A stretch of 64,000 bases of DNA, from the NCBI RefSeq assembly GCF_023078495.1, contig NZ_CP095742.1, positions 682,001 to 746,000 of the forward strand. Reading direction: 5' to 3'. This DNA is from Luteibacter aegosomatissinici (GTDB lineage Bacteria > Pseudomonadota > Gammaproteobacteria > Xanthomonadales > Rhodanobacteraceae). The position numbers were made by a program, and so were the translations under genes. The notes beneath the pieces are model-generated. The model made no database searches. It was not told where the DNA came from and saw only the letters and a list, made by a program, of their open reading frames with translations. Below, piece by piece: positions 1 to 64,000 of this stretch. Within the stretch, counting starts at the first letter, position 1. Every line of letters begins with the position of its first letter.

Positions 1-477
1 ACTGGTCCTGATGGCACCTGGTTGCTTCGTTGCGCCGCGAACACCGGACATCAGCACGCGGTGGGCCTCTGTGAGCAGGCGAAGCGACAAGGACAGGCCC
101 TTCGGATCGGCGAGCTGAGCGCGTGCGGATCTAACGGCTCGAATGTAGTTGGCAACCTCCTCGGCGTGTTCGGCGCTGGGTACTTTGATGCCCGCCTCCA
201 CATCAAGGATATCGGTAAGAGTTACCTGGATACCTTCGAGTTGAGAGGTCAGAAGTGCCTCCTTTCGGATGGCGCTGTAGGTGATCCATTCGCTGGATGC
301 CGCGAAGCCACTCAAGGCCGAGAGGCGAGCCAGGGCCAGCTCGGCGCAGCGATTCCGTTCGACGTAGGCATTCGCATCGAGCACTGGATCCTCCGGAGGG
401 AGCGCTAGCGGTACGAATGCTCGGACGTTCTCGTCGCCTGCTGTGGTCGTCACGTAGGTTCCGGTCGCGCGAGCCAT
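1..477 (-). CDS. Fic-family protein, N-terminal part (cut by window edge)
   Basis: Reading the minus strand from the ATG at 477 gives 159 open codons that run off the left edge, so only the N-terminal region is present. The start has a clear GGAGGA ribosome site. The protein opens MARATGTYVT, as many Fic_N-domain proteins do. TSQLEG at residues 77-82 matches the (S/T)xxxE(G/N) inhibitory-helix motif of self-inhibited Fic enzymes. GVRGATKQPGAIRTS at the edge matches the usual end of Fic_N. The catalytic HPFxxGNGRxGR loop would lie beyond the window. The family transfers AMP or related groups from nucleotides to protein hydroxyls, usually with the inhibitory helix in the same chain. It is divergent from the RES-Xre pair. 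Family identity is likely; the target is unknown. Confidence 0.85.
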   Translation of the reverse strand, partial: MARATGTYVTTTAGDENVRAFVPLALPPEDPVLDANAYVERNRCAELALARLSALSGFAASSEWITYSAIRKEALLTSQLEGIQVTLTDILDVEAGIKVPSAEHAEEVANYIRAVRSARAQLADPKGLSLSLRLLTEAHRVLMSGVRGATKQPGAIRTS

Positions 478-502
478 GGGTGATTCCTCCGGAATGGTCG
501 GC

Positions 503-560
503 TCTTATGAAAGAGCTCTTACATTAAGGCCGGTCTTATGAAAGAGATCTTACATAAGGA
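503..560 (-). promoter_or_regulatory. Two tandem imperfect palindromes upstream of the Fic gene
   Basis: Two nearly identical 27-base units start at 503 and 534, exactly 31 bases apart. Each is itself an imperfect inverted repeat: CTTATG...CATAAG at 535-558, and AAGAGCTCTT inside 511-520 of the first. Paired palindromes about three helical turns apart, 26 bases upstream of the Fic start codon, look like operators for a dimeric regulator. The regulator is not identified. Confidence 0.6.
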
Positions 561-665
561 CGTTCGGATGAACGCGTCAGGTTGTAACCCTCTGATTTCT
601 CGCACCACGCAGCCGGTTGAGCTGTAACCATCGCGCGCCCCTTGCAGCGGATGGATGGGCGAAAC

Positions 666-702
666 TTGCTCTTGGCTGCGTAGGAGGTGCATAATAAGTG
701 CA
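666..702 (+). promoter_or_regulatory. Candidate promoter/operator and ribosome site of the RES-Xre operon
   Basis: TTGCTC (666-671) and CATAAT (690-695), 18 bases apart, could be -35 and -10 boxes. A TGCA...TGCA repeat (688-702) overlaps the -10. The same stretch contains a near-perfect Shine-Dalgarno AGGAGGTG (682-689) in front of a GTG at 698. The two readings conflict: a promoter here favours the ATG at 722, and the ribosome site favours the GTG. Confidence 0.4.
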
Positions 703-1093
703 TGAACGATGCGAGGTCGCCATGGTCGCCGTGTTCCAACCGCCGTTGATCGAGCGTTTCCGCGAGTCGGATACTCCGTACCTTTCGCCTGCCAAGGTGG
801 GGGAGTTTTTTGGGTTCCGGGTGCAGGAGCTGGCTGAGCGGGCCCATGTCCACCGAAATACGCCTACGTCGCGCCCGCAGGCTCCTCAACTCCAGAAATA
901 TCTGCAGGACATGGTTCGCGTTCTGGCGGCGGCAGCCGAGATGACTGGTGACATTGACCGCGCGGCATTTCTTGTCCGTAACGAGCCACTTCGCGCGTTC
1001 GGCTACAAGACGGCCGACATGCTGATCCAGGACGGCAGGACCGACGACGTTATTGGATATCTTGAATCGATGGCAGGTGGTGCTGCTGGATGA
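698..1093 (+). CDS. Antitoxin of the Xre/MbcA/ParS (DUF2384) family
   Basis: This 131-residue protein is the likely antitoxin of the RES toxin that follows. Its last third (FLVRNEPLRAFGYKTADM then DGRTDDVIGYLESM) fits the MbcA/ParS/Xre toxin-binding domain. The N-terminal half, from about LSPAKVGEFFGF to YLQDMVRVL, would be the degenerate Xre helix-turn-helix. The stop overlaps the toxin start by four bases (ATGA at 1090-1093), so translation is probably coupled. Antitoxins of this family bind the RES toxin and repress their own operon. The start at GTG 698 was chosen for its strong AGGAGGTG; ATG 722 (MVAVFQPP) is a real alternative. The family call is good; the exact start is not. Confidence 0.82.
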   Translation: MHERCEVAMVAVFQPPLIERFRESDTPYLSPAKVGEFFGFRVQELAERAHVHRNTPTSRPQAPQLQKYLQDMVRVLAAAAEMTGDIDRAAFLVRNEPLRAFGYKTADMLIQDGRTDDVIGYLESMAGGAAG

Positions 1094-1611
1094 TCATTGC
1101 AAACGTCGGAGCAGGATCGCTCCTTGCGTGCTATCGCGTCATAGCTCCGCGCTACGCGACCACGCCACGTTCAGGGATGGGGGCCGCCCGGAAGGGTGGG
1201 CGCTTCAATCGGCCAGGTCAGGAAGCGCTTTATCTCGCTCTCGATGAAGCCACTGCTCTGGCGGAATACAAGCAGGACAATCCCTGGCTGCCTCCGGGCA
1301 CGATTTGTACGTTCTTCCTGAACAATATGAATCTCGCCGATCTGAGCGCGGGCTATGAAGCAGCGCATTGGCCACCTCTTTGGGCGGACTTTGCTATCGA
1401 TTGGCGAAGCGAGTGGTTCGGCAGTCATGTTGAGCCGCCCACTTGGTACATGTCTGATGACGTTGTCGCGGCCGGTCTGGACGGCATCATCTTCCCATCT
1501 CAAGCGCATCCGGGAGGACGGAACCTCGTCGTCTACCGAAGTTCTGAGCGCCCGGCATCTGACTTACAGGTTTACGACCCCGCGGGTGTCCTACAAACGA
1601 TAACCCTCTAG
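1090..1611 (+). CDS. RES-domain toxin (NAD+-degrading type)
   Basis: This 173-residue protein carries the RES family signatures: CYRVIAPRYA near the start, GGRFNRPGQEALYLALDEATALAE in the middle (the conserved Arg, Tyr and Glu region), and PGGRNLVVYRSSER near the end. Characterised RES toxins (for example MbcT and Res of Photorhabdus) hydrolyse or phosphorolyse NAD+ and are neutralised by Xre-type partners. It overlaps the antitoxin gene by ATGA, the usual antitoxin-toxin order. Length is normal and no disabling change is visible. The toxin pair sits divergently beside a Fic gene, giving a small toxin island at the window edge. Confidence 0.88.
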   Translation: MIIANVGAGSLLACYRVIAPRYATTPRSGMGAARKGGRFNRPGQEALYLALDEATALAEYKQDNPWLPPGTICTFFLNNMNLADLSAGYEAAHWPPLWADFAIDWRSEWFGSHVEPPTWYMSDDVVAAGLDGIIFPSQAHPGGRNLVVYRSSERPASDLQVYDPAGVLQTITL

Positions 1612-1789
1612 TCCGATGATCTGGTCGCGTTGTGAATCGGGCCGATGACGAACGACCAAAAGGTCTCGGATGTGCGGCAAGCCCTCGTGGGAATGAGTGT
1701 TGGCTTTGTTGCCGGTCCTAGGCCTTCCAGCACTGTCTCCCCTGGCGCGATCTAAGTAATTTCTCACCCGGGTAAACAGGGAGTACACC

Positions 1790-2251
1790 ATGAGAATGCT
1801 TTTCAACCTGCTGTGGTTTGTCTTGGGTGGCTTTGTGATGGGTGTGGGCTGGTGGCTTGCCGGCCTGCTGTGCATGATCACGATCGTGGGTATCCCCTGG
1901 GCACGCGCCTGCTTCGTGATTGGCCAGTTCGCCTTCTTCCCGTTTGGTAAGGAAGCGATCAACCGGGCGGAGTACTCCGGTCGCCACGACATCGGGACCA
2001 GCGGACTAGGCTTTATCGGCAACGTAGTCTGGTTTCTGTTCGCCGGCCTGTGGCTCGCGATCGGTCATGTAATGTCGGCGATTGCGTGCTGCATCACCAT
2101 CATCGGTATTCCGTTCGGCATTCAGCACCTGAAGCTCGCCGGCATCGCGCTGGCGCCGATCGGCAAGACGATCGTCAGCGTGGAGATGGCGGACGCATCG
2201 CGCCGCTACAACGCGCAGGCGGCGGTATCGCGTATGCGCGGTGGATTCTGA
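1790..2251 (+). CDS. yccF: YccF-domain inner membrane protein
   Basis: A 153-residue hydrophobic protein with two copies of the YccF (DUF307) unit. The first covers about residues 4-50 (MITIVGIPWARACF) and the second about residues 75-125 (ITIIGIPFGIQHLKLAGIAL). Several membrane segments are obvious. Function in the family is not established. The ATG at 1790 follows a GGGAG-type ribosome site and gives MRMLFNLLWFVLGG, the usual start. It stands alone and is followed by a strong terminator. Confidence 0.88.
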   Translation: MRMLFNLLWFVLGGFVMGVGWWLAGLLCMITIVGIPWARACFVIGQFAFFPFGKEAINRAEYSGRHDIGTSGLGFIGNVVWFLFAGLWLAIGHVMSAIACCITIIGIPFGIQHLKLAGIALAPIGKTIVSVEMADASRRYNAQAAVSRMRGGF

Positions 2252-2286
2252 TCGCGCAGCACACACGATATGCGAATAAATGACCA

Positions 2287-2323
2287 CGAAAGGGCGCAGC
2301 GGAAACGTTGCGCCCTTTCGTTT
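2287..2323 (+). terminator. Rho-independent terminator after yccF
   Basis: A perfect 12-base stem, CGAAAGGGCGCA (2287-2298) with TGCGCCCTTTCG (2309-2320), is closed by a 10-base loop and followed by TTTA. Confidence 0.8.
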
Positions 2324-2444
2324 ACCGAATTCGTGCATCCGCAAACTGTGACCCCCGCCCACGCTTGAGAAATTTCGTAGTGCTATTACCCATGGACGGG
2401 AATCGAGGCTGACCGCACTCAACCTTTTAGGAAAGGGGAGTTGC

Positions 2445-3503
2445 ATGGCTTCTATGAAGAAGTATCTGCTAACGACGGGCGTCCTGGCAGCGTTGATCAC
2501 CACTGGCTCACTGTCGATCGCATCGGCGGCAGAGCAATCGTTCGATATCGCTGCCGCGGCGCAAGCCCAGGCGGTGTCGTCATGGAACGAGACCATCAGG
2601 CAACAAGCGCCGAACGTGGAAGGGTGCTTCCACGCCTCGTTCCCCAGCGCGGGGTGGCAGGCGGAACGCTGTGAAGCGCCGCCGTCTTTCGTGTCCGTGC
2701 CGCCGGTCACGAATGGCAATGGCCTGACCACCACCGCGCGCAGTGAAAGCATCTTCACCGTGGGTAACGGCAACGATTACGCCGCGCGCACGGGCAGCCT
2801 CACGAAATCGGCCGTGGGCACCTTTCCGACCGTGACCGGCGTAACCACGGGCACGGCGGATTACTCGCTGCAGATCAACACCAACATCGGCAGCAACCCC
2901 ACCACATGCAGCCAGTTCGGCTATTCCTCGTGCCAGACGTGGGAGCAGTTCATCTATTCCACGGATAGCGACGGCAACTCGGCCAACGGCCGCACGCCGG
3001 TCGCCTTTATCCAGGATTGGTTCTTCGCCGGAAGCCAGTCGCAGTACAACTCGGTAGGCTGCCCATCGGGCTGGTATTCGTATCCGGCGCAGTACGCCTG
3101 CTACCGCAACAGCAACGCCGTGAGCGTGCCGCTGGTCGCCGTGTCGAACATCGGCACGATCCAACTCACCGGTTCGGCCACCTCGGGCGGTGTGGATACG
3201 GTGACCTTCTCGGTCAGCGGCTCAGCGCACAGCGTGAGCCAGACGGCCACCACGTTGAACATCAACCGCATCTGGAACCAGTCGGAGTTCAATATCTTCG
3301 GCAACGGTAGCGATAACCCGGTGGTGTCGTTCAACAAGGGATCGCACGTCACGGTGAACCTGGCCGTGAACGATGGCAGCACCTCGGCACCGACCTGCCT
3401 GGGCAGTGCCGGCACCACGTACGAGCAGAACAACCTGACCCTGGGTAGCTGCACCGCGACGGGCGGCAGCTCGCCGCACATCAGCTTCGTCGAAAGTAAC
3501 TGA
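2445..3503 (+). CDS. Secreted protein of unknown function
   Basis: A 352-residue protein with a clear signal peptide (MKKYLLTTGVLAALITTGSLSIASA, cut near residue 28). The mature part is rich in Ser, Thr, Asn and Gly, with several cysteines and alternating hydrophobic residues that suggest a beta-sandwich fold. A stretch around ARTPVAFIQDWFFAGSQ (central region) and the C-terminal GSSPHISFVESN are not recognised. The ATG at 2445 has an AGGGGAG ribosome site. It converges on the PNGase A-family gene, with a shared hairpin between them. Codon use looks like the neighbours. No function is assigned. Confidence 0.75.
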   Translation: MASMKKYLLTTGVLAALITTGSLSIASAAEQSFDIAAAAQAQAVSSWNETIRQQAPNVEGCFHASFPSAGWQAERCEAPPSFVSVPPVTNGNGLTTTARSESIFTVGNGNDYAARTGSLTKSAVGTFPTVTGVTTGTADYSLQINTNIGSNPTTCSQFGYSSCQTWEQFIYSTDSDGNSANGRTPVAFIQDWFFAGSQSQYNSVGCPSGWYSYPAQYACYRNSNAVSVPLVAVSNIGTIQLTGSATSGGVDTVTFSVSGSAHSVSQTATTLNINRIWNQSEFNIFGNGSDNPVVSFNKGSHVTVNLAVNDGSTSAPTCLGSAGTTYEQNNLTLGSCTATGGSSPHISFVESN

Positions 3504-3511
3504 CCGCATGC

Positions 3512-3544
3512 GTTGCCCCGGGGTGTTTCCCTCCCCGGGGCAAC
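3512..3544. terminator. Bidirectional terminator hairpin between convergent genes
   Basis: A perfect 12-base stem, GTTGCCCCGGGG (3512-3523) with CCCCGGGGCAAC (3533-3544), has a 9-base loop. There is no long T run on either side, so it may stop transcription inefficiently or act as an mRNA 3' end. Confidence 0.6.
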
Positions 3545-3562
3545 CACTTGCCATTCGTAAGA

Positions 3563-5353
3563 TCAGAACGAACCCGGATCCTCCGTGCGCGACGTATCGG
3601 GCGAACCATCCGGGTGGGTGAACCAAGGCAACGTATTACGCCCACGCGTGCAGCCAACGCCATCGGTCGCGGATGTCAGCGTGCCGGTGGTCGTGACGAT
3701 GTCGCGGCTGTAGCAACTACCCAGGTTATCGCTGAAACGGAACGACTGGGTGCTGGCCTGGCCGGTGTGTCCGGTGACTGCGCCGCCGGAGAAGGCGAGC
3801 GTATCGCCCGTGTCGATGTGGTTATCCACATCGCTCCGATACAGCGTCAGGGCGCCCAGCTTCTTCGTGACGTGCCGCGTAAAGCCCTGCGTGACATGGC
3901 TCGGCGACGACACGATATTACCGTCCGCATCAAACGCATAGGCAAAGCGCGCCGATAGCGGGAAGTCGTACCTGGCCTCCATCGTGGTGCCGAGACCGAA
4001 GGCACCTACGCGCGTCCTGGTCGTGCTGGCAACGGACGCGCGTTGGTCGATGGCCTGCACGTACTGCGTCGCATCGATGGTGAAATCCTGCGCGTTCGTG
4101 AAGGCCACCGTCTGCGCGACATCCGTGGTGATGCGGCCGTGCGATGTATCGAGATAGCCCGCCGTGTGGAACGTGCGCGTTGCGCTAGTCGTGACCTTGC
4201 CGCCGACCACCCCGTTGGCATCCGTCACCGTGTTTTCGACGGTCGCGGCGGCGGCCTGGCCTTGCAGGGTGTTCGTGGTCAGCGCGCCGGTGAGCTTTTT
4301 GCGCCCCTGGTCCTGGTAGACGAACAGGTTGCCGGTAACGGCGAAGTACCTATGGGCGCCCGTCACGGTCAGGGTGACGGTGTGCGGTGCACCGTCGTTG
4401 AGCAGTGCGGCAAACGGGGTCAGGTCCACACGATAGGGCAGGAAGTTGAGCGTCTGCACGCCTGGCGTCGGTCGCCACATGTACGGATCGATACCGCCCG
4501 TAAAAATCCACGGATACACCGGCGCCACGCCCGCGGCCTGTCCGTCGATGGCAACCTGCGTTTCGCGGAACGCACCGCCGCCGCAGCTTTGCAGTTCATC
4601 GGCCAGGTCATCCGGCACGCACGAGTACCAGAACTCATCACCGCCTTGGCCCTGGGCGAACACATCGATATAGGCACGCTCGATGTTGGTTGGCAGGGTG
4701 AAGGTGCGCGACAACGTGTCGGTTCCGGTATTCAGCGTGACGGGGCCGCCGGCGCTGCCATCGGAGAGCGGGAATACCGCGTCGGGTGCGTCCACCTTCG
4801 GGGCAAGGATGTTGGCCGGGTAGAACACCAGCCGCGCCGATCCGCTGATCACACCGGTATACGTGCCATCGACGATGTTGCCCAGGATGGCCTGGCCACT
4901 CTGGGGATTGGCCAGCAGGCTCGCAAAGTCACTGACATCGCGTTCGATGTGCCAGGTGGGCGCCACGGTGGCCGACGGTTCCTGGGTCGTACCGAAGTAG
5001 ATATTCGCACCACCCAGCCAGAGCGAGGCCGTGCGGTCGAACTGCCGACCTGCGGTCACCGCGAAATCGGCTTCCAGTACCACCTTCGACCAGGCGCGGC
5101 CGCAGCCCGTGGGCGGTGCATAGGTGTAAGGGTGGTTAGAGAAATCGGTGAACTGGAAGCCGTTGAACAACGGGACGACGCATGAACGGCCTGGCGGCCT
5201 CGGCACCGTGGGATCCGCCACGGCGACATTGGCGGAGCCTGGCACGAACCCAGGTGCGGTAGCCGCGGACGCGGCCACGGTGAAGAACGACGGAAGTACG
5301 AGCGCAGTCGCGAGCCGCAATAACTTGCGACTCAGCCCAAGCGTGACAGCCAT
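3563..5353 (-). CDS. Secreted peptide-N-glycosidase A-family amidase
   Basis: A protein of about 596 residues with an N-terminal signal peptide (to ATVAASA-like AASAATA) and the PNGase A family core. FTDFSNHPYTYAPPTGCGRAW, then KVVLEADFAVTAGRQFDRT, LWLGGANIYFGTTQEP and WHIERDVSDFASLL are the family landmarks. Known members release asparagine-linked glycans from glycopeptides; this one would act outside the cytoplasm. The ATG at 5353 was chosen because GAGGGG lies five bases upstream; GTG at 5359 is possible. It lies 49 bases downstream of lanM on the same strand, so it may be co-transcribed with the lanthipeptide genes. Whether it serves that pathway or only glycan scavenging is unknown. Confidence 0.82.
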   Translation of the reverse strand: MAVTLGLSRKLLRLATALVLPSFFTVAASAATAPGFVPGSANVAVADPTVPRPPGRSCVVPLFNGFQFTDFSNHPYTYAPPTGCGRAWSKVVLEADFAVTAGRQFDRTASLWLGGANIYFGTTQEPSATVAPTWHIERDVSDFASLLANPQSGQAILGNIVDGTYTGVISGSARLVFYPANILAPKVDAPDAVFPLSDGSAGGPVTLNTGTDTLSRTFTLPTNIERAYIDVFAQGQGGDEFWYSCVPDDLADELQSCGGGAFRETQVAIDGQAAGVAPVYPWIFTGGIDPYMWRPTPGVQTLNFLPYRVDLTPFAALLNDGAPHTVTLTVTGAHRYFAVTGNLFVYQDQGRKKLTGALTTNTLQGQAAAATVENTVTDANGVVGGKVTTSATRTFHTAGYLDTSHGRITTDVAQTVAFTNAQDFTIDATQYVQAIDQRASVASTTRTRVGAFGLGTTMEARYDFPLSARFAYAFDADGNIVSSPSHVTQGFTRHVTKKLGALTLYRSDVDNHIDTGDTLAFSGGAVTGHTGQASTQSFRFSDNLGSCYSRDIVTTTGTLTSATDGVGCTRGRNTLPWFTHPDGSPDTSRTEDPGSF

Positions 5354-5375
5354 AGCCACCCCTCACGACAGATTG

Positions 5376-5392
5376 TCCCCCTGCCTGGGGGA
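5376..5392 (-). other. Short hairpin between lanM and the PNGase A-family gene
   Basis: TCCCCC (5376-5381) pairs with GGGGGA (5387-5392) across a five-base loop, in the gap between lanM and the PNGase A-family gene. There is no T run, so it is more likely a processing or stability structure than a terminator. Confidence 0.4.
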
Positions 5393-5402
5393 ACCTATCA
5401 GA

Positions 5403-8228
5403 CTAAGCCGCCCGGCAATACTCCATCAGCAACGACGACGGCAGCCGGCATGCCGGGTGCATCCGGCACAGCTGCACGATGGAGCCGGAAACGCCGCTCA
5501 TGAGCCCAGGCGTGAACGCATCGCGCGCCAGGCCGCCCACGATGCCGTGTTCCTCGATGCTCGAAAGAATGAGCGGGATGCCATCGGGTGTGCTCTCCGG
5601 GACGATGCCCGGTGCGACACGTGCTGCGCGGGCCATTAGTTCCCACGTGCTCAAGTCACCGTGGCAGAGCGTGTGGCTATGGCCCCAGCCACCGCGTGCG
5701 GCGGCATCGACCGCGCGGCGCAGGGTATCGAGGTGGCGCGGGTGGTGCGTGCGCTCGTAGAGGTCTGCCGCAGCGAAGCCGATCCCCACGCTGCCGTGAC
5801 ACCACGTATCGGCGAAGTCCCGGCTCTCCGGCTTGCGCACATCCGTCCAGTTGCCTTCTTCGGCAAGGAACAAGGATTCCTCGAAATCAAAAGCGCGTTC
5901 CGCGAGATCGAGCCAGCGGTGGCGGTCCACGGCGTCGCCCGCGTCACTGAGGCCCAGCCGCGTTAACGCCCAACCGGTACCCGTGGCTCCGTGAGCGAAC
6001 CCGCCGATGGGCTCATCAAAAATGGATGCCGGCCAGCGGGCGCCGAGGTGATCGACGATGGCCGACGCTTCGAGCCGCAAACCCGCCCTGCGCGCGAGGG
6101 CGAGCCATCGGAGATCGCCGCTCGCCTCCGCCAGATTGATCAGCGGCACGATGGCGCCGCCCACGCCCTCGAGGATGTCGAGCACGCGTTCGTTCTCGAT
6201 ATCCCACGCCTCCATGCGTTCGGCCTGGCGCACCGCGTTATCGAGGAAGCCTTCCCCCGGTCGCAGGTGATCCAGCGTGAGCCACATCTGCACCTGCGAT
6301 GCGAGGCCGATGAAGCCGCCGATGGCCTCGGGCTCGTCGGTATCCTCGGCGGTGCGCATCACACGCAACACGCCGTGCAGGGCATCGACCACACCATCGA
6401 CTTCATCCACGCGATCGTGGCGCATCTCCTCGGCATAGCCGGCAAGGGCCAGGGCGATCCCGCCCAGGCCGACATACAGGTTGGGTTGCAGGGTGCGCAT
6501 GGTCCAGCCGCCACGTCCCAGGATCGGGCTGATCCAGGTCATGGTGCCGTCGTCGCCGCGCACGGAGAGCTTCAGTAACTGCTCCACGGTCTCTCGTGCC
6601 ATCAGTCGGCGCCGCAGATCCACGTCGTCGGCATAGGGCCGCCTGGCTGAGAGATCGTAGGGTGAGCGCTTGTCGTCGTTGAGGCGCACGTTGAGATGGG
6701 CTGTCACCAGCGCGCCACGAATCGTCAGCTCCTCCAGTTCCATGCGCATATCCACCCACGCCTGGAACACCTCATCAAGCTGGGGTTGCGCCAGGATGTT
6801 CACGAACACAGGCACATCGCCGTAGCGCAAATCGTCGATTTCACCCGCGATCACGACAGGATCGGAAGGCGCGATGGGTTGGGCTTCGGCATTTCGTGCC
6901 AGCAGGTCGCGGGCGCGCTCGATCGCCGCAGGCTCGTCGTGCAGCGAGGCGGGGTGCCACAGCATTCGCATCACTTCCACGTAGGCCTGCGTGGGCCGGC
7001 GGATTCGACGGATGCGGCACCCGACGAAGGGCTGCATCAACGCCAGCAGGGTGCCTTCGTGATAGCGGTGCATCAGGTTATCCGTCATCGTGCGAAAGCC
7101 CGCGACGATGTCCTCCCAGAAACGCGAAATGTCCGGGTTCGTGCAGGGGTGGTTCTTGCCGATGTCGATATCCACGCTGACCAGGCCGACGCGGGCCCGC
7201 GTCGTGCCGCCATCGATAATCTCGGGCACGCGGATCTTTGGCTGCTCGCCCTGCAGGGCGCCGATGGCAGAGATATCGACGCCATCGAGGCCAAGCACCG
7301 GGGCGCGGAACGGCACCAGGCCGGTGCGCAGCACGGAGGAGCGAATCAGTGCCTGCGCGAGGTCCACGGCCTGGCCCTTGCCGGTGGGCGGCGTTGGTAC
7401 CTCAGTGACAAACAGGCTTTCCACATCGACCACGTAGGGCACGACGGACGATGCGATAAGGTTTTCGTAATGGATGTCAGTGCCGCCCAGCAGGCGCATC
7501 ACGGCGAGCCAGCGACCGATGTTCTGGTAGAACATGCCCAGCTCAATATCATCCACGCAATGGATATGGGCGACATGACGAGCCCAGCCGTAGTCGCCAC
7601 GATCGAGTACGGCAGGGACCCGGATGCGGCAGGCATCGCCCGGCATCAGGGCCTCCAGGAAATCATCGAGCGCGGCATCCACGCGCAGCGACCTCGGTTT
7701 GTACATCAGGGTGCCGCCGGCAAAGGACAGCCGGGCGACGGATTGGCCACCTTCGTGCACATCGCCCTCGCCAAGGTCCAGCGCAACGAGATTGCCCAGG
7801 GCGGTGCCTGCGAACACGGCAAGTGCCTCACGATCGCTGGCCAGGCGGGCAAGCAGTGTGGTGATGGCGTCGCATTGCTGGCCTAGTGCGCGCGTAAGGC
7901 GTGGGAAAAGCGCGGGATAGCGGCCCTGGAGCGCAGCAATGAATGCGGGTGTGGTCGCGTGCTGAACGAAGACCGCGAAGCCTGCCTCTTCATCAGCCGG
8001 TAGCTCGCCACCGAGCCGGGCGGCGTGCAGCTCCAGAAGAAGCACACGGTTGAGCTTGCGGGAAGCATTCTCGACCAGCGCCTGGTCGGCCGTCGCGGCG
8101 ACGTGGCGCCGTTCGGCATCGCTCAATCCGGGCTGATCGTTGATGGCTGCCGCGAGGCGGTGCCGTGTATCGGCAATAACAAACGCAATGACAGGAGCGA
8201 AAGCATTCTGCGATGCCGAAACATCCAT
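5403..8228 (-). CDS. lanM: Class II lanthipeptide synthetase LanM
   Basis: A 941-residue bifunctional enzyme. The N-terminal lyase/kinase-like dehydratase half carries FAGGTLMYKPRSLRVD and TDIHYENLIASS...YVVDVESLF, both standard LanM landmarks. It would dehydrate Ser and Thr of the precursor. The C-terminal LanC-like cyclase starts near residue 600 (NLYVGLGGIALALAGY), with zinc ligands Cys810 (WCHGSVGIG), Cys855 and His856 (LCHGDLS), and closes with FTPGLMSGVSG. All three zinc ligands are present, so cyclisation should be functional. The length is typical. It sits 91 bases after lanA on the same strand, separated by a perfect hairpin. The start at 8228 has only a weak ribosome site, in keeping with low expression relative to lanA. 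Confidence 0.95.
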   Translation of the reverse strand: MDVSASQNAFAPVIAFVIADTRHRLAAAINDQPGLSDAERRHVAATADQALVENASRKLNRVLLLELHAARLGGELPADEEAGFAVFVQHATTPAFIAALQGRYPALFPRLTRALGQQCDAITTLLARLASDREALAVFAGTALGNLVALDLGEGDVHEGGQSVARLSFAGGTLMYKPRSLRVDAALDDFLEALMPGDACRIRVPAVLDRGDYGWARHVAHIHCVDDIELGMFYQNIGRWLAVMRLLGGTDIHYENLIASSVVPYVVDVESLFVTEVPTPPTGKGQAVDLAQALIRSSVLRTGLVPFRAPVLGLDGVDISAIGALQGEQPKIRVPEIIDGGTTRARVGLVSVDIDIGKNHPCTNPDISRFWEDIVAGFRTMTDNLMHRYHEGTLLALMQPFVGCRIRRIRRPTQAYVEVMRMLWHPASLHDEPAAIERARDLLARNAEAQPIAPSDPVVIAGEIDDLRYGDVPVFVNILAQPQLDEVFQAWVDMRMELEELTIRGALVTAHLNVRLNDDKRSPYDLSARRPYADDVDLRRRLMARETVEQLLKLSVRGDDGTMTWISPILGRGGWTMRTLQPNLYVGLGGIALALAGYAEEMRHDRVDEVDGVVDALHGVLRVMRTAEDTDEPEAIGGFIGLASQVQMWLTLDHLRPGEGFLDNAVRQAERMEAWDIENERVLDILEGVGGAIVPLINLAEASGDLRWLALARRAGLRLEASAIVDHLGARWPASIFDEPIGGFAHGATGTGWALTRLGLSDAGDAVDRHRWLDLAERAFDFEESLFLAEEGNWTDVRKPESRDFADTWCHGSVGIGFAAADLYERTHHPRHLDTLRRAVDAAARGGWGHSHTLCHGDLSTWELMARAARVAPGIVPESTPDGIPLILSSIEEHGIVGGLARDAFTPGLMSGVSGSIVQLCRMHPACRLPSSLLMEYCRAA

Positions 8229-8273
8229 GGGGCGGATCCCGAAAGTCCGTGGTCATGCAAAGGAATGAGGAGA

Positions 8274-8302
8274 GATAGCCGTGGTGGTCGGCCACGGCTA
8301 TC
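8274..8302 (-). other. Intercistronic hairpin between lanA and lanM
   Basis: GATAGCCGTGG (8274-8284) and CCACGGCTATC (8292-8302) form a perfect 11-base stem with a 7-base loop. No T run follows on the minus strand. A read-through terminator or RNA-stability element in this place would make much more precursor message than synthetase message, a common arrangement in lantibiotic operons. Confidence 0.65.
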
Positions 8303-8319
8303 GGTACTGCCGCTAGCTG

Positions 8320-8508
8320 TTAGCAGCAGAGACCCGGCCGGGAGGCCGTACACGAGCTGCAGTTCGAGGCCAGCGCCATCTCGGCGTTCACCATCGCGGC
8401 CATCGTCTGCGTCTGGCCCTCGGTATAGAGGGAGCCAGCCGGGTTGTCATACCCACCTACGCTATCCGCACCACTCAGCCACCCGGCCAGAATCTTGTCG
8501 GTCTGCAT
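8320..8508 (-). CDS. lanA: Lanthipeptide precursor LanA
   Basis: A 62-residue precursor immediately upstream of lanM. The start at 8508 has AAGGAG seven bases upstream. The leader begins MQTDKILAGWLSGADSVGG. The C-terminal end, from about residue 48 (SNCSSCTASRPGLCC), has four cysteines (50, 53, 61, 62) and five Ser/Thr (48, 51, 52, 54, 56), exactly the content needed for up to four thioether rings. The leader itself has no cysteine. Two cleavage sites are conceivable: after Ala47, or after the GG at residues 18-19 which would leave a long acidic propeptide. The modified product is inferred, not seen. Confidence 0.88.
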   Translation of the reverse strand: MQTDKILAGWLSGADSVGGYDNPAGSLYTEGQTQTMAAMVNAEMALASNCSSCTASRPGLCC

Positions 8509-8718
8509 GGAACACTCCTTGGTGTGTAACGGGTATGCGCCCGTGGGTGTATCGCCATTCGCAGCGGGCGCGTCCGCGACGGCGCTGGGCGATTCTGCGC
8601 CCGGCGGCACGTGATTTACCGAGCACTGCCGTTTTTGCGTTGAGAACGCATGACGCATGTGTGCTGTTCGTCTGGCACGATGCACGTTACCGGCATGCAC
8701 GGAGCGAAGGGCGCGTCG
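8509..8718. promoter_or_regulatory. Divergent control region between lanA and the exporter
   Basis: This 210-base gap must hold both promoters. A perfect inverted repeat TGCGTT-gag-AACGCA lies at 8636-8650, beside a related GACGCATG; it could be a regulator site. I see no convincing -10/-35 pair by eye. Confidence 0.4.
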
Positions 8719-10350
8719 ATGATCGTCAGGCGTTTCATTTACCGGCACCGTGGACTGGTTACGGCCGCCATCGCACTTTCTTGCGTCAGCGCGGTATGCA
8801 CGATGTCGCTCCTCGCGCATATCAATCGCATCGCGGCCAGTGGCACGGCGCATGGAACGCCGGCACTGGCCGGTGGTCTTGCATGGCTAGCGGCCGTGCT
8901 GCTCGCCGGTGCGGCATCGCAGGCGATCCTTGCGCGCCTTGGCGGCGACCTGGTCGCGCAGCTGCGTATGGATTTGTCGCGGCGCTTCATCAAGCTCGAG
9001 TACGAGGCGCTGGCGAACGAGAAGCACGCCATCTTCGGTTCGTTGATTGAAGACGTCGCCGCCATCGCGCCACTGGTGCTTGTCGCCCCCATGCTCGCGT
9101 ACAACGTATTACTGGTGATCTTGTACGCGGCGTATCTTTCGAGCGTATCGGCGTCGCTGCTGGGAATACTTGCCGGCTTTCTCTTCGCCAGTGCCACCGC
9201 ATCGATCCTGTTGGAGCGATTCCTGCGACAACGTTTCGATGCATTGCGCGAGGCCAACGAAAAACTCTTCGAATACTTCCGCTACCTGAGCGAGGGAAAG
9301 AAAGAAATGGCCTTGAACGCGGCGCGCGCGCGGCATGTGGCGGATGCGCTCATGCGCCCCGCCATTGGCCGGGCCCGGCGGCTCATGATCCAGGTCCATG
9401 CCGGCCTGGGATTCAACGAGGCGTGGTCGTCCGCGGTCGTCTACGGATCGGTGTTCGTGATTGTCTACGTGGGCTACGCCGCGCTGTCGCTGCCTGCGGA
9501 AACCGTAACGCGGTTTGTCATCGGCGCCTTGTTTCTGGGCGGACCCATCGCGTTCATTACCAGCGCGGCACGCCAGGTGGGGGTGGGCACGGCCAGCCTT
9601 CGCCATCTGCAGAAAGTAGGTCTCGATCTGGGCGATGACGAGGTTGAGGTGGGTGAAGCACCGCACGTCGCCGCGCCGCCATGGCAAACCCTGGCACTGA
9701 GGAACGTGAGCTATGCGTATCCCGGCGAGGGCGAGGGGCGTATCGCGTTGGGACCGGTCGATCTGGAGATTCACCGCGGCGAGTTGCTTTTCATCGTGGG
9801 CGGCAACGGCAGTGGCAAATCCACCTTGTTGCTCATCCTCGCGTCGCTACTTTCGCCGCGTACGGGGGACGTGGTCATGGATGGCATGCCTGTCGCCACC
9901 CAGCGTGCCGCGCACAGGCAGCGCTTTACCGGAGCATTTGGCGATTTCTTCCTGTTCCCGCACGTACTTGATAACCAGGGCGTGCCGTTACCGGATGAAC
10001 GGATCACGGCCTTGCTTCACACCCTGGGCCTGGGCGCTCAGGTGAGCGTTCATGCCGGCGAACTGTCAAAACTTACGCTTTCGACCGGGCAGCGCAAACG
10101 CCTGGCCTTGCTGCAGTGCTACGCGGAGGACCGGGAGATCTTCTTCTTCGACGAATGGGCCGCCGACCAGGATGTACTGTTTCGCGACTACTTCTACCGC
10201 ACGCTGCTTCCGGAGCTTAAAAAAAGGGGGAAAACGGTGATTGCCATAAGCCATGACGATCGTTATTTCAACGTGGCGGATCGCGTGGTGAAGCTCGACG
10301 CAGGGCAGGTCGTCGCCGTGACCCCACTGGTGGCGGTGGTTCCGGCCTAG
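8719..10350 (+). CDS. SyrD/PvdE-type peptide-export ABC transporter
   Basis: A 543-residue half-transporter with a membrane domain of about six segments (residues 10-290) and one ATPase domain. The Walker A is GGNGSGKST, near residue 360. The signature is LSTGQRKRLALLQ and the Walker B FFFDEWAADQD, then the switch His in AISHDDRY. LSTGQRKR is typical of the cyclic-peptide exporters SyrD and PvdE. It lacks the N-terminal C39 peptidase domain found in most LanT exporters, so leader removal must be done elsewhere. It is divergent from lanA and probably exports the lanthipeptide. ATG 8719 gives MIVRRFIYRHRG; in-frame starts at 8650 and 8695 exist but add an unlikely N-terminus. Confidence 0.88.
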   Translation: MIVRRFIYRHRGLVTAAIALSCVSAVCTMSLLAHINRIAASGTAHGTPALAGGLAWLAAVLLAGAASQAILARLGGDLVAQLRMDLSRRFIKLEYEALANEKHAIFGSLIEDVAAIAPLVLVAPMLAYNVLLVILYAAYLSSVSASLLGILAGFLFASATASILLERFLRQRFDALREANEKLFEYFRYLSEGKKEMALNAARARHVADALMRPAIGRARRLMIQVHAGLGFNEAWSSAVVYGSVFVIVYVGYAALSLPAETVTRFVIGALFLGGPIAFITSAARQVGVGTASLRHLQKVGLDLGDDEVEVGEAPHVAAPPWQTLALRNVSYAYPGEGEGRIALGPVDLEIHRGELLFIVGGNGSGKSTLLLILASLLSPRTGDVVMDGMPVATQRAAHRQRFTGAFGDFFLFPHVLDNQGVPLPDERITALLHTLGLGAQVSVHAGELSKLTLSTGQRKRLALLQCYAEDREIFFFDEWAADQDVLFRDYFYRTLLPELKKRGKTVIAISHDDRYFNVADRVVKLDAGQVVAVTPLVAVVPA

Positions 10351-10389
10351 GCGATTCTCATGAATCGGAACAGGCTGCTCGGCCGGGCA

Positions 10390-10455
10390 TGCCGAATACG
10401 CTCATGACCACGTCATGCGGCTGCTCACTTTCTGACCAACGACGGCGCTACGCTA
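10390..10455 (+). promoter_or_regulatory. Promoter of peptide/MASE1 module, copy 1
   Basis: Contains TGCCGAATACGCTCATG (10390-10406), CACTTTCTG (10426-10434) and GCTACGCTA (10447-10455). CACTTT and TACGCT are 17 bases apart, like -35 and -10 boxes. All three elements recur at 12106-12171 with the same distances to the start codon (97, 61 and 40 bases). Confidence 0.65.
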
Positions 10456-10486
10456 CGGCCTCCACCCAACCGAAGCGGAGTTAGCT

Positions 10487-10957
10487 ATGCGTTCGCCCAT
10501 TCGTTTTGCCTTGGCAGTTGCTGGCCTTGCATTGTCCTTCGGCTGCGGTGCGGCCATGGCGGCCACCCCGCCATCCACCGGCCTGGGCCAGGCATGGCCC
10601 AACGCGGTCGATGCCAGTACCAGCCCGAACTACCACGTGTACGTTTTTGAGCGCCATGGTGTTCGCTACGTGCAGGTGAACGATGCCGCCGGTGTGGTTC
10701 GGGCGGCCGTGCAGTACACCGCCACGGGCAATCCCGATACCACCGCGATCTCCGGCCTGCCGATTGGCTCGGATTCCGCGAACGTCGTGACGCCGACCGA
10801 GGGCACGCTCGATCCCGCGCAGCCGGCGGGCGAGCAGGTCTACAGCGATGACACGGTGACGGTCACCGCGTCGAAGAGCCCCACGGGTACGGTGAGCCTC
10901 CTGGCGGTACCCGTGGATTGCAAGAACCCCGCGGAATGCAGCGTTCGCGGCCCGTGA
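10487..10957 (+). CDS. Secreted protein of a Xanthomonadales-type unknown family
   Basis: A 156-residue protein with a signal peptide (MRSPIRFALAVAGLALSFGCGAAMA) and a mature part beginning ATPPSTGLGQAWPNAVDAS. It contains YHVYVFERHGVRYVQVNDAAG, a pattern I recall from small unannotated secreted proteins of this order. It ends VDCKNPAECSVRGP with two cysteines. Nearly the same ending (VNCKNPAECSV) occurs in the 59-residue protein at 12203. The start has GCGGAG upstream. It faces a MASE1 gene, with only three bases between the stops. Function is unknown; the shared tail and promoter link it to the second copy of the module. Confidence 0.75.
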   Translation: MRSPIRFALAVAGLALSFGCGAAMAATPPSTGLGQAWPNAVDASTSPNYHVYVFERHGVRYVQVNDAAGVVRAAVQYTATGNPDTTAISGLPIGSDSANVVTPTEGTLDPAQPAGEQVYSDDTVTVTASKSPTGTVSLLAVPVDCKNPAECSVRGP

Positions 10958-10960
10958 TCC

Positions 10961-11887
10961 TTAGTGTTTGAGTGCGGCGGCAGATGCCGCCTGGCCGGCG
11001 TGGCGGGTTATCCGCGCGCCGGTCAGCAAGCACCCTGAGATAAGCAGGGCGAGCATGACCTGGCTGCGGATCATGGCGGGATCCAGCAGCGCGGTGCCGG
11101 TGGCCGCCAGGGCGATGCTGGCGAACATGCCGCCGATAGCGCTCCCGTGCCAGCCATGGCGAACGGTCATGGCGAGCACCGGCAGGAGTATGGCCAGCCG
11201 GGCCAACTGGCGTACGCCATCGTTTTGGGTTGCCATGGCAAGCCACGCCAGGCCACCCAGCATGGGCACGGCCCACCCCGTCAGGTCGCGGAGCAGGCGG
11301 CTGCGCCAGATCGACGCGACGGTCAGCACCTTTACGGTATCGGCCCGTTCGCGCAGGGCGAGGAGGCACGGCGTGAGTGTCAGCGCACCCAGGTAGGCGC
11401 CAAGCAGATACGCCCAGAAGTAAGTGGCTACGGATATCTCGGGCCATTTGCCCGGGTTGGCAGTCAAGGCCGTAACCAACGTGAGCGTGGTCGCCACGGC
11501 GGTGATCAGGGCACAGCCGAGCGTAGCCGTCATCATCAGGCCCATGCGCACATGGCCGTGGTCATCGTGGATATGCCAACGACGCCTGAGCGGCAGCATC
11601 CATGCCATGCACAGCAGCATGATCGGCGTGGAAGCGGAAAGCGCCCACGCCGCGCCGAAGGTCGACTCGCTCATCAGCGCGCTTTCGACGACGGGCAGCG
11701 TTTCGCCCATCGCCAGGGCTACCCAGTAGCGGCGTGGCATGAGCAGCATGCAGGCGAGGCGAAGGCCCGCGGGAAGGATCCAGTGCGAAAACGAAACATG
11801 GCGAGCGAGTTCGTAGCAGGCGGCGTAGGCGCCTGCGATAGCGAACTGCTGTGCCCAGGTGGCCCTGAAAGCCGTGCCTCCGTTCAC
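10961..11887 (-). CDS. MASE1-domain integral membrane protein, copy 1
   Basis: A 308-residue protein made almost only of membrane segments (about eight) in the MASE1 pattern. Landmarks are WAQQFAIAGAYAACYELARHVSF, RLACMLLMPRRYWVALAMGE, and ISVATYFWAYLLGAYLGALTLTPCLLAL. MASE1 is usually a sensory input domain in front of GGDEF or kinase modules; here there is no output domain. The GTG start at 11887 follows GGGAGCAGGC and aligns with the same start in the paralogue at 13328; the longer frame to 11965 has no such support. It converges on a small secreted gene. It may sense or transport something related to that peptide, but this is only inferred from the duplicated layout. Confidence 0.8.
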   Translation of the reverse strand: MNGGTAFRATWAQQFAIAGAYAACYELARHVSFSHWILPAGLRLACMLLMPRRYWVALAMGETLPVVESALMSESTFGAAWALSASTPIMLLCMAWMLPLRRRWHIHDDHGHVRMGLMMTATLGCALITAVATTLTLVTALTANPGKWPEISVATYFWAYLLGAYLGALTLTPCLLALRERADTVKVLTVASIWRSRLLRDLTGWAVPMLGGLAWLAMATQNDGVRQLARLAILLPVLAMTVRHGWHGSAIGGMFASIALAATGTALLDPAMIRSQVMLALLISGCLLTGARITRHAGQAASAAALKH

Positions 11888-12202
11888 GCCTGCTCCCTCG
11901 TAAGTCGGTATTGCTCCAAGCGTGCCATGAACCGCTCCGCAAAATCCTTGCGTGATGCGACCCACGCCACACTTTGGGAAACGTTTGCCGGATCCGCGCG
12001 TATGCGGCGAAAGCGATGTGCCTTTCCTAGGAAGTAATGCCTGCGTTTCCTAAGCATAACTACTTAGAACCGCCGCGCGGCTGCCGCGACACCTGATCGC
12101 TCGCGTGCCGAATACGCTCATGTTACGCGGCATGACTTGAGCACTTTCTGCGCAAATCGAGAGCTACGCTAGGGACTCCAACCACCACTGCGGAGAACCA
12201 CC
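11888..12202 (+). other. 315-base gap between the two peptide/MASE1 modules
   Basis: It holds the promoter of the MASE1 gene on the minus strand and the promoter of the second peptide (12106-12171). No open frame with a ribosome site, no tRNA and no repeat was seen in 11888-12100. Confidence 0.6.
12106..12171 (+). promoter_or_regulatory. Promoter of peptide/MASE1 module, copy 2
   Basis: Carries TGCCGAATACGCTCATG (12106-12122), CACTTTCTG (12142-12150) and GCTACGCTA (12163-12171), identical in sequence and spacing to 10390-10455, while the bases between them differ. The upstream 17-mer is a likely activator site and the other two the -35/-10 region. Confidence 0.65.
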
Positions 12203-12382
12203 ATGCGTACTTTCATTCGTTCGGCTGTTGCTTTCGTTGCCATCGCCCTGTCGTTCGCGAGCGTCTCCGCCATGGCGGTCACCACGCAGGGTGCCTCGCT
12301 GGGCCATGCGAATCATGCGGTGCAGGCGTTTGTGCCGGTGAACTGCAAGAACCCGGCGGAGTGCAGCGTCAAGTTCCGCTAA
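12203..12382 (+). CDS. Short secreted peptide, 59 residues
   Basis: The ATG at 12203 has CGGAG seven bases upstream and opens a 59-codon frame. The first 29 residues or so are a signal peptide (MRTFIRSAVAFVAIALSFAS then VSAMA). The mature peptide is only about 30 residues (VTTQGASLGHANHAVQAFVP) and ends VNCKNPAECSVKFR with two cysteines, able to form one disulfide. The tail matches that of the 156-residue protein at 10487, and the promoters match too. It therefore looks like a shortened paralogue kept under the same control. It stops 19 bases before the end of the facing MASE1 gene. Function is unknown. Confidence 0.72.
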   Translation: MRTFIRSAVAFVAIALSFASVSAMAVTTQGASLGHANHAVQAFVPVNCKNPAECSVKFR

Positions 12383-12401
12383 GGCGGAAGCAGCCTGTGC
12401 A

Positions 12402-13328
12402 TCACCGGCTTGCGCGTGCGGCCGGTGGTGCGTGGGTGGCGTGACGGGCCACGCGGCCACCTATCAGCAGCGTGCCCGAGATGCACAGGGCCAACACCGC
12501 CTGGCAGCGAATCATGGCCGGGTCGAGCAGTGTCGTGCCCGTCGCGGCCAGGGCAACGCTGGCCAGCATGCCGCCCACCGCCGTGCCGTGCCAGCCGTGG
12601 CGCACCGCGAGGGCGAACACGGGAAGCAGGAGCGCAAGGCGCGCCAGCTGTCGCAGCAGTTCGTCATCCGTGGCTAGGGCCACCCAGGCCAGGCCGCCAC
12701 ACACCGGCAGGGCCCACGCGACCAGGTCGCGTGCAAGGCGGCTATGCCACACGCTGGCGAAGGTTATGTTCGTGGTCGACGCCGCCCGTGCGTGCAGCGC
12801 GAGGATCGTCGGTGTCAGGGTGAGCGCACCCAGGTAGCCACCCAGCATGTACGCCCAGAAGTAGGTGCCCACCGAGATCTCGGGCCACTTTCCGGCGTTG
12901 GAAAGCAAGGCGGCTTCGAGGGTCATGCAGGTGGCGACCGCGTTGACCAGGGTGCAGCCGAGCGTGGCTGTCAGCAGCGTGCCGATGCGAATCGAACCGC
13001 TGGCGTCATACAGCGGCCAGCGCTGCCGCAGGGGCCGCACTACCGGGATCCACAGCAGCACCATGGGCACGGCGGCGGAGAGTGCCCACGCGCCACCGAA
13101 CTGCGGCTCGTTGAGCAGGGCGTTCTCGAAGGCGGGCAGGGCCTCACCCAGGATGAGGGCCGGCCAGAAGCGAACGGGCACAAGCAGCAGGCAGGCAAGG
13201 CGAAGGCCGGCGGTGAGCATCCAATGGGAAAAGGACAAATAACGGGCAAGCTCGTAGCACGCCGCGTAAGCCGCGGCGATCGCGAACTGCTGTGTCCAGG
13301 TTGCCCTGTTGGCCGTGCTTCCGTTCAC
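12402..13328 (-). CDS. MASE1-domain integral membrane protein, copy 2
   Basis: A 308-residue paralogue of the protein at 10961-11887, alignable end to end by eye. Shared stretches include TQQFAIAAAYAACYELARY, GKWPEISVGTYFWAYMLGGY and VALAATGTTLLDPAMIRCQ. The GTG at 13328 with GGGGAG upstream gives the same MNG(S/G)TA start and the same length as copy 1. About eight membrane segments and no cytoplasmic output domain. Equal length, conserved start and the neighbouring peptide gene show a duplicated two-gene module, not a random MASE1 pair. Ligand and partner are unknown. Confidence 0.8.
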   Translation of the reverse strand: MNGSTANRATWTQQFAIAAAYAACYELARYLSFSHWMLTAGLRLACLLLVPVRFWPALILGEALPAFENALLNEPQFGGAWALSAAVPMVLLWIPVVRPLRQRWPLYDASGSIRIGTLLTATLGCTLVNAVATCMTLEAALLSNAGKWPEISVGTYFWAYMLGGYLGALTLTPTILALHARAASTTNITFASVWHSRLARDLVAWALPVCGGLAWVALATDDELLRQLARLALLLPVFALAVRHGWHGTAVGGMLASVALAATGTTLLDPAMIRCQAVLALCISGTLLIGGRVARHATHAPPAARASR

Positions 13329-13497
13329 GCCGTCTCCCCGTGAATGTCGGTGTGGGCGTAGCGTGCCATGAAGCCGGGCGAAAAATCTTTCGCCAGACCT
13401 TCGGTTCCCGCCCTTTGTGAGCGCCTTGCCGATTATGCGCCCACCCTGCCGGTTTAGCGCCCCGGCGGGGCTACAATGACCCCACAGAGGGTAGGCC

Positions 13498-14616
13498 GTG
13501 CTATCAAACCTGATCATCTCTAGCAGCATTGTCGTTATCAGCCTGCTGTTTGGCTGTGCGCTGCTGGTCGTGTGGTGGCACTACAGGCTCCCCCGGCACG
13601 TGGCCCTGTGGGCCGGCTCGTTCACCGCGGCCGCGCTGGGCCATGGGCTGCGCACGGGTGGGGCCCTGTGGCCGGCCCAGGATGTGCTGTTCGCCATGCT
13701 GGCCTGCCATGCCTCCGTCGGGGGCTTCACGTTGCTGGCCTGGGGCTTTCGGTTGCGGGAGCAGGCGACCGCCCGTGCGGTCCTCGCTGGCTGGGGTGTG
13801 GCTACGATAATTCTCATCTGGGCCTGGGTTGACCACGGGGCCGCCTGGCGGGCCACCTCGCGGTTCATCACCGCTGCCGCCGATGCCTACATGGTGGCCT
13901 GGGTCGTGGCGACCTTGTGGCACAAGCGCGGCCCGGGTGCCGTCGCGCGCTGGGCCATGGCCCTGTTCGGGGTGTACATCGTGGGCGTGGCGGTCGCCGC
14001 CGGGCTGGCCCGCCCAGGCGGGGTCATCAGCAACGAGGCCTTCATCGCGGTCCTGTCGATCGGCACACCCACCGGCATGATCGGTACCGGTGTGATGACC
14101 CTGCTTATCGTCGTGGCCGACATCATGAAAGGCCTGCATACGCAGGCAAACAGCGATGCGCTGACCGGGCTGCTCAACCGCCGGGGTATCGACGAGGCGG
14201 TGGCCCGGCTACGCACGTGCGGCCAGCCGGTGGTCGTGGTGATCGCGGACCTGGATCACTTCAAGGACGTAAATGATCGCCTGGGGCACGCCGGGGGTGA
14301 CGACGTGCTGTGCCGCTTTGCCAGCCATTTGCTTGCCAGCGTGCAGGCGGGCGAGGTGGTGGGGCGGACCGGCGGTGAGGAGTTCGTGATCCTGCTGCCC
14401 GGGTGCGATGTGCATGGTGCCCTCGCGCGCATGGAGCTGTTGCGGATCAGCGTGCCTGCGGCGTTCTCCAGTGACGACCGGCTTGATCGCGTGACCTCGA
14501 GTTTCGGCATTGCGACCTTGCATGCCGGCGAATCGCTCGATGCCGCACTCGCGCGCGCCGATGCCGCGCTGTACCGGTCGAAGCGGGAAGGGCGCGATCG
14601 CGTGACCATGGCCTGA
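13498..14616 (+). CDS. Membrane-bound diguanylate cyclase (GGEEF)
   Basis: A 372-residue protein with about seven membrane segments in residues 5-205 and a C-terminal GGDEF domain from about residue 215 (SDALTGLLNRRG). The catalytic motif is GGEEF at residues 292-296, with DLDHFKDVNDRLGHAGGD upstream. It should make cyclic di-GMP from two GTP at the inner membrane. The RxxD inhibitory site normally five residues before the motif is absent (AGEVVGRT), so product feedback through that site is not expected. The GTG start follows AGAGGG. A CTACAATG-like -10 lies about 30 bases upstream. Confidence 0.88.
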   Translation: MLSNLIISSSIVVISLLFGCALLVVWWHYRLPRHVALWAGSFTAAALGHGLRTGGALWPAQDVLFAMLACHASVGGFTLLAWGFRLREQATARAVLAGWGVATIILIWAWVDHGAAWRATSRFITAAADAYMVAWVVATLWHKRGPGAVARWAMALFGVYIVGVAVAAGLARPGGVISNEAFIAVLSIGTPTGMIGTGVMTLLIVVADIMKGLHTQANSDALTGLLNRRGIDEAVARLRTCGQPVVVVIADLDHFKDVNDRLGHAGGDDVLCRFASHLLASVQAGEVVGRTGGEEFVILLPGCDVHGALARMELLRISVPAAFSSDDRLDRVTSSFGIATLHAGESLDAALARADAALYRSKREGRDRVTMA

Positions 14617-14631
14617 GGCCGCTGGCCGCTT

Positions 14632-14670
14632 CAAGAAAAAGGCCACCCGGTCGGCGGACCAGGTGGCCTT
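14632..14670 (-). terminator. Terminator of katG (minus strand)
   Basis: AAGGCCACC (14639-14647) pairs with GGTGGCCTT (14662-14670). Read on the minus strand the stem is followed by TTTTTCTTG, a good terminator for katG and weaker for the convergent cyclase gene. Confidence 0.7.
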
Positions 14671-14687
14671 CATGACGCGATGACCCC

Positions 14688-17040
<2,353 letters not shown>

Positions 17041-17110
17041 GATTGATCTTATGATGACAAGAGGCTGCGTCTATCGATTATCCGCAGAGTGGAACCTGCA
17101 CTAATATGCG

Positions 17111-17129
17111 GATGCGAACCATTCGCAAT
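17111..17129 (+). promoter_or_regulatory. Fur-box-like operator
   Basis: GATGCGAACCATTCGCAAT is a 19-base imperfect palindrome resembling the Fur box form AATGnGAATCATTCnCATT. It lies about 100 bases before the TonB siderophore receptor, so iron repression is likely. Confidence 0.6.
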
Positions 17130-17227
17130 TAGTGTTAAGATTGGGTAATGCGGAGCTTAGGGGCCGCTTACGCGCACTCCTTAAGCATTCCCGGCGCATT
17201 ACCCGTTCCCGATCTAGAGGTCCCACT

Positions 17228-19408
17228 GTGTCAAATCCCACTGGTGTATCCCGGTATTCATTGCTGTGGCTGGCGCTCGCCGCGCTTCTTCCTGTTGGGC
17301 TGCATGCCCAGACCGCCGACGGTACGGATACCGGCGAGAAGAAAGTGAATAAGAAGGCCACCACCCTGGATGCGGTGAACGTACAGGGGCAGGCGGTATC
17401 CACGTACACCACCGACCAGTCGGCCTCGACCACGCGCCTGCCGCTCACCCTGCAGGACACGCCGCAGTCGATCAGCGTGATTACCGATCAGCGCATCAAG
17501 GATCAGAATCTCACCAGTTTGCGTGCCGTGCTCGATAACACGACCGGCGTGAACTCCACGGCCTACGATTCCGAGCGCGTGGTGTTCTGGTCGCGCGGTT
17601 TCCAGATCGAAAACATGTCTTACGATGGGGTGCCGATCGCATCGAGCCTGAATGTCAGCTCGGCCGATTCGTCGCTCGATCCATCGATCTACGAGCGCAT
17701 CGAAGTGATCCGCGGCGCCACCGGCCTGCTTAGCGGCGCGGGCAGCCCCTCGGCTAATATCAACTTCGTGCGCAAGCATGCCGATAGCCGCACGGCCGAG
17801 GCCGATGTATCGGTCAGCTATGGTTCGTGGAATACCCAGCGCGAGACCGTGGATGCACAGACGCCGCTGAATGCGTCGGGCACGATCCGTGGCCGCTTCG
17901 TCGCGGCCCATGAGGATGGCGATTCGTACATCGACCGTTACCACAACCAGAAGAACGTGGCTTACGGCGTGATCGATGCCGACCTGGACGAGAACACCAC
18001 GCTGAGCGTGGGTTACGACTGGCAGAAAACGCGCCCGACGGGTGTGACCTGGGGTTCGTACCCGGTGCTGTATCAAGACGGTGGCATTATCAAATGGCCA
18101 CGCGGCTTTTCCTCGGCGGCTGACTGGACGCATTGGAACAACACCACGCAGACGGCGTTCGCCGACCTGAAGCACAGCTTCGATAACGGCTGGCAGCTGC
18201 ACGCCATGGCGAGCCACCGCAAGACGGATGCGGATTCGTCCCTGTTCTACGTGTACGGCGCGCCTGATCGCGAGACCGGCGAAGGCCTGATTCCGTACGC
18301 CTATAAGAGCTTCCAGCGCGGCAGCCAGAACAATCTCGACCTTTACGCCTCGGGGCCGTTCCAGGCCTTCGGCCGTGAGCATGAACTGGTGGTGGGCCTC
18401 ACCGATTCGCACTACCGCACTGATTACTTCGAGTACCCGCACGGCGATTACCTGCCGGATATCGGTAACTTCCTGCAGTGGACCGGTGATTACCCGTATC
18501 CGGATTTCTCGTCTACGGCCGATCGCGTGTCGATCGCTCGTACCGAACAAAGCGGCGCCTACGCGGCGGCGCGCCTGCAGCTGGCCGATCCCCTGAAGCT
18601 GATCGTGGGTGCGCGCTATTCCCGCTGGAAGAACGACACCAACGACAGCACCGCGGGCATTTACCACGAGACCGCCAGCAAGACGATCCCGTACGCCGGC
18701 CTGATCTACGACATCACTCCGAACTACTCGGCGTTCGCCAGCTACACGCAGATCTTCGATCCGCAGAACAACCGCAAGGAAGATGGCAGCTACCTGGAGC
18801 CCGTGCTCGGGACCAGCCGCGAGGTGGGTATCAAGGGCCGCCACTTCGATGGCGCCCTGAACACCTCGCTGGTGTTCTTCGAGACCAAGCAGGATCACGT
18901 CGCCGATGCGCTGCCGGGCGTGTACCTGCCCGATGGCATCACCCAGGCCTACCGCTCGGTGGATGGCACCACGTCGCGCGGCTATGAGTTCGAAGCCTCT
19001 GGCGCGCTGTCGAGCAACTGGAACGGCACCTTTGGCTGGTCGCACTTCAACGTGAAGTCGCCCGATGGCGGCGCGCTGCGCCCGTCGCTGCCGCGCACGC
19101 TTATCCGCGTGTTCACCACCTACACCCTCCCGGGCGAATGGAGCGGCCTGACCGTGGGTGGTGGCGTGAACTGGCAGGGCCCCTCCAAGGCCGATATCGA
19201 CGACGGCTACGGCGTGGTCCGCCTGTACCAGTCGTCGCAGACGCTGGTCAGCGCCATGGCCCGCTACGCCTTCAACGACCACGCATCGGTCCAGTTCAAC
19301 GGCGACAACCTGCTAAACCGCAAATACTACGTGCTCGACGACGCCAGCAACCTGTACTACGCGCCGGGCTCCACCTGGACGGTATCGTTCAACTTCAAGT
19401 TCTTCTGA
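17228..19408 (+). CDS. TonB-dependent siderophore receptor
   Basis: An outer-membrane receptor of 726 residues. It has a signal peptide (SRYSLLWLALAALLPVGLHAQ), a TonB-box-like LDAVNVQGQ, a plug domain (LPLTLQDTPQSISVITDQRI, IEVIRGATGLLSGAGSPSANINFVRK) and a 22-strand barrel ending in FNFKFF. The ending DTPQSISVI and IRGATGL are typical of the FpvA/FoxA siderophore group. It lacks the N-terminal STN signalling domain, so no ECF-sigma relay is expected. GTG 17228 was chosen because AGAGG precedes it and the signal peptide then follows directly; the frame is open upstream to 17132. The Fur-like site upstream supports a role in iron uptake. The siderophore is unknown. Confidence 0.9.
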   Translation: MSNPTGVSRYSLLWLALAALLPVGLHAQTADGTDTGEKKVNKKATTLDAVNVQGQAVSTYTTDQSASTTRLPLTLQDTPQSISVITDQRIKDQNLTSLRAVLDNTTGVNSTAYDSERVVFWSRGFQIENMSYDGVPIASSLNVSSADSSLDPSIYERIEVIRGATGLLSGAGSPSANINFVRKHADSRTAEADVSVSYGSWNTQRETVDAQTPLNASGTIRGRFVAAHEDGDSYIDRYHNQKNVAYGVIDADLDENTTLSVGYDWQKTRPTGVTWGSYPVLYQDGGIIKWPRGFSSAADWTHWNNTTQTAFADLKHSFDNGWQLHAMASHRKTDADSSLFYVYGAPDRETGEGLIPYAYKSFQRGSQNNLDLYASGPFQAFGREHELVVGLTDSHYRTDYFEYPHGDYLPDIGNFLQWTGDYPYPDFSSTADRVSIARTEQSGAYAAARLQLADPLKLIVGARYSRWKNDTNDSTAGIYHETASKTIPYAGLIYDITPNYSAFASYTQIFDPQNNRKEDGSYLEPVLGTSREVGIKGRHFDGALNTSLVFFETKQDHVADALPGVYLPDGITQAYRSVDGTTSRGYEFEASGALSSNWNGTFGWSHFNVKSPDGGALRPSLPRTLIRVFTTYTLPGEWSGLTVGGGVNWQGPSKADIDDGYGVVRLYQSSQTLVSAMARYAFNDHASVQFNGDNLLNRKYYVLDDASNLYYAPGSTWTVSFNFKFF

Positions 19409-19423
19409 TTGATGTAGTGCCGG

Positions 19424-19498
19424 ATCGCGCGCCAGCGCGCTCCTACAAAACCGCGTCCCAGGCGCTGGTTCATCTGTAGGAGCGCGCTTGCGCGCGAT
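19424..19498. repeat. Inverted pair of GTAG-type REP elements
   Basis: GTAGGAGCGCGCTTGCGCGC at 19476-19495 and its near-complement at 19424-19446 face each other. The GTAG head followed by a GC-rich stem is the REP form mobilised by tyrosine-type RAYT transposases. No RAYT gene is in the window. Confidence 0.65.
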
Positions 19499-19661
19499 GC
19501 TCTCCCGCCACCGGAAGGCGCGCCCCCGGCCTCCGCCCCCCGTGAAAGACAGTGGGTTCGTCGCAAGCCCATGAACAAAAAGCATTTTCGGTCGTAGTCA
19601 TCCAGAGGCAGGCCTGCCCCAGGCGGGGTCCGCCCGGTAAAATGGACTATGTAAAAGGACT

Positions 19662-20525
19662 ATGGGGCTGCGGCCGGATTTGCCCTACGATCCGCGGATG
19701 GAAAACGCCCCCCACTTATCGTCGAAACCCGGAAGCCTCGCCCTGGTCGGCATGGGCATGACCCTGGGTTCCCACCTCACCCCGATCTCCCGCAGCCACA
19801 TCGAACAGGCAGATGTCGTGTTCGCCGCTCTCTCGGACAACCTGGTCGAGGAGTGGCTGAAGCGCATGAACCCCGATGTACGCAGCCTTCAGGGCTACTA
19901 CGCCGAAGGCAAGTCGCGCATGGTGACCTATCGGGAATGGCTCGACGTGATCATGGCCGAAGTGCGCGCCGGTAAGCAGGTATGCGCTGTGTTCTATGGC
20001 CATCCGGGAATCTTCGCCTGGACGCCCCATATGGCGATCGCGGCCGCTCGGGCGGAGGGTTACCCGGCGCATATGGAGGCAGGTGTCTCTGCCGAGGATT
20101 GCCTTTACGCCGATCTGGGTATCGATCCGGGACGATTTGGTTGCCAGCATTTCGAGGCCAGCCAGCTGATGCTATACGACCGTCAGATCGACAACGCCGG
20201 GTATGTCGTCCTTTGGCAGATCGGGCTAGTGGGCGATACGACCCTCGCGCGCTTCGCGACTGGCGCAGAGTATCGCCAGGTGCTCGTCGACCGCCTCAGT
20301 AGGGATTATCCGCTCGACCACGAAGTGATTATTTACCGCTGTGCCACCTTGCCGATCCACGATGCGCGTATTGATCGCATTACCTTGCGGGATCTGCCGG
20401 GTGCGTCCGTGACGGTGGCGGAAACGGTCATCCTGCCGCCGGCACGGGAGATGAAGCCGAACCTGGAAGCTTGGGCACGCGTGAAGGAGCTGGACGCGGA
20501 GGCGAGAACCGTCACGCAGTCGTGA
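19662..20525 (+). CDS. Borosin-type peptide backbone N-methyltransferase candidate (tetrapyrrole-methylase fold)
   Basis: A 287-residue SAM-dependent methyltransferase with the corrin/porphyrin methylase fold. The SAM loop is LVGMGMTLGSHLTP (28-41). Residues 79-94 (YYAEGKSRMVTYREWL) fit the YxxGKxRxxTYxxM pattern with the Tyr and Arg that catalyse backbone methylation in OphMA and SonM. YGHPGIFAWTPHMAIAAARA and MEAGVSAEDCLYADLGIDP (112-155) are the other family landmarks. Unlike fungal OphMA it has no precursor fused at its C-terminus; a small separate gene follows 59 bases later. That is the layout of bacterial split borosins. The start is uncertain: 19698 (MENAPHLSS) is also possible. A different methylase role cannot be excluded. 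Confidence 0.82.
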   Translation: MGLRPDLPYDPRMENAPHLSSKPGSLALVGMGMTLGSHLTPISRSHIEQADVVFAALSDNLVEEWLKRMNPDVRSLQGYYAEGKSRMVTYREWLDVIMAEVRAGKQVCAVFYGHPGIFAWTPHMAIAAARAEGYPAHMEAGVSAEDCLYADLGIDPGRFGCQHFEASQLMLYDRQIDNAGYVVLWQIGLVGDTTLARFATGAEYRQVLVDRLSRDYPLDHEVIIYRCATLPIHDARIDRITLRDLPGASVTVAETVILPPAREMKPNLEAWARVKELDAEARTVTQS

Positions 20526-20584
20526 CATAATCGGCAAAGCGCAAGGGGGGCGGGGGCCTTCCGCGTTCAAGGGGAACTACAACA

Positions 20585-20902
20585 ATGTCCGATTCGATCG
20601 ATTTGCTCGAAGCCGTCGGCGGCGACGCATCACTGCGCCACCTGCCACCCAATGAGCTCGCCATCCGCCTCCGGGCCGCAGGTGCCTCTGAGGCACTTGC
20701 GTGCGCGGCAATTCAGCGCGATGGTGGTCCGCTCAGCAAAGAATTCGGTACGCGCGTCATGCAAGAGCCAAATTCAGGCCACTTCCCATTCCGCGACGCA
20801 CCCACGCCGCCACTGCAGACGCCCTCGCAGGACGAGGAAGAGGACGCGGATGGGTCGGATGGCGGACAGCAAGCTCTTTCCGCCGCAGCTAACACCCACT
20901 AG
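20585..20902 (+). CDS. Candidate split-borosin precursor peptide
   Basis: A 105-residue protein between the methyltransferase and a cyclase gene, with AAGGGGA before its ATG. Residues 1-55 (SIDLLEAVGGDASLRHL, then IRLRAAGASEALACAAI) look like the short helical recognition domain of SonA-type precursors, which begins with an LxxLGxDAxL pattern. Residues 56-105 (GTRVMQEPNSGHFPFRDAPT and an acidic DEEEDADGSDGG) would hold the modified core and follower. The tail is proline and acid rich and lacks the Val/Ile-rich core of known borosins, so the methylated positions cannot be guessed. It ends seven bases before the next start. The role as substrate is inferred from context. Confidence 0.6.
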   Translation: MSDSIDLLEAVGGDASLRHLPPNELAIRLRAAGASEALACAAIQRDGGPLSKEFGTRVMQEPNSGHFPFRDAPTPPLQTPSQDEEEDADGSDGGQQALSAAANTH

Positions 20903-20909
20903 GGGAGCC

Positions 20910-22685
20910 ATGATGCTAGCCCGCCTGCATGGAATCGCGAGGGCATGGCTCATTGGAGCGATGCTCGCTTGTGTGGCGGGTGATGCATGGGCGACATCCC
21001 CCAGGGTTGATGTCACTGCGCTCCTCGACGAAGCGGATTCTGCCATTCGGACAGACAATGCGCGCGTCATAACCTTGCTGGCGCAACTTCGCCCAGAAGT
21101 CTCTGAAATGACAGTGGGGCAGCGGTGGCGTTTGCGGTTCCTCGAGGCCTCAGAGGCGCAGTACATGGGGCGTTACGCAGAGGCAGAAGCTGGTCTGCGA
21201 GATGTCATGGACCACTCGGGGCACGCTGGACTGGCTGCGCGTGCCATGGGCCTGTTGATGTCGAATTACTCCTTCGGCAGGCGCTATGAGGATGCCTACA
21301 CCGTAGCGCGCCGCGCCGTGGGCGTCCTGCCGGGGCTCCGGGATCCGCAGGCCAGGCAGTCCTTGCTCAGTAACCTGTCGCAGACATTAAATTTTGCAGG
21401 GCATCCCGAGACCGCGATCCAGTACGCGCGGATGATCGCGGCTGATCTTCCGGCAGGTGAATCCCCGTGCAGCGCCATGGCGCTTGAAATGGCTGCGCGC
21501 TATACGCAAAAGGATCTGAGATCAGATAGCCGGGATCTCGGCAGGGCGATTGAGGCGTGCACCGCTTCGGGGTCTCCTGTTCTTGCGAACATGATGTGGC
21601 TTACCAAGAGCACTTTGCTAATCGAAGAGGGGCAGCCGGATGCTGGCCTGGCTGTTCTTGATCGTATTGCGCCATCGGTCGAGCGCGTTGGTTATTTTGC
21701 TGGGCGTGCTTCGCTTTACAGCCAGCGAGGGAATGCCTATCTGGCCCTCAATCGTAACGATGATGCCAGAAGGGCCGCCGAGGCGACCGTTGCGCTGTTC
21801 AAGCCGGGCGCACAGGATAATTTCCTCATGGACGCTTATCACGTCCTGTACGAACTCGCGAAGCGTGATCGAAAAGACGCGATCGCGCTTCTCTGGTATC
21901 AAAAGTTCGCAGACCTCGAACGTCGAAACGTCGATGACCTTAGTGCGCGTACGCTCGCATACGAAGCCGTTCAGCAACGCGCGCTGCTACAGGGCCTCGA
22001 AGCCGACAAGCTTGCCGAACAAAATAATGCGCTGAAGCTCGAGAAGGCTTTATCGGTCAAGGCGGTTGAAACCAGTCGTCTGTACATTGCCCTCCTGGCC
22101 ATCCTCCTTGGATCGGTCATCTTTTGGCTGTTTCGTACCAAGCGATCGCAACTCCGGTTCAGGTATATGTCTCATCACGACGGGCTTACCGGCGTCCTGA
22201 ATCACCAGCATTTCATGTCTGAACTCGAGCGTGCATTGCATGATCTAGAACGACGAAATGCGCCCGCCTGCCTCGTACTTCTTGATCTTGATCACTTCAA
22301 ACACGTTAACGATACATACGGCCACGCGATCGGTGATGCCGTACTCAAACGGGCTACGGCAACGTGTGGTCAACAACTACGTCGCGCAGACATCTTCGGC
22401 CGGCTTGGCGGTGAAGAATTCGGGATTCTTTTGCATGAGTGCCACCCTGAGCAGGGGCTGGTCATCGCCAACTGTATCCGTGCGGCCATTGAAGCAACAC
22501 CAGTGACCATTGATGGTCTCATCGTGAAGTATTCCACGAGCATAGGCGTCGCGTGCACGATGATCTCGGGCTATGGGTTGCAAAGCCTGAGGCGAGAGGC
22601 GGACGCAGCGCTATACCGAGCCAAGGGTGCCGGCCGCAATCGTGTCATGACCGACCTTTTGGGCGATGGGCTCGTTGGTGCTTAG
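20910..22685 (+). CDS. Periplasmic TPR-like sensor diguanylate cyclase, copy 1
   Basis: A 591-residue protein with a signal sequence (IARAWLIGAMLACVAGDAWA) and about 370 residues of helical TPR-like repeats (for example YAEAEAGLRDVMDHSGHAGL). A coiled coil (EADKLAEQNNALKLEKAL) and one membrane segment (LYIALLAILLGSVIFWLF) follow. A cytoplasmic GGDEF domain carries an intact GGEEF at residues 500-504. It should make cyclic di-GMP in response to a periplasmic signal. ATG 20910 has AGGGGAG upstream. It starts seven bases after the candidate precursor gene, so the three genes form one operon. The neighbour at 22758 is a paralogue with the same order of parts. Confidence 0.85.
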   Translation: MMLARLHGIARAWLIGAMLACVAGDAWATSPRVDVTALLDEADSAIRTDNARVITLLAQLRPEVSEMTVGQRWRLRFLEASEAQYMGRYAEAEAGLRDVMDHSGHAGLAARAMGLLMSNYSFGRRYEDAYTVARRAVGVLPGLRDPQARQSLLSNLSQTLNFAGHPETAIQYARMIAADLPAGESPCSAMALEMAARYTQKDLRSDSRDLGRAIEACTASGSPVLANMMWLTKSTLLIEEGQPDAGLAVLDRIAPSVERVGYFAGRASLYSQRGNAYLALNRNDDARRAAEATVALFKPGAQDNFLMDAYHVLYELAKRDRKDAIALLWYQKFADLERRNVDDLSARTLAYEAVQQRALLQGLEADKLAEQNNALKLEKALSVKAVETSRLYIALLAILLGSVIFWLFRTKRSQLRFRYMSHHDGLTGVLNHQHFMSELERALHDLERRNAPACLVLLDLDHFKHVNDTYGHAIGDAVLKRATATCGQQLRRADIFGRLGGEEFGILLHECHPEQGLVIANCIRAAIEATPVTIDGLIVKYSTSIGVACTMISGYGLQSLRREADAALYRAKGAGRNRVMTDLLGDGLVGA

Positions 22686-22757
22686 AAGCTCGGCAGCGGC
22701 CATAGAGGCAACGTTGACACCCGCGAAGCCAGTGAGACGTTATATGGGTGGCTCGCT

Positions 22758-24551
22758 GTGCCGAGTCGTTTGATTTGCCGTGCGATTCGCCGAGTGATGG
22801 GCTGGTGGTCGCATCGCGCGTTCGCGTGCATCGTACTCTCGATAATGGCCTTCACACAGGTATTGCCCACACCTGCGGCCAATCTCGATAGCAACGAAGC
22901 CTTCCTCAAGCAAGCCGAATCCATCGCCCTGGCGGACCATCCCCGGTTCCTTGGGATGCTTGCACAGCTGAAGACGATGATGCCTTCACTGGATACGCAC
23001 CAGCAGTGGCGGGTACGGTACCTGGAGGCGTGGGAACTTGAGTATGAGGCACGAAGCTACGAGGCAGAGCCGAAGCTGCACGACATCGTCGCGCATTCCG
23101 GCTCGAAGGCCCTTGTCGCCAAGGCCATGGCGCAGCTCTTGTATGGCTATTCAGCCACGCACCGTTTCAAGGAGACGTTCACGCTAGCGAAGCAGGCGGC
23201 GGAGCTTCTTCCGACACTGGATGATCCCAAGGCCCGTTTTTCGCTGCTTAGCCACCTCTCGCAGGAGCTGAACATCGCGGGAAATCCTTCAGTTGCGCTC
23301 CAATACGCGCGGATGATGAAGGAAAGCCTTCCCCCGGGCGGCACGTTGTGCGAACCCCTCGCGCTTGAGCTCGCCGCGCGATACAACCTGAAGACGGTGC
23401 GCTGGGATAGCCCGGAATTTCCCGCCGCGGCCAAGCTTTGTGAGGCGGGCGGCGAACTCGTCTACGGCAACTCTATCTGGCTGAACCAGGCCACCTTGAT
23501 GGTCGAGGCGCATCAACCACAGGCCGCGGCGGTCATTCTCGATCGCATCGCGGCGTCGATCGAACGCAACGGCTACCAATCGGGCCAGGCTTCCTATGGG
23601 CTGCTCCGCGCACAGATCGCCGAACAGATGGGGCGCGATGATGAGGCCCGGAAGACTGGGCTGGCAGTGCTTGCCATGTTCAAGCCAGGCGAGACGGATA
23701 TCTTCCTGCGCGATATCTACGAGATGCTTTACCGGATTGAAAAGCGTGCTGGCAACACGACGGCTGCACTCGGGTACTACCAGGAATTCGCGGTCCAGGA
23801 TCGCGCGTATCTTGACGATGTGTCGGCGCGCGAGCTGGCTTACCAGGCAGTGCAGCAGCACTCCCTGATGCAGAAAGCCGAAGCCGACCGTCTCGAGCGG
23901 CAGAACCAGGTGCTTCAGTTGGAGAATGCCCTGGCGAAGAAGGCGACGGAAACCAGCCGCCTCCACGTCGTTCTCCTGGGTGTCGTGCTCGTTACCGTGC
24001 TGGCCTGGACGTTCCGCATACAGCGTTCGCAGCGGCGCTTTCGCCTGCTTTCCCAGAACGATGGCCTCACGGGTATTTTCAACCACCAGCACTTCATGGA
24101 TGAGCTGGAAGCGGCCTTAGGCGAGATGAAACTGCGGCGCTCCACCGCATGCCTTGTCCTTCTCGACCTCGATCACTTCAAGGATGTGAACGACACCTAC
24201 GGCCATGCCGTCGGCGACGCCGTGCTTCAGCGGGCGGTCGCCACCTGCCAACAGATCCTTGGGCCGTCAGACTTGTTTGGTCGCCTGGGCGGCGAGGAAT
24301 TTGGTGTACTGCTGCCTGGGCGCGAACTGCCGGACGCTGCGGCGATCGCGGACGCCATCCGCGCGGCGATGGCGTCGACACCGGTATCGATCGATGGGCT
24401 GGTCGTCGAGTACTCAACCAGTGCCGGCGTTGCATCGACCCGTGATTCGGGCCACGACCTGCACCAGCTACGTAAGGACGCCGATGCCGCGCTCTACCTG
24501 GCTAAGCGCTCGGGTCGGAACCGGGTCATGACGGCGTCGTTGAAAGCCTGA
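22758..24551 (+). CDS. Periplasmic TPR-like sensor diguanylate cyclase, copy 2
   Basis: A 597-residue paralogue of the preceding protein: signal sequence (ACIVLSIMAFTQVLPTPAA), helical repeats, coiled coil (EADRLERQNQVLQLENALAK), membrane segment and GGDEF domain with GGEEF at residues 511-515. DLDHFKDVNDTYGHAVGD is intact, so it should be an active cyclic di-GMP synthase. The start is uncertain: GTG 22758 has no strong ribosome site, and ATG 22797 (MGWWSHRAF) would also keep the signal sequence. It lies 72 bases after copy 1 and ends one base before the convergent EAL gene. Two tandem sensors next to a RiPP-like pair is unusual. Confidence 0.82.
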   Translation: MPSRLICRAIRRVMGWWSHRAFACIVLSIMAFTQVLPTPAANLDSNEAFLKQAESIALADHPRFLGMLAQLKTMMPSLDTHQQWRVRYLEAWELEYEARSYEAEPKLHDIVAHSGSKALVAKAMAQLLYGYSATHRFKETFTLAKQAAELLPTLDDPKARFSLLSHLSQELNIAGNPSVALQYARMMKESLPPGGTLCEPLALELAARYNLKTVRWDSPEFPAAAKLCEAGGELVYGNSIWLNQATLMVEAHQPQAAAVILDRIAASIERNGYQSGQASYGLLRAQIAEQMGRDDEARKTGLAVLAMFKPGETDIFLRDIYEMLYRIEKRAGNTTAALGYYQEFAVQDRAYLDDVSARELAYQAVQQHSLMQKAEADRLERQNQVLQLENALAKKATETSRLHVVLLGVVLVTVLAWTFRIQRSQRRFRLLSQNDGLTGIFNHQHFMDELEAALGEMKLRRSTACLVLLDLDHFKDVNDTYGHAVGDAVLQRAVATCQQILGPSDLFGRLGGEEFGVLLPGRELPDAAAIADAIRAAMASTPVSIDGLVVEYSTSAGVASTRDSGHDLHQLRKDADAALYLAKRSGRNRVMTASLKA

Positions 24552-27509
24552 TCAGTGCTGCAGGACGACATCACCCGCCGGCTGTGTTCCCAGAAAATCC
24601 ACCAGCGCATCAAACGCCATCGGCCTTGCCCGATGAAACCCCTGCACACTGTCACACCCGGCAGCAACCAGCCAAGCCAGTTGGGCCTGGGTTTCCACGC
24701 CTTCAGCAACCACCGTCATGCCCAGCGTGTGCGCCAGCGTGATGATCGCGCGGCAGATCGATGCGGAACGTTCGTTCGTGGATACATCGCTGACAAACAC
24801 GCGATCGATCTTCAACGAATCGATCGGCAGGTCGCGCAGGTACGCCATGCTCGAGAAGCCGGTGCCGAAATCATCGAGCGAGACGTGGGTGCCTTGGGCG
24901 CTAAGGCGGCGCATGGCGGCCATTGCCGAACGGCGGTTCGCCATCAGGCTGCTTTCGGTGAGCTCGATAGCCAGGGCGCCGCGCGGTAATTCAAAGCGGG
25001 TGATCGCGTTACCCACATCGGTAGCCACATCGGTACGCTGGAACTGCACGGCAGAGACATTGACGGCAATGGTCAGCGCACCGTGGCCGGCGCGCGCCAG
25101 CGCGACGTGGCATTGCGCGGCTTCTTCGAATACCCAGCGGCCGATCTCGACGATGAGCCCGGTCTCTTCGCTGAGGGGGATGAAGTCCTCGGGCGACACG
25201 AAGGTACCGTCCGCCGCGGGCCAGCGAAGCAACGCCTCGAGCTTCTCTACCGCCCCGGTGGTCGCATCGAGGATGGGCTGGAAATGCAGGATGAATTCGT
25301 TCTGGTCGATGGCCTGGCGAATGCGCGACGCCATGCGCAGGCGCTCGATCGAACGCTCGGCCATCGATGCGTCAAACGGGCGGGGCAGGCCGGAGGTTTC
25401 ACCATGGAAGTGCGCGGCCATCGCAGCGGCGGCAATGATCTGCTCGGCACTCGTGCCATCGGCCGGGTGCGTGGCTACGCCGATCTCGGGATCCAGCGCG
25501 TGCCAGGTGCCATCCAGAAGCACGGGCTCGCTTACGGCAGATGTCAGCGCTTCAATCGCCCGCTCGCGCTTGTCCGGCTGCATTACCGCGAGCAGGAATC
25601 GTTCGCTCGGCCGGTGCGCCGCCATGCCGAAGTCCGTGCCAAGAGTCGCAAAGCGACGGCCCACCTGCTGCAACACAGTGCGGCCGGCCTCCAGTCCGTA
25701 GGTGTCGGAAATCAGGTCGAGTCCACGCAGGTGCACGTAAATCACCTCGTACCAACGCCGCGTACCGAAGCGCCTGTCGAGGAAATCGGTAAGTGCTTCT
25801 GTGTTGGCGAGGCCCGTGAGCATGTCGTGCGAAGCGCGCCAGGCAAGGTCGCGCTCGGCACGGCTTCGTTCGGTTACATCCTCGGCCAGCACCAGTCGCG
25901 CGTGGTGGCCCATGAATTCCAGGGCCGTCGTGTGGATGCGCACATCGAGCAGGCTGCCATCCTTTCGCCGGTGCACCCACGTGCGGCCCATCATCGTGGC
26001 GACATCCTGCGTGGCCAGGGCGTGCTGGAGTGGGGCGACCTCCGATTCGGGACGGATATCGATCACGGCCATGCGCAGGAACTCGGCGCGGGTATAGCCG
26101 TAATTACGCATGGCGGCCGCGTTCACCTCCAGGAACTCCAGGCTATCCAGGTCGAAGACCCAGGCGGGCAGGGGCGTACGCTCAAACATCAGGCGGAAGC
26201 GCTGTTCGGCTTCCGCGAGCTGGCGCTGGGTCTCGATGCGGCTGGTGGCATCCACCACCGTGCCGGTCATCGCTTTTTCACCATCGATATCGACGATGGC
26301 CCCGGTGCCTGAAATCCAGCGCTGCGTGCCGTCGGGGCGTAGCCAGCGGAAATCGAGATTCAGGGTGGCGCCGGTCTTCCACGCATGCACGAACGCGTCG
26401 CGTGAGCGCTCGACATCCTCCGGGTGGATGTAGTTGTAGAACGTCGCATCGTCGATGCCGTCGCCGGTGGCGGCGACACCGAGCATGCCTTCCACCTGCG
26501 TGTCCCATGTGAGCCGGTTGCGCCGGGCATCGGCGCGCCACGTGCCGGTGTGGCCGAGCCGCTGCGCTTGCCGCCAGCGTTCGGTCGCCTCAGTTAGTTC
26601 CGATACGTGGTGGCGCTGGGCCACGTCGGCCTCGGCGACACGCCGGTAGAGGAACGCGAAGCCAAGCCAGTACAGCACCCACACGGCGATGCTCACGCCC
26701 AGGAAGTTGTACCAGGGGCCCATGTAGTCGCGGACCGCAATGCCTACACCGACGCCGAGCGGGTACATCGCAGGATCGTTCGATGCGACCAGGCGCTCGG
26801 TGTTGTCGAGCTTGCTCAGCCCGACATCGCCGCCGAGACGGCCAGGCGCCCAGAGCACGGAAACCGGCTGGCCCGCCACGTCGTCGCCTGAGCCCGTGCG
26901 CGCCACGATGATCGCAAAACGATCGGTGATCGCCGTGACCCCGTGTCGCCCGGCGTCGATGTGGTCCACGACATCCTGGAACTGCGCCTGGCTGACACGG
27001 GCGAACACCCAGCCCCCGCGGGGCATCGGCAGGGCGACGGGCATGTTCCAGCGGCCATCCGGGCCCCTTGCCAACGGCCCCAGCGCCAGCGCTGCGGCAT
27101 CGCCGGGGCGCGTGGTCGCCCACTCGCGAAGGTGGGGATCCGGCGTGCCGCTTGTGATCGCCCGGCCCGTGGCATCCACCAGCATCAGGTCACGGAGTTC
27201 GGTTTTGCGCTCGCCCACGCCGGCGATGTTCTTTGCGATCAGCTCGCTGGCCAGTGCCGGCGCGGTACTGTCGATATCCTGCACATCACGCACGATTCCC
27301 TGCAGGGCGCGCTGCAAGCCATGCAACTGCGCATCGAGCAGGCGCTGGGCGCCACGGGCAAGGGCGTGCCCCTGGCTACGCGCCCCGGCGGCGCGCCGGG
27401 AGTAGTCATGCATGAGTACGACGGCCAGCACGGCGCCCAGGGCGATGCCCACGATGATGCCCGCCGTGCGAATCAGGCGAATGGATTGGCGCGACGGAAG
27501 ATCTGCCAT
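24552..27509 (-). CDS. Membrane PAS-GGDEF-EAL protein, probable cyclic di-GMP phosphodiesterase
   Basis: A 985-residue protein. Two membrane segments flank a periplasmic sensor of about 280 residues near the N-terminus, followed by two PAS domains (around 330-440 and 450-570), a GGDEF-like domain and a C-terminal EAL domain. The GGDEF position reads RPSERF, so the cyclase half is dead. The EAL half keeps the EAL triplet at residues 758-760 (KLEALLRW), [24 protein letters not shown] and AEGVET, so it should hydrolyse cyclic di-GMP. ATG 27509 (MADLPSRQ) follows AGGGG; the longer frame to 27617 has no support. It converges on the cyclase pair and may oppose it. Confidence 0.9.
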
Positions 27510-27700
27510 GAAGCCCCTGCTCGGTCCGCAACCCGCCGTGGCAGCGAGCCATTCTCGCGGTTCCCCCGTGGGCCGCGTGGGTAACGTGTACCACAGGAGG
27601 AATCTTTTCGTGTGCAAGGACCGATCCGGCCAAGGCCGACCATAGGCAATGGCGTTATGCTTGCCTGCCAGGCATCCCCCTGTAACCCCGAGGAGTTCCC

Positions 27701-28477
27701 GTGGTCGACCGCAACGACATCGCCTGCTGGCTGACGGACATGGACGGCGTGCTCGTCCATGAAAACAAGGCGCTCCCGGGTGCCCCCGAGCTGATCCGGC
27801 AATGGCGCGAGCGCGATACCCCGTTCCTCGTCCTGACCAACAACTCGATCTTCACCCCGCGCGACCTGAGCGCGCGCCTGCGCCGTTCGGGCCTGGACGT
27901 GCCTGAGAACCAACTGTGGACTTCAGCGTTGGCCACGGCCGCCTTCCTGAAGGACCAGTCACCGGGTGGCTCCGCGTTTGTCATGGGCGAGGCGGGCCTC
28001 ACCACGGCCATGCACGAGGCCGGTTTCATCATGACCGACACCGCGCCGGACTACGTGGTGCTGGGCGAGACCCGGACCTATTCGTTCGCCGCCATCACCA
28101 AGGCCATCCGCCTGATTGGCAACGGCGCGCGCTTCATCTGCACCAACCCCGACGCGACCAGCCCCAGCTCCGAAGGCCCGCTGCCGGCCACCGGCGCCGT
28201 GGCCGCGTTGATCACCAAGTGCACGGGCCGCGAGCCCTACGTGGTGGGCAAGCCGAACCCCATGATGTTCCGCTCGGCCATGAACAAGCTGGGTGCCCAT
28301 TCGCACAACACCGGCATGATCGGTGACCGCATGGATACCGACGTGGTCGCGGGCATCGAGGCTGGTTTGCATACCGTGCTGGTACTCAGCGGCATCGCCA
28401 CGCGCGAAGACGTCGAGCTCTACCCCTTCCGCCCGGCCGAGATCCTCAACTCCGTCGCCGACCTCCTGGATTCCTGA
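27701..28477 (+). CDS. HAD-IIA (NagD-like) phosphatase
   Basis: A 258-residue hydrolase of the haloacid dehalogenase superfamily. Motif I is [10 protein letters not shown] with the DxD nucleophile pair, motif II is FLVLTNNS, motif III the lysine in [10 protein letters not shown], and motif IV is [13 protein letters not shown]. The order and cap type fit subclass IIA (NagD, pyridoxal or nucleotide phosphatases); the substrate cannot be told from sequence alone. The GTG start has GAGGAG seven bases upstream. It is a single gene. Confidence 0.9.
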
Positions 28478-28626
28478 CACCGGAATTCCGTACGCGCTAA
28501 TGGCAACGTTCTGCCACGTTTTTCTCTGACGGCATTCGCCGACACATGCTCGGGCGCTACGACGACAGCTAGCGGCGCCCGGCGAACCTAACGTATCCGC
28601 CCCACCCAGCCGGATGGGGTTGATTG

Positions 28627-28644
28627 ATACGAGAGGTGTCGTAT
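28627..28644 (+). promoter_or_regulatory. Palindrome over the ribosome site of the MqsR-like operon
   Basis: ATACGA-gaggtg-TCGTAT is a perfect 6-base inverted repeat. Its centre is the GAGGTG ribosome site for the ATG at 28648. TTGATT (28620-28625) and TATAGC (28642-28647) could be promoter boxes 16 bases apart. Binding here would block transcription, as expected for antitoxin autorepression. Confidence 0.5.
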
Positions 28645-28647
28645 AGC

Positions 28648-28953
28648 ATGGAGGCGAAGCTTGGCTTCAGGGATGTACGGCAGCGCGTGCTCGATGCGCT
28701 GCATAGCGGTCGTGTTATCCACGCGTTTCGCCGTGACCGGCAGGCGAAGAACCTGCTCGATATGGGCGTGCTCTGCACCAACGATGTCGTGGACATCGTG
28801 CAAAAGGCGCGTGGAAACGAGCACGCCTGCTCACCCCATCATCGGGATACGTCCACGATGGTGCACGTACTGCGGAGTGCCGGTTGGTACCTCAAGTTCG
28901 TGCTGCTGGACGATCACGTGGAATTTCTCAGTGTGCACAGGAGTGAGCCGTGA
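28648..28953 (+). CDS. MqsR-like toxin candidate
   Basis: A 101-residue protein with the layout of MqsR-type mRNA interferases: an early LDALHSGRVIHAFR segment, a central helix (VVDIVQKARGNEH) and a final strand pair (WYLKFVLLDDHVEFLSVHR), similar to the YLKITVIHDVLIVSFK end of MqsR. It overlaps the next gene by GTGA at 28950-28953. MqsR cleaves mRNA at GC-rich sites in E. coli and is bound by MqsA. Similarity here is by pattern only. The start at ATG 28648 follows GAGAGGTG; a TTG at 28624 is also open. A small DUF protein with no toxin function is possible. Confidence 0.5.
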   Translation: MEAKLGFRDVRQRVLDALHSGRVIHAFRRDRQAKNLLDMGVLCTNDVVDIVQKARGNEHACSPHHRDTSTMVHVLRSAGWYLKFVLLDDHVEFLSVHRSEP

Positions 28954-29555
28954 AGCTGTTTCACGAAAACGAGAAGATTGATGGCCTGTGCGAGGACGAT
29001 GGCCGTGTGCGCGCGACACTGCGCTATCGGGACCACGAACTCGAAGATGGCCTCGGCGTGGTGCGGAACGTCCTGGTCAGCGTCTGCGACGTCTGTGACC
29101 AGACCATTGGCATCCCACACCAGAGCACGCCCGCCATCCGCGATGCGCGCCAGCGAGCCGTCGCATCGGTTGAGCTGAACCTGCCTGCGATTTACGTGGA
29201 CATGATCGACGCCGCTGTCTTTCGCGTCGATCCTGAATCCAATGCCGAAATGCGTAAGCGCGTACTGGTGTATTACCTGGCCCGCTACGTTCGCGAGGAG
29301 GACCGCATGCACGAGCTGAATGCGATCCTCACCAAGGATGTGGGTGCGCGGCCGGGCATGCCCACGCGCCGCCTGTCGTTCAAGTTCTCGGTATCGGCGG
29401 TAAAGCTGCTCGAAGCCGCCATGGCGCGGACGGGGTTGAACCGCACCGACCTCACCAAGGCGCTCATCGCCAAGATTGGCGAGGACCTCATTGAACCCGC
29501 ATCACCGCCCCTGCTGCCCGAGCTCTCGTTGCTCGCCCAGGTGCTGAAAGCCTGA
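28950..29555 (+). CDS. Possible antitoxin with one CxxC knuckle and a ribbon-helix-like tail
   Basis: A 201-residue protein translated from a GTG that overlaps the stop of the preceding gene. Residues 47-60 (VSVCDVCDQTIGIP) carry a single CxxC pair, recalling the zinc half-site of MqsA/YgiT antitoxins, followed by STPAIRDARQ. The C-terminal region (RLSFKFSVSAVKLLEAAMAR, then NRTDLTKALIAKIG) resembles a ribbon-helix-helix DNA-binding segment. Classic MqsA has two CxxC pairs and an Xre domain, so this would be a different combination. Function as antitoxin is inferred from overlap and size order. Confidence 0.5.
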   Translation: MKLFHENEKIDGLCEDDGRVRATLRYRDHELEDGLGVVRNVLVSVCDVCDQTIGIPHQSTPAIRDARQRAVASVELNLPAIYVDMIDAAVFRVDPESNAEMRKRVLVYYLARYVREEDRMHELNAILTKDVGARPGMPTRRLSFKFSVSAVKLLEAAMARTGLNRTDLTKALIAKIGEDLIEPASPPLLPELSLLAQVLKA

Positions 29556-29575
29556 TGGCGAGCGGCGCCTAAGGA

Positions 29576-31441
29576 CTAGAAATTCGCCCCGAACGATAGC
29601 GTCGCGAAGTCATGATCGGCCAGGTTGTCGTACGTCTGGTGGCCCAGGTAATTGGTGTAGGTGAGGTTGGCGAACCACGTTTTATCCAGCGTGGCGTTGA
29701 ACCCCACGCTGGCCTGCTTGCGGCCACCCACCAACTGGCCGTCCACGGAATAGCCGTGGACATCCTGGCCCAGGCCCAGGGAAGGGCTTAGTGCCCAGCG
29801 GCCCACCGCATAGTTCAGCGTGCCCTTGGCACGCCAGCCCCAGGCGTCGCGCGAATAGAAGCCGCCGTTGCGGCAGCCCGCCGGGTTCTGCACGGCTGGG
29901 CAACCGCCGCCATTCAGTTCGGTGGAAAAGCCCCAGTGGAAGCCGCGGCCATAACGCACGTCCGCCAGGCTGGGCAGGTCCGTGTGATTGAACACGGCCT
30001 CGGCGGCCAGCGTCGCCGTGTCGGCGCCGAGCACATCCTTGAATGCGTGCGTGGTGTTGAGCAGCAGCTGCGTGCGGTCGTAGCGGTCGTACCCATACAG
30101 GATGCCGCCGGGAGCGGTCAGCGTGTTGCGTACGCCGATCGGGCCACCGCTGCGAGTCAGTGCCGCGAACATATCGGCCGTGTTGATCTGTACCGGCAGG
30201 TCCTGCGTGTAGCTCAGCTCGCCGCCAACCTTCCACCCGCCAAGCATGGTGCTGCCCGAGATACCCCATAGACGGATGTCATTCGGGTATTCCCACAGCA
30301 CATGAATGGACGACAGGCGGGCTGAAAGCTGCGCATCGCTCAATGGCGCGCCTGCTGCGACCAGGACCGGCACCAGGTTGTTGTTCTGCAGCGCGGGGTC
30401 GATCGTGGTGGCATCGAGGATGGGGTTGCGTGAGTTGTAACGCAGGTAATACGCAGCCAGGTAGGTCGCGGGCTTGTCGAAGGTGTAGCGCAAGGTCGCG
30501 CCGTATTGGCCGCTGTTCTTGCCCTGGATATTGGCGTAGCGCGGCAACACGCCGCCCACGGCATACTGGTACCCGTCGCTCAGCCATTGGCCCGCACCGG
30601 GGCTGTAAGCATTTATCGGGTAGTACGCATTGCTCTCGATGCCGCCGCAACCGGGGTCGATGCCCAGGTCAGTGCCCGAGAAGAAGGTACCGCAGGGATC
30701 GAGTTCCGACGGCCGCCACTTCCACTGCCAGAACGCCTCGGCGCTCCAGTGCTCATTGAACGTTACCTTGCCCCAGAGCATTTCCACAGGAAGTTGCGCC
30801 TCGGTCACCGGATCGGTGCCGGGCCGGTGCAGGGTGGTGTAATCCGTGGGGTTTACCTGGTTGATGCCCTGGAGGAACAGGCCTTCACCCCATTTCACGG
30901 TCTGCTTGCCGACGCGAAGATCCAGGGCGCTGGCATCGCCCATGGCGAAATGGCCGTAGGCGTACGCGTTGAGCCACATGAAGCCGGAGAAGTGGTTGGA
31001 CTTCGACAGGCCGTGGTCGTCGAGCGGCTGGTTGGCCGCGAAGGCGCTGGCCCCGCTGCCCTGGGGCACGTTCTTGTTTTCCAGCGTGTGGTCGTACCAC
31101 GTTCGGGCGCTGGCGACGATACCGACGTTGCGGTACGACAGATCCAGCGAACTCACTACCTTGAACAGGCTGGAGTACACGTCGCCCTTGCCGTAGTTCA
31201 GGTTGCCATCGTCGGCGGTATCCGCGCCATCGCCGCCCTTGGGCTTACCATCGGAACGGAAACCCTTGCCGACCAGGTGTTTTGAAGGATCATTCAGGCG
31301 TACGCCGGCACCTGCCACCACACGTGTCTTCAGGGTTCCTTTCACCTCGCCGCCTGCAAGCGTAAAGTCCGTGGCATGCAGGGCAGGGGACAAGAGCGCC
31401 GCGAACGACACCATGGCAAGCAAGCGACAACGTGAATGCAT
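29576..31441 (-). CDS. DUF1302-family outer membrane protein
   Basis: A 621-residue protein with a signal peptide (LLAMVSFAALLSPALHA) and a mature start FTLAGGEVKGTLKTRVVAGAGVR. WGEGLFLQGINQVNPTDYTTL and KWRPSELDPCGTFFSGTDLG are typical of DUF1302 proteins. The end DFATLSFGANF with a terminal Phe fits a beta-barrel. Members are often linked to sterol or ester compound uptake, but no substrate is established. It is divergent from the MHS-type transporter at 31576, which may be a functional partner. Confidence 0.85.
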   Translation of the reverse strand: MHSRCRLLAMVSFAALLSPALHATDFTLAGGEVKGTLKTRVVAGAGVRLNDPSKHLVGKGFRSDGKPKGGDGADTADDGNLNYGKGDVYSSLFKVVSSLDLSYRNVGIVASARTWYDHTLENKNVPQGSGASAFAANQPLDDHGLSKSNHFSGFMWLNAYAYGHFAMGDASALDLRVGKQTVKWGEGLFLQGINQVNPTDYTTLHRPGTDPVTEAQLPVEMLWGKVTFNEHWSAEAFWQWKWRPSELDPCGTFFSGTDLGIDPGCGGIESNAYYPINAYSPGAGQWLSDGYQYAVGGVLPRYANIQGKNSGQYGATLRYTFDKPATYLAAYYLRYNSRNPILDATTIDPALQNNNLVPVLVAAGAPLSDAQLSARLSSIHVLWEYPNDIRLWGISGSTMLGGWKVGGELSYTQDLPVQINTADMFAALTRSGGPIGVRNTLTAPGGILYGYDRYDRTQLLLNTTHAFKDVLGADTATLAAEAVFNHTDLPSLADVRYGRGFHWGFSTELNGGGCPAVQNPAGCRNGGFYSRDAWGWRAKGTLNYAVGRWALSPSLGLGQDVHGYSVDGQLVGGRKQASVGFNATLDKTWFANLTYTNYLGHQTYDNLADHDFATLSFGANF

Positions 31442-31575
31442 CAGATGTTCCGAAGAAAACTTGACTGCATTCTAGCCATGACAGCTATATTTCATGCAAG
31501 GCCGTCTGGACGTCCGAATTCTTATACCTTGGTCCAATAGCCGGCCCATCCACGCAGGTTTCTTATTTCGCACCC

Positions 31576-32883
31576 ATGAGCGCAACCCTCGATACCGACT
31601 TGGTCGATCACCGCCCACTGGGCCGTAGCGACGCTAAAACACTCGTTCTTGCCGCCCTGGGTGGTGCCCTCGAGTTCTATGATTTTGTGATCTTCGTCTA
31701 CTTTGCGAAGACCATTGGTCACTTGTTCTTTCCCGCGGGCGCCTCGGATTTCGTTGCGCAGCTGCAGGGTTTTGGCTTGTTCGCGGTGGCCTATCTCGCG
31801 CGGCCGCTGGGCGGCATCGTCATGGCGCACTTCGGCGATCGCGTCGGCCGCAAGCGCATGTTCACGCTCAGCGTGTTCATGATGGCCGTGCCGACCTTGC
31901 TCATTGGCCTGCTCCCCACCTACGCGAGCATTGGCCTGCTTGCGCCCGTCCTGCTCACGTTGTTCCGCATCGTGCAGGGCCTGGCCATCGGTGGCGAAAT
32001 CCCGGGCGCGTGGGTGTTCGTCGCGGAACACGTGCCTTCGAACCGCGTGGGCCTGGCCTGCGCCGCGCTCACCTCGGGCCTCACCGCCGGCATCCTCATG
32101 GGATCGCTGGTGGCCGCTGGCCTGAGTGCGCGCCTGCCCGAGGCCGATATGCTTGCCTACGGCTGGCGCATCGCGTTCATCCTGGGGGGCGTCTTCGGGT
32201 TCTTCGCGGTGTACGTGCGCCGCTGGCTTAGCGAAACCCCGGTCTTTGCCCGCATGCGCGAGCGCAAGGAATTGAGCGCGGAGCTCCCGGCCTGGGTGGT
32301 GCTGCGTGACCACCGTGCCGGCGTTGTTCTTTCGATGCTGGTCACCTGGGTGCTCACGGCCGCCATCGTGGTCGATATCCTCATGACGCCCACGCTGATG
32401 CAGACCGCGTTCAAGATCGAGCAGGCGCGTGCCTTCAGCGGTGGAAGCCTCGCCGCGCTGGCCCTGTGCTTCGGCTGTTTCTTCGGCGGCCTGCTGGTCG
32501 ATCGGGTGGGTCGCGGCCTGGCCATGTTGATCGGCTCGGTCGGTCTCGCCGCAAGCACCTACCTGCTGTACTTCGACCTGCACGCGGGCGGTACGAACCT
32601 CATGCTGCTGTATCCGCTGGCCGGGCTGTTCGCCGGCGTGGCCGGCATCATCCCGGCCATCCTGGTGGCGGCCTTCCCACCCGCGATCAGGTTTTCCGGC
32701 ATCTCCCTGTCCTACAACGTCGCGTACGCCATCTGCGGCGCGGCCACGCCGCTGCTCGTCGGGTTCCTGGCCAAGACGGCCGGAGGCATGGGTCCTGCCC
32801 ATTACGTCGGCGCGGTATCGCTGGTTGGCGTGGGGTGCGCCATTTACCTGCTGGTAACCCGCCGGGCCTTCTACCAGCGCTGA
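31576..32883 (+). CDS. MFS transporter, metabolite:H+ symporter type
   Basis: A 435-residue protein with twelve predicted membrane segments. The first loop holds FGDRVGRKR, the MFS signature, and ALGGALEFYDFVIFVYFAK at the N-terminus is characteristic of the MHS (ProP/ShiA) group. GLAIGGEIPGAWVFVAEHVP continues the pattern. It would import a small organic acid or osmolyte with protons; the substrate is not predictable. Divergent from a DUF1302 barrel gene 134 bases away, which could serve as the outer-membrane pore. Followed by a terminator. Confidence 0.88.
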   Translation: MSATLDTDLVDHRPLGRSDAKTLVLAALGGALEFYDFVIFVYFAKTIGHLFFPAGASDFVAQLQGFGLFAVAYLARPLGGIVMAHFGDRVGRKRMFTLSVFMMAVPTLLIGLLPTYASIGLLAPVLLTLFRIVQGLAIGGEIPGAWVFVAEHVPSNRVGLACAALTSGLTAGILMGSLVAAGLSARLPEADMLAYGWRIAFILGGVFGFFAVYVRRWLSETPVFARMRERKELSAELPAWVVLRDHRAGVVLSMLVTWVLTAAIVVDILMTPTLMQTAFKIEQARAFSGGSLAALALCFGCFFGGLLVDRVGRGLAMLIGSVGLAASTYLLYFDLHAGGTNLMLLYPLAGLFAGVAGIIPAILVAAFPPAIRFSGISLSYNVAYAICGAATPLLVGFLAKTAGGMGPAHYVGAVSLVGVGCAIYLLVTRRAFYQR

Positions 32884-32919
32884 ATCCGGGGGAGGCTTCA
32901 CGGCCTTTTCATCGGTGTG

Positions 32920-32951
32920 ACGGGGCGGCCCTCGCGGGCGGCCCCGTTCTT
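32920..32951 (+). terminator. Terminator after the MHS-type transporter
   Basis: ACGGGGC (32920-32926) pairs with GCCCCGT (32941-32947), extended inside by GCC/GGC, followed by TCTTGTT. Confidence 0.65.
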
Positions 32952-33049
32952 GTTGCAATCGCGCCCCTGCCTTCGGCATGCTTTCGCTAACTACCGGCCG
33001 GTTCCCCAACGGCCTTGCCGTCCCCACACCCCACCTTCGCTCCAGACCC

Positions 33050-33499
33050 ATGACTGACGTCATCACCCTAGGCTGGCGCGAACGGCTTGCACTCCCGTCG
33101 CTCGGCGTCGCCATCCTCAAAGCCAAGCTCGACACGGGCGCGCGCTCGTCGTCGCTGCACGTGGAGTGGCTGGAAGTAGAGGAGCGTGCGGACGGTACCT
33201 GGCTGCGCTTCCAGGTGCGCACCACGCGCCGGGGCGGGCTATCCTCGCCCTGCGAGGCCCGTGCCCTGGGCCGCCGCGCCGTGACCGATTCGGGTGGCCA
33301 CACCACCGAGCGCTGGTTCATCGAGGCCGAGATCGAGCTGGCCGGGCAGCGGTTCACCGCCGAGGTGAACCTGACCGACCGCCGGCACATGCTGTTCCCC
33401 TTACTACTTGGCCGGACCGCCCTGCTGGGCCGGTTCCGCGTCGATCCCTCGCTTTCCTACTCGCAGACGCCGCGCCGCGCCGTCCGGGAACCCACATGA
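33050..33499 (+). CDS. RimK-associated zinc-protease-like protein
   Basis: A 149-residue protein of the retropepsin-like ATP-dependent zinc protease family (PF05618). Landmarks are [20 protein letters not shown] near the start (the DTGA(R/K)SS motif), [12 protein letters not shown], and [19 protein letters not shown]. The ATG at 33050 begins [11 protein letters not shown], the family's usual start, so the frame extending upstream to 32978 was not used. It overlaps rimK by ATGA, and such proteins commonly accompany RimK ligases; a protease acting on RimK-added glutamate tails has been proposed but is not shown. Confidence 0.85.
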
Positions 33500-34431
33500 A
33501 GATCGCCATCCTGTCGCGCAATGCGCGGCTGTACTCCACGCAGCGCCTGGTCGAGGCGGCGCGCAAGCGCAAGCACACGGTCAAGGTGCTGGACCCGCTG
33601 CGCTGCTACATGAGCATTGCCCCGCAGTCGTTCGCCATCCACTTCAAGGGCAAGCCCTTGGGGCCCCTGGATTGCGTGATCCCGCGCATTGGCGCCTCCA
33701 GTACCTTCTATGGCACGGCGGTGCTGCGCCAGCTCGAGCTGATGGGCGTGCTCACGCCCAACCCATCCGATGCCGTGCTGCGCGCCCGCGACAAGCTGCG
33801 CTGCCTGCAGTTGCTGGCCTCCCGCGGCATCGACATGCCGGTGACGGCCTTCGGCGATAACCCCGACGACACCAGCGATCTGCTGGCGATGCTGGGTGAC
33901 CCGCCGCACATCATCAAGCTGAACGAAGGTACCCAGGGCGCCGGCGTGGTGCTGGCCGAGAAGCGCTCGGCCTCGCAGAGCGTCATCGAGGCCTTCCGCG
34001 GCCTTTACGCCAACTTCCTCGTCCAGGAGTTCATCCGCGAGGCCAACGGCAGCGATCTGCGCTGCTTCGTCGTGGGCAATGAGGTCGTGGCATCGATGCA
34101 GCGGTCGTCGGCCCCGGGTGAGTTCCGGGCCAACCTGCACCGGGGTGGTAGCGCGGCTGCCGTGGAGCTTTCCGACGAGGAGCGCCGGGTGGCGATCGAG
34201 GCCGCCTCGGCCCTGGGGCTGGAGGTGGCCGGCGTGGACCTGCTGCGCTCGTCGCGCGGCCCCCTGCTGCTGGAAGTGAACGCGTCGCCGGGCCTGGAGG
34301 GCATCGAAGGCAGCACCGGCGTGGACGTGGCCGGGGCCATCATTGCCCACTGCGAGGCCCGCCATGCCGCCCGCCCGGCCGTCCCGAAGGTCCGCCGGGC
34401 CAGGTCCCCCAAGGGGTTAACAGCGATTTAA
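33496..34431 (+). CDS. rimK: RimK-type ATP-grasp glutamate ligase
   Basis: A 311-residue ATP-grasp enzyme. It starts [20 protein letters not shown] and carries [14 protein letters not shown], a lysine-containing [33 protein letters not shown] and the metal-site [15 protein letters not shown]. In E. coli RimK adds glutamates to the C-terminus of ribosomal protein S6 and makes poly-glutamate. The start at 33496 overlaps the zinc-protease-like gene by ATGA, so translation is coupled. The C-terminus is basic ([11 protein letters not shown]). Confidence 0.93.
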
Positions 34432-34504
34432 ACGGCTACCCCCTATAAAGAACCCACTGTGATTCCGCGAGTCGGAGTGACGGTATCGGGGCAGTAGTTC
34501 TTTC

Positions 34505-34538
34505 GGCCCGGGCGGGTTTCCGTCCGGGCCTTTCTTTT
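34505..34538 (+). terminator. Terminator after rimK
   Basis: GGCCCGG (34505-34511) pairs with CCGGGCC (34524-34530), followed by TTTCTTTT. Confidence 0.8.
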
Positions 34539-34575
34539 AATGCTGTCCGGTTCACAGAATCCCCGTTAAGCTTGT

Positions 34576-34596
34576 TGTCGCAATACTCTTGCGACA
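34576..34596 (+). promoter_or_regulatory. Perfect inverted repeat before the two-component genes
   Basis: TGTCGCA-atactct-TGCGACA is a perfect 7-base inverted repeat ending 19 bases before the response regulator start. It may be an autoregulatory site or a leader hairpin. Confidence 0.5.
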
Positions 34597-34615
34597 GCAC
34601 AACGGAGTGCCGCAA

Positions 34616-35302
34616 ATGCGCGTCCTGGTCATCGAAGACAACACCGACATCGCCACCAACATCGGGGATTACCTCGAGGACCGTGGCCATGTCGTCGATT
34701 TTGCCGGCGACGGCGTCACCGGCCTGCACCTGGCCGTGGTCCACGATTTCGACGTGATCGTGCTCGACCTTACCCTGCCGGGTATGGATGGGCTCGATGT
34801 CGCGAAGAAACTGCGCCACGAAGCCCACAAGCAGACCCCGGTACTCATGCTCACCGCCCGCGATTCGCTGGAGCACAAGCTCACCGGTTTTGAATCCGGC
34901 GCGGACGATTACATGACCAAGCCGTTCGCCCTGCAGGAACTGGCCGCTCGCCTGGAAGTCCTGGCGCGCCGTGGCAAGGGCCCGCAGAGCCGAGTGCTGA
35001 AGGTCGGCGGCCTTACCTACAACCTGGATACCCTCACGGTCACCCGCGAAGGCAAATCCATCCAGCTGAACCCGATCGGGCTGAAGCTGCTGCAGGCGCT
35101 CATGGAAGCCAGCCCGTCCGTCGTGACGCGCCAGGACCTGGAGCAGCGCGTGTGGGGCGAGGAGCTGCCCGACTCGGATTCGCTGCGCGTCCATATCCAC
35201 GGCCTGCGTGCCGCTATTGATAAACCCTTCGAGAAGCCGTTGATCCACACGCGCCACGGCATCGGATACCGCATGGTCGATCCGGATGCGGTCCCGACGT
35301 AA
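34616..35302 (+). CDS. OmpR-family response regulator
   Basis: A 228-residue regulator with a receiver domain and a winged-helix DNA-binding domain. The phosphate-accepting Asp is residue 51 (VIVLDLTLPGMDG), acidic pocket ED at 7-8, Thr in LTARD and Lys in MTKPF. The C-terminal domain ends in LIHTRHGIGYRMVDPD, the usual wing. The ATG at 34616 (MRVLVIED) has GGAG upstream; the frame starting at 34589 is not needed. It overlaps the histidine kinase gene by 17 bases. The regulon cannot be told from sequence. Confidence 0.93.
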   Translation: MRVLVIEDNTDIATNIGDYLEDRGHVVDFAGDGVTGLHLAVVHDFDVIVLDLTLPGMDGLDVAKKLRHEAHKQTPVLMLTARDSLEHKLTGFESGADDYMTKPFALQELAARLEVLARRGKGPQSRVLKVGGLTYNLDTLTVTREGKSIQLNPIGLKLLQALMEASPSVVTRQDLEQRVWGEELPDSDSLRVHIHGLRAAIDKPFEKPLIHTRHGIGYRMVDPDAVPT

Positions 35303-36563
35303 GCTCCGTTTCCGCCTGATCGTCACGTTCACGCTGTTTGGGTTCGGCCTGAGTGCGCTCTTCGCATTCGCCGCGCTCAACATTCGCACGCGTGTCGAAG
35401 AGCAGCTGATCAACTCGGCCTTGCAGGACGAGGTCGATTCGCTCAACCAGAAGGTGCTGAACAAGCAGCCGGTGTCCTTTGAGATCCTCAAGGGCGCCAC
35501 CTTCAGCGACCGTACCATTTACAAGGCACCGCTGCCCTGGCAGAACCTGGACACCGGCGTCCACGATATCTTCGACCAGGGCAGCGACGGCAAGCAGCAC
35601 CATTACAAGGTAGCGGTGCGCAAGGAAGGCGGGATCATCAGCTTCCTTGAGTTCGATGTATCGCGCGATGAACTGGGCAAGCGCCAGCTCATGACGAGCG
35701 TGATCGCTGCGGTGTTCCTGTTCGGCCTGCTCTCGCTCGTACTGGGCGTGTGGTTATCGTCGCGCGTGCTTCGCCCGGTGACGGACCTGGCCCGCCGCCT
35801 GCGCGATTTCCGTCGCGTCGGCAAGGCCGAGGCCCTGGCCCCGCATTTCGCCGACGACGAGGTGGGTGAGCTGGCCGTCGCGCTGGATGAATACGCGACT
35901 CGTCTCACCGCCGTGGTTGAACGCGATCGGGAATTCAACTCCGACGTGAGCCACGAGTTGCGTACGCCGCTCGCGGTGATCGCCAGCACCACGGAACTGC
36001 TGCAGGGCTCGCCGGACCTTACCGACAAGCTGCGTGAACGCCTGAAACGCATCGAGCGTGCGTCGCGCCAGGCCACCGAGCTGATTGAAGCGCTGCTGTT
36101 GCTCTCGCGCGCCGAGCGGCGTGGGCCGACGCGTGGCGAAGTCACGGATGTGGCCAAGGTGGCGAGCGATGTCATCGAAAGCCAGCGACCGCAGATGGGT
36201 GGCAAGCCGATTGAGATTGAACTCATCTCGGACGGCACCGTTGCCGTGAATGCGCCGGCTTCCGTGCTCTCGGTGGCGCTCACCAACCTCATCGGTAACG
36301 CCATCAAGTACACGATGGAAGGCCAGGTCACCGTGCGCGTGCTGGATGGCCGCATCGATGTGATCGACACCGGCCCGGGTATCAAACCCGAGGATGCCGA
36401 GAAGCTGTTCCAGCGTGGCATCCGTGGCGAAAGCGCCACGGGCGGTGGTGCAGGCCTTGGCCTGGCCATCGTGCGCCGCCTGTGCGAGCTGTACGGTTGG
36501 GACGTGTCGCTGCGGCCGCGTCCGGAAATGGCGGGTGCCATTTCCACCATCGATTTCCGCTGA
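35286..36563 (+). CDS. Sensor histidine kinase
   Basis: A 425-residue kinase with two membrane segments (about 10-30 and 137-157) around a periplasmic sensor of roughly 105 residues. A HAMP region, then the dimerisation helix with His223 (DVSHELRTPLAV), and an ATPase domain with NLIGNAIKYT, DTGPGI and GAGLGLAIV follow. It would phosphorylate the preceding response regulator. The genes overlap by 17 bases in different frames, the usual coupled layout. The sensor has no recognised fold by eye. Confidence 0.93.
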   Translation: MRSRRKLRFRLIVTFTLFGFGLSALFAFAALNIRTRVEEQLINSALQDEVDSLNQKVLNKQPVSFEILKGATFSDRTIYKAPLPWQNLDTGVHDIFDQGSDGKQHHYKVAVRKEGGIISFLEFDVSRDELGKRQLMTSVIAAVFLFGLLSLVLGVWLSSRVLRPVTDLARRLRDFRRVGKAEALAPHFADDEVGELAVALDEYATRLTAVVERDREFNSDVSHELRTPLAVIASTTELLQGSPDLTDKLRERLKRIERASRQATELIEALLLLSRAERRGPTRGEVTDVAKVASDVIESQRPQMGGKPIEIELISDGTVAVNAPASVLSVALTNLIGNAIKYTMEGQVTVRVLDGRIDVIDTGPGIKPEDAEKLFQRGIRGESATGGGAGLGLAIVRRLCELYGWDVSLRPRPEMAGAISTIDFR

Positions 36564-36614
36564 AGCGGAAGAGCATCGCGCCGGAGCACACAGTTTCAAA
36601 CGCTGTAGTCTCAC

Positions 36615-36648
36615 CTGTCATCAAGATTTCATTTAGACGTCCGACTAT
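36615..36648 (+). promoter_or_regulatory. Pho box and -10 of the receptor/phytase-like operon
   Basis: CTGTCAT-CAAG-ATTTCAT (36615-36632) matches the two-repeat PhoB site: first repeat perfect, second 5 of 7. GACTAT (36643-36648) is 10 bases downstream, the normal distance of a -10 in PhoB-activated promoters. Phosphate-starvation control of the next three genes is likely. Confidence 0.65.
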
Positions 36649-36709
36649 CGCAGGCTCTTACGGCGCGTGATGGGTCGCCTCAGGGGAGGCTGGCTGCCAC
36701 GCGCCTGCG

Positions 36710-39073
36710 ATGAAAGGATGCAGGCCCTTGTTGAAGCAGACCCTCCTGGCCACGGCGCTTGCCCTGGTCCTCTCTCCCGTCGTGCATGCGACGGACACGG
36801 TGGCCACCGATACGGCGGATACCAGCACAGCGAGCAAGCGCGAGAAGGCCCAGGATCTCGATGCCGTGTCGGTGATCGGTACCGGCGAATCGCGCCAGGT
36901 GCAGCGCTCGCGCCCCCAGGACCAGAAGGCGTTGCCGCCAGGCACCAGCCTGCAGAAAGTGCTGAACACGCTCCCCGGCGTGAACGCGCAGTCCGTCGAT
37001 GCGCTGGGCTCCAACGAACAATCCATGACGCTGAGCCTGCGTGGGTTCAGCGGCACGCGCCTGGGTTACACGCTCGACGGCATGCCGCTTGGCGATAGCG
37101 CCTACAACAACTACAACGGCCTCTCGATCAACCGCGCGCTGATCTCCGAGAATTTCGCGGGCGCGGAGCTCTCCGAAGGCATCGGCAACCTCGGCACGCC
37201 CTCGACCAGCAACCTCGGCGGCACGATTGCCTACACGTCCAATGATCCGCTGAAGACGATGGGCGGCCGCGTGGTGCAGACGTTCGGCAGCGACCAGAAT
37301 CGCCGCACGTTCGCGCGCTTCGACACGGGCGAATACAACGGCTTTTCCATGTACCTGTCCGGTGCGCGCACCGAATCGGACCTGTGGAACAACCAGTCCG
37401 CCTACAACAAGTCCACCACCAAGCAGTTCAATGGCAAGGCCGTGTGGGATTTCGACTGGGCGCGTATCACTGGGTTCGCCGACACCTCCCGTACCTCGCA
37501 GGCGGATTATTTCTACCTGTCGAAGAGTGAGATGGCCCGCGGTCTCGGTTGGGACTGGGGCGGTTCGGCGCCGGACTGGAACAAGGCGATCGGCAAGGCG
37601 TATTGCAACGCCGGCACGTTCAACGCGAAGCTCTGCGACCGCTCGGGTGCCGATACCGATGCCGATGGCGCCTTCACGGCCGGCCAGATCCTGCGTAATG
37701 ACGACCTGTACTACCTGGCGGGCGATTTCTTTCCCAGCGATGCGGTGACCATCCACGCGATGGTGTACCACCATGAGGATGCGGGCGAAGGCCACAACTG
37801 GAACAGCGGCACCTATTCCTACCCGGGCACGCCGCAGCAGCTACCGATCATCTTCCGCAACACGCTGTACACGATCAACCGCAGCGGCGCGCTGCTTTCC
37901 GCTGGCTGGGATCTCGATAACCACCACATCGAAGGCGGTGTCTGGTACGAGCACAACATCTCGTCCGCATCGCGCTACAGCAGCTACGTCACCGGCCCGC
38001 GTGACCTGAGCGCGCCGATCGATGCCACGCCTGACCTGGGTGTATTCGACCAGCGCACCGTGTGGAACACCCGCCAGGCGTTCCTGCAGGACACCATGAA
38101 TTTCCTGGATAACCGCCTTACGGTGGATGTGGGTGTGAAAAGCCCGCACGTCACCTCCGATGCCACGGCGTTGCCGGGTGATGCGGTGAAGCCTATCCCC
38201 GCGAACTCGAACAACCAGTTCGCCACGGGCAAGCTCAGTGCCAGCAAGGCGTTGCTGCCGCAGGCAGGCGTTCGCTACAAGCTGGATGACACCCAGGAAG
38301 TGTTTGCCAGCTTCGCCAAGAACATCGCCATGTTCCAGGGTGGTTTCAAGCTCGGTCCGCAGGCGGTGAGCCAGGCCACCTGGGATTCGCAAGGCTCGCT
38401 CAAGCCTGAGAAGTCGCGCAGCCTTGAGGCGGGTTACCGCCTTGAAGTTGGCACCATCGCCGCATCGGCGGCTGCGTACAAGGTGCGTTTCGACAACCGC
38501 CTGCTGCAGTACAACCCGTGCGACTCTCGTAGCCCGGTCGGCCCGACCTGCGGTAACCGCTTCTACAACGTGGGTGGCGTGGATAGCCACGGTGTGGAGC
38601 TGACCCTGGTGTGGTCGCCGATCGATAGCCTGCGCTGGTTCAACTCCGCGTCGTACAACCGCTCCACGTATGCCAGCAATTACACCCAGGCCGGTGTGGT
38701 GCAGTACACGAAGGGCAAGATCCAGACCGATACGCCAACCAAGATGTTCGCCACGCAGATCGATTGGAACCAGGGGCCCTGGTTTGCCTCGCTGCGTGGC
38801 AAGTACACCGGCAAGCGCTACTACACGTACACGAACGATCGCGGCTTCGGCGGCTTCACCGTGTGGGACGTATCCGGCGGCTACGACTTCGGCTCGGCCT
38901 GGTTCGCCAAGGACATCCGCCTTTCGGTGAACGTTACCAACCTGGGCGACAAGCGCTACGCCAGCAACTTCGATTCCAGCGTGTTCGCGCCCAGCGACCC
39001 GACCGGCACGATTTACGTGTTCCACGCCTCGGCGCCGCGCCAGTACTTCGCCAACCTGGATGTCCGGTTCTGA
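36710..39073 (+). CDS. TonB-dependent receptor, likely phosphorus-related
   Basis: A 787-residue outer-membrane receptor with a signal sequence (LLKQTLLATALALVLSPVVHA), a TonB-box-like DLDAVSVIG, a plug (SLQKVLNTLPGVNAQSVDAL, TLDGMPLGD, GIGNLGTPSTSNLGG) and a barrel ending in YFANLDVRF. It differs from the siderophore receptor at 17228 and resembles the large group that takes up unknown organic ligands. The next gene overlaps its stop by one base (TGATG at 39071-39075). Together with the Pho box, uptake of an organophosphate is the best guess. The ATG at 36710 lacks a ribosome site; TTG 36731 with AAAGGA upstream is an alternative. Confidence 0.85.
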   Translation: MKGCRPLLKQTLLATALALVLSPVVHATDTVATDTADTSTASKREKAQDLDAVSVIGTGESRQVQRSRPQDQKALPPGTSLQKVLNTLPGVNAQSVDALGSNEQSMTLSLRGFSGTRLGYTLDGMPLGDSAYNNYNGLSINRALISENFAGAELSEGIGNLGTPSTSNLGGTIAYTSNDPLKTMGGRVVQTFGSDQNRRTFARFDTGEYNGFSMYLSGARTESDLWNNQSAYNKSTTKQFNGKAVWDFDWARITGFADTSRTSQADYFYLSKSEMARGLGWDWGGSAPDWNKAIGKAYCNAGTFNAKLCDRSGADTDADGAFTAGQILRNDDLYYLAGDFFPSDAVTIHAMVYHHEDAGEGHNWNSGTYSYPGTPQQLPIIFRNTLYTINRSGALLSAGWDLDNHHIEGGVWYEHNISSASRYSSYVTGPRDLSAPIDATPDLGVFDQRTVWNTRQAFLQDTMNFLDNRLTVDVGVKSPHVTSDATALPGDAVKPIPANSNNQFATGKLSASKALLPQAGVRYKLDDTQEVFASFAKNIAMFQGGFKLGPQAVSQATWDSQGSLKPEKSRSLEAGYRLEVGTIAASAAAYKVRFDNRLLQYNPCDSRSPVGPTCGNRFYNVGGVDSHGVELTLVWSPIDSLRWFNSASYNRSTYASNYTQAGVVQYTKGKIQTDTPTKMFATQIDWNQGPWFASLRGKYTGKRYYTYTNDRGFGGFTVWDVSGGYDFGSAWFAKDIRLSVNVTNLGDKRYASNFDSSVFAPSDPTGTIYVFHASAPRQYFANLDVRF

Positions 39074-40578
39074 TGCGCGCGCGTCTCGCGGGGCTCATCG
39101 CGGCGTGCCTGGCAGGGTGCGCCGCCGCGCAGTCCCTCGAGGTGCGTCATCCGGACATCATCACCTCGGCGCTGCCACGTAGCGTCGAGGTGGGTGGTAC
39201 GACGTACGTCGACCAGGGATTGGTCGCCGCCGGTTCACTGCCGGCGGCGACCATCGATTTCCTGGGCGATACGCTGGGCTCGTTCTCGTCGCTCGCGATT
39301 GAGCCTGGCACGTGGAAGCGGGAAGGGGATACGTACAGCGGCGTGTTGTGGACGCTGCCCGATCGCGGGCGGAACGATCCTGAGCACAACCTGTTCTTCG
39401 ATTACGCCGGGCGGGTGAATCGGATTCGGTTCAGCATGACGGTGTCGCCCAGGCGGAGCTTCGGCACGGTCACATTGACGCCCGATGGCGGCATCGAACT
39501 GAAGGATTTCACCGGCAAGCCATTCACCGGTGCCGAGCCTGGCGCGGGCACACTGACCCAGCGCGACGTCGTTCTTCCTGCGCCCGCTACCGGTATCGGC
39601 GTCGGCAAGATTTCTCTCGATGCCGAATCGCTCCAGTTCATCCCCGGCGGTGGTTTCTACATCGGCGATGAGTACGCCGCGAACGTCTATCGTTTCGACG
39701 CAAAGGGCAAGCTCAATGGCGTGCTTGTCCCGCCGAATGCCGTGCGCCCTGTCGACAAGGATGGCAAGCCCTACTTCACGTCGTTGAAGCCGCCCGCGAC
39801 CGGCCGCCGCAATAACCAGGGCGTAGAGGGCATGGCGCTTTCGCCTGATGGCAGCCGGTTGTTCGTGATGCTGCAAAGCGCGTTGCTGCAGGATTCGTCC
39901 GGCGCCGAGGCCTCGGGCCGTGCGCTGACCCGCGTCCTCGTTTACGACGTCTCGCGACGCAACGTTCCGTCAAAGCCGGTGGGGCACTACGTCGTGCAGC
40001 TGCCCACCTATGACGATCGTGGTGCGGGTGGCGCGCCCAATCGCACCGCGGCCCAGAGCGAGATCCGCGTGCTGGATAACCACCGCTTCATCATGCTGTC
40101 GCGTGATGGCAGCGGCTGGGGCGCGGAAGGTGGCAAGCCGATCGTGTTCAAGAGTGTGGTCATCGTCGATACCGACGGTGCAACGAACCTTGCCGGCTCG
40201 CGCTATGAGACCGGAGCGACACCGGTGATCGGCCGTGACGGTGCCTTGCGCGCCGACATCCACACCGCAGCCTGGAAGCCGCTGGTGAACATGCTCGATC
40301 CCCGTGACCTTGCACGCGCTGGGCTGGCACTCGAGCCGGGCCACGAAGGCCTGGCCCAGCTTTCAGAGAAATGGGAGGCGATGGACCTTCTCCCCGCATT
40401 GGATCCAGGCCATCCGGACGACTGGTTCCTTCTGGTCGGCAACGACAACGACTTCATCGCGAAGCACTGCGTGATGGAAGGCCAGGCCTGCGATTCGCCC
40501 ATCGATAACGACAACCGCATCCTCGTGTACCGGCTCACCTTGCCGGGCATGCGTTCCACCACCGCCCCCCACCACTAG
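39073..40578 (+). CDS. Phytase-esterase-like secreted protein
   Basis: A 501-residue protein with a signal peptide or lipobox-like start (MRARLAGLIAACLAGCAAAQS). Landmarks of the 'esterase-like activity of phytase' family (PF13449) are LWTLPDRGRNDPEHNLFFD, DAESLQFIPGGGFYIGDEY, NNQGVEGMALSPDGSRLFVM and NNDFIAKHC near the end. Members are believed to cleave phosphate or carboxylic esters outside the cytoplasm. It overlaps the receptor gene by one base, so it should be made with it. The repeats around GxxPDGxxxFV suggest a beta-propeller. Substrate is not established. Confidence 0.88.
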   Translation: MRARLAGLIAACLAGCAAAQSLEVRHPDIITSALPRSVEVGGTTYVDQGLVAAGSLPAATIDFLGDTLGSFSSLAIEPGTWKREGDTYSGVLWTLPDRGRNDPEHNLFFDYAGRVNRIRFSMTVSPRRSFGTVTLTPDGGIELKDFTGKPFTGAEPGAGTLTQRDVVLPAPATGIGVGKISLDAESLQFIPGGGFYIGDEYAANVYRFDAKGKLNGVLVPPNAVRPVDKDGKPYFTSLKPPATGRRNNQGVEGMALSPDGSRLFVMLQSALLQDSSGAEASGRALTRVLVYDVSRRNVPSKPVGHYVVQLPTYDDRGAGGAPNRTAAQSEIRVLDNHRFIMLSRDGSGWGAEGGKPIVFKSVVIVDTDGATNLAGSRYETGATPVIGRDGALRADIHTAAWKPLVNMLDPRDLARAGLALEPGHEGLAQLSEKWEAMDLLPALDPGHPDDWFLLVGNDNDFIAKHCVMEGQACDSPIDNDNRILVYRLTLPGMRSTTAPHH

Positions 40579-40591
40579 AAGGGTTTCGCGC

Positions 40592-41467
40592 ATGATGAAA
40601 CGTAAGCTGTCATCCCTGGTTGCTGTCGCGCTGTTGCTTGGCGCTGCCTCTGTACACGCCAACTCGCCGGCGTATGTGGATAGCAAGGAATACAAGGCGC
40701 TCATCGATCCCTCGCGCTTTGCGTCGAATCCTTCCAGCGCCGCGGCCACGCTGCTGAGCAACCTCTCCGCACGGCTTTCCACGCTCGGCTTCGACAAGAC
40801 GATTGCTGGCAGCTTCAGTGCGGGTGATCGCGATACGCTCACCTATATCGATACGCCGCACACCTGCCAGCTGATGAGCCGCGGTTACTCGGTGCGTACG
40901 CGTGCGGGTGACCATTCGGATATCCAGTTCAAGTTCCGCCACGCGGATGAAGAGCTTTCGTACTGGACCGATGTCTCGGGTGCTGGCAAGAACAAGGAAA
41001 CCAAGCTTGAAACGGATGTGACGCCGGGCAACCTGGTGCTGGCGCACTCGACCAAGCAGGATGCGACCACGACGCCCTCGACGGTGGCGGACCTCATCAA
41101 GCAGTTCCCGGGTGCGTCGGCTCTGTCCGACATCTCCGGCAGCGCGCTGTCGAAGGTGGCTGGCGTGACCGTGACCCAGCAGGAATACGATGGCCCCACC
41201 TCGGACCTGGGCCAGTCGATCGCCGAGTTCACGCTGACGTTGTGGTACGTGGATGGCGCGACGACGCCGACGCTGGCCGAGCTGTCGTTCCGCGTGGAAG
41301 CAGACGAAGACAAGTACTTCACCACGCCGGTGCTGCAGCGCTCGCAGGTGTTGAACCAGGCCATCGGCTCGATCGGCAACAACTGGAACATCGCCAACGA
41401 TGGCGGCAAGACCAGCTGGCTCTACGCGTACAAGTCGTCCAGCTACCCCAACGGGTTCTGCAACTAA
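40592..41467 (+). CDS. Secreted protein of unknown function in the receptor/phytase-like operon
   Basis: A 291-residue protein with a signal peptide (KLSSLVAVALLLGAASVHA), 13 bases after the phytase-like gene. Strands such as GYSVRTRAGDHSDIQFKFRH, ETKLETDVTP and AEFTLTLWYVDG alternate basic and acidic residues in a way that recalls CYTH/triphosphate-tunnel domains, but the family EXEXK motif is not seen. It ends SSSYPNGFCN with a likely disulfide to an inner cysteine. With the Pho box and the esterase it could bind or hydrolyse a phosphorylated ligand; this is inference only. Confidence 0.7.
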   Translation: MMKRKLSSLVAVALLLGAASVHANSPAYVDSKEYKALIDPSRFASNPSSAAATLLSNLSARLSTLGFDKTIAGSFSAGDRDTLTYIDTPHTCQLMSRGYSVRTRAGDHSDIQFKFRHADEELSYWTDVSGAGKNKETKLETDVTPGNLVLAHSTKQDATTTPSTVADLIKQFPGASALSDISGSALSKVAGVTVTQQEYDGPTSDLGQSIAEFTLTLWYVDGATTPTLAELSFRVEADEDKYFTTPVLQRSQVLNQAIGSIGNNWNIANDGGKTSWLYAYKSSSYPNGFCN

Positions 41468-41476
41468 TAGGTACAT

Positions 41477-41539
41477 GTAGGAGCGCGCTCGCGCGATGGG
41501 GCGTGCCGCAAGCCCCATCGCGTGCAAGCACGCTCCTAC
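41477..41539. repeat. Inverted pair of GTAG-type REP elements
   Basis: GTAGGAGCGCGCTCGCGCGA (41477-41496) faces its near-complement ending in ctcctac at 41539, with GGGGC...GCCCC between. Same family as 19424-19498. Confidence 0.65.
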
Positions 41540-41549
41540 AAGTGGGGCT

Positions 41550-42467
41550 TTAGACCGGTTCGAGCCAGCCCCAGCGGTCCTGGGTCTTGCCGTTGAACAG
41601 GCCGAAGTACAGTTCCTGCAGGCGGCGGGTGATCGGGCCAGCCTTGCCGGTGCCGACCTTCTTGCTGTCCACCGAGCGGATCGGGGTCACTTCGGCGGCG
41701 GTACCGCACATCAGGATCTCATCGGCGAGGTACAGGTACTCGCGCGGCAGGTCACGCTCGATGACCTCGATGCCTTCCTCGCGCGCCAGCGTGATGAGCG
41801 TGTGGCGGGTGATACCGGTGAGGATCGATGCGCTGGCGGGCGTGGTGTGCAGCGCGCCGTCGAACACGAGGAACAGGTTCTCGCCGGCACCTTCGCTCAG
41901 CAGGCCAGTGGAGGCCAGGGCGATGCCCTCGCCGAAACCAAGGCGGCGCGCCTCACGCGCGATCAGCTGGCCGGAGAGGTAGTTGCCGCCGGCCTTGGCG
42001 CCCGCCGGGATGGTGTTGGGGGCGAAACGCTGCCAGCTCGACACGCACGCATCGATACCGTTCTCGAGGGCCTCGGGACCGAGGTACGGGCCCATCGGCC
42101 ACGTGGCCACGGCTACGTCGATCGGGGTTTCGGCAGAAAGGCCAAAGCCGCCCAGGCCACGGTAGGCCACCGGGCGCAGGTACGAAGCGCGCTGCTCGTT
42201 CTTCTTGATCACCGCGCGGCAGGCTTCCGCCAGCTCATCGAGGGTGTACGGCAGTTCCATGTCGTAGATCTTGGCCGACAGGAACAGGCGCTTCAGGTGG
42301 TCGGTGAGGCGAAAGATCGCCGCGCCATCCGGCGTCTCGTAGCTGCGGATACCTTCGAAGACGGACGAGCCGTAATGAAGGGCGTGGGACATGACGTGCG
42401 CGGTGGCATCGCGCCAGGGCTTGATCTGCCCGTTCTGCCAGATCCATTCAGGGTAGTTCTGCGACAT
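41550..42467 (-). CDS. ilvE: Branched-chain amino acid aminotransferase IlvE
   Basis: A 305-residue PLP enzyme of class IV that catalyses the last step of Ile, Leu and Val synthesis. The Schiff-base lysine is Lys158 (AGAKAGGNYLSGQL). Other landmarks are HYGSSVFEGIRSY near the start, SEGAGENLFLV and LITLAREEGIEVIERD, then DEILMCGTAAEVTPI. The ATG at 42467 (MSQNYPEW) follows CCGGAG. Class and length are normal. A D-amino-acid role is less likely given the full IlvE pattern. Confidence 0.95.
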   Translation of the reverse strand: MSQNYPEWIWQNGQIKPWRDATAHVMSHALHYGSSVFEGIRSYETPDGAAIFRLTDHLKRLFLSAKIYDMELPYTLDELAEACRAVIKKNEQRASYLRPVAYRGLGGFGLSAETPIDVAVATWPMGPYLGPEALENGIDACVSSWQRFAPNTIPAGAKAGGNYLSGQLIAREARRLGFGEGIALASTGLLSEGAGENLFLVFDGALHTTPASASILTGITRHTLITLAREEGIEVIERDLPREYLYLADEILMCGTAAEVTPIRSVDSKKVGTGKAGPITRRLQELYFGLFNGKTQDRWGWLEPV

Positions 42468-42542
42468 GGGAGCGCTCCGGAGGGGACCGCCCATGATAAC
42501 GGTTGGGGAGGGGGTTCACATGGCGCGCCGCGCCATCCGGTC

Positions 42543-43088
42543 TTACGCGGGCGGCCGCAGCCAGAGGCAGCCCGATTCGCGGACAACGCCGAAATGTACG
42601 TGGTGCGAGGCTTCCCCGGCACCGGGGATCCGGGTGACGGCATCAATGCCATCGGCCTCGTCGCCCTCCAGCGAGAGCAGGGTCTGCTTCACCACGCTAT
42701 CCAGGCTGCGGATGTTGTCGACCGCCCCGCCACTGCCGTACCCAGTCCACAGGGTGAGTCCACCGATGCGGTTGGCATCGCGGCGGTTGAAGGCCTGGGC
42801 GACCGCCACGCGCAGGGTCGCCATGTCCTGGGCGCAGAGCAGCCCGGTGGAAGGCGCCGAGCCTTCGGGGGCAGCCGTGCTGGAGGCGGATGGGGGTGCG
42901 ATCGAGCGCGCGCCCAGGTTGGTGCAGGGCTGGTCCGTGTACACCGGGCCGCCGTCCTTGCCCACGCAGCGGTGGACCTCGGTCTGTGCGGCAGCGGGGG
43001 TGGCGGCGAACAGCAGCAAGAGCGAGATGAGCAGGAGGGTGGCGCGGATCACGGGAGGGCGCTTTGGTGGCACAGGAGGCGCCATCAT
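42543..43088 (-). CDS. DUF4124-type exported protein
   Basis: A 181-residue protein with an N-terminal hydrophobic signal (VIRATLLLISLLLLFAATPAAA) followed by TEVHRCVGKDGGPVYTDQPC, the DUF4124 pattern (cysteine, then a Gly-rich turn and YTDQPC). The rest (LLCAQDMATLRVAVAQAFNR, then GLTLWTGYGS) is not assigned. The start is uncertain: ATG at 43088 or GTG at 43052. Neither has a good ribosome site. Its role in the cell envelope is unknown. Confidence 0.78.
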   Translation of the reverse strand: MMAPPVPPKRPPVIRATLLLISLLLLFAATPAAAQTEVHRCVGKDGGPVYTDQPCTNLGARSIAPPSASSTAAPEGSAPSTGLLCAQDMATLRVAVAQAFNRRDANRIGGLTLWTGYGSGGAVDNIRSLDSVVKQTLLSLEGDEADGIDAVTRIPGAGEASHHVHFGVVRESGCLWLRPPA

Positions 43089-43141
43089 CCGCGACCGTGG
43101 CTTAGCGCATGGTGACGGCGCGCACGTTTGCCATCACGCGT

Positions 43142-43966
43142 TCACGCCAGACGCTCAAGCACCGCCGTGGTCGCCCGGGCCCGGTTGATCGTATAGAAGT
43201 GCAGGCCGGGGGCGCCGCCATCGAGCAGGCGGCGGCACAGCTCGGCCACCACATCGGCGCCCAGTTCGCGGACCGCGGCCGCATCGTCCCCATGCGCCTG
43301 CATGCGCTTGACGATCCAACGGGGGATCTCCGCGCCGCACTGTTCGGAGAACCGGCGCAGCTGGCTGAAGTTGGCGATGGGCATGATGCCCGGGACGATG
43401 GGCAGATTTACGCCCAACCGGGTCACGTCATCCACGAAGCGGAAGTAGGCGTCGGGGTTGAAGAAGTACTGGGTGATCGCCCCATTGGCGCCGGCATCGC
43501 ACTTGGCCTTGAAGTGGCGCAGGTCGTCCAGCGCGTTCTCGGCCTGCGGGTGGGTCTCGGGGTAAGCGGCCACTTCGATGTGGAAGTGATCCCCGCTGTG
43601 CTCGCGGATGTAGGCGACCAGCTCGGCGGCGTAGCGGAAATCGCCCGGGGTGGCCATACCGGAGGGCAGGTCGCCGCGCAGCGCCACGATGCGCCGGCAG
43701 CCGCGTTCCTTGTACTCGTCCAGCAGGGCACGGATCTCGGCTTTCGTGCCGCCCATGCAGGAGAGGTGGGGGGCCACCGAAAGGCCGTGGGTGGCGCGCA
43801 GGCGCTTCACGGTGTCGCCGGTGTAGCTGAGCGTCGAACCACCGGCGCCGAACGTCACCGAGACGTAGTCGGGCGAGTGGTCCTTCAACCGTTCAACGGC
43901 CTTGTCCAGCTGGTCGCGCTGTTCGTCGGTCTTGGGCGGGAAGAATTCGAAGCTGACAGCGGGCAT
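43142..43966 (-). CDS. metF: Methylenetetrahydrofolate reductase MetF
   Basis: A 274-residue flavoprotein that makes 5-methyl-THF for methionine synthesis. Landmarks are SFEFFPPKTDEQ near the start, VTFGAGGST, PHLSCMG, ALRGDLP, IEVAAYPETHPQA, GANGAITQYFFNPDAYFRF and LPIVPGIMPIANFSQL. The gene begins at 43966 behind AGGTG. A perfect 11-base inverted repeat covers its probable promoter. Together with ahcY close by and metK, it suggests shared methionine-cycle control. Length is slightly short of E. coli MetF (296). Confidence 0.95.
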   Translation of the reverse strand: MPAVSFEFFPPKTDEQRDQLDKAVERLKDHSPDYVSVTFGAGGSTLSYTGDTVKRLRATHGLSVAPHLSCMGGTKAEIRALLDEYKERGCRRIVALRGDLPSGMATPGDFRYAAELVAYIREHSGDHFHIEVAAYPETHPQAENALDDLRHFKAKCDAGANGAITQYFFNPDAYFRFVDDVTRLGVNLPIVPGIMPIANFSQLRRFSEQCGAEIPRWIVKRMQAHGDDAAAVRELGADVVAELCRRLLDGGAPGLHFYTINRARATTAVLERLA

Positions 43967-43993
43967 GGGTTAGCACCTGGAAGCGATACGCTG

Positions 43994-44032
43994 AGTATAT
44001 ATCTTTCCATCCAGATGGAAAGATGGCTAATT
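43994..44032 (-). promoter_or_regulatory. metF promoter overlapped by a perfect palindrome
   Basis: ATCTTTCCATC (44001-44011) and GATGGAAAGAT (44014-44024) are perfect 11-base arms around CA. On the minus strand TATACT is a good -10 next to it, and TTTCCA inside the palindrome is 17 bases upstream as -35, so a bound protein would block RNA polymerase. This could be an ArsR-type SahR site, since metF and ahcY are SahR targets in other Proteobacteria, but no regulator gene is in the window. Confidence 0.7.
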
Positions 44033-44093
44033 ACGGGTTCACGCAGTTCGGGCAAGATGGTGCGTGCCTATTTCCCGCTCCGGAGACCGCGCC

Positions 44094-44549
44094 ATGCCCG
44101 CATTCACGCCCAACGTCCCGCCGTGTACGGCCGAGATGATCACGCTGGCTACCGATGACCGCGGTGGCGATCTCAACGGCATGTCCCACGCTGGCACGTA
44201 CCTGGTGCTGACCAACAAGAGCGGGCAGGCCTGCACGCTGCTCGGCTTGCCATCGGTATCGATGAAGGATGCGAAGGGCTTGGTGCTGCCGATGAAACGG
44301 CAGGCGCCCGTGGGGATGCACCCAGGTCCGGTGGTGGTGCCGTTGCGGCTGGAACCGGGCGCGAGCGCGCGGGCATCGCTGCGCTGGGTATCGGGCGATG
44401 TGTATGACAACGGGCGTTGCGTCGATGCGGCGCGCGTGGAGGTGCGCATGGGCAATCAGGTGCTGGCCACGGGAATCACAGGGCACCTGTGTGGTGAAAG
44501 CGGGCAGCCTGTCGCATTTGAACAATCGCCGTTGACGAGGAATACCTGA
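44094..44549 (+). CDS. DUF4232-domain protein
   Basis: A 151-residue protein with the DUF4232 pattern: CTAEMITLATDDRGGDL, GTYLVLTNKSGQACTLLGLP, LEPGASARASLRWVSGDVYDN and VRMGNQVLATGITGHLC. The fold is a beta sandwich with paired cysteines. ATG 44094 was chosen for GGAG upstream; GTG 44064 gives ten more residues. Neither start gives a signal peptide, though most relatives are exported, so the true start may be further upstream or the protein may be cytoplasmic. Convergent with ahcY across a strong terminator. Confidence 0.75.
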   Translation: MPAFTPNVPPCTAEMITLATDDRGGDLNGMSHAGTYLVLTNKSGQACTLLGLPSVSMKDAKGLVLPMKRQAPVGMHPGPVVVPLRLEPGASARASLRWVSGDVYDNGRCVDAARVEVRMGNQVLATGITGHLCGESGQPVAFEQSPLTRNT

Positions 44550-44552
44550 CGC

Positions 44553-44583
44553 AAAAAAAAGAGGCGCCCTCATCGGGCGCCTC
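44553..44583 (-). terminator. Terminator of ahcY
   Basis: GAGGCGCCC (44561-44569) pairs with GGGCGCCTC (44575-44583). On the minus strand an eight-T run follows (44560-44553). Confidence 0.88.
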
Positions 44584-44609
44584 CTTCGTTACCGCAGAAC
44601 CACCGCTGA

Positions 44610-46043
44610 TCAGTAGCGGTAATGATCCGGCTTGTACGGGCCTTCCACCGGCACGCCGATGTAATCGGCCTGGTCCTGGGTCAGCACGGTGAGCTTCACG
44701 CCGATCTGCTCCAGGTGCAGGCGCGCCACTTCCTCGTCCAGCTTCTTCGGCAGGCGGTACACGGTGTTCTCGTACTTGTCCTTGTTCGCCCACAGGTCGA
44801 GCTGGGCGAGGGTCTGGTTCGAGAAGCTGTTCGACATGACGAAGCTCGGGTGGCCGTGGGCGCAGCCGAGGTTCACCAGGCGGCCTTCGGCCAGCATGTA
44901 GATGCTGTTGCCGGTCGAAGCGAAGGTGTAGCGATCCACCTGCGGCTTGATGTTCTCGCGGGTCGCATCCTTCGATGCGTTCAGGCGATCCATCTGGATC
45001 TCGTTATCGAAGTGGCCGATGTTGCAGACCAGGGCGTTGTTCTTCATCTTCGCCATGTGTTCCAGCGTGATGATGTCCTTGTTGCCCGTGGTGGTCACGT
45101 AGATATCGCCGAGGCCGAGGGTCTCTTCGATCGTGGTGACCTGGAAGCCTTCCATCGCGGCCTGCAGGGCGTTGATCGGGTCGATCTCGGTCACGATCAC
45201 GCGAGCGCCGAAGCCCTTCAGCGAGTGCGCGCAACCCTTGCCCACATCACCGTAACCGCAGACCACGGCGACCTTGCCGGCGACCATCAGGTCGGTCGCA
45301 CGCTTGATGCCGTCAGCCAGCGATTCGCGGCAGCCGTAGAGGTTGTCGAACTTCGACTTTGTGACCGAGTCGTTGACGTTGATGGCCGGGACCAGCAACT
45401 TGCCGGCTTCGGCCAGCTGGTACAGACGGTGCACGCCGGTGGTGGTCTCTTCCGAAACGCCCTTCCACTCGGCGGCGATCTTCTTGAACCAGCCGGGACG
45501 GGCGGCGGCGGTCTTCTTGACCAGATCCTTGATGACCTGCTCTTCGTGGTTGCCGCTGGGGGTGTTCACCCAGTCGGAACCGTCTTCCAGCTCCACGCCC
45601 TTGTGGATGAACAGGGTGGCGTCGCCACCGTCGTCCACGATGAGCTGCGGGCCGAGCTCACCCGGGTGGGTCAGCATGTCGAGCGTGCAGTCCCAATATT
45701 CCTCCAGCGATTCGCCCTTCCAGGCAAACACCGGCAGGCCGCCGGCGGCCAGGGCGGCAGCGACGTCATCCTGGGTGGAGAAAATGTTGCACGAGGCCCA
45801 GCGAACCGAAGCGCCCAGCTCGCGCAGGGTCTCCGCCAGCACGGCGGTTTCCTTGGTGACATGCAGCGAGCCGGAGAGGCGCACGCCCTTCAGCGGCTTT
45901 TCCTTGGCGTAGCGGGCGCGGATCTGCATCAGGCCCGGCATTTCCTCTTCCGCCATGCGGATGCGGCGGCGGCCGAGGTCAGCGAGCGAGATATCACGGA
46001 CCTTGAAGTCCTGGGTGGCGTTGTCTTTGGTGACAGCGTTCAT
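44610..46043 (-). CDS. ahcY: S-adenosylhomocysteine hydrolase AhcY
   Basis: A 477-residue NAD-dependent enzyme that splits S-adenosylhomocysteine into adenosine and homocysteine. It has [62 protein letters not shown] (Lys and Asp of the active site), the NAD loop [13 protein letters not shown] and the C-terminal KPDHYRY. It is of the long form common in this order. The ATG at 46043 lies behind an S-adenosylhomocysteine riboswitch that senses its substrate. The longer frame to 46259 runs through the riboswitch and is not used. Confidence 0.97.
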
Positions 46044-46067
46044 GGTGGCGTAGCTCCGGATGGTTAC

Positions 46068-46149
46068 GGGGGCGCCGTTTGCACGGGAAACCGCGCCGAG
46101 CCTGGCCATCGGGGCAAAAAACCCCCTCCGGTCGCAGCGCCCCTCGGCG
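46068..46149 (-). ncRNA. S-adenosylhomocysteine (SAH) riboswitch, with ahcY promoter at 46167-46172
   Basis: Read on the minus strand this leader has the conserved SAH riboswitch blocks in order: CCGAGGGGCGCTGCGACC, then GCCAGGCTCGG, then AAACGGCGCCCC. CCGAG pairs with CTCGG (stem P1/P2), and GGGGCGC with GCGCCCC. It lies 25 bases before the ahcY ribosome site. A TATAAT -10 at 46172-46167 is 18 bases upstream of the aptamer. High SAH would allow ahcY expression. Confidence 0.88.
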
Positions 46150-46246
46150 GGCAAGATCAGTCGCCGATTATATCGCGGAATCCGGATGATCAGATGAATA
46201 CACTTTTTTATGTACTCTCGGGGTTCGCCCCCGACCTGAGTGACTG

Positions 46247-48952
46247 ATGGAAGCTGCACGCGATCCCGAATTCCTCCCCCATGACGGCCCCCTGCGCGAG
46301 GACGTACGCCGCCTTGGCGCCCTGGTAGGCCAGATGCTGGCTGAGCAGGGCGGGCAGGCCTTCTTTGAACGGGTGGAGGCGGTCCGTACCGCCGCCATCC
46401 ACCGCCGCCGTAGCGGGGCCGCCGTGGATGCCCTGGCCGGCACCCTGACGGGGCTGGGCGCCGACGACGCCGAGGCGCTGGCCCGGGCCTTCGCCACCTA
46501 TTTCCAGGCGGTGAATACCGCCGAGCGCGTGCACCGCATCCGCCGTCGCCGCGATTACCAGCGCGAGGGCGGGGCGCCGCAGCCGGAATCGCTGGCGGCC
46601 GTGGTGGGCCAGCTGAAAAACGAGGGTGTGACCGCCGAGGAGCTGACCACGCTGCTGGGCAAGCTCGATGTGGAGCCCGTGTTCACGGCCCATCCCACCG
46701 AAGCGGTGCGCCGTTCGCTGCTGGAGAAAGAGCAGGAGATCGTCCGCGCCCTTGTCGACGAGTTTGACCCGACCCGCACTCCGCAGGAATTGCGCGATGA
46801 CGATGCGCGCATCCTGATGGCGCTCTCGGCGGGGTGGCAGACGGCCGAAGCCTCGCCGGTACGGCCCAGCGTCTCGGATGAGTTCGACCACGTGGGGTTC
46901 TATCTTTCCCGGCCGATCTACCGTGTACTGCCGGCCCTGTATGAGTCGCTGGAACAGGCGATTGCCGAGCACTACAGCGAGGGTGTGGTGGTGCCACGCG
47001 TCCTGCGCTTCGCCACGTGGGTGGGTGGCGACATGGACGGCAACCCCAACGTCAATGCCGATACGATCGCCGCGACGCTGGCTGCCCAGCGATCGCTGGT
47101 GCTCGAGCGCTACGTGGAGGGTGTGAACGAACTGGGCCGGCTGCTTAGCCAGACCGACGATCGCGTGTCCCTGGACGATAAGCTCGGTCGCCGCCTGGAC
47201 GATTACCGCGAACAGATGCCCGCCGCGGCCTCGCGCATCCGCCCGCGCCACGCGGATATGCCGTACCGCGCGTTTCTTACCTTCGTCGCCGAGCGGCTGG
47301 AGGCCACCTTGCATGAAGGCGATGACGCCTATGCCTCGGCCGGCGAGTTCATTGACGACATTGCACTGGTGGAGAAGAGCCTGCTGAACCACGGTGGCCG
47401 CCACGCCGGCGCCTATGCCGTCGGCAGGCTGCTCTGGCGGGCGCGCACGTTTGGCTTCCACCTGGCACGGCTGGATGTGCGCCAGGATGCGCGCGTGCAT
47501 GACGAAGCGCTTTCCGCGCTGCTTGATGATGCCGGCTGGGCTGATCGCGAGGCCGATGCACGGGTAAAGACATTGCGTCCTTACGCGGCGGGCGAGCGCA
47601 GTTTCGTCGCGGGGGATGACCACGATGCCGCGGGCATGCTGCGCAACGTATTCGCCACGCTGGCCGAGTCGCGCAAGCGCTACGGCACCGAGGCCACGGG
47701 CCTCTACATCATCAGCATGGCCGAGACCGCGGCCGATGTCCTTGCCGTGTTGGCGCTCGCGCGCCGCGGCGGCCTGCTGGAAGGCGGCCGCGTACCGCTG
47801 GATGTCGCGCCACTGTTCGAAACCATCGATGACCTCAAGGGCGGCCCGGCCACGCTGCAGGCATTGCTCGATGACCCGGTATACCGCGCACACCTCAAGG
47901 CACGCGGTGATCGCCAGTGGGTGATGCTTGGTTACTCCGATAGCGGCAAGGATGGCGGCACCGTCGCCTCCAAGTGGAGCCTGCAGCGCGCCCAGGTGGA
48001 GTTGCTCGAAGTGGCGGCGAAGGCCGGCATCCGCGTGGCGTTTTTCCACGGCCGTGGTGGTTCCGCCAGCCGCGGTGGGTCGCGCATTACCCCTGCACTC
48101 ATGGCCTCGCCGCGCGGTTCTGTGGGCGGTGTGCTGCGCGTGACCGAGCAGGGCGAGGTGATCCACCGCAAGTACGGTATCCGTGCCCTCGCCGTGCGTA
48201 ACCTGGAACAGACGCTCGGCGCGGTCATGCGCGCATCGCTGCGCCCGCGCGTGGCGGAAGTGCGTGAATCGGGCTGGAAGGATGTGATGGTTCGCCTCTC
48301 GGACGAGAGCCGCAAGGCGTACCGCGCGTTCGTCGACATGGAAGGCTTCGTCGACTACTTCCGTGGCGCCACGCCCATCGATGTCATCGAACGGATGACG
48401 CTCGGTTCGCGCCCCGCACGCCGTCGCAGCATGAAGGGCGTGGAAGACCTGCGCGCCATCCCGTGGGTGTTCTCGTGGACGCAGTGCCGTGCGGTGCTCA
48501 CCGGCTGGTACGGGCTGGGTAGCGCGCTGGAGACCGTGGCGAAGGAATGCGGTGAGGAGACCCTCGGGCGCATGGCGAAGGAGTGGGCCTTCTTTGCCAC
48601 CATGCTGGATGATGTGGAGATGGTGCTGGCCAAGGCCGATATCGATATCGCCGAGGCGTTCTCTGAACTGGCCGGACCGTTGCACGCAAAGTTCTTCCCG
48701 AAGGTGCGTGAAGAGTTCGAACGCACGGTAGCGTGGGTGCTGCGCCTGAAGGGCGCGAACGAACTGCTCCAGCGGGAGCCACGCCTGGCCACTTCCATCC
48801 GCCTGCGCAACCCGTACGTGGACCCGATGAGCCTGCTCCAGGTCGACCTGCTCAAGCGCTGGCGCGCCACGGGTGGGAAGGACGATGCGCTGTTGAATGC
48901 CCTCGTTGCCTGCGTCAACGGTGTGTCGCAAGGCCTGCAGAACACCGGTTGA
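46247..48952 (+). CDS. ppc: Phosphoenolpyruvate carboxylase
   Basis: A 901-residue enzyme that adds bicarbonate to phosphoenolpyruvate to replenish oxaloacetate. His149 is in [13 protein letters not shown]. Other key blocks are [24 protein letters not shown], the glycine loop [14 protein letters not shown] and the C-terminal [12 protein letters not shown]...QNTG. All expected catalytic residues appear. Length is as usual. It is divergent from ahcY and has no strong ribosome site. An antisense frame of similar size is a shadow. Confidence 0.97.
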
Positions 48953-48965
48953 CGCACCCCGCCCC

Positions 48966-49061
48966 GTAGGAGCCCACCCTGTGGGCGACATCTTTTCGCG
49001 ATCAGGCAGCAGCCCCTGCAGCCCGATCGCGAACAGCGTCGCCCACAGGGTGGGCTCCTAC
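48966..49061. repeat. Inverted REP pair, GTAGGAGCCCACC family
   Basis: GTAGGAGCCCACCCTGTGGG (48966-48985) and its complement ending at 49061 enclose a short inner hairpin. Same family at 59387 and 62286. Confidence 0.75.
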
Positions 49062-49171
49062 ACGGCGGCACAGTCTCAGCGGCTTTGCGGCTAAAGCTGG
49101 CTCGAACCCTGCCGAAAACGACGTTACATGCCGCATAAATTGCGACAGGTCACCTTTTCTGCAGGTTCCTC

Positions 49172-51157
49172 ATGAAAGACACCCTCCGTCGTGCCCGCTG
49201 GCGCGGCCTGAGCGTGGGCGCGCGCCTCACGCTGCTGGTCGTGGCCATTGTCTCGCTTGGCATCGCCTTGTTGACCCTGCTCGTCACGACCATGGTCTCA
49301 AGGGAGCTGGAGACGCGCTCCCGCGATGACCTGGCCCGCGGCAACCACGCCATCATCGCGATGGTGAACACCTTCAGCGGTGCGCTCCTCGCCGAATCCG
49401 ACCGCTTCCTCACCGTATTCGAGAGCTATTTTCCTGCGGGTACGCTCGCCGTCGATCCCCTGAAGCGGGTGAAGATGGGTGACCGTACGGTGCCGGTCAT
49501 GGCGATGGGCGGCAAGGCGATCAATGGTGATTTCACGACGGTCGATGAGTTCTCCGACCGGGCCCATGTTGTCGCCACCATGTTCGTGCGCGATGGCCAG
49601 GATTTCATCCGCGTTACCACCTCGCTGAAAAAGCAGGACGGTTCGCGCGCGGTGGGTACATCCATCGATCACGCCCATCCGGCCTTCCCCCTCCTGCTTT
49701 CCGGCAAGGGCTACGGTGGCCCGGCGATCCTGTTCGACAAGCCCTACATCACCCGTTACGAACCCATCCGTGACGCGGCTGGCAACGTGATCGGTGCATG
49801 GTTCGTCGGCGTGGAGATCAGCCAGGAAATGGCCGCGCTGCAGGCGCAGATTTCGTCGATCCGCATCGGCGAGACGGGCCACTATTCGGTGATCGATGCG
49901 AGCCCTGGCAAGCGCTATGGCTCGTATATCGTGGACCCGGCGCTCAACGATGCCGAAGGCAAGGCCGATGGCGCGGCGCTGAAGGTGCTCGATACCGACG
50001 GCCAGTCGTTCTATGGCCGCATGCTGTCCGCTGGCAAGGGAGAAACGCGTTATCGCGTCGCCGTGGGTGGGCACGACATGGAGCGCCTGGCGGTTTACGA
50101 GACCGACCCGTCGTGGCACTGGATGGTGACCGGTACGGTCGACATGGATGAGCTTTATGCGCCGGTACGCCACCTGCGCAACATGGCGATCGGCAGCAGC
50201 CTCGTCATCATTGCCGTACTTTGCGTGCTGCTGTTTATCGCGATCCGTGTGCGGATCACGCGGCCGCTTTCGTCGGCCGTCCAGGCCGCCAGCCGCCTGG
50301 CCGAAGGTGACCTTACGGCGCGCCTGGGTTCCACGCGTGGTGATGAAATTGGCCAGCTCATGAACGCCATCGATGGTATTGGCGATGGCCTGGGCTCGAT
50401 TGCGCAATCGGTGCGGCGGGCGACGGCCAGCATGGCGGGGAGCACCTCGGAGATCGCGGCGGGCAACACGGATCTTTCCATGCGTACGGAGCGCCAGGCA
50501 GCGGAACTTCAGATGACGGCGGCGAGCCTCGATCTGCTGACCCGTACCGTACGCGACAACGCGGGTAATGCGGCGCGCGCCAGCACGCTGGCGGAGGGTG
50601 CCAGCGTCGCCGTGCAGCAGGAAGCCGGCGCGATGGCCGAAGCCGTCGCATCGATGAACGGTATCCAGGCGTCAGCCCAGCGTATCGCCGATGTCATCGG
50701 CATCATCAACGGCATTGCATTCCAGACGAATATCCTGGCGCTGAATGCCGCCGTGGAAGCGGCGCGTGCAGGCGAGCAGGGTAAGGGCTTTGCAGTGGTG
50801 GCGGAGGAGGTGCGCAACCTCGCGCAACGCAGTGCCAAGGCAGCGAAGGAAATCGAGGCGCTGATTACCGAGTCGGTCGCCCAGGTGGATGCTGGCCACG
50901 GCCTCGTGACCGAGGCGGGCCACAACATGCAGGCGGTGATCGGCCGCATCCGTGACGTGGCTGAGCTGATGGGCGATATCAGCCGCGCATCCACCGCACA
51001 GTCCGAACAGATCGGCCAGATCAATCATGCGGTCTCGCGCATGGATGATTCCACCCAGCAGAATTCGGCGCTGGTGGAAGAGGCCGCGGCGGCGGCCAAA
51101 AGCCTCGAAGACCAGGCCGCGGAACTGGCGCGGGTCGTCGAGGTGTTCCGGCTCTAG
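49172..51157 (+). CDS. Methyl-accepting chemotaxis protein with double Cache sensor
   Basis: A 661-residue chemoreceptor. A membrane segment ([22 protein letters not shown]) precedes a periplasmic sensor of about 290 residues with [20 protein letters not shown] and [21 protein letters not shown], a Cache_3-Cache_2 type. A second segment near 340-360, a HAMP and a signalling hairpin with [40 protein letters not shown] follow. The ligand is unknown but dCache sensors usually bind small organic acids or amino acids. It is alone, not in a che operon. Confidence 0.92.
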
Positions 51158-51166
51158 GCTGGAGGG

Positions 51167-53050
51167 TTACCCCTCCAGCTCTTCCCACCGCGCAAACGCC
51201 GTATCCAGTTCGGCCTGCAGCTTTGCCAGCTCTTCATTGCCCCGCGTGATCGCAGCGGCATCCTGCTGGTAGTACTTCGGATCGTTCATCGCTTCGGTGC
51301 GCTTTGCGATGGCGGTTTCCAGCTCTTCCAGCTTCGCAGGCAGCAGGTCCAGCTCACGCTGCTCCTTGAACGAGAGCTTCTTCTTCGCGGCAGCCGGCGT
51401 CGGTGCCGGTGCAGCCGCCGGTGCTGCTGGCGTCGGCTTGGCGGTGGCCGCTGCGGCGGCCTTCGCGGCGGCCACGATCGGCTTCTGACGCAGCCAATCG
51501 CTGTATCCGCCGACGTATTCGCCGATCTCGCCATCGCCTTCAAGCACCAGCGTGCTGGTGACGACGTTATCGATGAAGTCGCGATCGTGGGAGACGAGCA
51601 GCAGCGTGCCGGTGTATTCGCCCAGCAGTTCTTCGAGCAGTTCCAGCGTTTCGACATCCAGGTCGTTGGTCGGTTCGTCCATCACGAGCAGGTTGGACGG
51701 TTGCGCGAACAGTTTGGCCAGGAGCAGGCGGTTGCGTTCGCCGCCCGACAGGCGGGTGATCGGCGCGCGGGCGCGCTCAGGCGAGAACAGGAAATCCTGC
51801 AGGTAGCCGATGATGTGCTTGCGCTGCCCGTTCAGCTCGATGTACTCGCGGCCTTCGGCCACGTTATCCAGTGCATTCAGGCGATCGTCCAGCGCGATGC
51901 GGTGCTGGTCGAAGTAGGCGATCTCCAGGCCCGTGCCGAGTACCACGGTGCCTTCCTGCGGGGCGAGCTGGCCCAGCATGATCTTCAGCAGGGTGGATTT
52001 GCCGGCGCCGTTCGGCCCCATGATGCCAACACGGTCGCCGCGCATGATCGTCGTCGAGAAATCGCGGATCAGCGTGCGGCCATCGTAGGCCTGGGTGACA
52101 TGCTTCGTCTCCACGACCTTGCGGCCGGAGGCCTGCGCATTGGCCATGGTCATCTTGGCGTTGCCCGTGCCCTCGCGGCGTTCCGAGCGTTCGCGGCGCA
52201 TGGCCTTCAGCGCGCGCACGCGGCCTTCATTGCGGGTGCGGCGCGCCTTGATGCCCTGGCGGATCCACACTTCTTCCTGGGCCAGCTTGCGATCGAAATG
52301 CGCGATGGCCTGGGCCTCGGCGTGCAGGCGCTCTTCGCGGCGGCGCAGGTAATTATCGTAATCGCCCGGCCAGCTGCTCACCTGGCCGCGGTCGATCTCG
52401 ACAATGCGCGTGGCCAGCGAGCGCAGGAAGCTACGGTCGTGGGTGATGAAGACGATGGCGCCGGCAAAGCCCTTCAGGAAGCCTTCCAGCCACGCGATCG
52501 CTTCGATATCCAGGTGGTTGGTGGGCTCATCGAGCAGCAGCAGGTTCGGGTCGCGGACCAGGGCCTGGCCCAGTAGCACGCGACGCTTCATGCCGCCGGA
52601 CAGATCGGCGAAATCGGCGTGCTCAGGCAGTTCCAGGCGTTCAATGACGTTTTGTACGCGGGCATCCAGATCCCAGGCATTGTTCGCCTCGATCTGCGCC
52701 TGGACATCGCCCAGGCCATCCATGTCGCCTTCTTCCAGCAGGTGGTGATAGCGGGCCAGCAGGTGGCCCAGCTCGCCCAGCCCATCGGCCACCACATCGA
52801 ACACACTGCCCGACGTGTCCTGCGGCACTTCCTGGGTCAGCCGCGCCACGCGCGTGCCACCCTGCAGGCGGATCTCCCCATCATCGGGCTTCAGCTCACC
52901 TGCGATGAGCTTCATCAGCGTGGATTTGCCAGCGCCGTTGCGGCCGACGATACAGACGCGCTCACCCAGGTCGAGCGAAAGATCGACCTGTTCAAGCAGG
53001 AGGGGGCCGCCGACGCTGTAGTCGAGGCCAAGGATTTGGATGAGAGACAT
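51167..53050 (-). CDS. uup: ABC-F protein Uup
   Basis: A 627-residue soluble ATPase with two ABC domains. Walker A: VGRNGAGKST and MGPNGAGKST. Signatures: LSGGMKRRVLLGQ and LSGGERNRLLLAK. Walker B: LLLLDEPTNHLD and LLVMDEPTNDLD. A C-terminal extension (residues 520-627) contains an alanine/proline linker and a coiled coil (LSFKEQRELDLLPAKLEELE), typical of Uup. ABC-F proteins act on ribosomes; Uup affects transposon precise excision and DNA recombination in E. coli. Length matches E. coli Uup (635). Confidence 0.93.
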   Translation of the reverse strand: MSLIQILGLDYSVGGPLLLEQVDLSLDLGERVCIVGRNGAGKSTLMKLIAGELKPDDGEIRLQGGTRVARLTQEVPQDTSGSVFDVVADGLGELGHLLARYHHLLEEGDMDGLGDVQAQIEANNAWDLDARVQNVIERLELPEHADFADLSGGMKRRVLLGQALVRDPNLLLLDEPTNHLDIEAIAWLEGFLKGFAGAIVFITHDRSFLRSLATRIVEIDRGQVSSWPGDYDNYLRRREERLHAEAQAIAHFDRKLAQEEVWIRQGIKARRTRNEGRVRALKAMRRERSERREGTGNAKMTMANAQASGRKVVETKHVTQAYDGRTLIRDFSTTIMRGDRVGIMGPNGAGKSTLLKIMLGQLAPQEGTVVLGTGLEIAYFDQHRIALDDRLNALDNVAEGREYIELNGQRKHIIGYLQDFLFSPERARAPITRLSGGERNRLLLAKLFAQPSNLLVMDEPTNDLDVETLELLEELLGEYTGTLLLVSHDRDFIDNVVTSTLVLEGDGEIGEYVGGYSDWLRQKPIVAAAKAAAAATAKPTPAAPAAAPAPTPAAAKKKLSFKEQRELDLLPAKLEELETAIAKRTEAMNDPKYYQQDAAAITRGNEELAKLQAELDTAFARWEELEG

Positions 53051-53086
53051 CCGCCTATTGTAGCTGGCCCCGGGGCCAGCCGGGCC

Positions 53087-54130
53087 CTACAGGGTGTCGA
53101 GGCGGTAGCGGGTGAGCTGGCGGTAGGTGGTGCCGGGGCGCAGGATGGCGCCTTCGGCCAGGGGGGTATTCACCTGGTCGGGGAACGCCTGTGCCTCAAG
53201 GGCGAACCCGGCGAACGCCGCATAGGGGTGGCCCTCCCGGTTCATCTGCCCGGTGAGCTTCTGGCCGCTGTAGAACTGAAGCCCCGCGCGGTCTGTTTCC
53301 ACGGTGAGACGGCGTCCGCTCGAGGGTTCGGTGACCACGGCGACCACGCGTGGCGTGCCCGGGGCCGTGCCGTACGGGACATAGCAATGATCGAAGCCAC
53401 CGGCCACGCGCAATTGCGCATCCGGCCAGTGCAGGCGTGACCCAATAGGCGCCGCTTCGCGGAAATCGAACGCTGTACCGGAGACATGCCTGCGCTCGAT
53501 CGGAATGGCCTGCTCATCCGTCGCAAGGAACTCTTCCGCGTCGATGCGGATCACGTGGTCGCGAATATCCGGGCGGCGGTCGTTGAGGTTGAAATAGGGA
53601 TGGGCCGTCACGCTGAAGGGGGTTGGCGCGTCCGCGGTCGCTTCGTAATCGAGCTCCAGCGCCCCATCGTCGTCAAGCGCGACGCGCAGCTGCACCCGCA
53701 CTTCGCCCGGGAAGCCGCCGTCGCCTTCCGCCGAAACCAGGCGGAACAACAGTGCGTCGCCATCCCGCTCGACATCCCAGCGCCGCAGGTGGAAACCATC
53801 GTGGCCGCCGTGGAGATGATTGTCGCCATCGTTGCGGTCCACCTTGTGCTCGATCCCATCGAGCTGGAAACGGCCGCCGCGGAGACGGTTGGCCCAGCGG
53901 CCGACGATACCGCCCATATAGGCACTGGCAGAGAGATAGTGCGCGGCGTCGGGGTGGCCCAGCAGTACCTCGCCGAGCTGGCCTTGCCGGTCGGGTGATT
54001 GCCACGAGAGCAGGGTAGCGCCCAGGTCGCTGATATCGACCCGCGCGCCGCGCGCGTTGCGCAACGTCCAGCGATGGAGGGAGCGTCCGTCGGGCAGGGT
54101 GCCCCAGGCGGTGGGTTCGGAAATAGGCAT
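53087..54130 (-). CDS. galM: Aldose 1-epimerase (mutarotase) GalM
   Basis: A 347-residue epimerase. Landmarks are NRLRGGRFQLDG, NHLHGGHDGFHLRRWDV with the first catalytic histidine, VTAHPYFNLND with the second, and a glutamate base in FAGFALEAQAFPD. It interconverts anomers of aldoses such as galactose or xylose. ATG 54130 (MPISEPTAW) is 28 bases after the xylR stop; the longer frame to 54235 overlaps xylR and is not used. Sitting beside xylR, it probably supplies alpha-xylose to xylose isomerase. Confidence 0.92.
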   Translation of the reverse strand: MPISEPTAWGTLPDGRSLHRWTLRNARGARVDISDLGATLLSWQSPDRQGQLGEVLLGHPDAAHYLSASAYMGGIVGRWANRLRGGRFQLDGIEHKVDRNDGDNHLHGGHDGFHLRRWDVERDGDALLFRLVSAEGDGGFPGEVRVQLRVALDDDGALELDYEATADAPTPFSVTAHPYFNLNDRRPDIRDHVIRIDAEEFLATDEQAIPIERRHVSGTAFDFREAAPIGSRLHWPDAQLRVAGGFDHCYVPYGTAPGTPRVVAVVTEPSSGRRLTVETDRAGLQFYSGQKLTGQMNREGHPYAAFAGFALEAQAFPDQVNTPLAEGAILRPGTTYRQLTRYRLDTL

Positions 54131-54158
54131 CGGGGAGAACGGTCCGTGCCGGCGACCT

Positions 54159-55337
54159 TCAGGAGGTGGCCGTCTTGCGGTGGGATTCGAGGTATTGGCG
54201 CGGCGTGCAGTCATACTCACGGCGGAATACCGCATACATGTATTGCAGCGACGTGAAGCCGCAGCGGATGGCGATATCCGCGAGTGTGGTATCGCCGTTG
54301 ATGATCAGGTCGCAGGCCGTATCGAGCTTGTGCTTCAGGATGGCCTGGTGCACGGTCTGCTTCAGCTCGCGCTTGAAGTGTTCCTCGAGCACCGTGCGCG
54401 ATACGCCCACGTAATCGGCGACCTGTTCGGTCTTGATGCCCAAGCAACCGTATTGGCGAATGTAATGGCTGGCGCGCATGACGTGCGGGCTGCGCATGGG
54501 CTGGAAGCGGCTCGATACCTGCACGTTGATTCCCACGGGCGGGACAATTACGCGGGTGGTCGAGCAATCCATGCCACGTAGCATCTGGTGCAACACGTGC
54601 GCCGCAGTGCGGCCCATTTCTTCCGCGCCCTGGATCACGGAGGTCAGCGGTATGCGGTTCAGCAGCTGCGCCATGGGGTCGTTATCGATACCCACGATCG
54701 CCACCTGCTCCGGGACCGCAATGCCACCGATGACGCAGGCCTGCAGCAGCTGGCGGGCACGCGCATCGGTGACGGCGATGATGCCGATGGGCTTGGGCAG
54801 GCTGGCCAGCCATTCCACCAGGTGTTCCACCGCTTCACCCCAGCCGCCCGCGCTGGTGGGCGAGCCCTCGTACACGATGCCTTCCACGTTTTCCGCCGCC
54901 ACGATGGCCCGGAACGCATGCTCGCGCTCCTGTGCCCAGCGGCTGCTGGTGGTGGCCGGGATCCCGTAGAGGGCAAAGCGAGACAGCCCCTGCTCGATCA
55001 GGTGATCGTAAGCAAGCCGTACAAGACGCGCGTTGTCCGTGGCGATGTAGGGTACGCCCGCCGGGTAATGCGTCGGATCCTGGTAGGAGCCGCCCACGGC
55101 GACCACGGGGATGTGCAACTCGCGCAGCGCCTCCTCGGCCTCCGGGTCGTCGAAGTCGGCAATGACGCCATCGCCCTTGAACTGGTGGATGTCGCGCATG
55201 CGGCTGCGGAAATCTTCTTCGAGGAAGAGATCCCACTCGACGCGGGTGCTGTTGAGGTAATGCCCAATGCCCGCGATGACCTGGCGGTCATAGACCTTGT
55301 TGGCATTGAACAACAGTGCGATGCGATGCGGTGCCAT
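54159..55337 (-). CDS. xylR: Xylose-responsive regulator XylR (AraC type)
   Basis: A 392-residue regulator, the same length as E. coli XylR. A periplasmic-binding-like N-terminal domain (HRIALLFNANKVYDRQVIAG, VAVGGSYQDPTHYPAGVPYI) binds xylose, and a C-terminal AraC helix-turn-helix pair (TEQVADYVGVSRTVLEEHFK, LADIAIRCGFTSLQYMYAVF, then FRREYDCTPRQY) binds DNA. It should activate the xylABFGH operon to its left in the presence of xylose. The ATG at 55337 gives MAPHRIALLF, the family start; the frame to 55433 is not supported. Confidence 0.95.
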   Translation of the reverse strand: MAPHRIALLFNANKVYDRQVIAGIGHYLNSTRVEWDLFLEEDFRSRMRDIHQFKGDGVIADFDDPEAEEALRELHIPVVAVGGSYQDPTHYPAGVPYIATDNARLVRLAYDHLIEQGLSRFALYGIPATTSSRWAQEREHAFRAIVAAENVEGIVYEGSPTSAGGWGEAVEHLVEWLASLPKPIGIIAVTDARARQLLQACVIGGIAVPEQVAIVGIDNDPMAQLLNRIPLTSVIQGAEEMGRTAAHVLHQMLRGMDCSTTRVIVPPVGINVQVSSRFQPMRSPHVMRASHYIRQYGCLGIKTEQVADYVGVSRTVLEEHFKRELKQTVHQAILKHKLDTACDLIINGDTTLADIAIRCGFTSLQYMYAVFRREYDCTPRQYLESHRKTATS

Positions 55338-55489
55338 GAACGAGAAAACTAGCAGGGAACGCGCCCGGAGGCCATGACGCAGCGCGGCAGGAAAAAGGCA
55401 GAAGGGGTTAATGGAAATCGCAATTGCACCCAAACGCCCCGATAGCGAGCATCGGTAGGATTCGTCCCCACGTTCGTCAAGGAATTGTT
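55338..55489. promoter_or_regulatory. Divergent control region between xylR and xylA
   Basis: A 152-base gap for both promoters. Within it TGGAAATCGCAATTGCACCC contains the palindrome GCAATTGC and is a plausible XylR contact. No clean -10/-35 pair is visible. Confidence 0.4.
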
Positions 55490-56806
55490 ATGTCGTACTT
55501 CTCCAGCATTCCGAAAATCACCTTCGAAGGCCCGGGTTCCGATAACCCGCTGGCGTTCCATCATTACGATGCCAACCGCAAGCTGCTGGGCAAGACGATG
55601 GCCGAGCATCTGCGCCTGGCGGTGTGCTATTGGCACACGTTCGTCTGGCCTGGCTCTGATGTATTTGGCGCGGGCACGTTCGACCGGCCCTGGCAGCAGG
55701 CGGGCGAGCCGATGGCGAAGGCGCGGGAAAAGGCCGATGCCGCATTCGATTTCTTCACCCGCCTGGGCACCCCGTTCTACACGTTCCACGACACCGACGT
55801 GGCGCCCGAGGGCAACAGTCTGGCCGAGTACCGCAACAACTTCGCGGCCATGGTCGATGTGCTGGAGAAAAAACAGGCCGAGACCGGCGTCAAGCTGCTT
55901 TGGGGTACGGCCAACGTATTCAGCAATCCGCGTTATGCTGCAGGCGCCGCCACCAACCCGCAGCCGGACGTGTTCGCCTACGCGGCCACCCAGGTGCGCC
56001 ACGCCATGGAAGCCACCCACCGCCTGGGCGGTGAGAACTATGTGCTGTGGGGCGGCCGCGAGGGCTACGAAACCCTGCTCAATACCGACCTGAAGCGTGA
56101 GCGCGCACAGCTGGGTCGCTTCTTCCAGATGGTGGTGGAGCATAAGCACAAGCTCGGCTTCAAGGGCACCATTCTCATCGAGCCCAAGCCGCAGGAGCCC
56201 ACCAAGCACCAGTACGATTACGACAGCGCCACGGTGTACGGCTTCCTCAAGGATTTCGGCCTCGAGAACGAAGTGAAAACCAACCTGGAAGCGAACCACG
56301 CCACGCTCGCCGGCCATTCGTTCCAGCACGAGGTGGCCACCTCCATTGCGCTTGGCCTGTTCGGTTCCATCGATGCCAATCGTGGCGATCCGCAGAATGG
56401 CTGGGATACCGACCAGTTCCCGAACAGCGTGGAAGAGATGACCCTGGTCACCTACGAAATCCTGAAGGCAGGTGGTTTCACCACGGGTGGTTTCAATTTC
56501 GATACCAAGGTGCGCCGCCAGAGCCACGAGGCCGCCGATCTCTTCCATGGCCATATTGGTGCGATCGATACGCTCGCCCTCGGTCTTGAGCGTGCGGTGA
56601 AGATGATCGAAAAGGACACCCTGGCCGAACTGAAGGCGAAGCGCTACGCGGGCTGGGATGCGGATTTTGGTACGAAGATCCTCAACGGCGGCTTCACGCT
56701 TGCTTCGCTATCCGACGAAGCCATCGCGCGCGACCTGCACCCGAAGCACGCTTCCGGCCACCAGGAGTTGCTCGAAAATATCGTCAACCGCTATATCTAT
56801 GGGTGA
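55490..56806 (+). CDS. xylA: Xylose isomerase
   Basis: A 438-residue metal enzyme that converts xylose to xylulose. His100 is in [12 protein letters not shown]; metal ligands lie in [17 protein letters not shown] and [12 protein letters not shown], then [20 protein letters not shown] 55490 has AAGGA upstream. The isomerase belongs to the group II family. It starts a divergent operon with xylR and the stop overlaps the xylB region. Confidence 0.97.
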
Positions 56807-56807
56807 T

Positions 56808-58325
56808 ATGAAACCCGACATGGAAGCATCGGCACCGCTGTACCTCGGCATTGACCTGGGCACGTCGTCGGTCAAGGCCGTCCTCATCGACGACGCTGGC
56901 GCCGTGCGCGCCAGTGCGTCCAGCCCGCTCACCGTATCCCACCCCAGGCCGCGCTGGTCGGAGCAGGATCCAGCGGCGTGGTGGTCTGCCACGGAAGCCG
57001 CGGTCGGCGATGTGTTGCAACGCGTGGATGGCCACCGTGTCGCCGCCATCGGCCTGTCCGGCCAGATGCACGGCGCCACGCTGCTCGATAAGTCGGACAA
57101 CATCCTGCGGCCGGCCATCCTCTGGAACGATGGCCGCTCCGATGTGGAGTGCGCCGAACTCGAAAAGGTGCCTGGTTTCCGTGAGGTCACCGGCAATCTG
57201 GCCATGCCAGGCTTCACGGCACCCAAGCTAGCCTGGGTGCGCAAGCACGAGCCGGAGACCTTCGCCCGCGTGGCCAAGGTGCTTCTGCCCAAGGATTACC
57301 TGCGCCTTCGGCTCACCGGCGACTACATGACCGACGCCTCGGACGCAGCGGGCACGCTGTGGCTGGATGTGCGTAAGCGCCAGTGGAGCGACGCCATGCT
57401 GGCCGCCACGGGACTGGATCGCTCGCACATGCCGGAGGTGTTTGAAGGAAGCCAGCCTGCGGGGCGCCTGCGCAAGGAACTCGCCGATCGCTGGGGCATG
57501 AAGACCGTGCCGGTCGCGGCCGGCGGTGGTGATAACGCTGCCGGCGCCGTTGGTGTGGGCATCGTCCGCAATGGCCAGGCCATGCTCTCATTGGGCACCT
57601 CCGGGGTGTACTTCGCGGTTTCCGATGGCTATCGCTCCAGCCCGGAAACCGCGGTCCACAGCTTCTGCCATGCGTTGCCGGACACCTGGCATCTCATGTC
57701 GGTGATGCTCAATGCGGCAAGTTGCCTGGACTTCACGGGACGCCTAACCGGTTATCCGGACGTGGCCGCCCTGTTGGCCGACGCGGAGCACACCGGGTGG
57801 AAGAAGGGCGGCCCGCTCTTCCTGCCCTACCTGACCGGTGAGCGCACGCCACACAACAATCCACACGCCCGCGGCTCGTTCACGAACCTCGGCCCGGATA
57901 CGGCGCGCGCCGATCTGGCCAATGCCGCGCTCGAAGGTGTCGGCCTCGGCCTGCTCGATGGTTTGCTGGCGGTCGAAGGTACGGGCCTGGTGTCGGAGGA
58001 AATCACCGTCATCGGTGGTGGTTCGCGTAGCGCGTACTGGACCCAGATGCTTGCCGACATCCTCGGCAAGCCGCTGGTACTGCGTGCCGGTGGCGAGGTC
58101 GGCCCCGCGCTGGGCGCGGCCCGGCTGGCCCGCCTGGCGGTGCAGCCGGGGGCCTCGCTGGACGAGGTTTGCCCGATGCCCCCGGTCACGGCGGTCCGCG
58201 AGCCCGATGCAGCGCGTCATGCTTATTTCCTTCAAACGCGCCACCCTTTGTTCCGCCGCTCCTACGAGCAACTCAAGCCGCTGTATTTAGACGCCGCCCG
58301 TGGCGACGATTTCCGCCCGTCCTGA
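56808..58325 (+). CDS. xylB: Xylulokinase
   Basis: A 505-residue FGGY-family kinase that phosphorylates xylulose. Landmarks are LYLGIDLGTSSVKAVLIDD, GLSGQMHGATLLDK, PAILWNDGRS, DASDAAGTLWLDV, AAGGGDNAAGAVGVGIV with the catalytic aspartate and IGGGSRSAYWTQMLADIL. The ATG at 56808 was chosen because it abuts the xylA stop; ATG 56799 (MGDMKPD) and 56820 are also in frame. It is the second gene of the operon. Confidence 0.96.
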   Translation: MKPDMEASAPLYLGIDLGTSSVKAVLIDDAGAVRASASSPLTVSHPRPRWSEQDPAAWWSATEAAVGDVLQRVDGHRVAAIGLSGQMHGATLLDKSDNILRPAILWNDGRSDVECAELEKVPGFREVTGNLAMPGFTAPKLAWVRKHEPETFARVAKVLLPKDYLRLRLTGDYMTDASDAAGTLWLDVRKRQWSDAMLAATGLDRSHMPEVFEGSQPAGRLRKELADRWGMKTVPVAAGGGDNAAGAVGVGIVRNGQAMLSLGTSGVYFAVSDGYRSSPETAVHSFCHALPDTWHLMSVMLNAASCLDFTGRLTGYPDVAALLADAEHTGWKKGGPLFLPYLTGERTPHNNPHARGSFTNLGPDTARADLANAALEGVGLGLLDGLLAVEGTGLVSEEITVIGGGSRSAYWTQMLADILGKPLVLRAGGEVGPALGAARLARLAVQPGASLDEVCPMPPVTAVREPDAARHAYFLQTRHPLFRRSYEQLKPLYLDAARGDDFRPS

Positions 58326-58357
58326 AAGGGCGATTCCATAAGAAGATGGAGAACAGC

Positions 58358-59368
58358 ATGAAGCAGAAGGCCCTACACACGTTGCTGGCCGTATCGATGG
58401 TGGCCGCAGGCGTTTTCGCACCGCAGGCGCACGCAAGCAAGGATAAGCCGGTCATCGGCTTCTCCATCGACGATCTCCGCGTCGAGCGCTGGACGAAGGA
58501 TCGTGATTACTTCAAGGCGGCCGTCGAGGCCAAGGGTGGCACCGTATCCATCCAGTCCGCCGATGCCAATGAGCAAAAGCAGATCCAGCAGATCGAGAAC
58601 CTGATCTCGCGCAAGGTCGATGTCATTGTCATCGTACCGTTCAACGCGAAGACCCTGACCACGGTCGTGGCCGAAGCGAAGAAAGCCGGCATCAAGGTGA
58701 TTTCTTACGACCGCCTGATCCTCAATGCCGATGTCGATGCGTATATCTCGTTCGACAACGACAAGGTTGGCCAGATGCAGGCGCAGGGCGTCGTCAATGC
58801 CGCGCCGAAGGGTAATTACTTCCTGCTCGGCGGCGCACCGACCGATAACAACGCGAAGATCCTGCGCGAAGGCCAGATGAAGGTGCTGAAGCCGCTGGTG
58901 GACAAGGGCGACATCAAGATCGTGGGCCAGCAGTGGACGAATGAATGGCTGGCGTCGAACGCGCAGTCCATCATTGAAAACGCACTTACCGCGAACAAGA
59001 ACAATATCCAGGGCATCGTGGCATCGAACGACGGTACCGCCGGTGGCGCCATCGCCGCGCTGAATGGCCAGAAGCTGGCCGGCAAGGTGGCCGTCTCCGG
59101 CCAGGATGCCGACCTGGCCGCGATCAAGCGCATCAAGGCCGGCACGCAGACCATGACGGTGTACAAGCCGATCAAGACCATCGCCACCGATGCCGCCGAG
59201 CTCGCCGTGCAGTTCGCCAAGGGTGAAACCCCTAACTTCACCTCCAAGCTCAACAACGGCAAGATCGACGTGAATACCATCCTGCTCACCCCGACCCTGC
59301 TCACCAAGCAGAACGTCGACCTGGTGGTGAAGGATGGCTTCTACACCCAGGCGCAGGTTGGCCCGTAA
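58358..59368 (+). CDS. xylF: Xylose-binding periplasmic protein XylF
   Basis: A 336-residue secreted protein with a signal peptide ([21 protein letters not shown]). The mature part starts [20 protein letters not shown] and matches the sugar-binding family, with [50 protein letters not shown] and [14 protein letters not shown]. The ATG at 58358 has GGAG six bases upstream; 58346 adds four residues. It delivers xylose to XylGH. Confidence 0.95.
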
Positions 59369-59386
59369 ACCCATCGCGCCACCCCC

Positions 59387-59480
59387 GTAGGAGCCCACCC
59401 TGTGGGCGACATCCTTTCGCGAACGGCATCAGGGCCTGCGACACATCGCAGACAGCGTCGCCCACGGGGTGGGCTCCTAC
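59387..59480. repeat. REP pair inside the xyl operon, between xylF and xylG
   Basis: GTAGGAGCCCACCCTGTGGG at 59387-59406 faces its complement ending at 59480. The position in the transcript could protect the xylF part of the message and lower xylGH, as REP elements do in some other binding-protein transport operons. Confidence 0.75.
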
Positions 59481-59523
59481 ATCGGCCGTCGCCGCGGCTG
59501 CCATGCATGAGGAAGGTTCCAAG

Positions 59524-61071
59524 GTGAGCGAATACCTGTTCGAGATGCGCAACATCGTCAAGGAGTTCTCCGGCGTGCGCGCGCTCAATGGCATCAACCT
59601 GGCCGTGCGGCCGGGTGAGTGCGTGGGCCTGTGTGGCGAAAATGGCGCCGGCAAGTCCACCCTCATGAAAGTGTTGTCCGGCGTGTATCCCTACGGCACG
59701 TGGGAAGGCGAGATCCTGTTCGATGGCAAGCCGCTGAAGGCACATTCAGTGCGTGACAGCGAAGATGCAGGCATCGTCATCATCCACCAGGAACTGATGC
59801 TGGTGCCGCAGCTTTCCGTGGCGGAAAACATCTTCCTCGGTAATGAGATCCGCAAGTTCGGCGGTGTCATGGATTACGACGCCATGTATGCCAAGGCCGA
59901 AGCGCTGCTGGCGCGCCTCAAGCTGAAGGATGTGAACGTGGCCGCCCCCGTGATGAACTACGGCGGCGGTTACCAGCAGCTGTTCGAGATCGCCAAGGCG
60001 CTGGTGAAGAACGCGCGCCTGCTGATCCTGGATGAACCTTCGTCGTCGCTCACCTCGGCCGAGACGGACACGTTGCTGTCCATCATCGAGGACCTGAAGC
60101 GCGATGGCGTCGCCTGCGTCTACATTTCGCACAAACTCGACGAAGTGGCGCGCGTGTGCGATACCGTCACGGTCATTCGCGATGGCAAGCACATTGTCAC
60201 CAAGCCGATGAGCGAAATGACCACGCACTCCATCATCACCGCGATGGTGGGGCGCGAAATCGAGAACCTGTTCCCGAAGATGGAACACGACATCGGCGAA
60301 GTCATCTTCGAGGCGAAGCACGTCACGTGCTGGGATGTGGCCAACCCTAATCGCAAGCGCGTGGACGATATCTCGTTTGAAGTTCGCCGCGGCGAGATCG
60401 TGGGTATCGCCGGGCTGGTGGGTGCGGGGCGCACGGAGCTGGTCTCGGCCATCTTCGGCGCATACCCCGGCCGTTACGAGGCCGAGCTGATCCTTGAAGG
60501 CAAGCCGATCAAGGTGAAGAACCCAGAGCAGGCGATCAAGGCCGGCCTTTCGCTGGTCCCGGAAGACCGCAAGCGCCAGGGCATCGTTCCCCTCCTAGGG
60601 GTGGGCGATAACATCACCCTTGCCACCCTCTCGCACTACGCGCATGCCGGCCAGATCGATCGCCAGGCCGAAATGCAGGTGGTCGATGCCGAGATCAAGC
60701 GGCTGCGCGTGAAGACGGCGAGCCCCGAGCTCGCGATCCAGGGTCTGTCGGGCGGTAACCAGCAGAAGGCCGTCCTGACCAAGATGCTGTTGCCCGAACC
60801 GAAGGTGCTGATCCTCGATGAGCCGACCCGCGGCGTCGATGTCGGTTCCAAGTACGACATCTACACGCTCATGTTCGAGCTGGCCGCCAAGGGCGTGGCC
60901 ATCATCATGGTCTCGTCCGAAATGCCCGAGGTACTGGGCGTGAGCGATCGTGTGCTCGTGGTGGGCGAAGGCAAACTGCGGGGCGATTTCAAGAATGTTG
61001 GCCTGACCCAGGAGCAGGTCCTCGCTGCCGCGATTTCGCACGCCGCCGAAGGGCCCGCGCACGCGGCCTGA
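59524..61071 (+). CDS. xylG: Xylose ABC transporter ATP-binding protein XylG
   Basis: A 515-residue protein with two ABC ATPase domains, as in sugar transporters of the RbsA/MglA/XylG group. The first domain has Walker [13 protein letters not shown] and Walker [13 protein letters not shown]; the second has [25 protein letters not shown] and [20 protein letters not shown]. The GTG at 59524 ([11 protein letters not shown]) has GGAAGG upstream; ATG 59503 is an alternative. It powers XylH. Confidence 0.95.
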
Positions 61072-61111
61072 CCTTTACCACTATTCAACAGCGTTACCAG
61101 GGAAGCCTTCC

Positions 61112-62257
61112 ATGCAGTCCCAGAAAGTCCAGCAACTCTTCGTCCGGTACAAGATCCTCGCGCTGCTTATCGCGGTGGCGGTGATCTGGGTGTTCTTCCA
61201 CGTGAAGACGGACCAGGCGTTCATCACGCCCAACAACCTCTCCAACCTGTTCCGGCAGATGGCGATCACCGGCATGCTCGCGTGCGGCATGGTGTTCATC
61301 ATCATTGCCGGTGAAATCGATCTTTCGATTGGCTCCCAACTCGGCCTGCTGGGCGGCGTGGTGGCCATCCTTACCGTGAACATGGGCTGGGGCACATGGC
61401 CTTCGATCGGCGCGGTGCTCGTTCTCGGCATGCTGATTGGTGCGTTCAACGGCTTCATCGTCACGAAGATGCGGGTGCCGTCATTTATCGTGGGCCTGGG
61501 TGGCATGCTCGCCTTCCGCGGCATCGTGCTCTACGTGACCGGTAGTTCCACGATTGCGCCGGCGCCGGATGACCTGGTGCAACTGGGCCAGGGCTTTGTG
61601 CCCGTGGCGCTCTCGCAGTGGGTTGGCCTCATCATCTTCGTCGCCATGATTGGCCTCACGGTCCGCCGCCGCATGCGCCGGGCGAAGCTGGGCCTGCAGC
61701 AAGCCGCGCTGTGGATCGATATCGCCCGTCTCGTCGTGATTGGCGCGGTGATCTTTGGCTTCATCCGCATGCTGAATGATGCGAACGGCATTCCCATCCC
61801 GGTGATGATCCTTCTGGCGCTGCTCGCGGTATTCACCTATGTCTCGACGCAAACCGTGTTCGGCCGCCACATCTACGCCGTCGGCGGCAACATGGAGGCG
61901 ACCCGCCTTTCGGGCGTGAACGTCGGCCGTGTGAAGCTGGTGGTGTTCGCGATCATGGGCCTGATGTGCGCGTTCGCCGGCATCATCACCGTGGCCCGTA
62001 CGGGCTCGGGCTCACCCTCTGCGGGTACCGGCGGCGAGCTGGATGCCATCTCGGCCTGTTTCATCGGTGGCACCTCCATGCGTGGCGGTTCCGGCACGGT
62101 CTACGGCGCGCTGATCGGCGCCCTGGTCATGGCCAGCCTGGATAGCGGCATGCAGCTGATGGACGTCGACAACTCCTGGCAGATGATCATCAAGGGCGTG
62201 ATCCTGGTGCTGGCCGTGTGGGTCGACGTGCTCTCCGGCAGCAACCGCAACGCCTGA
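61112..62257 (+). CDS. xylH: Xylose ABC transporter permease XylH
   Basis: A 381-residue inner-membrane permease with about ten membrane segments. Landmarks are IIAGEIDLSIGSQLGLLGG, GMLIGAFNGFIVTKMRVPSFIVGLG and VFGRHIYAVGGNMEATRLSGVNV, with GGTSMRGGSGTVYGALIGALVMA. It forms the xylose channel with XylG and XylF. The ATG at 61112 follows a GGAAG-like site. It is the last gene of the operon and is followed by a REP pair. Confidence 0.95.
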   Translation: MQSQKVQQLFVRYKILALLIAVAVIWVFFHVKTDQAFITPNNLSNLFRQMAITGMLACGMVFIIIAGEIDLSIGSQLGLLGGVVAILTVNMGWGTWPSIGAVLVLGMLIGAFNGFIVTKMRVPSFIVGLGGMLAFRGIVLYVTGSSTIAPAPDDLVQLGQGFVPVALSQWVGLIIFVAMIGLTVRRRMRRAKLGLQQAALWIDIARLVVIGAVIFGFIRMLNDANGIPIPVMILLALLAVFTYVSTQTVFGRHIYAVGGNMEATRLSGVNVGRVKLVVFAIMGLMCAFAGIITVARTGSGSPSAGTGGELDAISACFIGGTSMRGGSGTVYGALIGALVMASLDSGMQLMDVDNSWQMIIKGVILVLAVWVDVLSGSNRNA

Positions 62258-62285
62258 TCGCCATCTCGCCGCAGCGTAGACCAGC

Positions 62286-62379
62286 GTAGGAGCCCACCCT
62301 GTGGGCGACAGCTTTCACGAAGAGGCCGCATGACCCGCGGCTCCTCGCAAACAGCGTCGCCCACAGGGTGGGCTCCTAC
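62286..62379. repeat. Inverted REP pair after xylH
   Basis: GTAGGAGCCCACCCTGTGGG (62286-62305) faces its complement ending at 62379. It may form the 3' end of the xyl transcript. Confidence 0.75.
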
Positions 62380-62388
62380 AGATCTGCG

Positions 62389-62913
62389 TTACTTGGGCAG
62401 GGCCTTGGCCATCTTCAGGTGCTGCCGGATGGTTGGCAGCGTTTCCTTCGCGAAGGCTTTCATCGCTGGGTTGGAGCCCTTCTCGGCCTCCACCTCGAAC
62501 ATCGCCACGGCCTTCTCATGGCCGGCTACCATCACCTTCGCGTACTGGCTGTCGAACTCCTTTCCGTTGAGTAGCTTCAGCGCATTGATGTCTTTCTGGT
62601 CATCCGGCGGCGGCGCGGTGGTGGTCGAGTAACCCTTGTCGCCGTTGCGCAGGCTTTCCAGCTTCTCGTTCGCCTTGGTGTGGTCATCCACCATGTGCTG
62701 GGCGAACTGTTTCACCTTCGCGGACGAGGCCTGCTTCAGCGCAAGTTGGCTCAGCTCGATCTCGGCCACGTTGGCGCCGGTGGCGTTCTGGTAGAAGCCG
62801 GCGTCGGTGGGCGTACCGCCCTGGCTGTCTTTTTCCTGCGCGGCGGTCGCGGTGAAGGGCAGGGCGAGGGCCAGGCCGGCGGCGAGCAGCAGGGGGCGAA
62901 GGGGCGTCGTCAT
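62389..62913 (-). CDS. DUF4142-domain exported protein
   Basis: A 174-residue protein with a signal peptide (RPLLLAAGLALALPFTATAAQ) and the DUF4142 pattern: FYQNATGANVAEIELSQLAL, VKQFAQHMVDDHTKANEKL, GHEKAVAMFEVEAEKG and a final LPTIRQHLKMAKAL. The fold is a ferritin-like helical bundle, and many members are stress related, but no activity is established. It is a single gene upstream of metK, between a REP pair and metK. Confidence 0.85.
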   Translation of the reverse strand: MTTPLRPLLLAAGLALALPFTATAAQEKDSQGGTPTDAGFYQNATGANVAEIELSQLALKQASSAKVKQFAQHMVDDHTKANEKLESLRNGDKGYSTTTAPPPDDQKDINALKLLNGKEFDSQYAKVMVAGHEKAVAMFEVEAEKGSNPAMKAFAKETLPTIRQHLKMAKALPK

Positions 62914-63019
62914 GGGGGCGTCTCCGTTTTAGCTGCCCTTGGTGTCTCACTCACGCGATGAAACCGCCGTGACCCTGGCGGCTACGCAACGACCACACGC
63001 CCCCTGGATTCGGCGGCGC

Positions 63020-63044
63020 AAAAAAAACGCGCCCCGTGGGGCGC
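63020..63044 (-). terminator. Terminator of metK
   Basis: GCGCCCC (63029-63035) pairs with GGGGCGC (63038-63044). On the minus strand a run of eight Ts follows after the stem. Confidence 0.85.
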
Positions 63045-63073
63045 CCTTCTTGATCGAACAAGGCAGCCGTCGC

Positions 63074-64000
63074 TTAGCGGCGGGCGACCTTGCCGTTCAG
63101 GCCGGCGGCATCGCGCAGGATGTCGGCCTTGTCGGTCTTTTCCCACGAGAACGCGGTGTACTTGCTGCCGTCGGCGCCGGTGATCTCGTACGGCTTGCGG
63201 CCGAAGTGACCATTCGAAGCGGTCGGCTGGTAGATCGGGTGCACCAGGTCGAGCATCTTGATGATGCCGTACGGGCGCAGATCGAAGTGCTTGCGGATCA
63301 GCTTTTCGATCTTCTCATCGGGGATCTTGCCGGTGCCGAAGGTGGTGACCGAGATCGAGGTCGGCTCGGCCACGCCAATGGCGTAGCTGACCTGGATTTC
63401 GCAACGGTCGGCCAGGCCGGCAGCGACGATGTTCTTGGCGACGTAGCGGGCAGCGTAAGCAGCCGAACGGTCAACCTTGGACGGATCCTTGCCCGAGAAC
63501 GCGCCACCACCGTGACGGGCCCAGCCGCCGTAGGTGTCGACGATGATCTTGCGGCCGGTCAGGCCGCAATCGCCCACCGGGCCACCGATCACGAACTTGC
63601 CGGTCGGGTTGATGTGGAACTTGGTGTCCTTGTGCAGGAGCTTCGCCGGCAGCACGGGCTTCAGGATCAGCTCGCGCACGCCTTCGATCAGGTCCTTCTG
63701 CTTCACGCCCGGATCGTGCTGGGTGGAGAGCACGACGGCGTCGATGGCCACGGCTTCGCCGGCCTCGTTGTAGCGCAGGGTGACCTGGCTCTTCGCATCC
63801 GGGCGCAGCCACGGCAGCGGCGAGTTCTTCTTCTTGCGGACCTTGGTCTGCTGCTCAACCAGGCGGTGGGCGTAGTGGATCGCCGCCGGCATGTATTCGC
63901 TGGTTTCGTTGGTGGCGTAACCGAACATCAGGCCCTGGTCGCCAGCGCCCTGTTCTTCGGGCTTCTTGCGGTCCACGCCCTGGTTGATATCCGGCGACTG
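63074..64000 (-). CDS. metK: S-adenosylmethionine synthetase MetK, C-terminal part (cut by window edge)
   Basis: The frame is open to the right edge: the final 24 bases translate as QSPDINQG directly before [22 protein letters not shown], the conserved centre of MetK, so the gene continues beyond 64000. [20 protein letters not shown] and [19 protein letters not shown] are the active-site blocks. It makes SAM, substrate of the methyltransferases and precursor of the SAH sensed by the riboswitch at 46068. The GTG at 63976 is internal, not a start. About 309 residues are visible. Confidence 0.96.

Follow-up and report, generated by a model that had tools for sequence, protein, structure and literature searches.

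The window analysed here, a 64,000-nucleotide stretch of the 4.99 Mb genome of Luteibacter aegosomatissinici, contains what is best explained as a split borosin pair, a methyltransferase and a separate precursor peptide, lying in a four-gene run with two genes for TPR-GGDEF proteins, and we put the probability of this reading at about 90%. All four genes are on the + strand, in the order methyltransferase, precursor, TPR-GGDEF protein 1 and TPR-GGDEF protein 2. A first-pass annotation had proposed the pair, and its coordinates, lengths and spacing are correct (287 aa at 19662–20525, 105 aa at 20585–20902, 59 bases between the two genes). It had left out the rest of the operon, which encodes two proteins that each combine a TPR region with a membrane segment and a cyclase domain bearing GGEEF. 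The features, with the evidence for each in brackets, are as follows.

19662–20525, + strand: predicted SonM/OphMA-type backbone alpha-N-methyltransferase, TP-methylase fold, 287 aa (phmmer against PDB, Pfam PF00590)
19899–19931, + strand: active-site segment Y80..R86..Y90, equivalent to SonM Y58, R67 and Y71 (alignment to SonM)
19995–19997, + strand: Y112, equivalent to SonM Y93 (alignment to SonM)
20570–20575, + strand: AGGGGA, putative ribosome-binding site for the precursor (read from the sequence, 9 bases upstream of the ATG)
20585–20902, + strand: separate borosin precursor, 105 aa (homologues near methyltransferases, SonA profile match, codon-position pattern)
20585–20749, + strand: borosin-binding domain (leader), residues 1–55, five helices (AlphaFold2 model, Foldseek)
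20762–20797, + strand: segment at the SonA core position, residues 60–71 (QEPNSGHFPFRD), presumed methylation region (putative position, by alignment to SonA 1–62 and relatives)
20798–20899, + strand: Pro/acid-rich C-terminal extension, residues 72–105, predicted disordered (sequence, AlphaFold2)
20910–22685, + strand: predicted sensor diguanylate cyclase 1, 591 aa from the chosen ATG (Pfam, membrane segment and motif reading)
22758–24551, + strand: predicted sensor diguanylate cyclase 2, 597 aa (Pfam, membrane segment and motif reading)

The top PDB relative of the protein at 19662–20525 is SonM (phmmer E 8.7e-74), and OphMA is matched at an E of about 2e-48, in agreement with the SonM/OphMA-type enzyme claimed earlier. 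Pfam assigns PF00590 (TP_methylase) at 70.2 bits, and two NCBIfam equivalogs reach 14–16 bits where their cut-offs require 391 and 400. The catalytic pattern that had been claimed is present as Y80-AEGKSRMVT-Y90, and in the phmmer alignment Y80, R86, Y90 and Y112 line up with Y58, R67, Y71 and Y93 of SonM. The first-pass annotation had made its claim depend on conservation of the catalytic Tyr and Arg, and each of the four residues is kept in 79/79 aligned proteins (the window protein and 78 relatives). According to the extract of PMC8429565 that deals with SonM catalysis, substitution of these residues lowers catalytic efficiency, with SonA as the varied substrate, by 1.6-fold for Y93F, 14-fold for Y58F, 97-fold for R67K and 98-fold for Y71F. 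The enzyme carries no fused clasp or core, as had also been stated, and the precursor is encoded separately. Its true start may be M13 (19698) rather than 19662, because the similarity of homologues fades upstream of M13. One could instead suppose an ordinary corrin or porphyrin methylase beside an unrelated small protein, which the Pfam fold name would suit. However, a single tetrapyrrole enzyme, a precorrin-2 methylase, appears among the 26 PDB sequences matched by phmmer, and its E of 0.96 against about 1e-73 for SonM rules out such an identity for the enzyme; with the borosin active-site residues invariant and a SonA-like partner adjoining, this supposition is exceedingly improbable.

As a single query, the precursor gives no Pfam or NCBIfam family match and only a chance chain in the PDB. 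A profile built from 56 such precursors and run against the PDB gives a specific answer: its best seven matches are distinct SonA sequences at E 7.7e-6 to 4.7e-5 and the next match stands at 0.15, such that only SonA falls below E 0.1. The match spans positions 1–62, which bears out the SonA-like N-terminal half described earlier; SonA itself is divided into a binding domain (1–53), a linker (54–61) and a core (62–71) in the extract of PMC8429565. AlphaFold2 places helices at residues 2–13, 15–19, 22–31, 36–44 and 48–54 of the window precursor with block pLDDT values of 78–92 and leaves the tail unstructured. Foldseek of this model against the PDB returns five matches, all to SonA, and because their E values are only 3.7–9.2 the predicted fold supports the relationship without proving it.

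The reality of the small gene is addressed by codon positions. When the window precursor is compared with two homologues (from genomes G007 and G010), the third position changes most, with 26/45 and 28/51 of the differences in residues 1–55 and 29/61 and 32/67 in the tail, as would suit a real gene with weaker constraint on its tail. Homologues of the precursor are found near methyltransferases in relatives. A spurious small open reading frame is ruled out by these homologues together with the SonA profile match and the codon-position pattern. The division into leader and core is mirrored in tandem precursor arrays, where identity among copies is 0.68 in the binding domain versus 0.42 in the core for 11 precursors of G009, and 0.66 versus 0.38 for seven precursors of G019. 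Copies within one locus are non-independent, and the better-kept binding domain is as would be expected of leader and core.

Sequence comparison thus establishes the methyltransferase homology, the active-site residues and the binding domain, and four features of type IV borosins given in the extract of PMC8429565 are found here: OphMA/SonM homology, the Tyr/Arg/Tyr/Tyr set, separate genes and a predicted five-helix leader. The closest known system is the type IV pair SonM–SonA of Shewanella oneidensis, which likewise consists of a separate methyltransferase and precursor from adjacent genes, has the same four active-site residues, and has a five-helix binding domain at residues 1–53 of SonA as compared with 1–55 here. 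It differs in that SonA has 71 aa and the window precursor 105 aa with an acid-rich extension, and in that the methylated residues of SonA are Leu and Ile whereas the core position of the window is polar with prolines. OphMA and other fused fungal borosins have the same methyltransferase domain and active-site residues, but in OphMA a single chain includes the clasp and the core, and the window substrate is a separate protein.

By analogy with SonM–SonA, we infer that the methyltransferase binds the precursor and methylates its backbone. The five-helix domain (residues 1–55) would dock on the methyltransferase dimer, the docked leader would position the segment that follows in the SAM-dependent active site, and backbone amides of the core-position segment would then be methylated, with the acid-rich tail as a separate extension. 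One relative, L170, has methyltransferase and precursor in one frame, and reading the intervening stop as serine gives a fused chain. The model of this chain has a mean pLDDT of 80.7 and two confident domains, the binding domain included, and comes without an interface score. Its best structural match is SonM (TM 0.91 on the target). OphMA entries follow, aligned over roughly 360–380 columns at about 14–16 Å rmsd. The model supports the individual domains and does not prove docking, on which the first-pass annotation had also made its claim depend.

Both sensor proteins of the window have TPR matches below the Pfam cut-offs, a GGDEF match well above, and a membrane segment between. In cyclase 1 the membrane segment is at 391–409 and GGEEF at 500, preceded by RxxD; in cyclase 2 they are at 403–421 and 511, without RxxD. 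The two TPR regions are 46% identical. Because the N-terminus of cyclase 1 resembles a signal peptide by eye, its TPR region is predicted to be periplasmic, whereas the precursor has no signal peptide by eye, a mismatch that counts against the overall reading. Both sensor proteins are probably diguanylate cyclases, which would make c-di-GMP.

The larger question is what a borosin does beside such a sensor, since we know of no established role for most bacterial borosins. Either the modified peptide or the precursor would act through the TPR sensor on c-di-GMP. In one hypothesis the core, once methylated, is set free and passes into the periplasm, where the TPR domain binds it and thereby switches the cyclase or histidine kinase output. 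The gene pairing and the co-occurrence described below hint at such sensing of the modified peptide, a hypothesis that we hold tentatively, at less than even odds.

The first evidence for peptide signalling is the association of the genes across relatives. A methyltransferase match at E<=1e-20 is found in 64/101 genomes (own included), at 93 places that resolve into the 92 loci of set 1, with L091 holding two. A single-sequence precursor search matches 38 genomes, all within these 64, and an iterated profile finds 115 precursor ORFs in the 92 fetched loci. A precursor lies near the methyltransferase in 81 loci, a full-length TPR-GGDEF gene in 86 and both in 77 (82, 87 and 79 under looser counting). 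In set 2 (80 loci kept from 91 matches, two of them without a methyltransferase ORF) the corresponding counts are 77 for the precursor, 75 for a GGDEF-like gene and 73 for both; the two sets share organisms and are not independent. In another order, that of G445, 37/40 loci have a TPR partner (31 TPR-GGDEF, three histidine kinase and three TPR alone, as classed by similarity) and 33/40 have precursor and TPR partner together, these 40 being drawn from 70 places, mostly the best-ranked, plus one, L215. The genes for precursor and TPR sensor are conserved together as a unit.

No precursor was found near the methyltransferase in 11/92 loci, which weighs against the split borosin reading. Other observations count against peptide signalling. 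Six loci have no full-length TPR-GGDEF gene nearby (L070, L085, L089, L116, L133 and L130, the last with its upstream side cut off). A class-level search finds the methyltransferase in 9/369 genomes, and of seven more distant loci at this level two have precursor and TPR partner and five have neither, so the TPR-partner link falls short of covering all relatives.

Co-occurrence was also counted independently of locus, using the TPR region as query, which is present in 59/101 genomes. Both TPR region and methyltransferase occur in 58, the methyltransferase only in six, the TPR region only in one (G095) and neither in 36, which favours peptide signalling with a Fisher p of 5.8e-20 uncorrected for kinship. 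All of the six methyltransferase-only genomes except G090 contain a diverged GGDEF relative within the methyltransferase locus. Within the family, the TPR region is found in 46/46 genomes with the methyltransferase and 0/15 without (again uncorrected for kinship), and genus g17 includes one genome with both and another with neither.

The second line of evidence is the modularity of the sensor. The TPR region is constant and the output domain beside it is exchanged among GGDEF, HisKA-HATPase-receiver and TPR alone. The histidine kinase class is confirmed by Pfam for L214, L215, L235 and L237, which have HisKA, HATPase and receiver domains, and two proteins of L225 have TPR alone; for L249, L232 and L258 the class is by similarity. 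The conservation of the cyclase also speaks for signalling: all 102 full-length cyclases of set 1 have GGEEF and a membrane segment directly before it, and 65 have RxxD upstream. The methyltransferase can also be joined to the sensor, as a single 859-aa ORF at 2288–4867 of L128 is a natural fusion of TPR, GGDEF and methyltransferase domain.

The third line of evidence is the multiplication of precursor-cyclase pairs. Three successive pairs lie beside one methyltransferase in L066 (5184–12120) and two in L081 (5592–10002). Genomes of the genus, the own genome among them, have 20 cyclase places without a local methyltransferase, and at 12 of these a precursor lies immediately upstream; at the other eight none was found, and these orphan cyclases weigh against peptide signalling. 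An alternative hypothesis is that the cyclase merely times borosin production, or that co-expression ties a secreted peptide to biofilm growth, with the peptide itself untouched by the sensor. The gene arrangement would suit this, as only 7 bases on the same strand separate the precursor stop from the start chosen for cyclase 1. However, such timing leaves unexplained the repeated pairs, the stand-alone pairs away from a methyltransferase and the swap of output domains, and we consider it unlikely.

The own genome contains two methyltransferases, three precursors, five TPR-region matches and 34 GGDEF domains. A second complete unit of methyltransferase, precursor and TPR-GGDEF gene is found at L078 (G000:C1:1797476-1800448), with a methyltransferase 66% identical to that of the window and a precursor tail rich in His and Asp. 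At L261 (G000:C1:3128932-3131036, - strand) an acid-tailed precursor and a TPR-GGDEF gene occur without a local methyltransferase, and this arrangement recurs at 11/19 other places examined.

The composition of the precursor beyond its leader bears on a further hypothesis. The first-pass annotation described a proline- and acid-rich core, under which two parts should be kept apart: a Pro/polar segment at the core position (about 60–71) and an acid-rich extension (72–105). Its expectation of a product unlike those described holds in part: the acid stretch is an extension typical of precursors before a TPR-GGDEF gene, and the core position is polar with prolines here but hydrophobic in many relatives. 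This polar, proline-containing core position counts against the borosin reading, since a proline nitrogen cannot be methylated and SonA is methylated on Leu and Ile. The extension that follows is rich in Pro, Asp and Glu. An acid tail was defined by a length of 25 residues or more and an Asp/Glu content of 20% or more, and the window tail, at 18%, falls just below the latter cut. In set 1, an acid tail is carried by 69/81 precursors immediately upstream of a TPR-GGDEF gene versus 1/33 others, a count that covers 114/115 precursors with one fragment of <60 aa left out and uses a distance rule for adjacency that mislabels at least L060 5108. The contrast is weaker in the overlapping set 2, at 66/77 adjacent precursors versus 6/12 others, three of the latter six (L139, L176 and L201) being at a cut contig or stretch. 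The acid-rich extension therefore tends to accompany the sensor gene; away from that gene, most precursors stop near the core.

Such tracking of cyclase adjacency is what would be expected if the precursor stays uncleaved as an intracellular methylated adaptor whose acid tail serves the adjacent cyclase or helps that cyclase insert into the membrane, and the lack of a recognised protease nearby would agree with this. However, the tail is no general trait of precursors, since the short-tailed ones in arrays stop near the core as SonA does. The TPR region, moreover, probably lies across the membrane, and the tail contrast weakens in set 2. We regard an uncleaved adaptor as doubtful.

Two arrays, L062 5822–9412 with 11 precursors and L058 5823–8082 with seven (oriented along the methyltransferase), have short varied cores and carry the acid tail on the last precursor alone, the one before the cyclase. 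In L074, L078, L080 and L082 the precursor tails have His and Asp runs (HDDHHHHH-like), which from their composition could possibly bind metal.

Peptide signalling would call for release and export of the core, and here the neighbourhood counts against it. In a limited survey of ORFs of at least 110 aa in the fetched stretches, clustered and kept if present in at least 8/92 loci, none of the conserved neighbours was recognised as a transporter or protease. Besides the methyltransferase/TPR-GGDEF cluster, which is joined through the L128 fusion, four clusters were obtained: one precursor group, two that look like shadow ORFs by eye, and one other in nine loci. Shewasin A is linked to a Shewanella borosin, and a search of the own genome for a pepsin-like peptidase, run without a positive control, gave no match. 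Coevolution does not discriminate either. In partial Mantel tests over 77 loci with one pair each, core and TPR region correlate at r 0.34 after methyltransferase and GGDEF are accounted for, but the binding domain, although it should track the methyltransferase, correlates with the TPR region at r 0.43, and the core–TPR value is set aside for this reason. Both results, no recognised exporter or protease and a non-discriminating coevolution test, call for caution over the reading in which the TPR domain senses the modified peptide.

Peptide-sensing TPR domains are familiar from the RRNPP peptide-pheromone receptors, which are cytoplasmic, mostly have a DNA-binding (or phosphatase) output and respond to peptides that are not N-methylated. 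The likeness is an analogy only, as the GGDEF or histidine kinase outputs and the membrane segment found here lie outside the RRNPP definition. The GGDEF domain has already been named among borosin architectures, in the Figure 1 legend of PMC11395268, and a natural TPR-GGDEF-methyltransferase fusion is present here in L128. The legend was also the only mention found in a literature search joining borosin with GGDEF, and searches joining borosin with diguanylate cyclase, tetratricopeptide or shewasin found none, the main classification papers being outside the search; we claim no priority for the link between TPR-GGDEF proteins and borosins.

The window pair is one more split borosin, unusual in that its core position is polar and an acid-rich stretch extends the precursor. 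Its partner matters more: the frequent association with a TPR sensor whose outputs can be exchanged points to a role that can be tested directly, in which a methylated peptide would act on c-di-GMP or two-component signalling in Luteibacter, Dyella, Rhodanobacter and similar environmental bacteria. More broadly, many gammaproteobacterial borosins might be ligands of a receptor family rather than antibiotics, with a periplasmic TPR sensor of swappable output through which methylated, protease-resistant peptides set c-di-GMP, a speculation for which we see the odds as rather poor.

The run is flanked upstream by a TonB-receptor-like ORF (17132–19408, labelled by eye) and downstream by an ORF of 1021 aa on the - strand that has a GGDEF match (24552–27617), each of which recurs in only 5/92 loci. 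A genome of the same genus, G013, carries this locus too.
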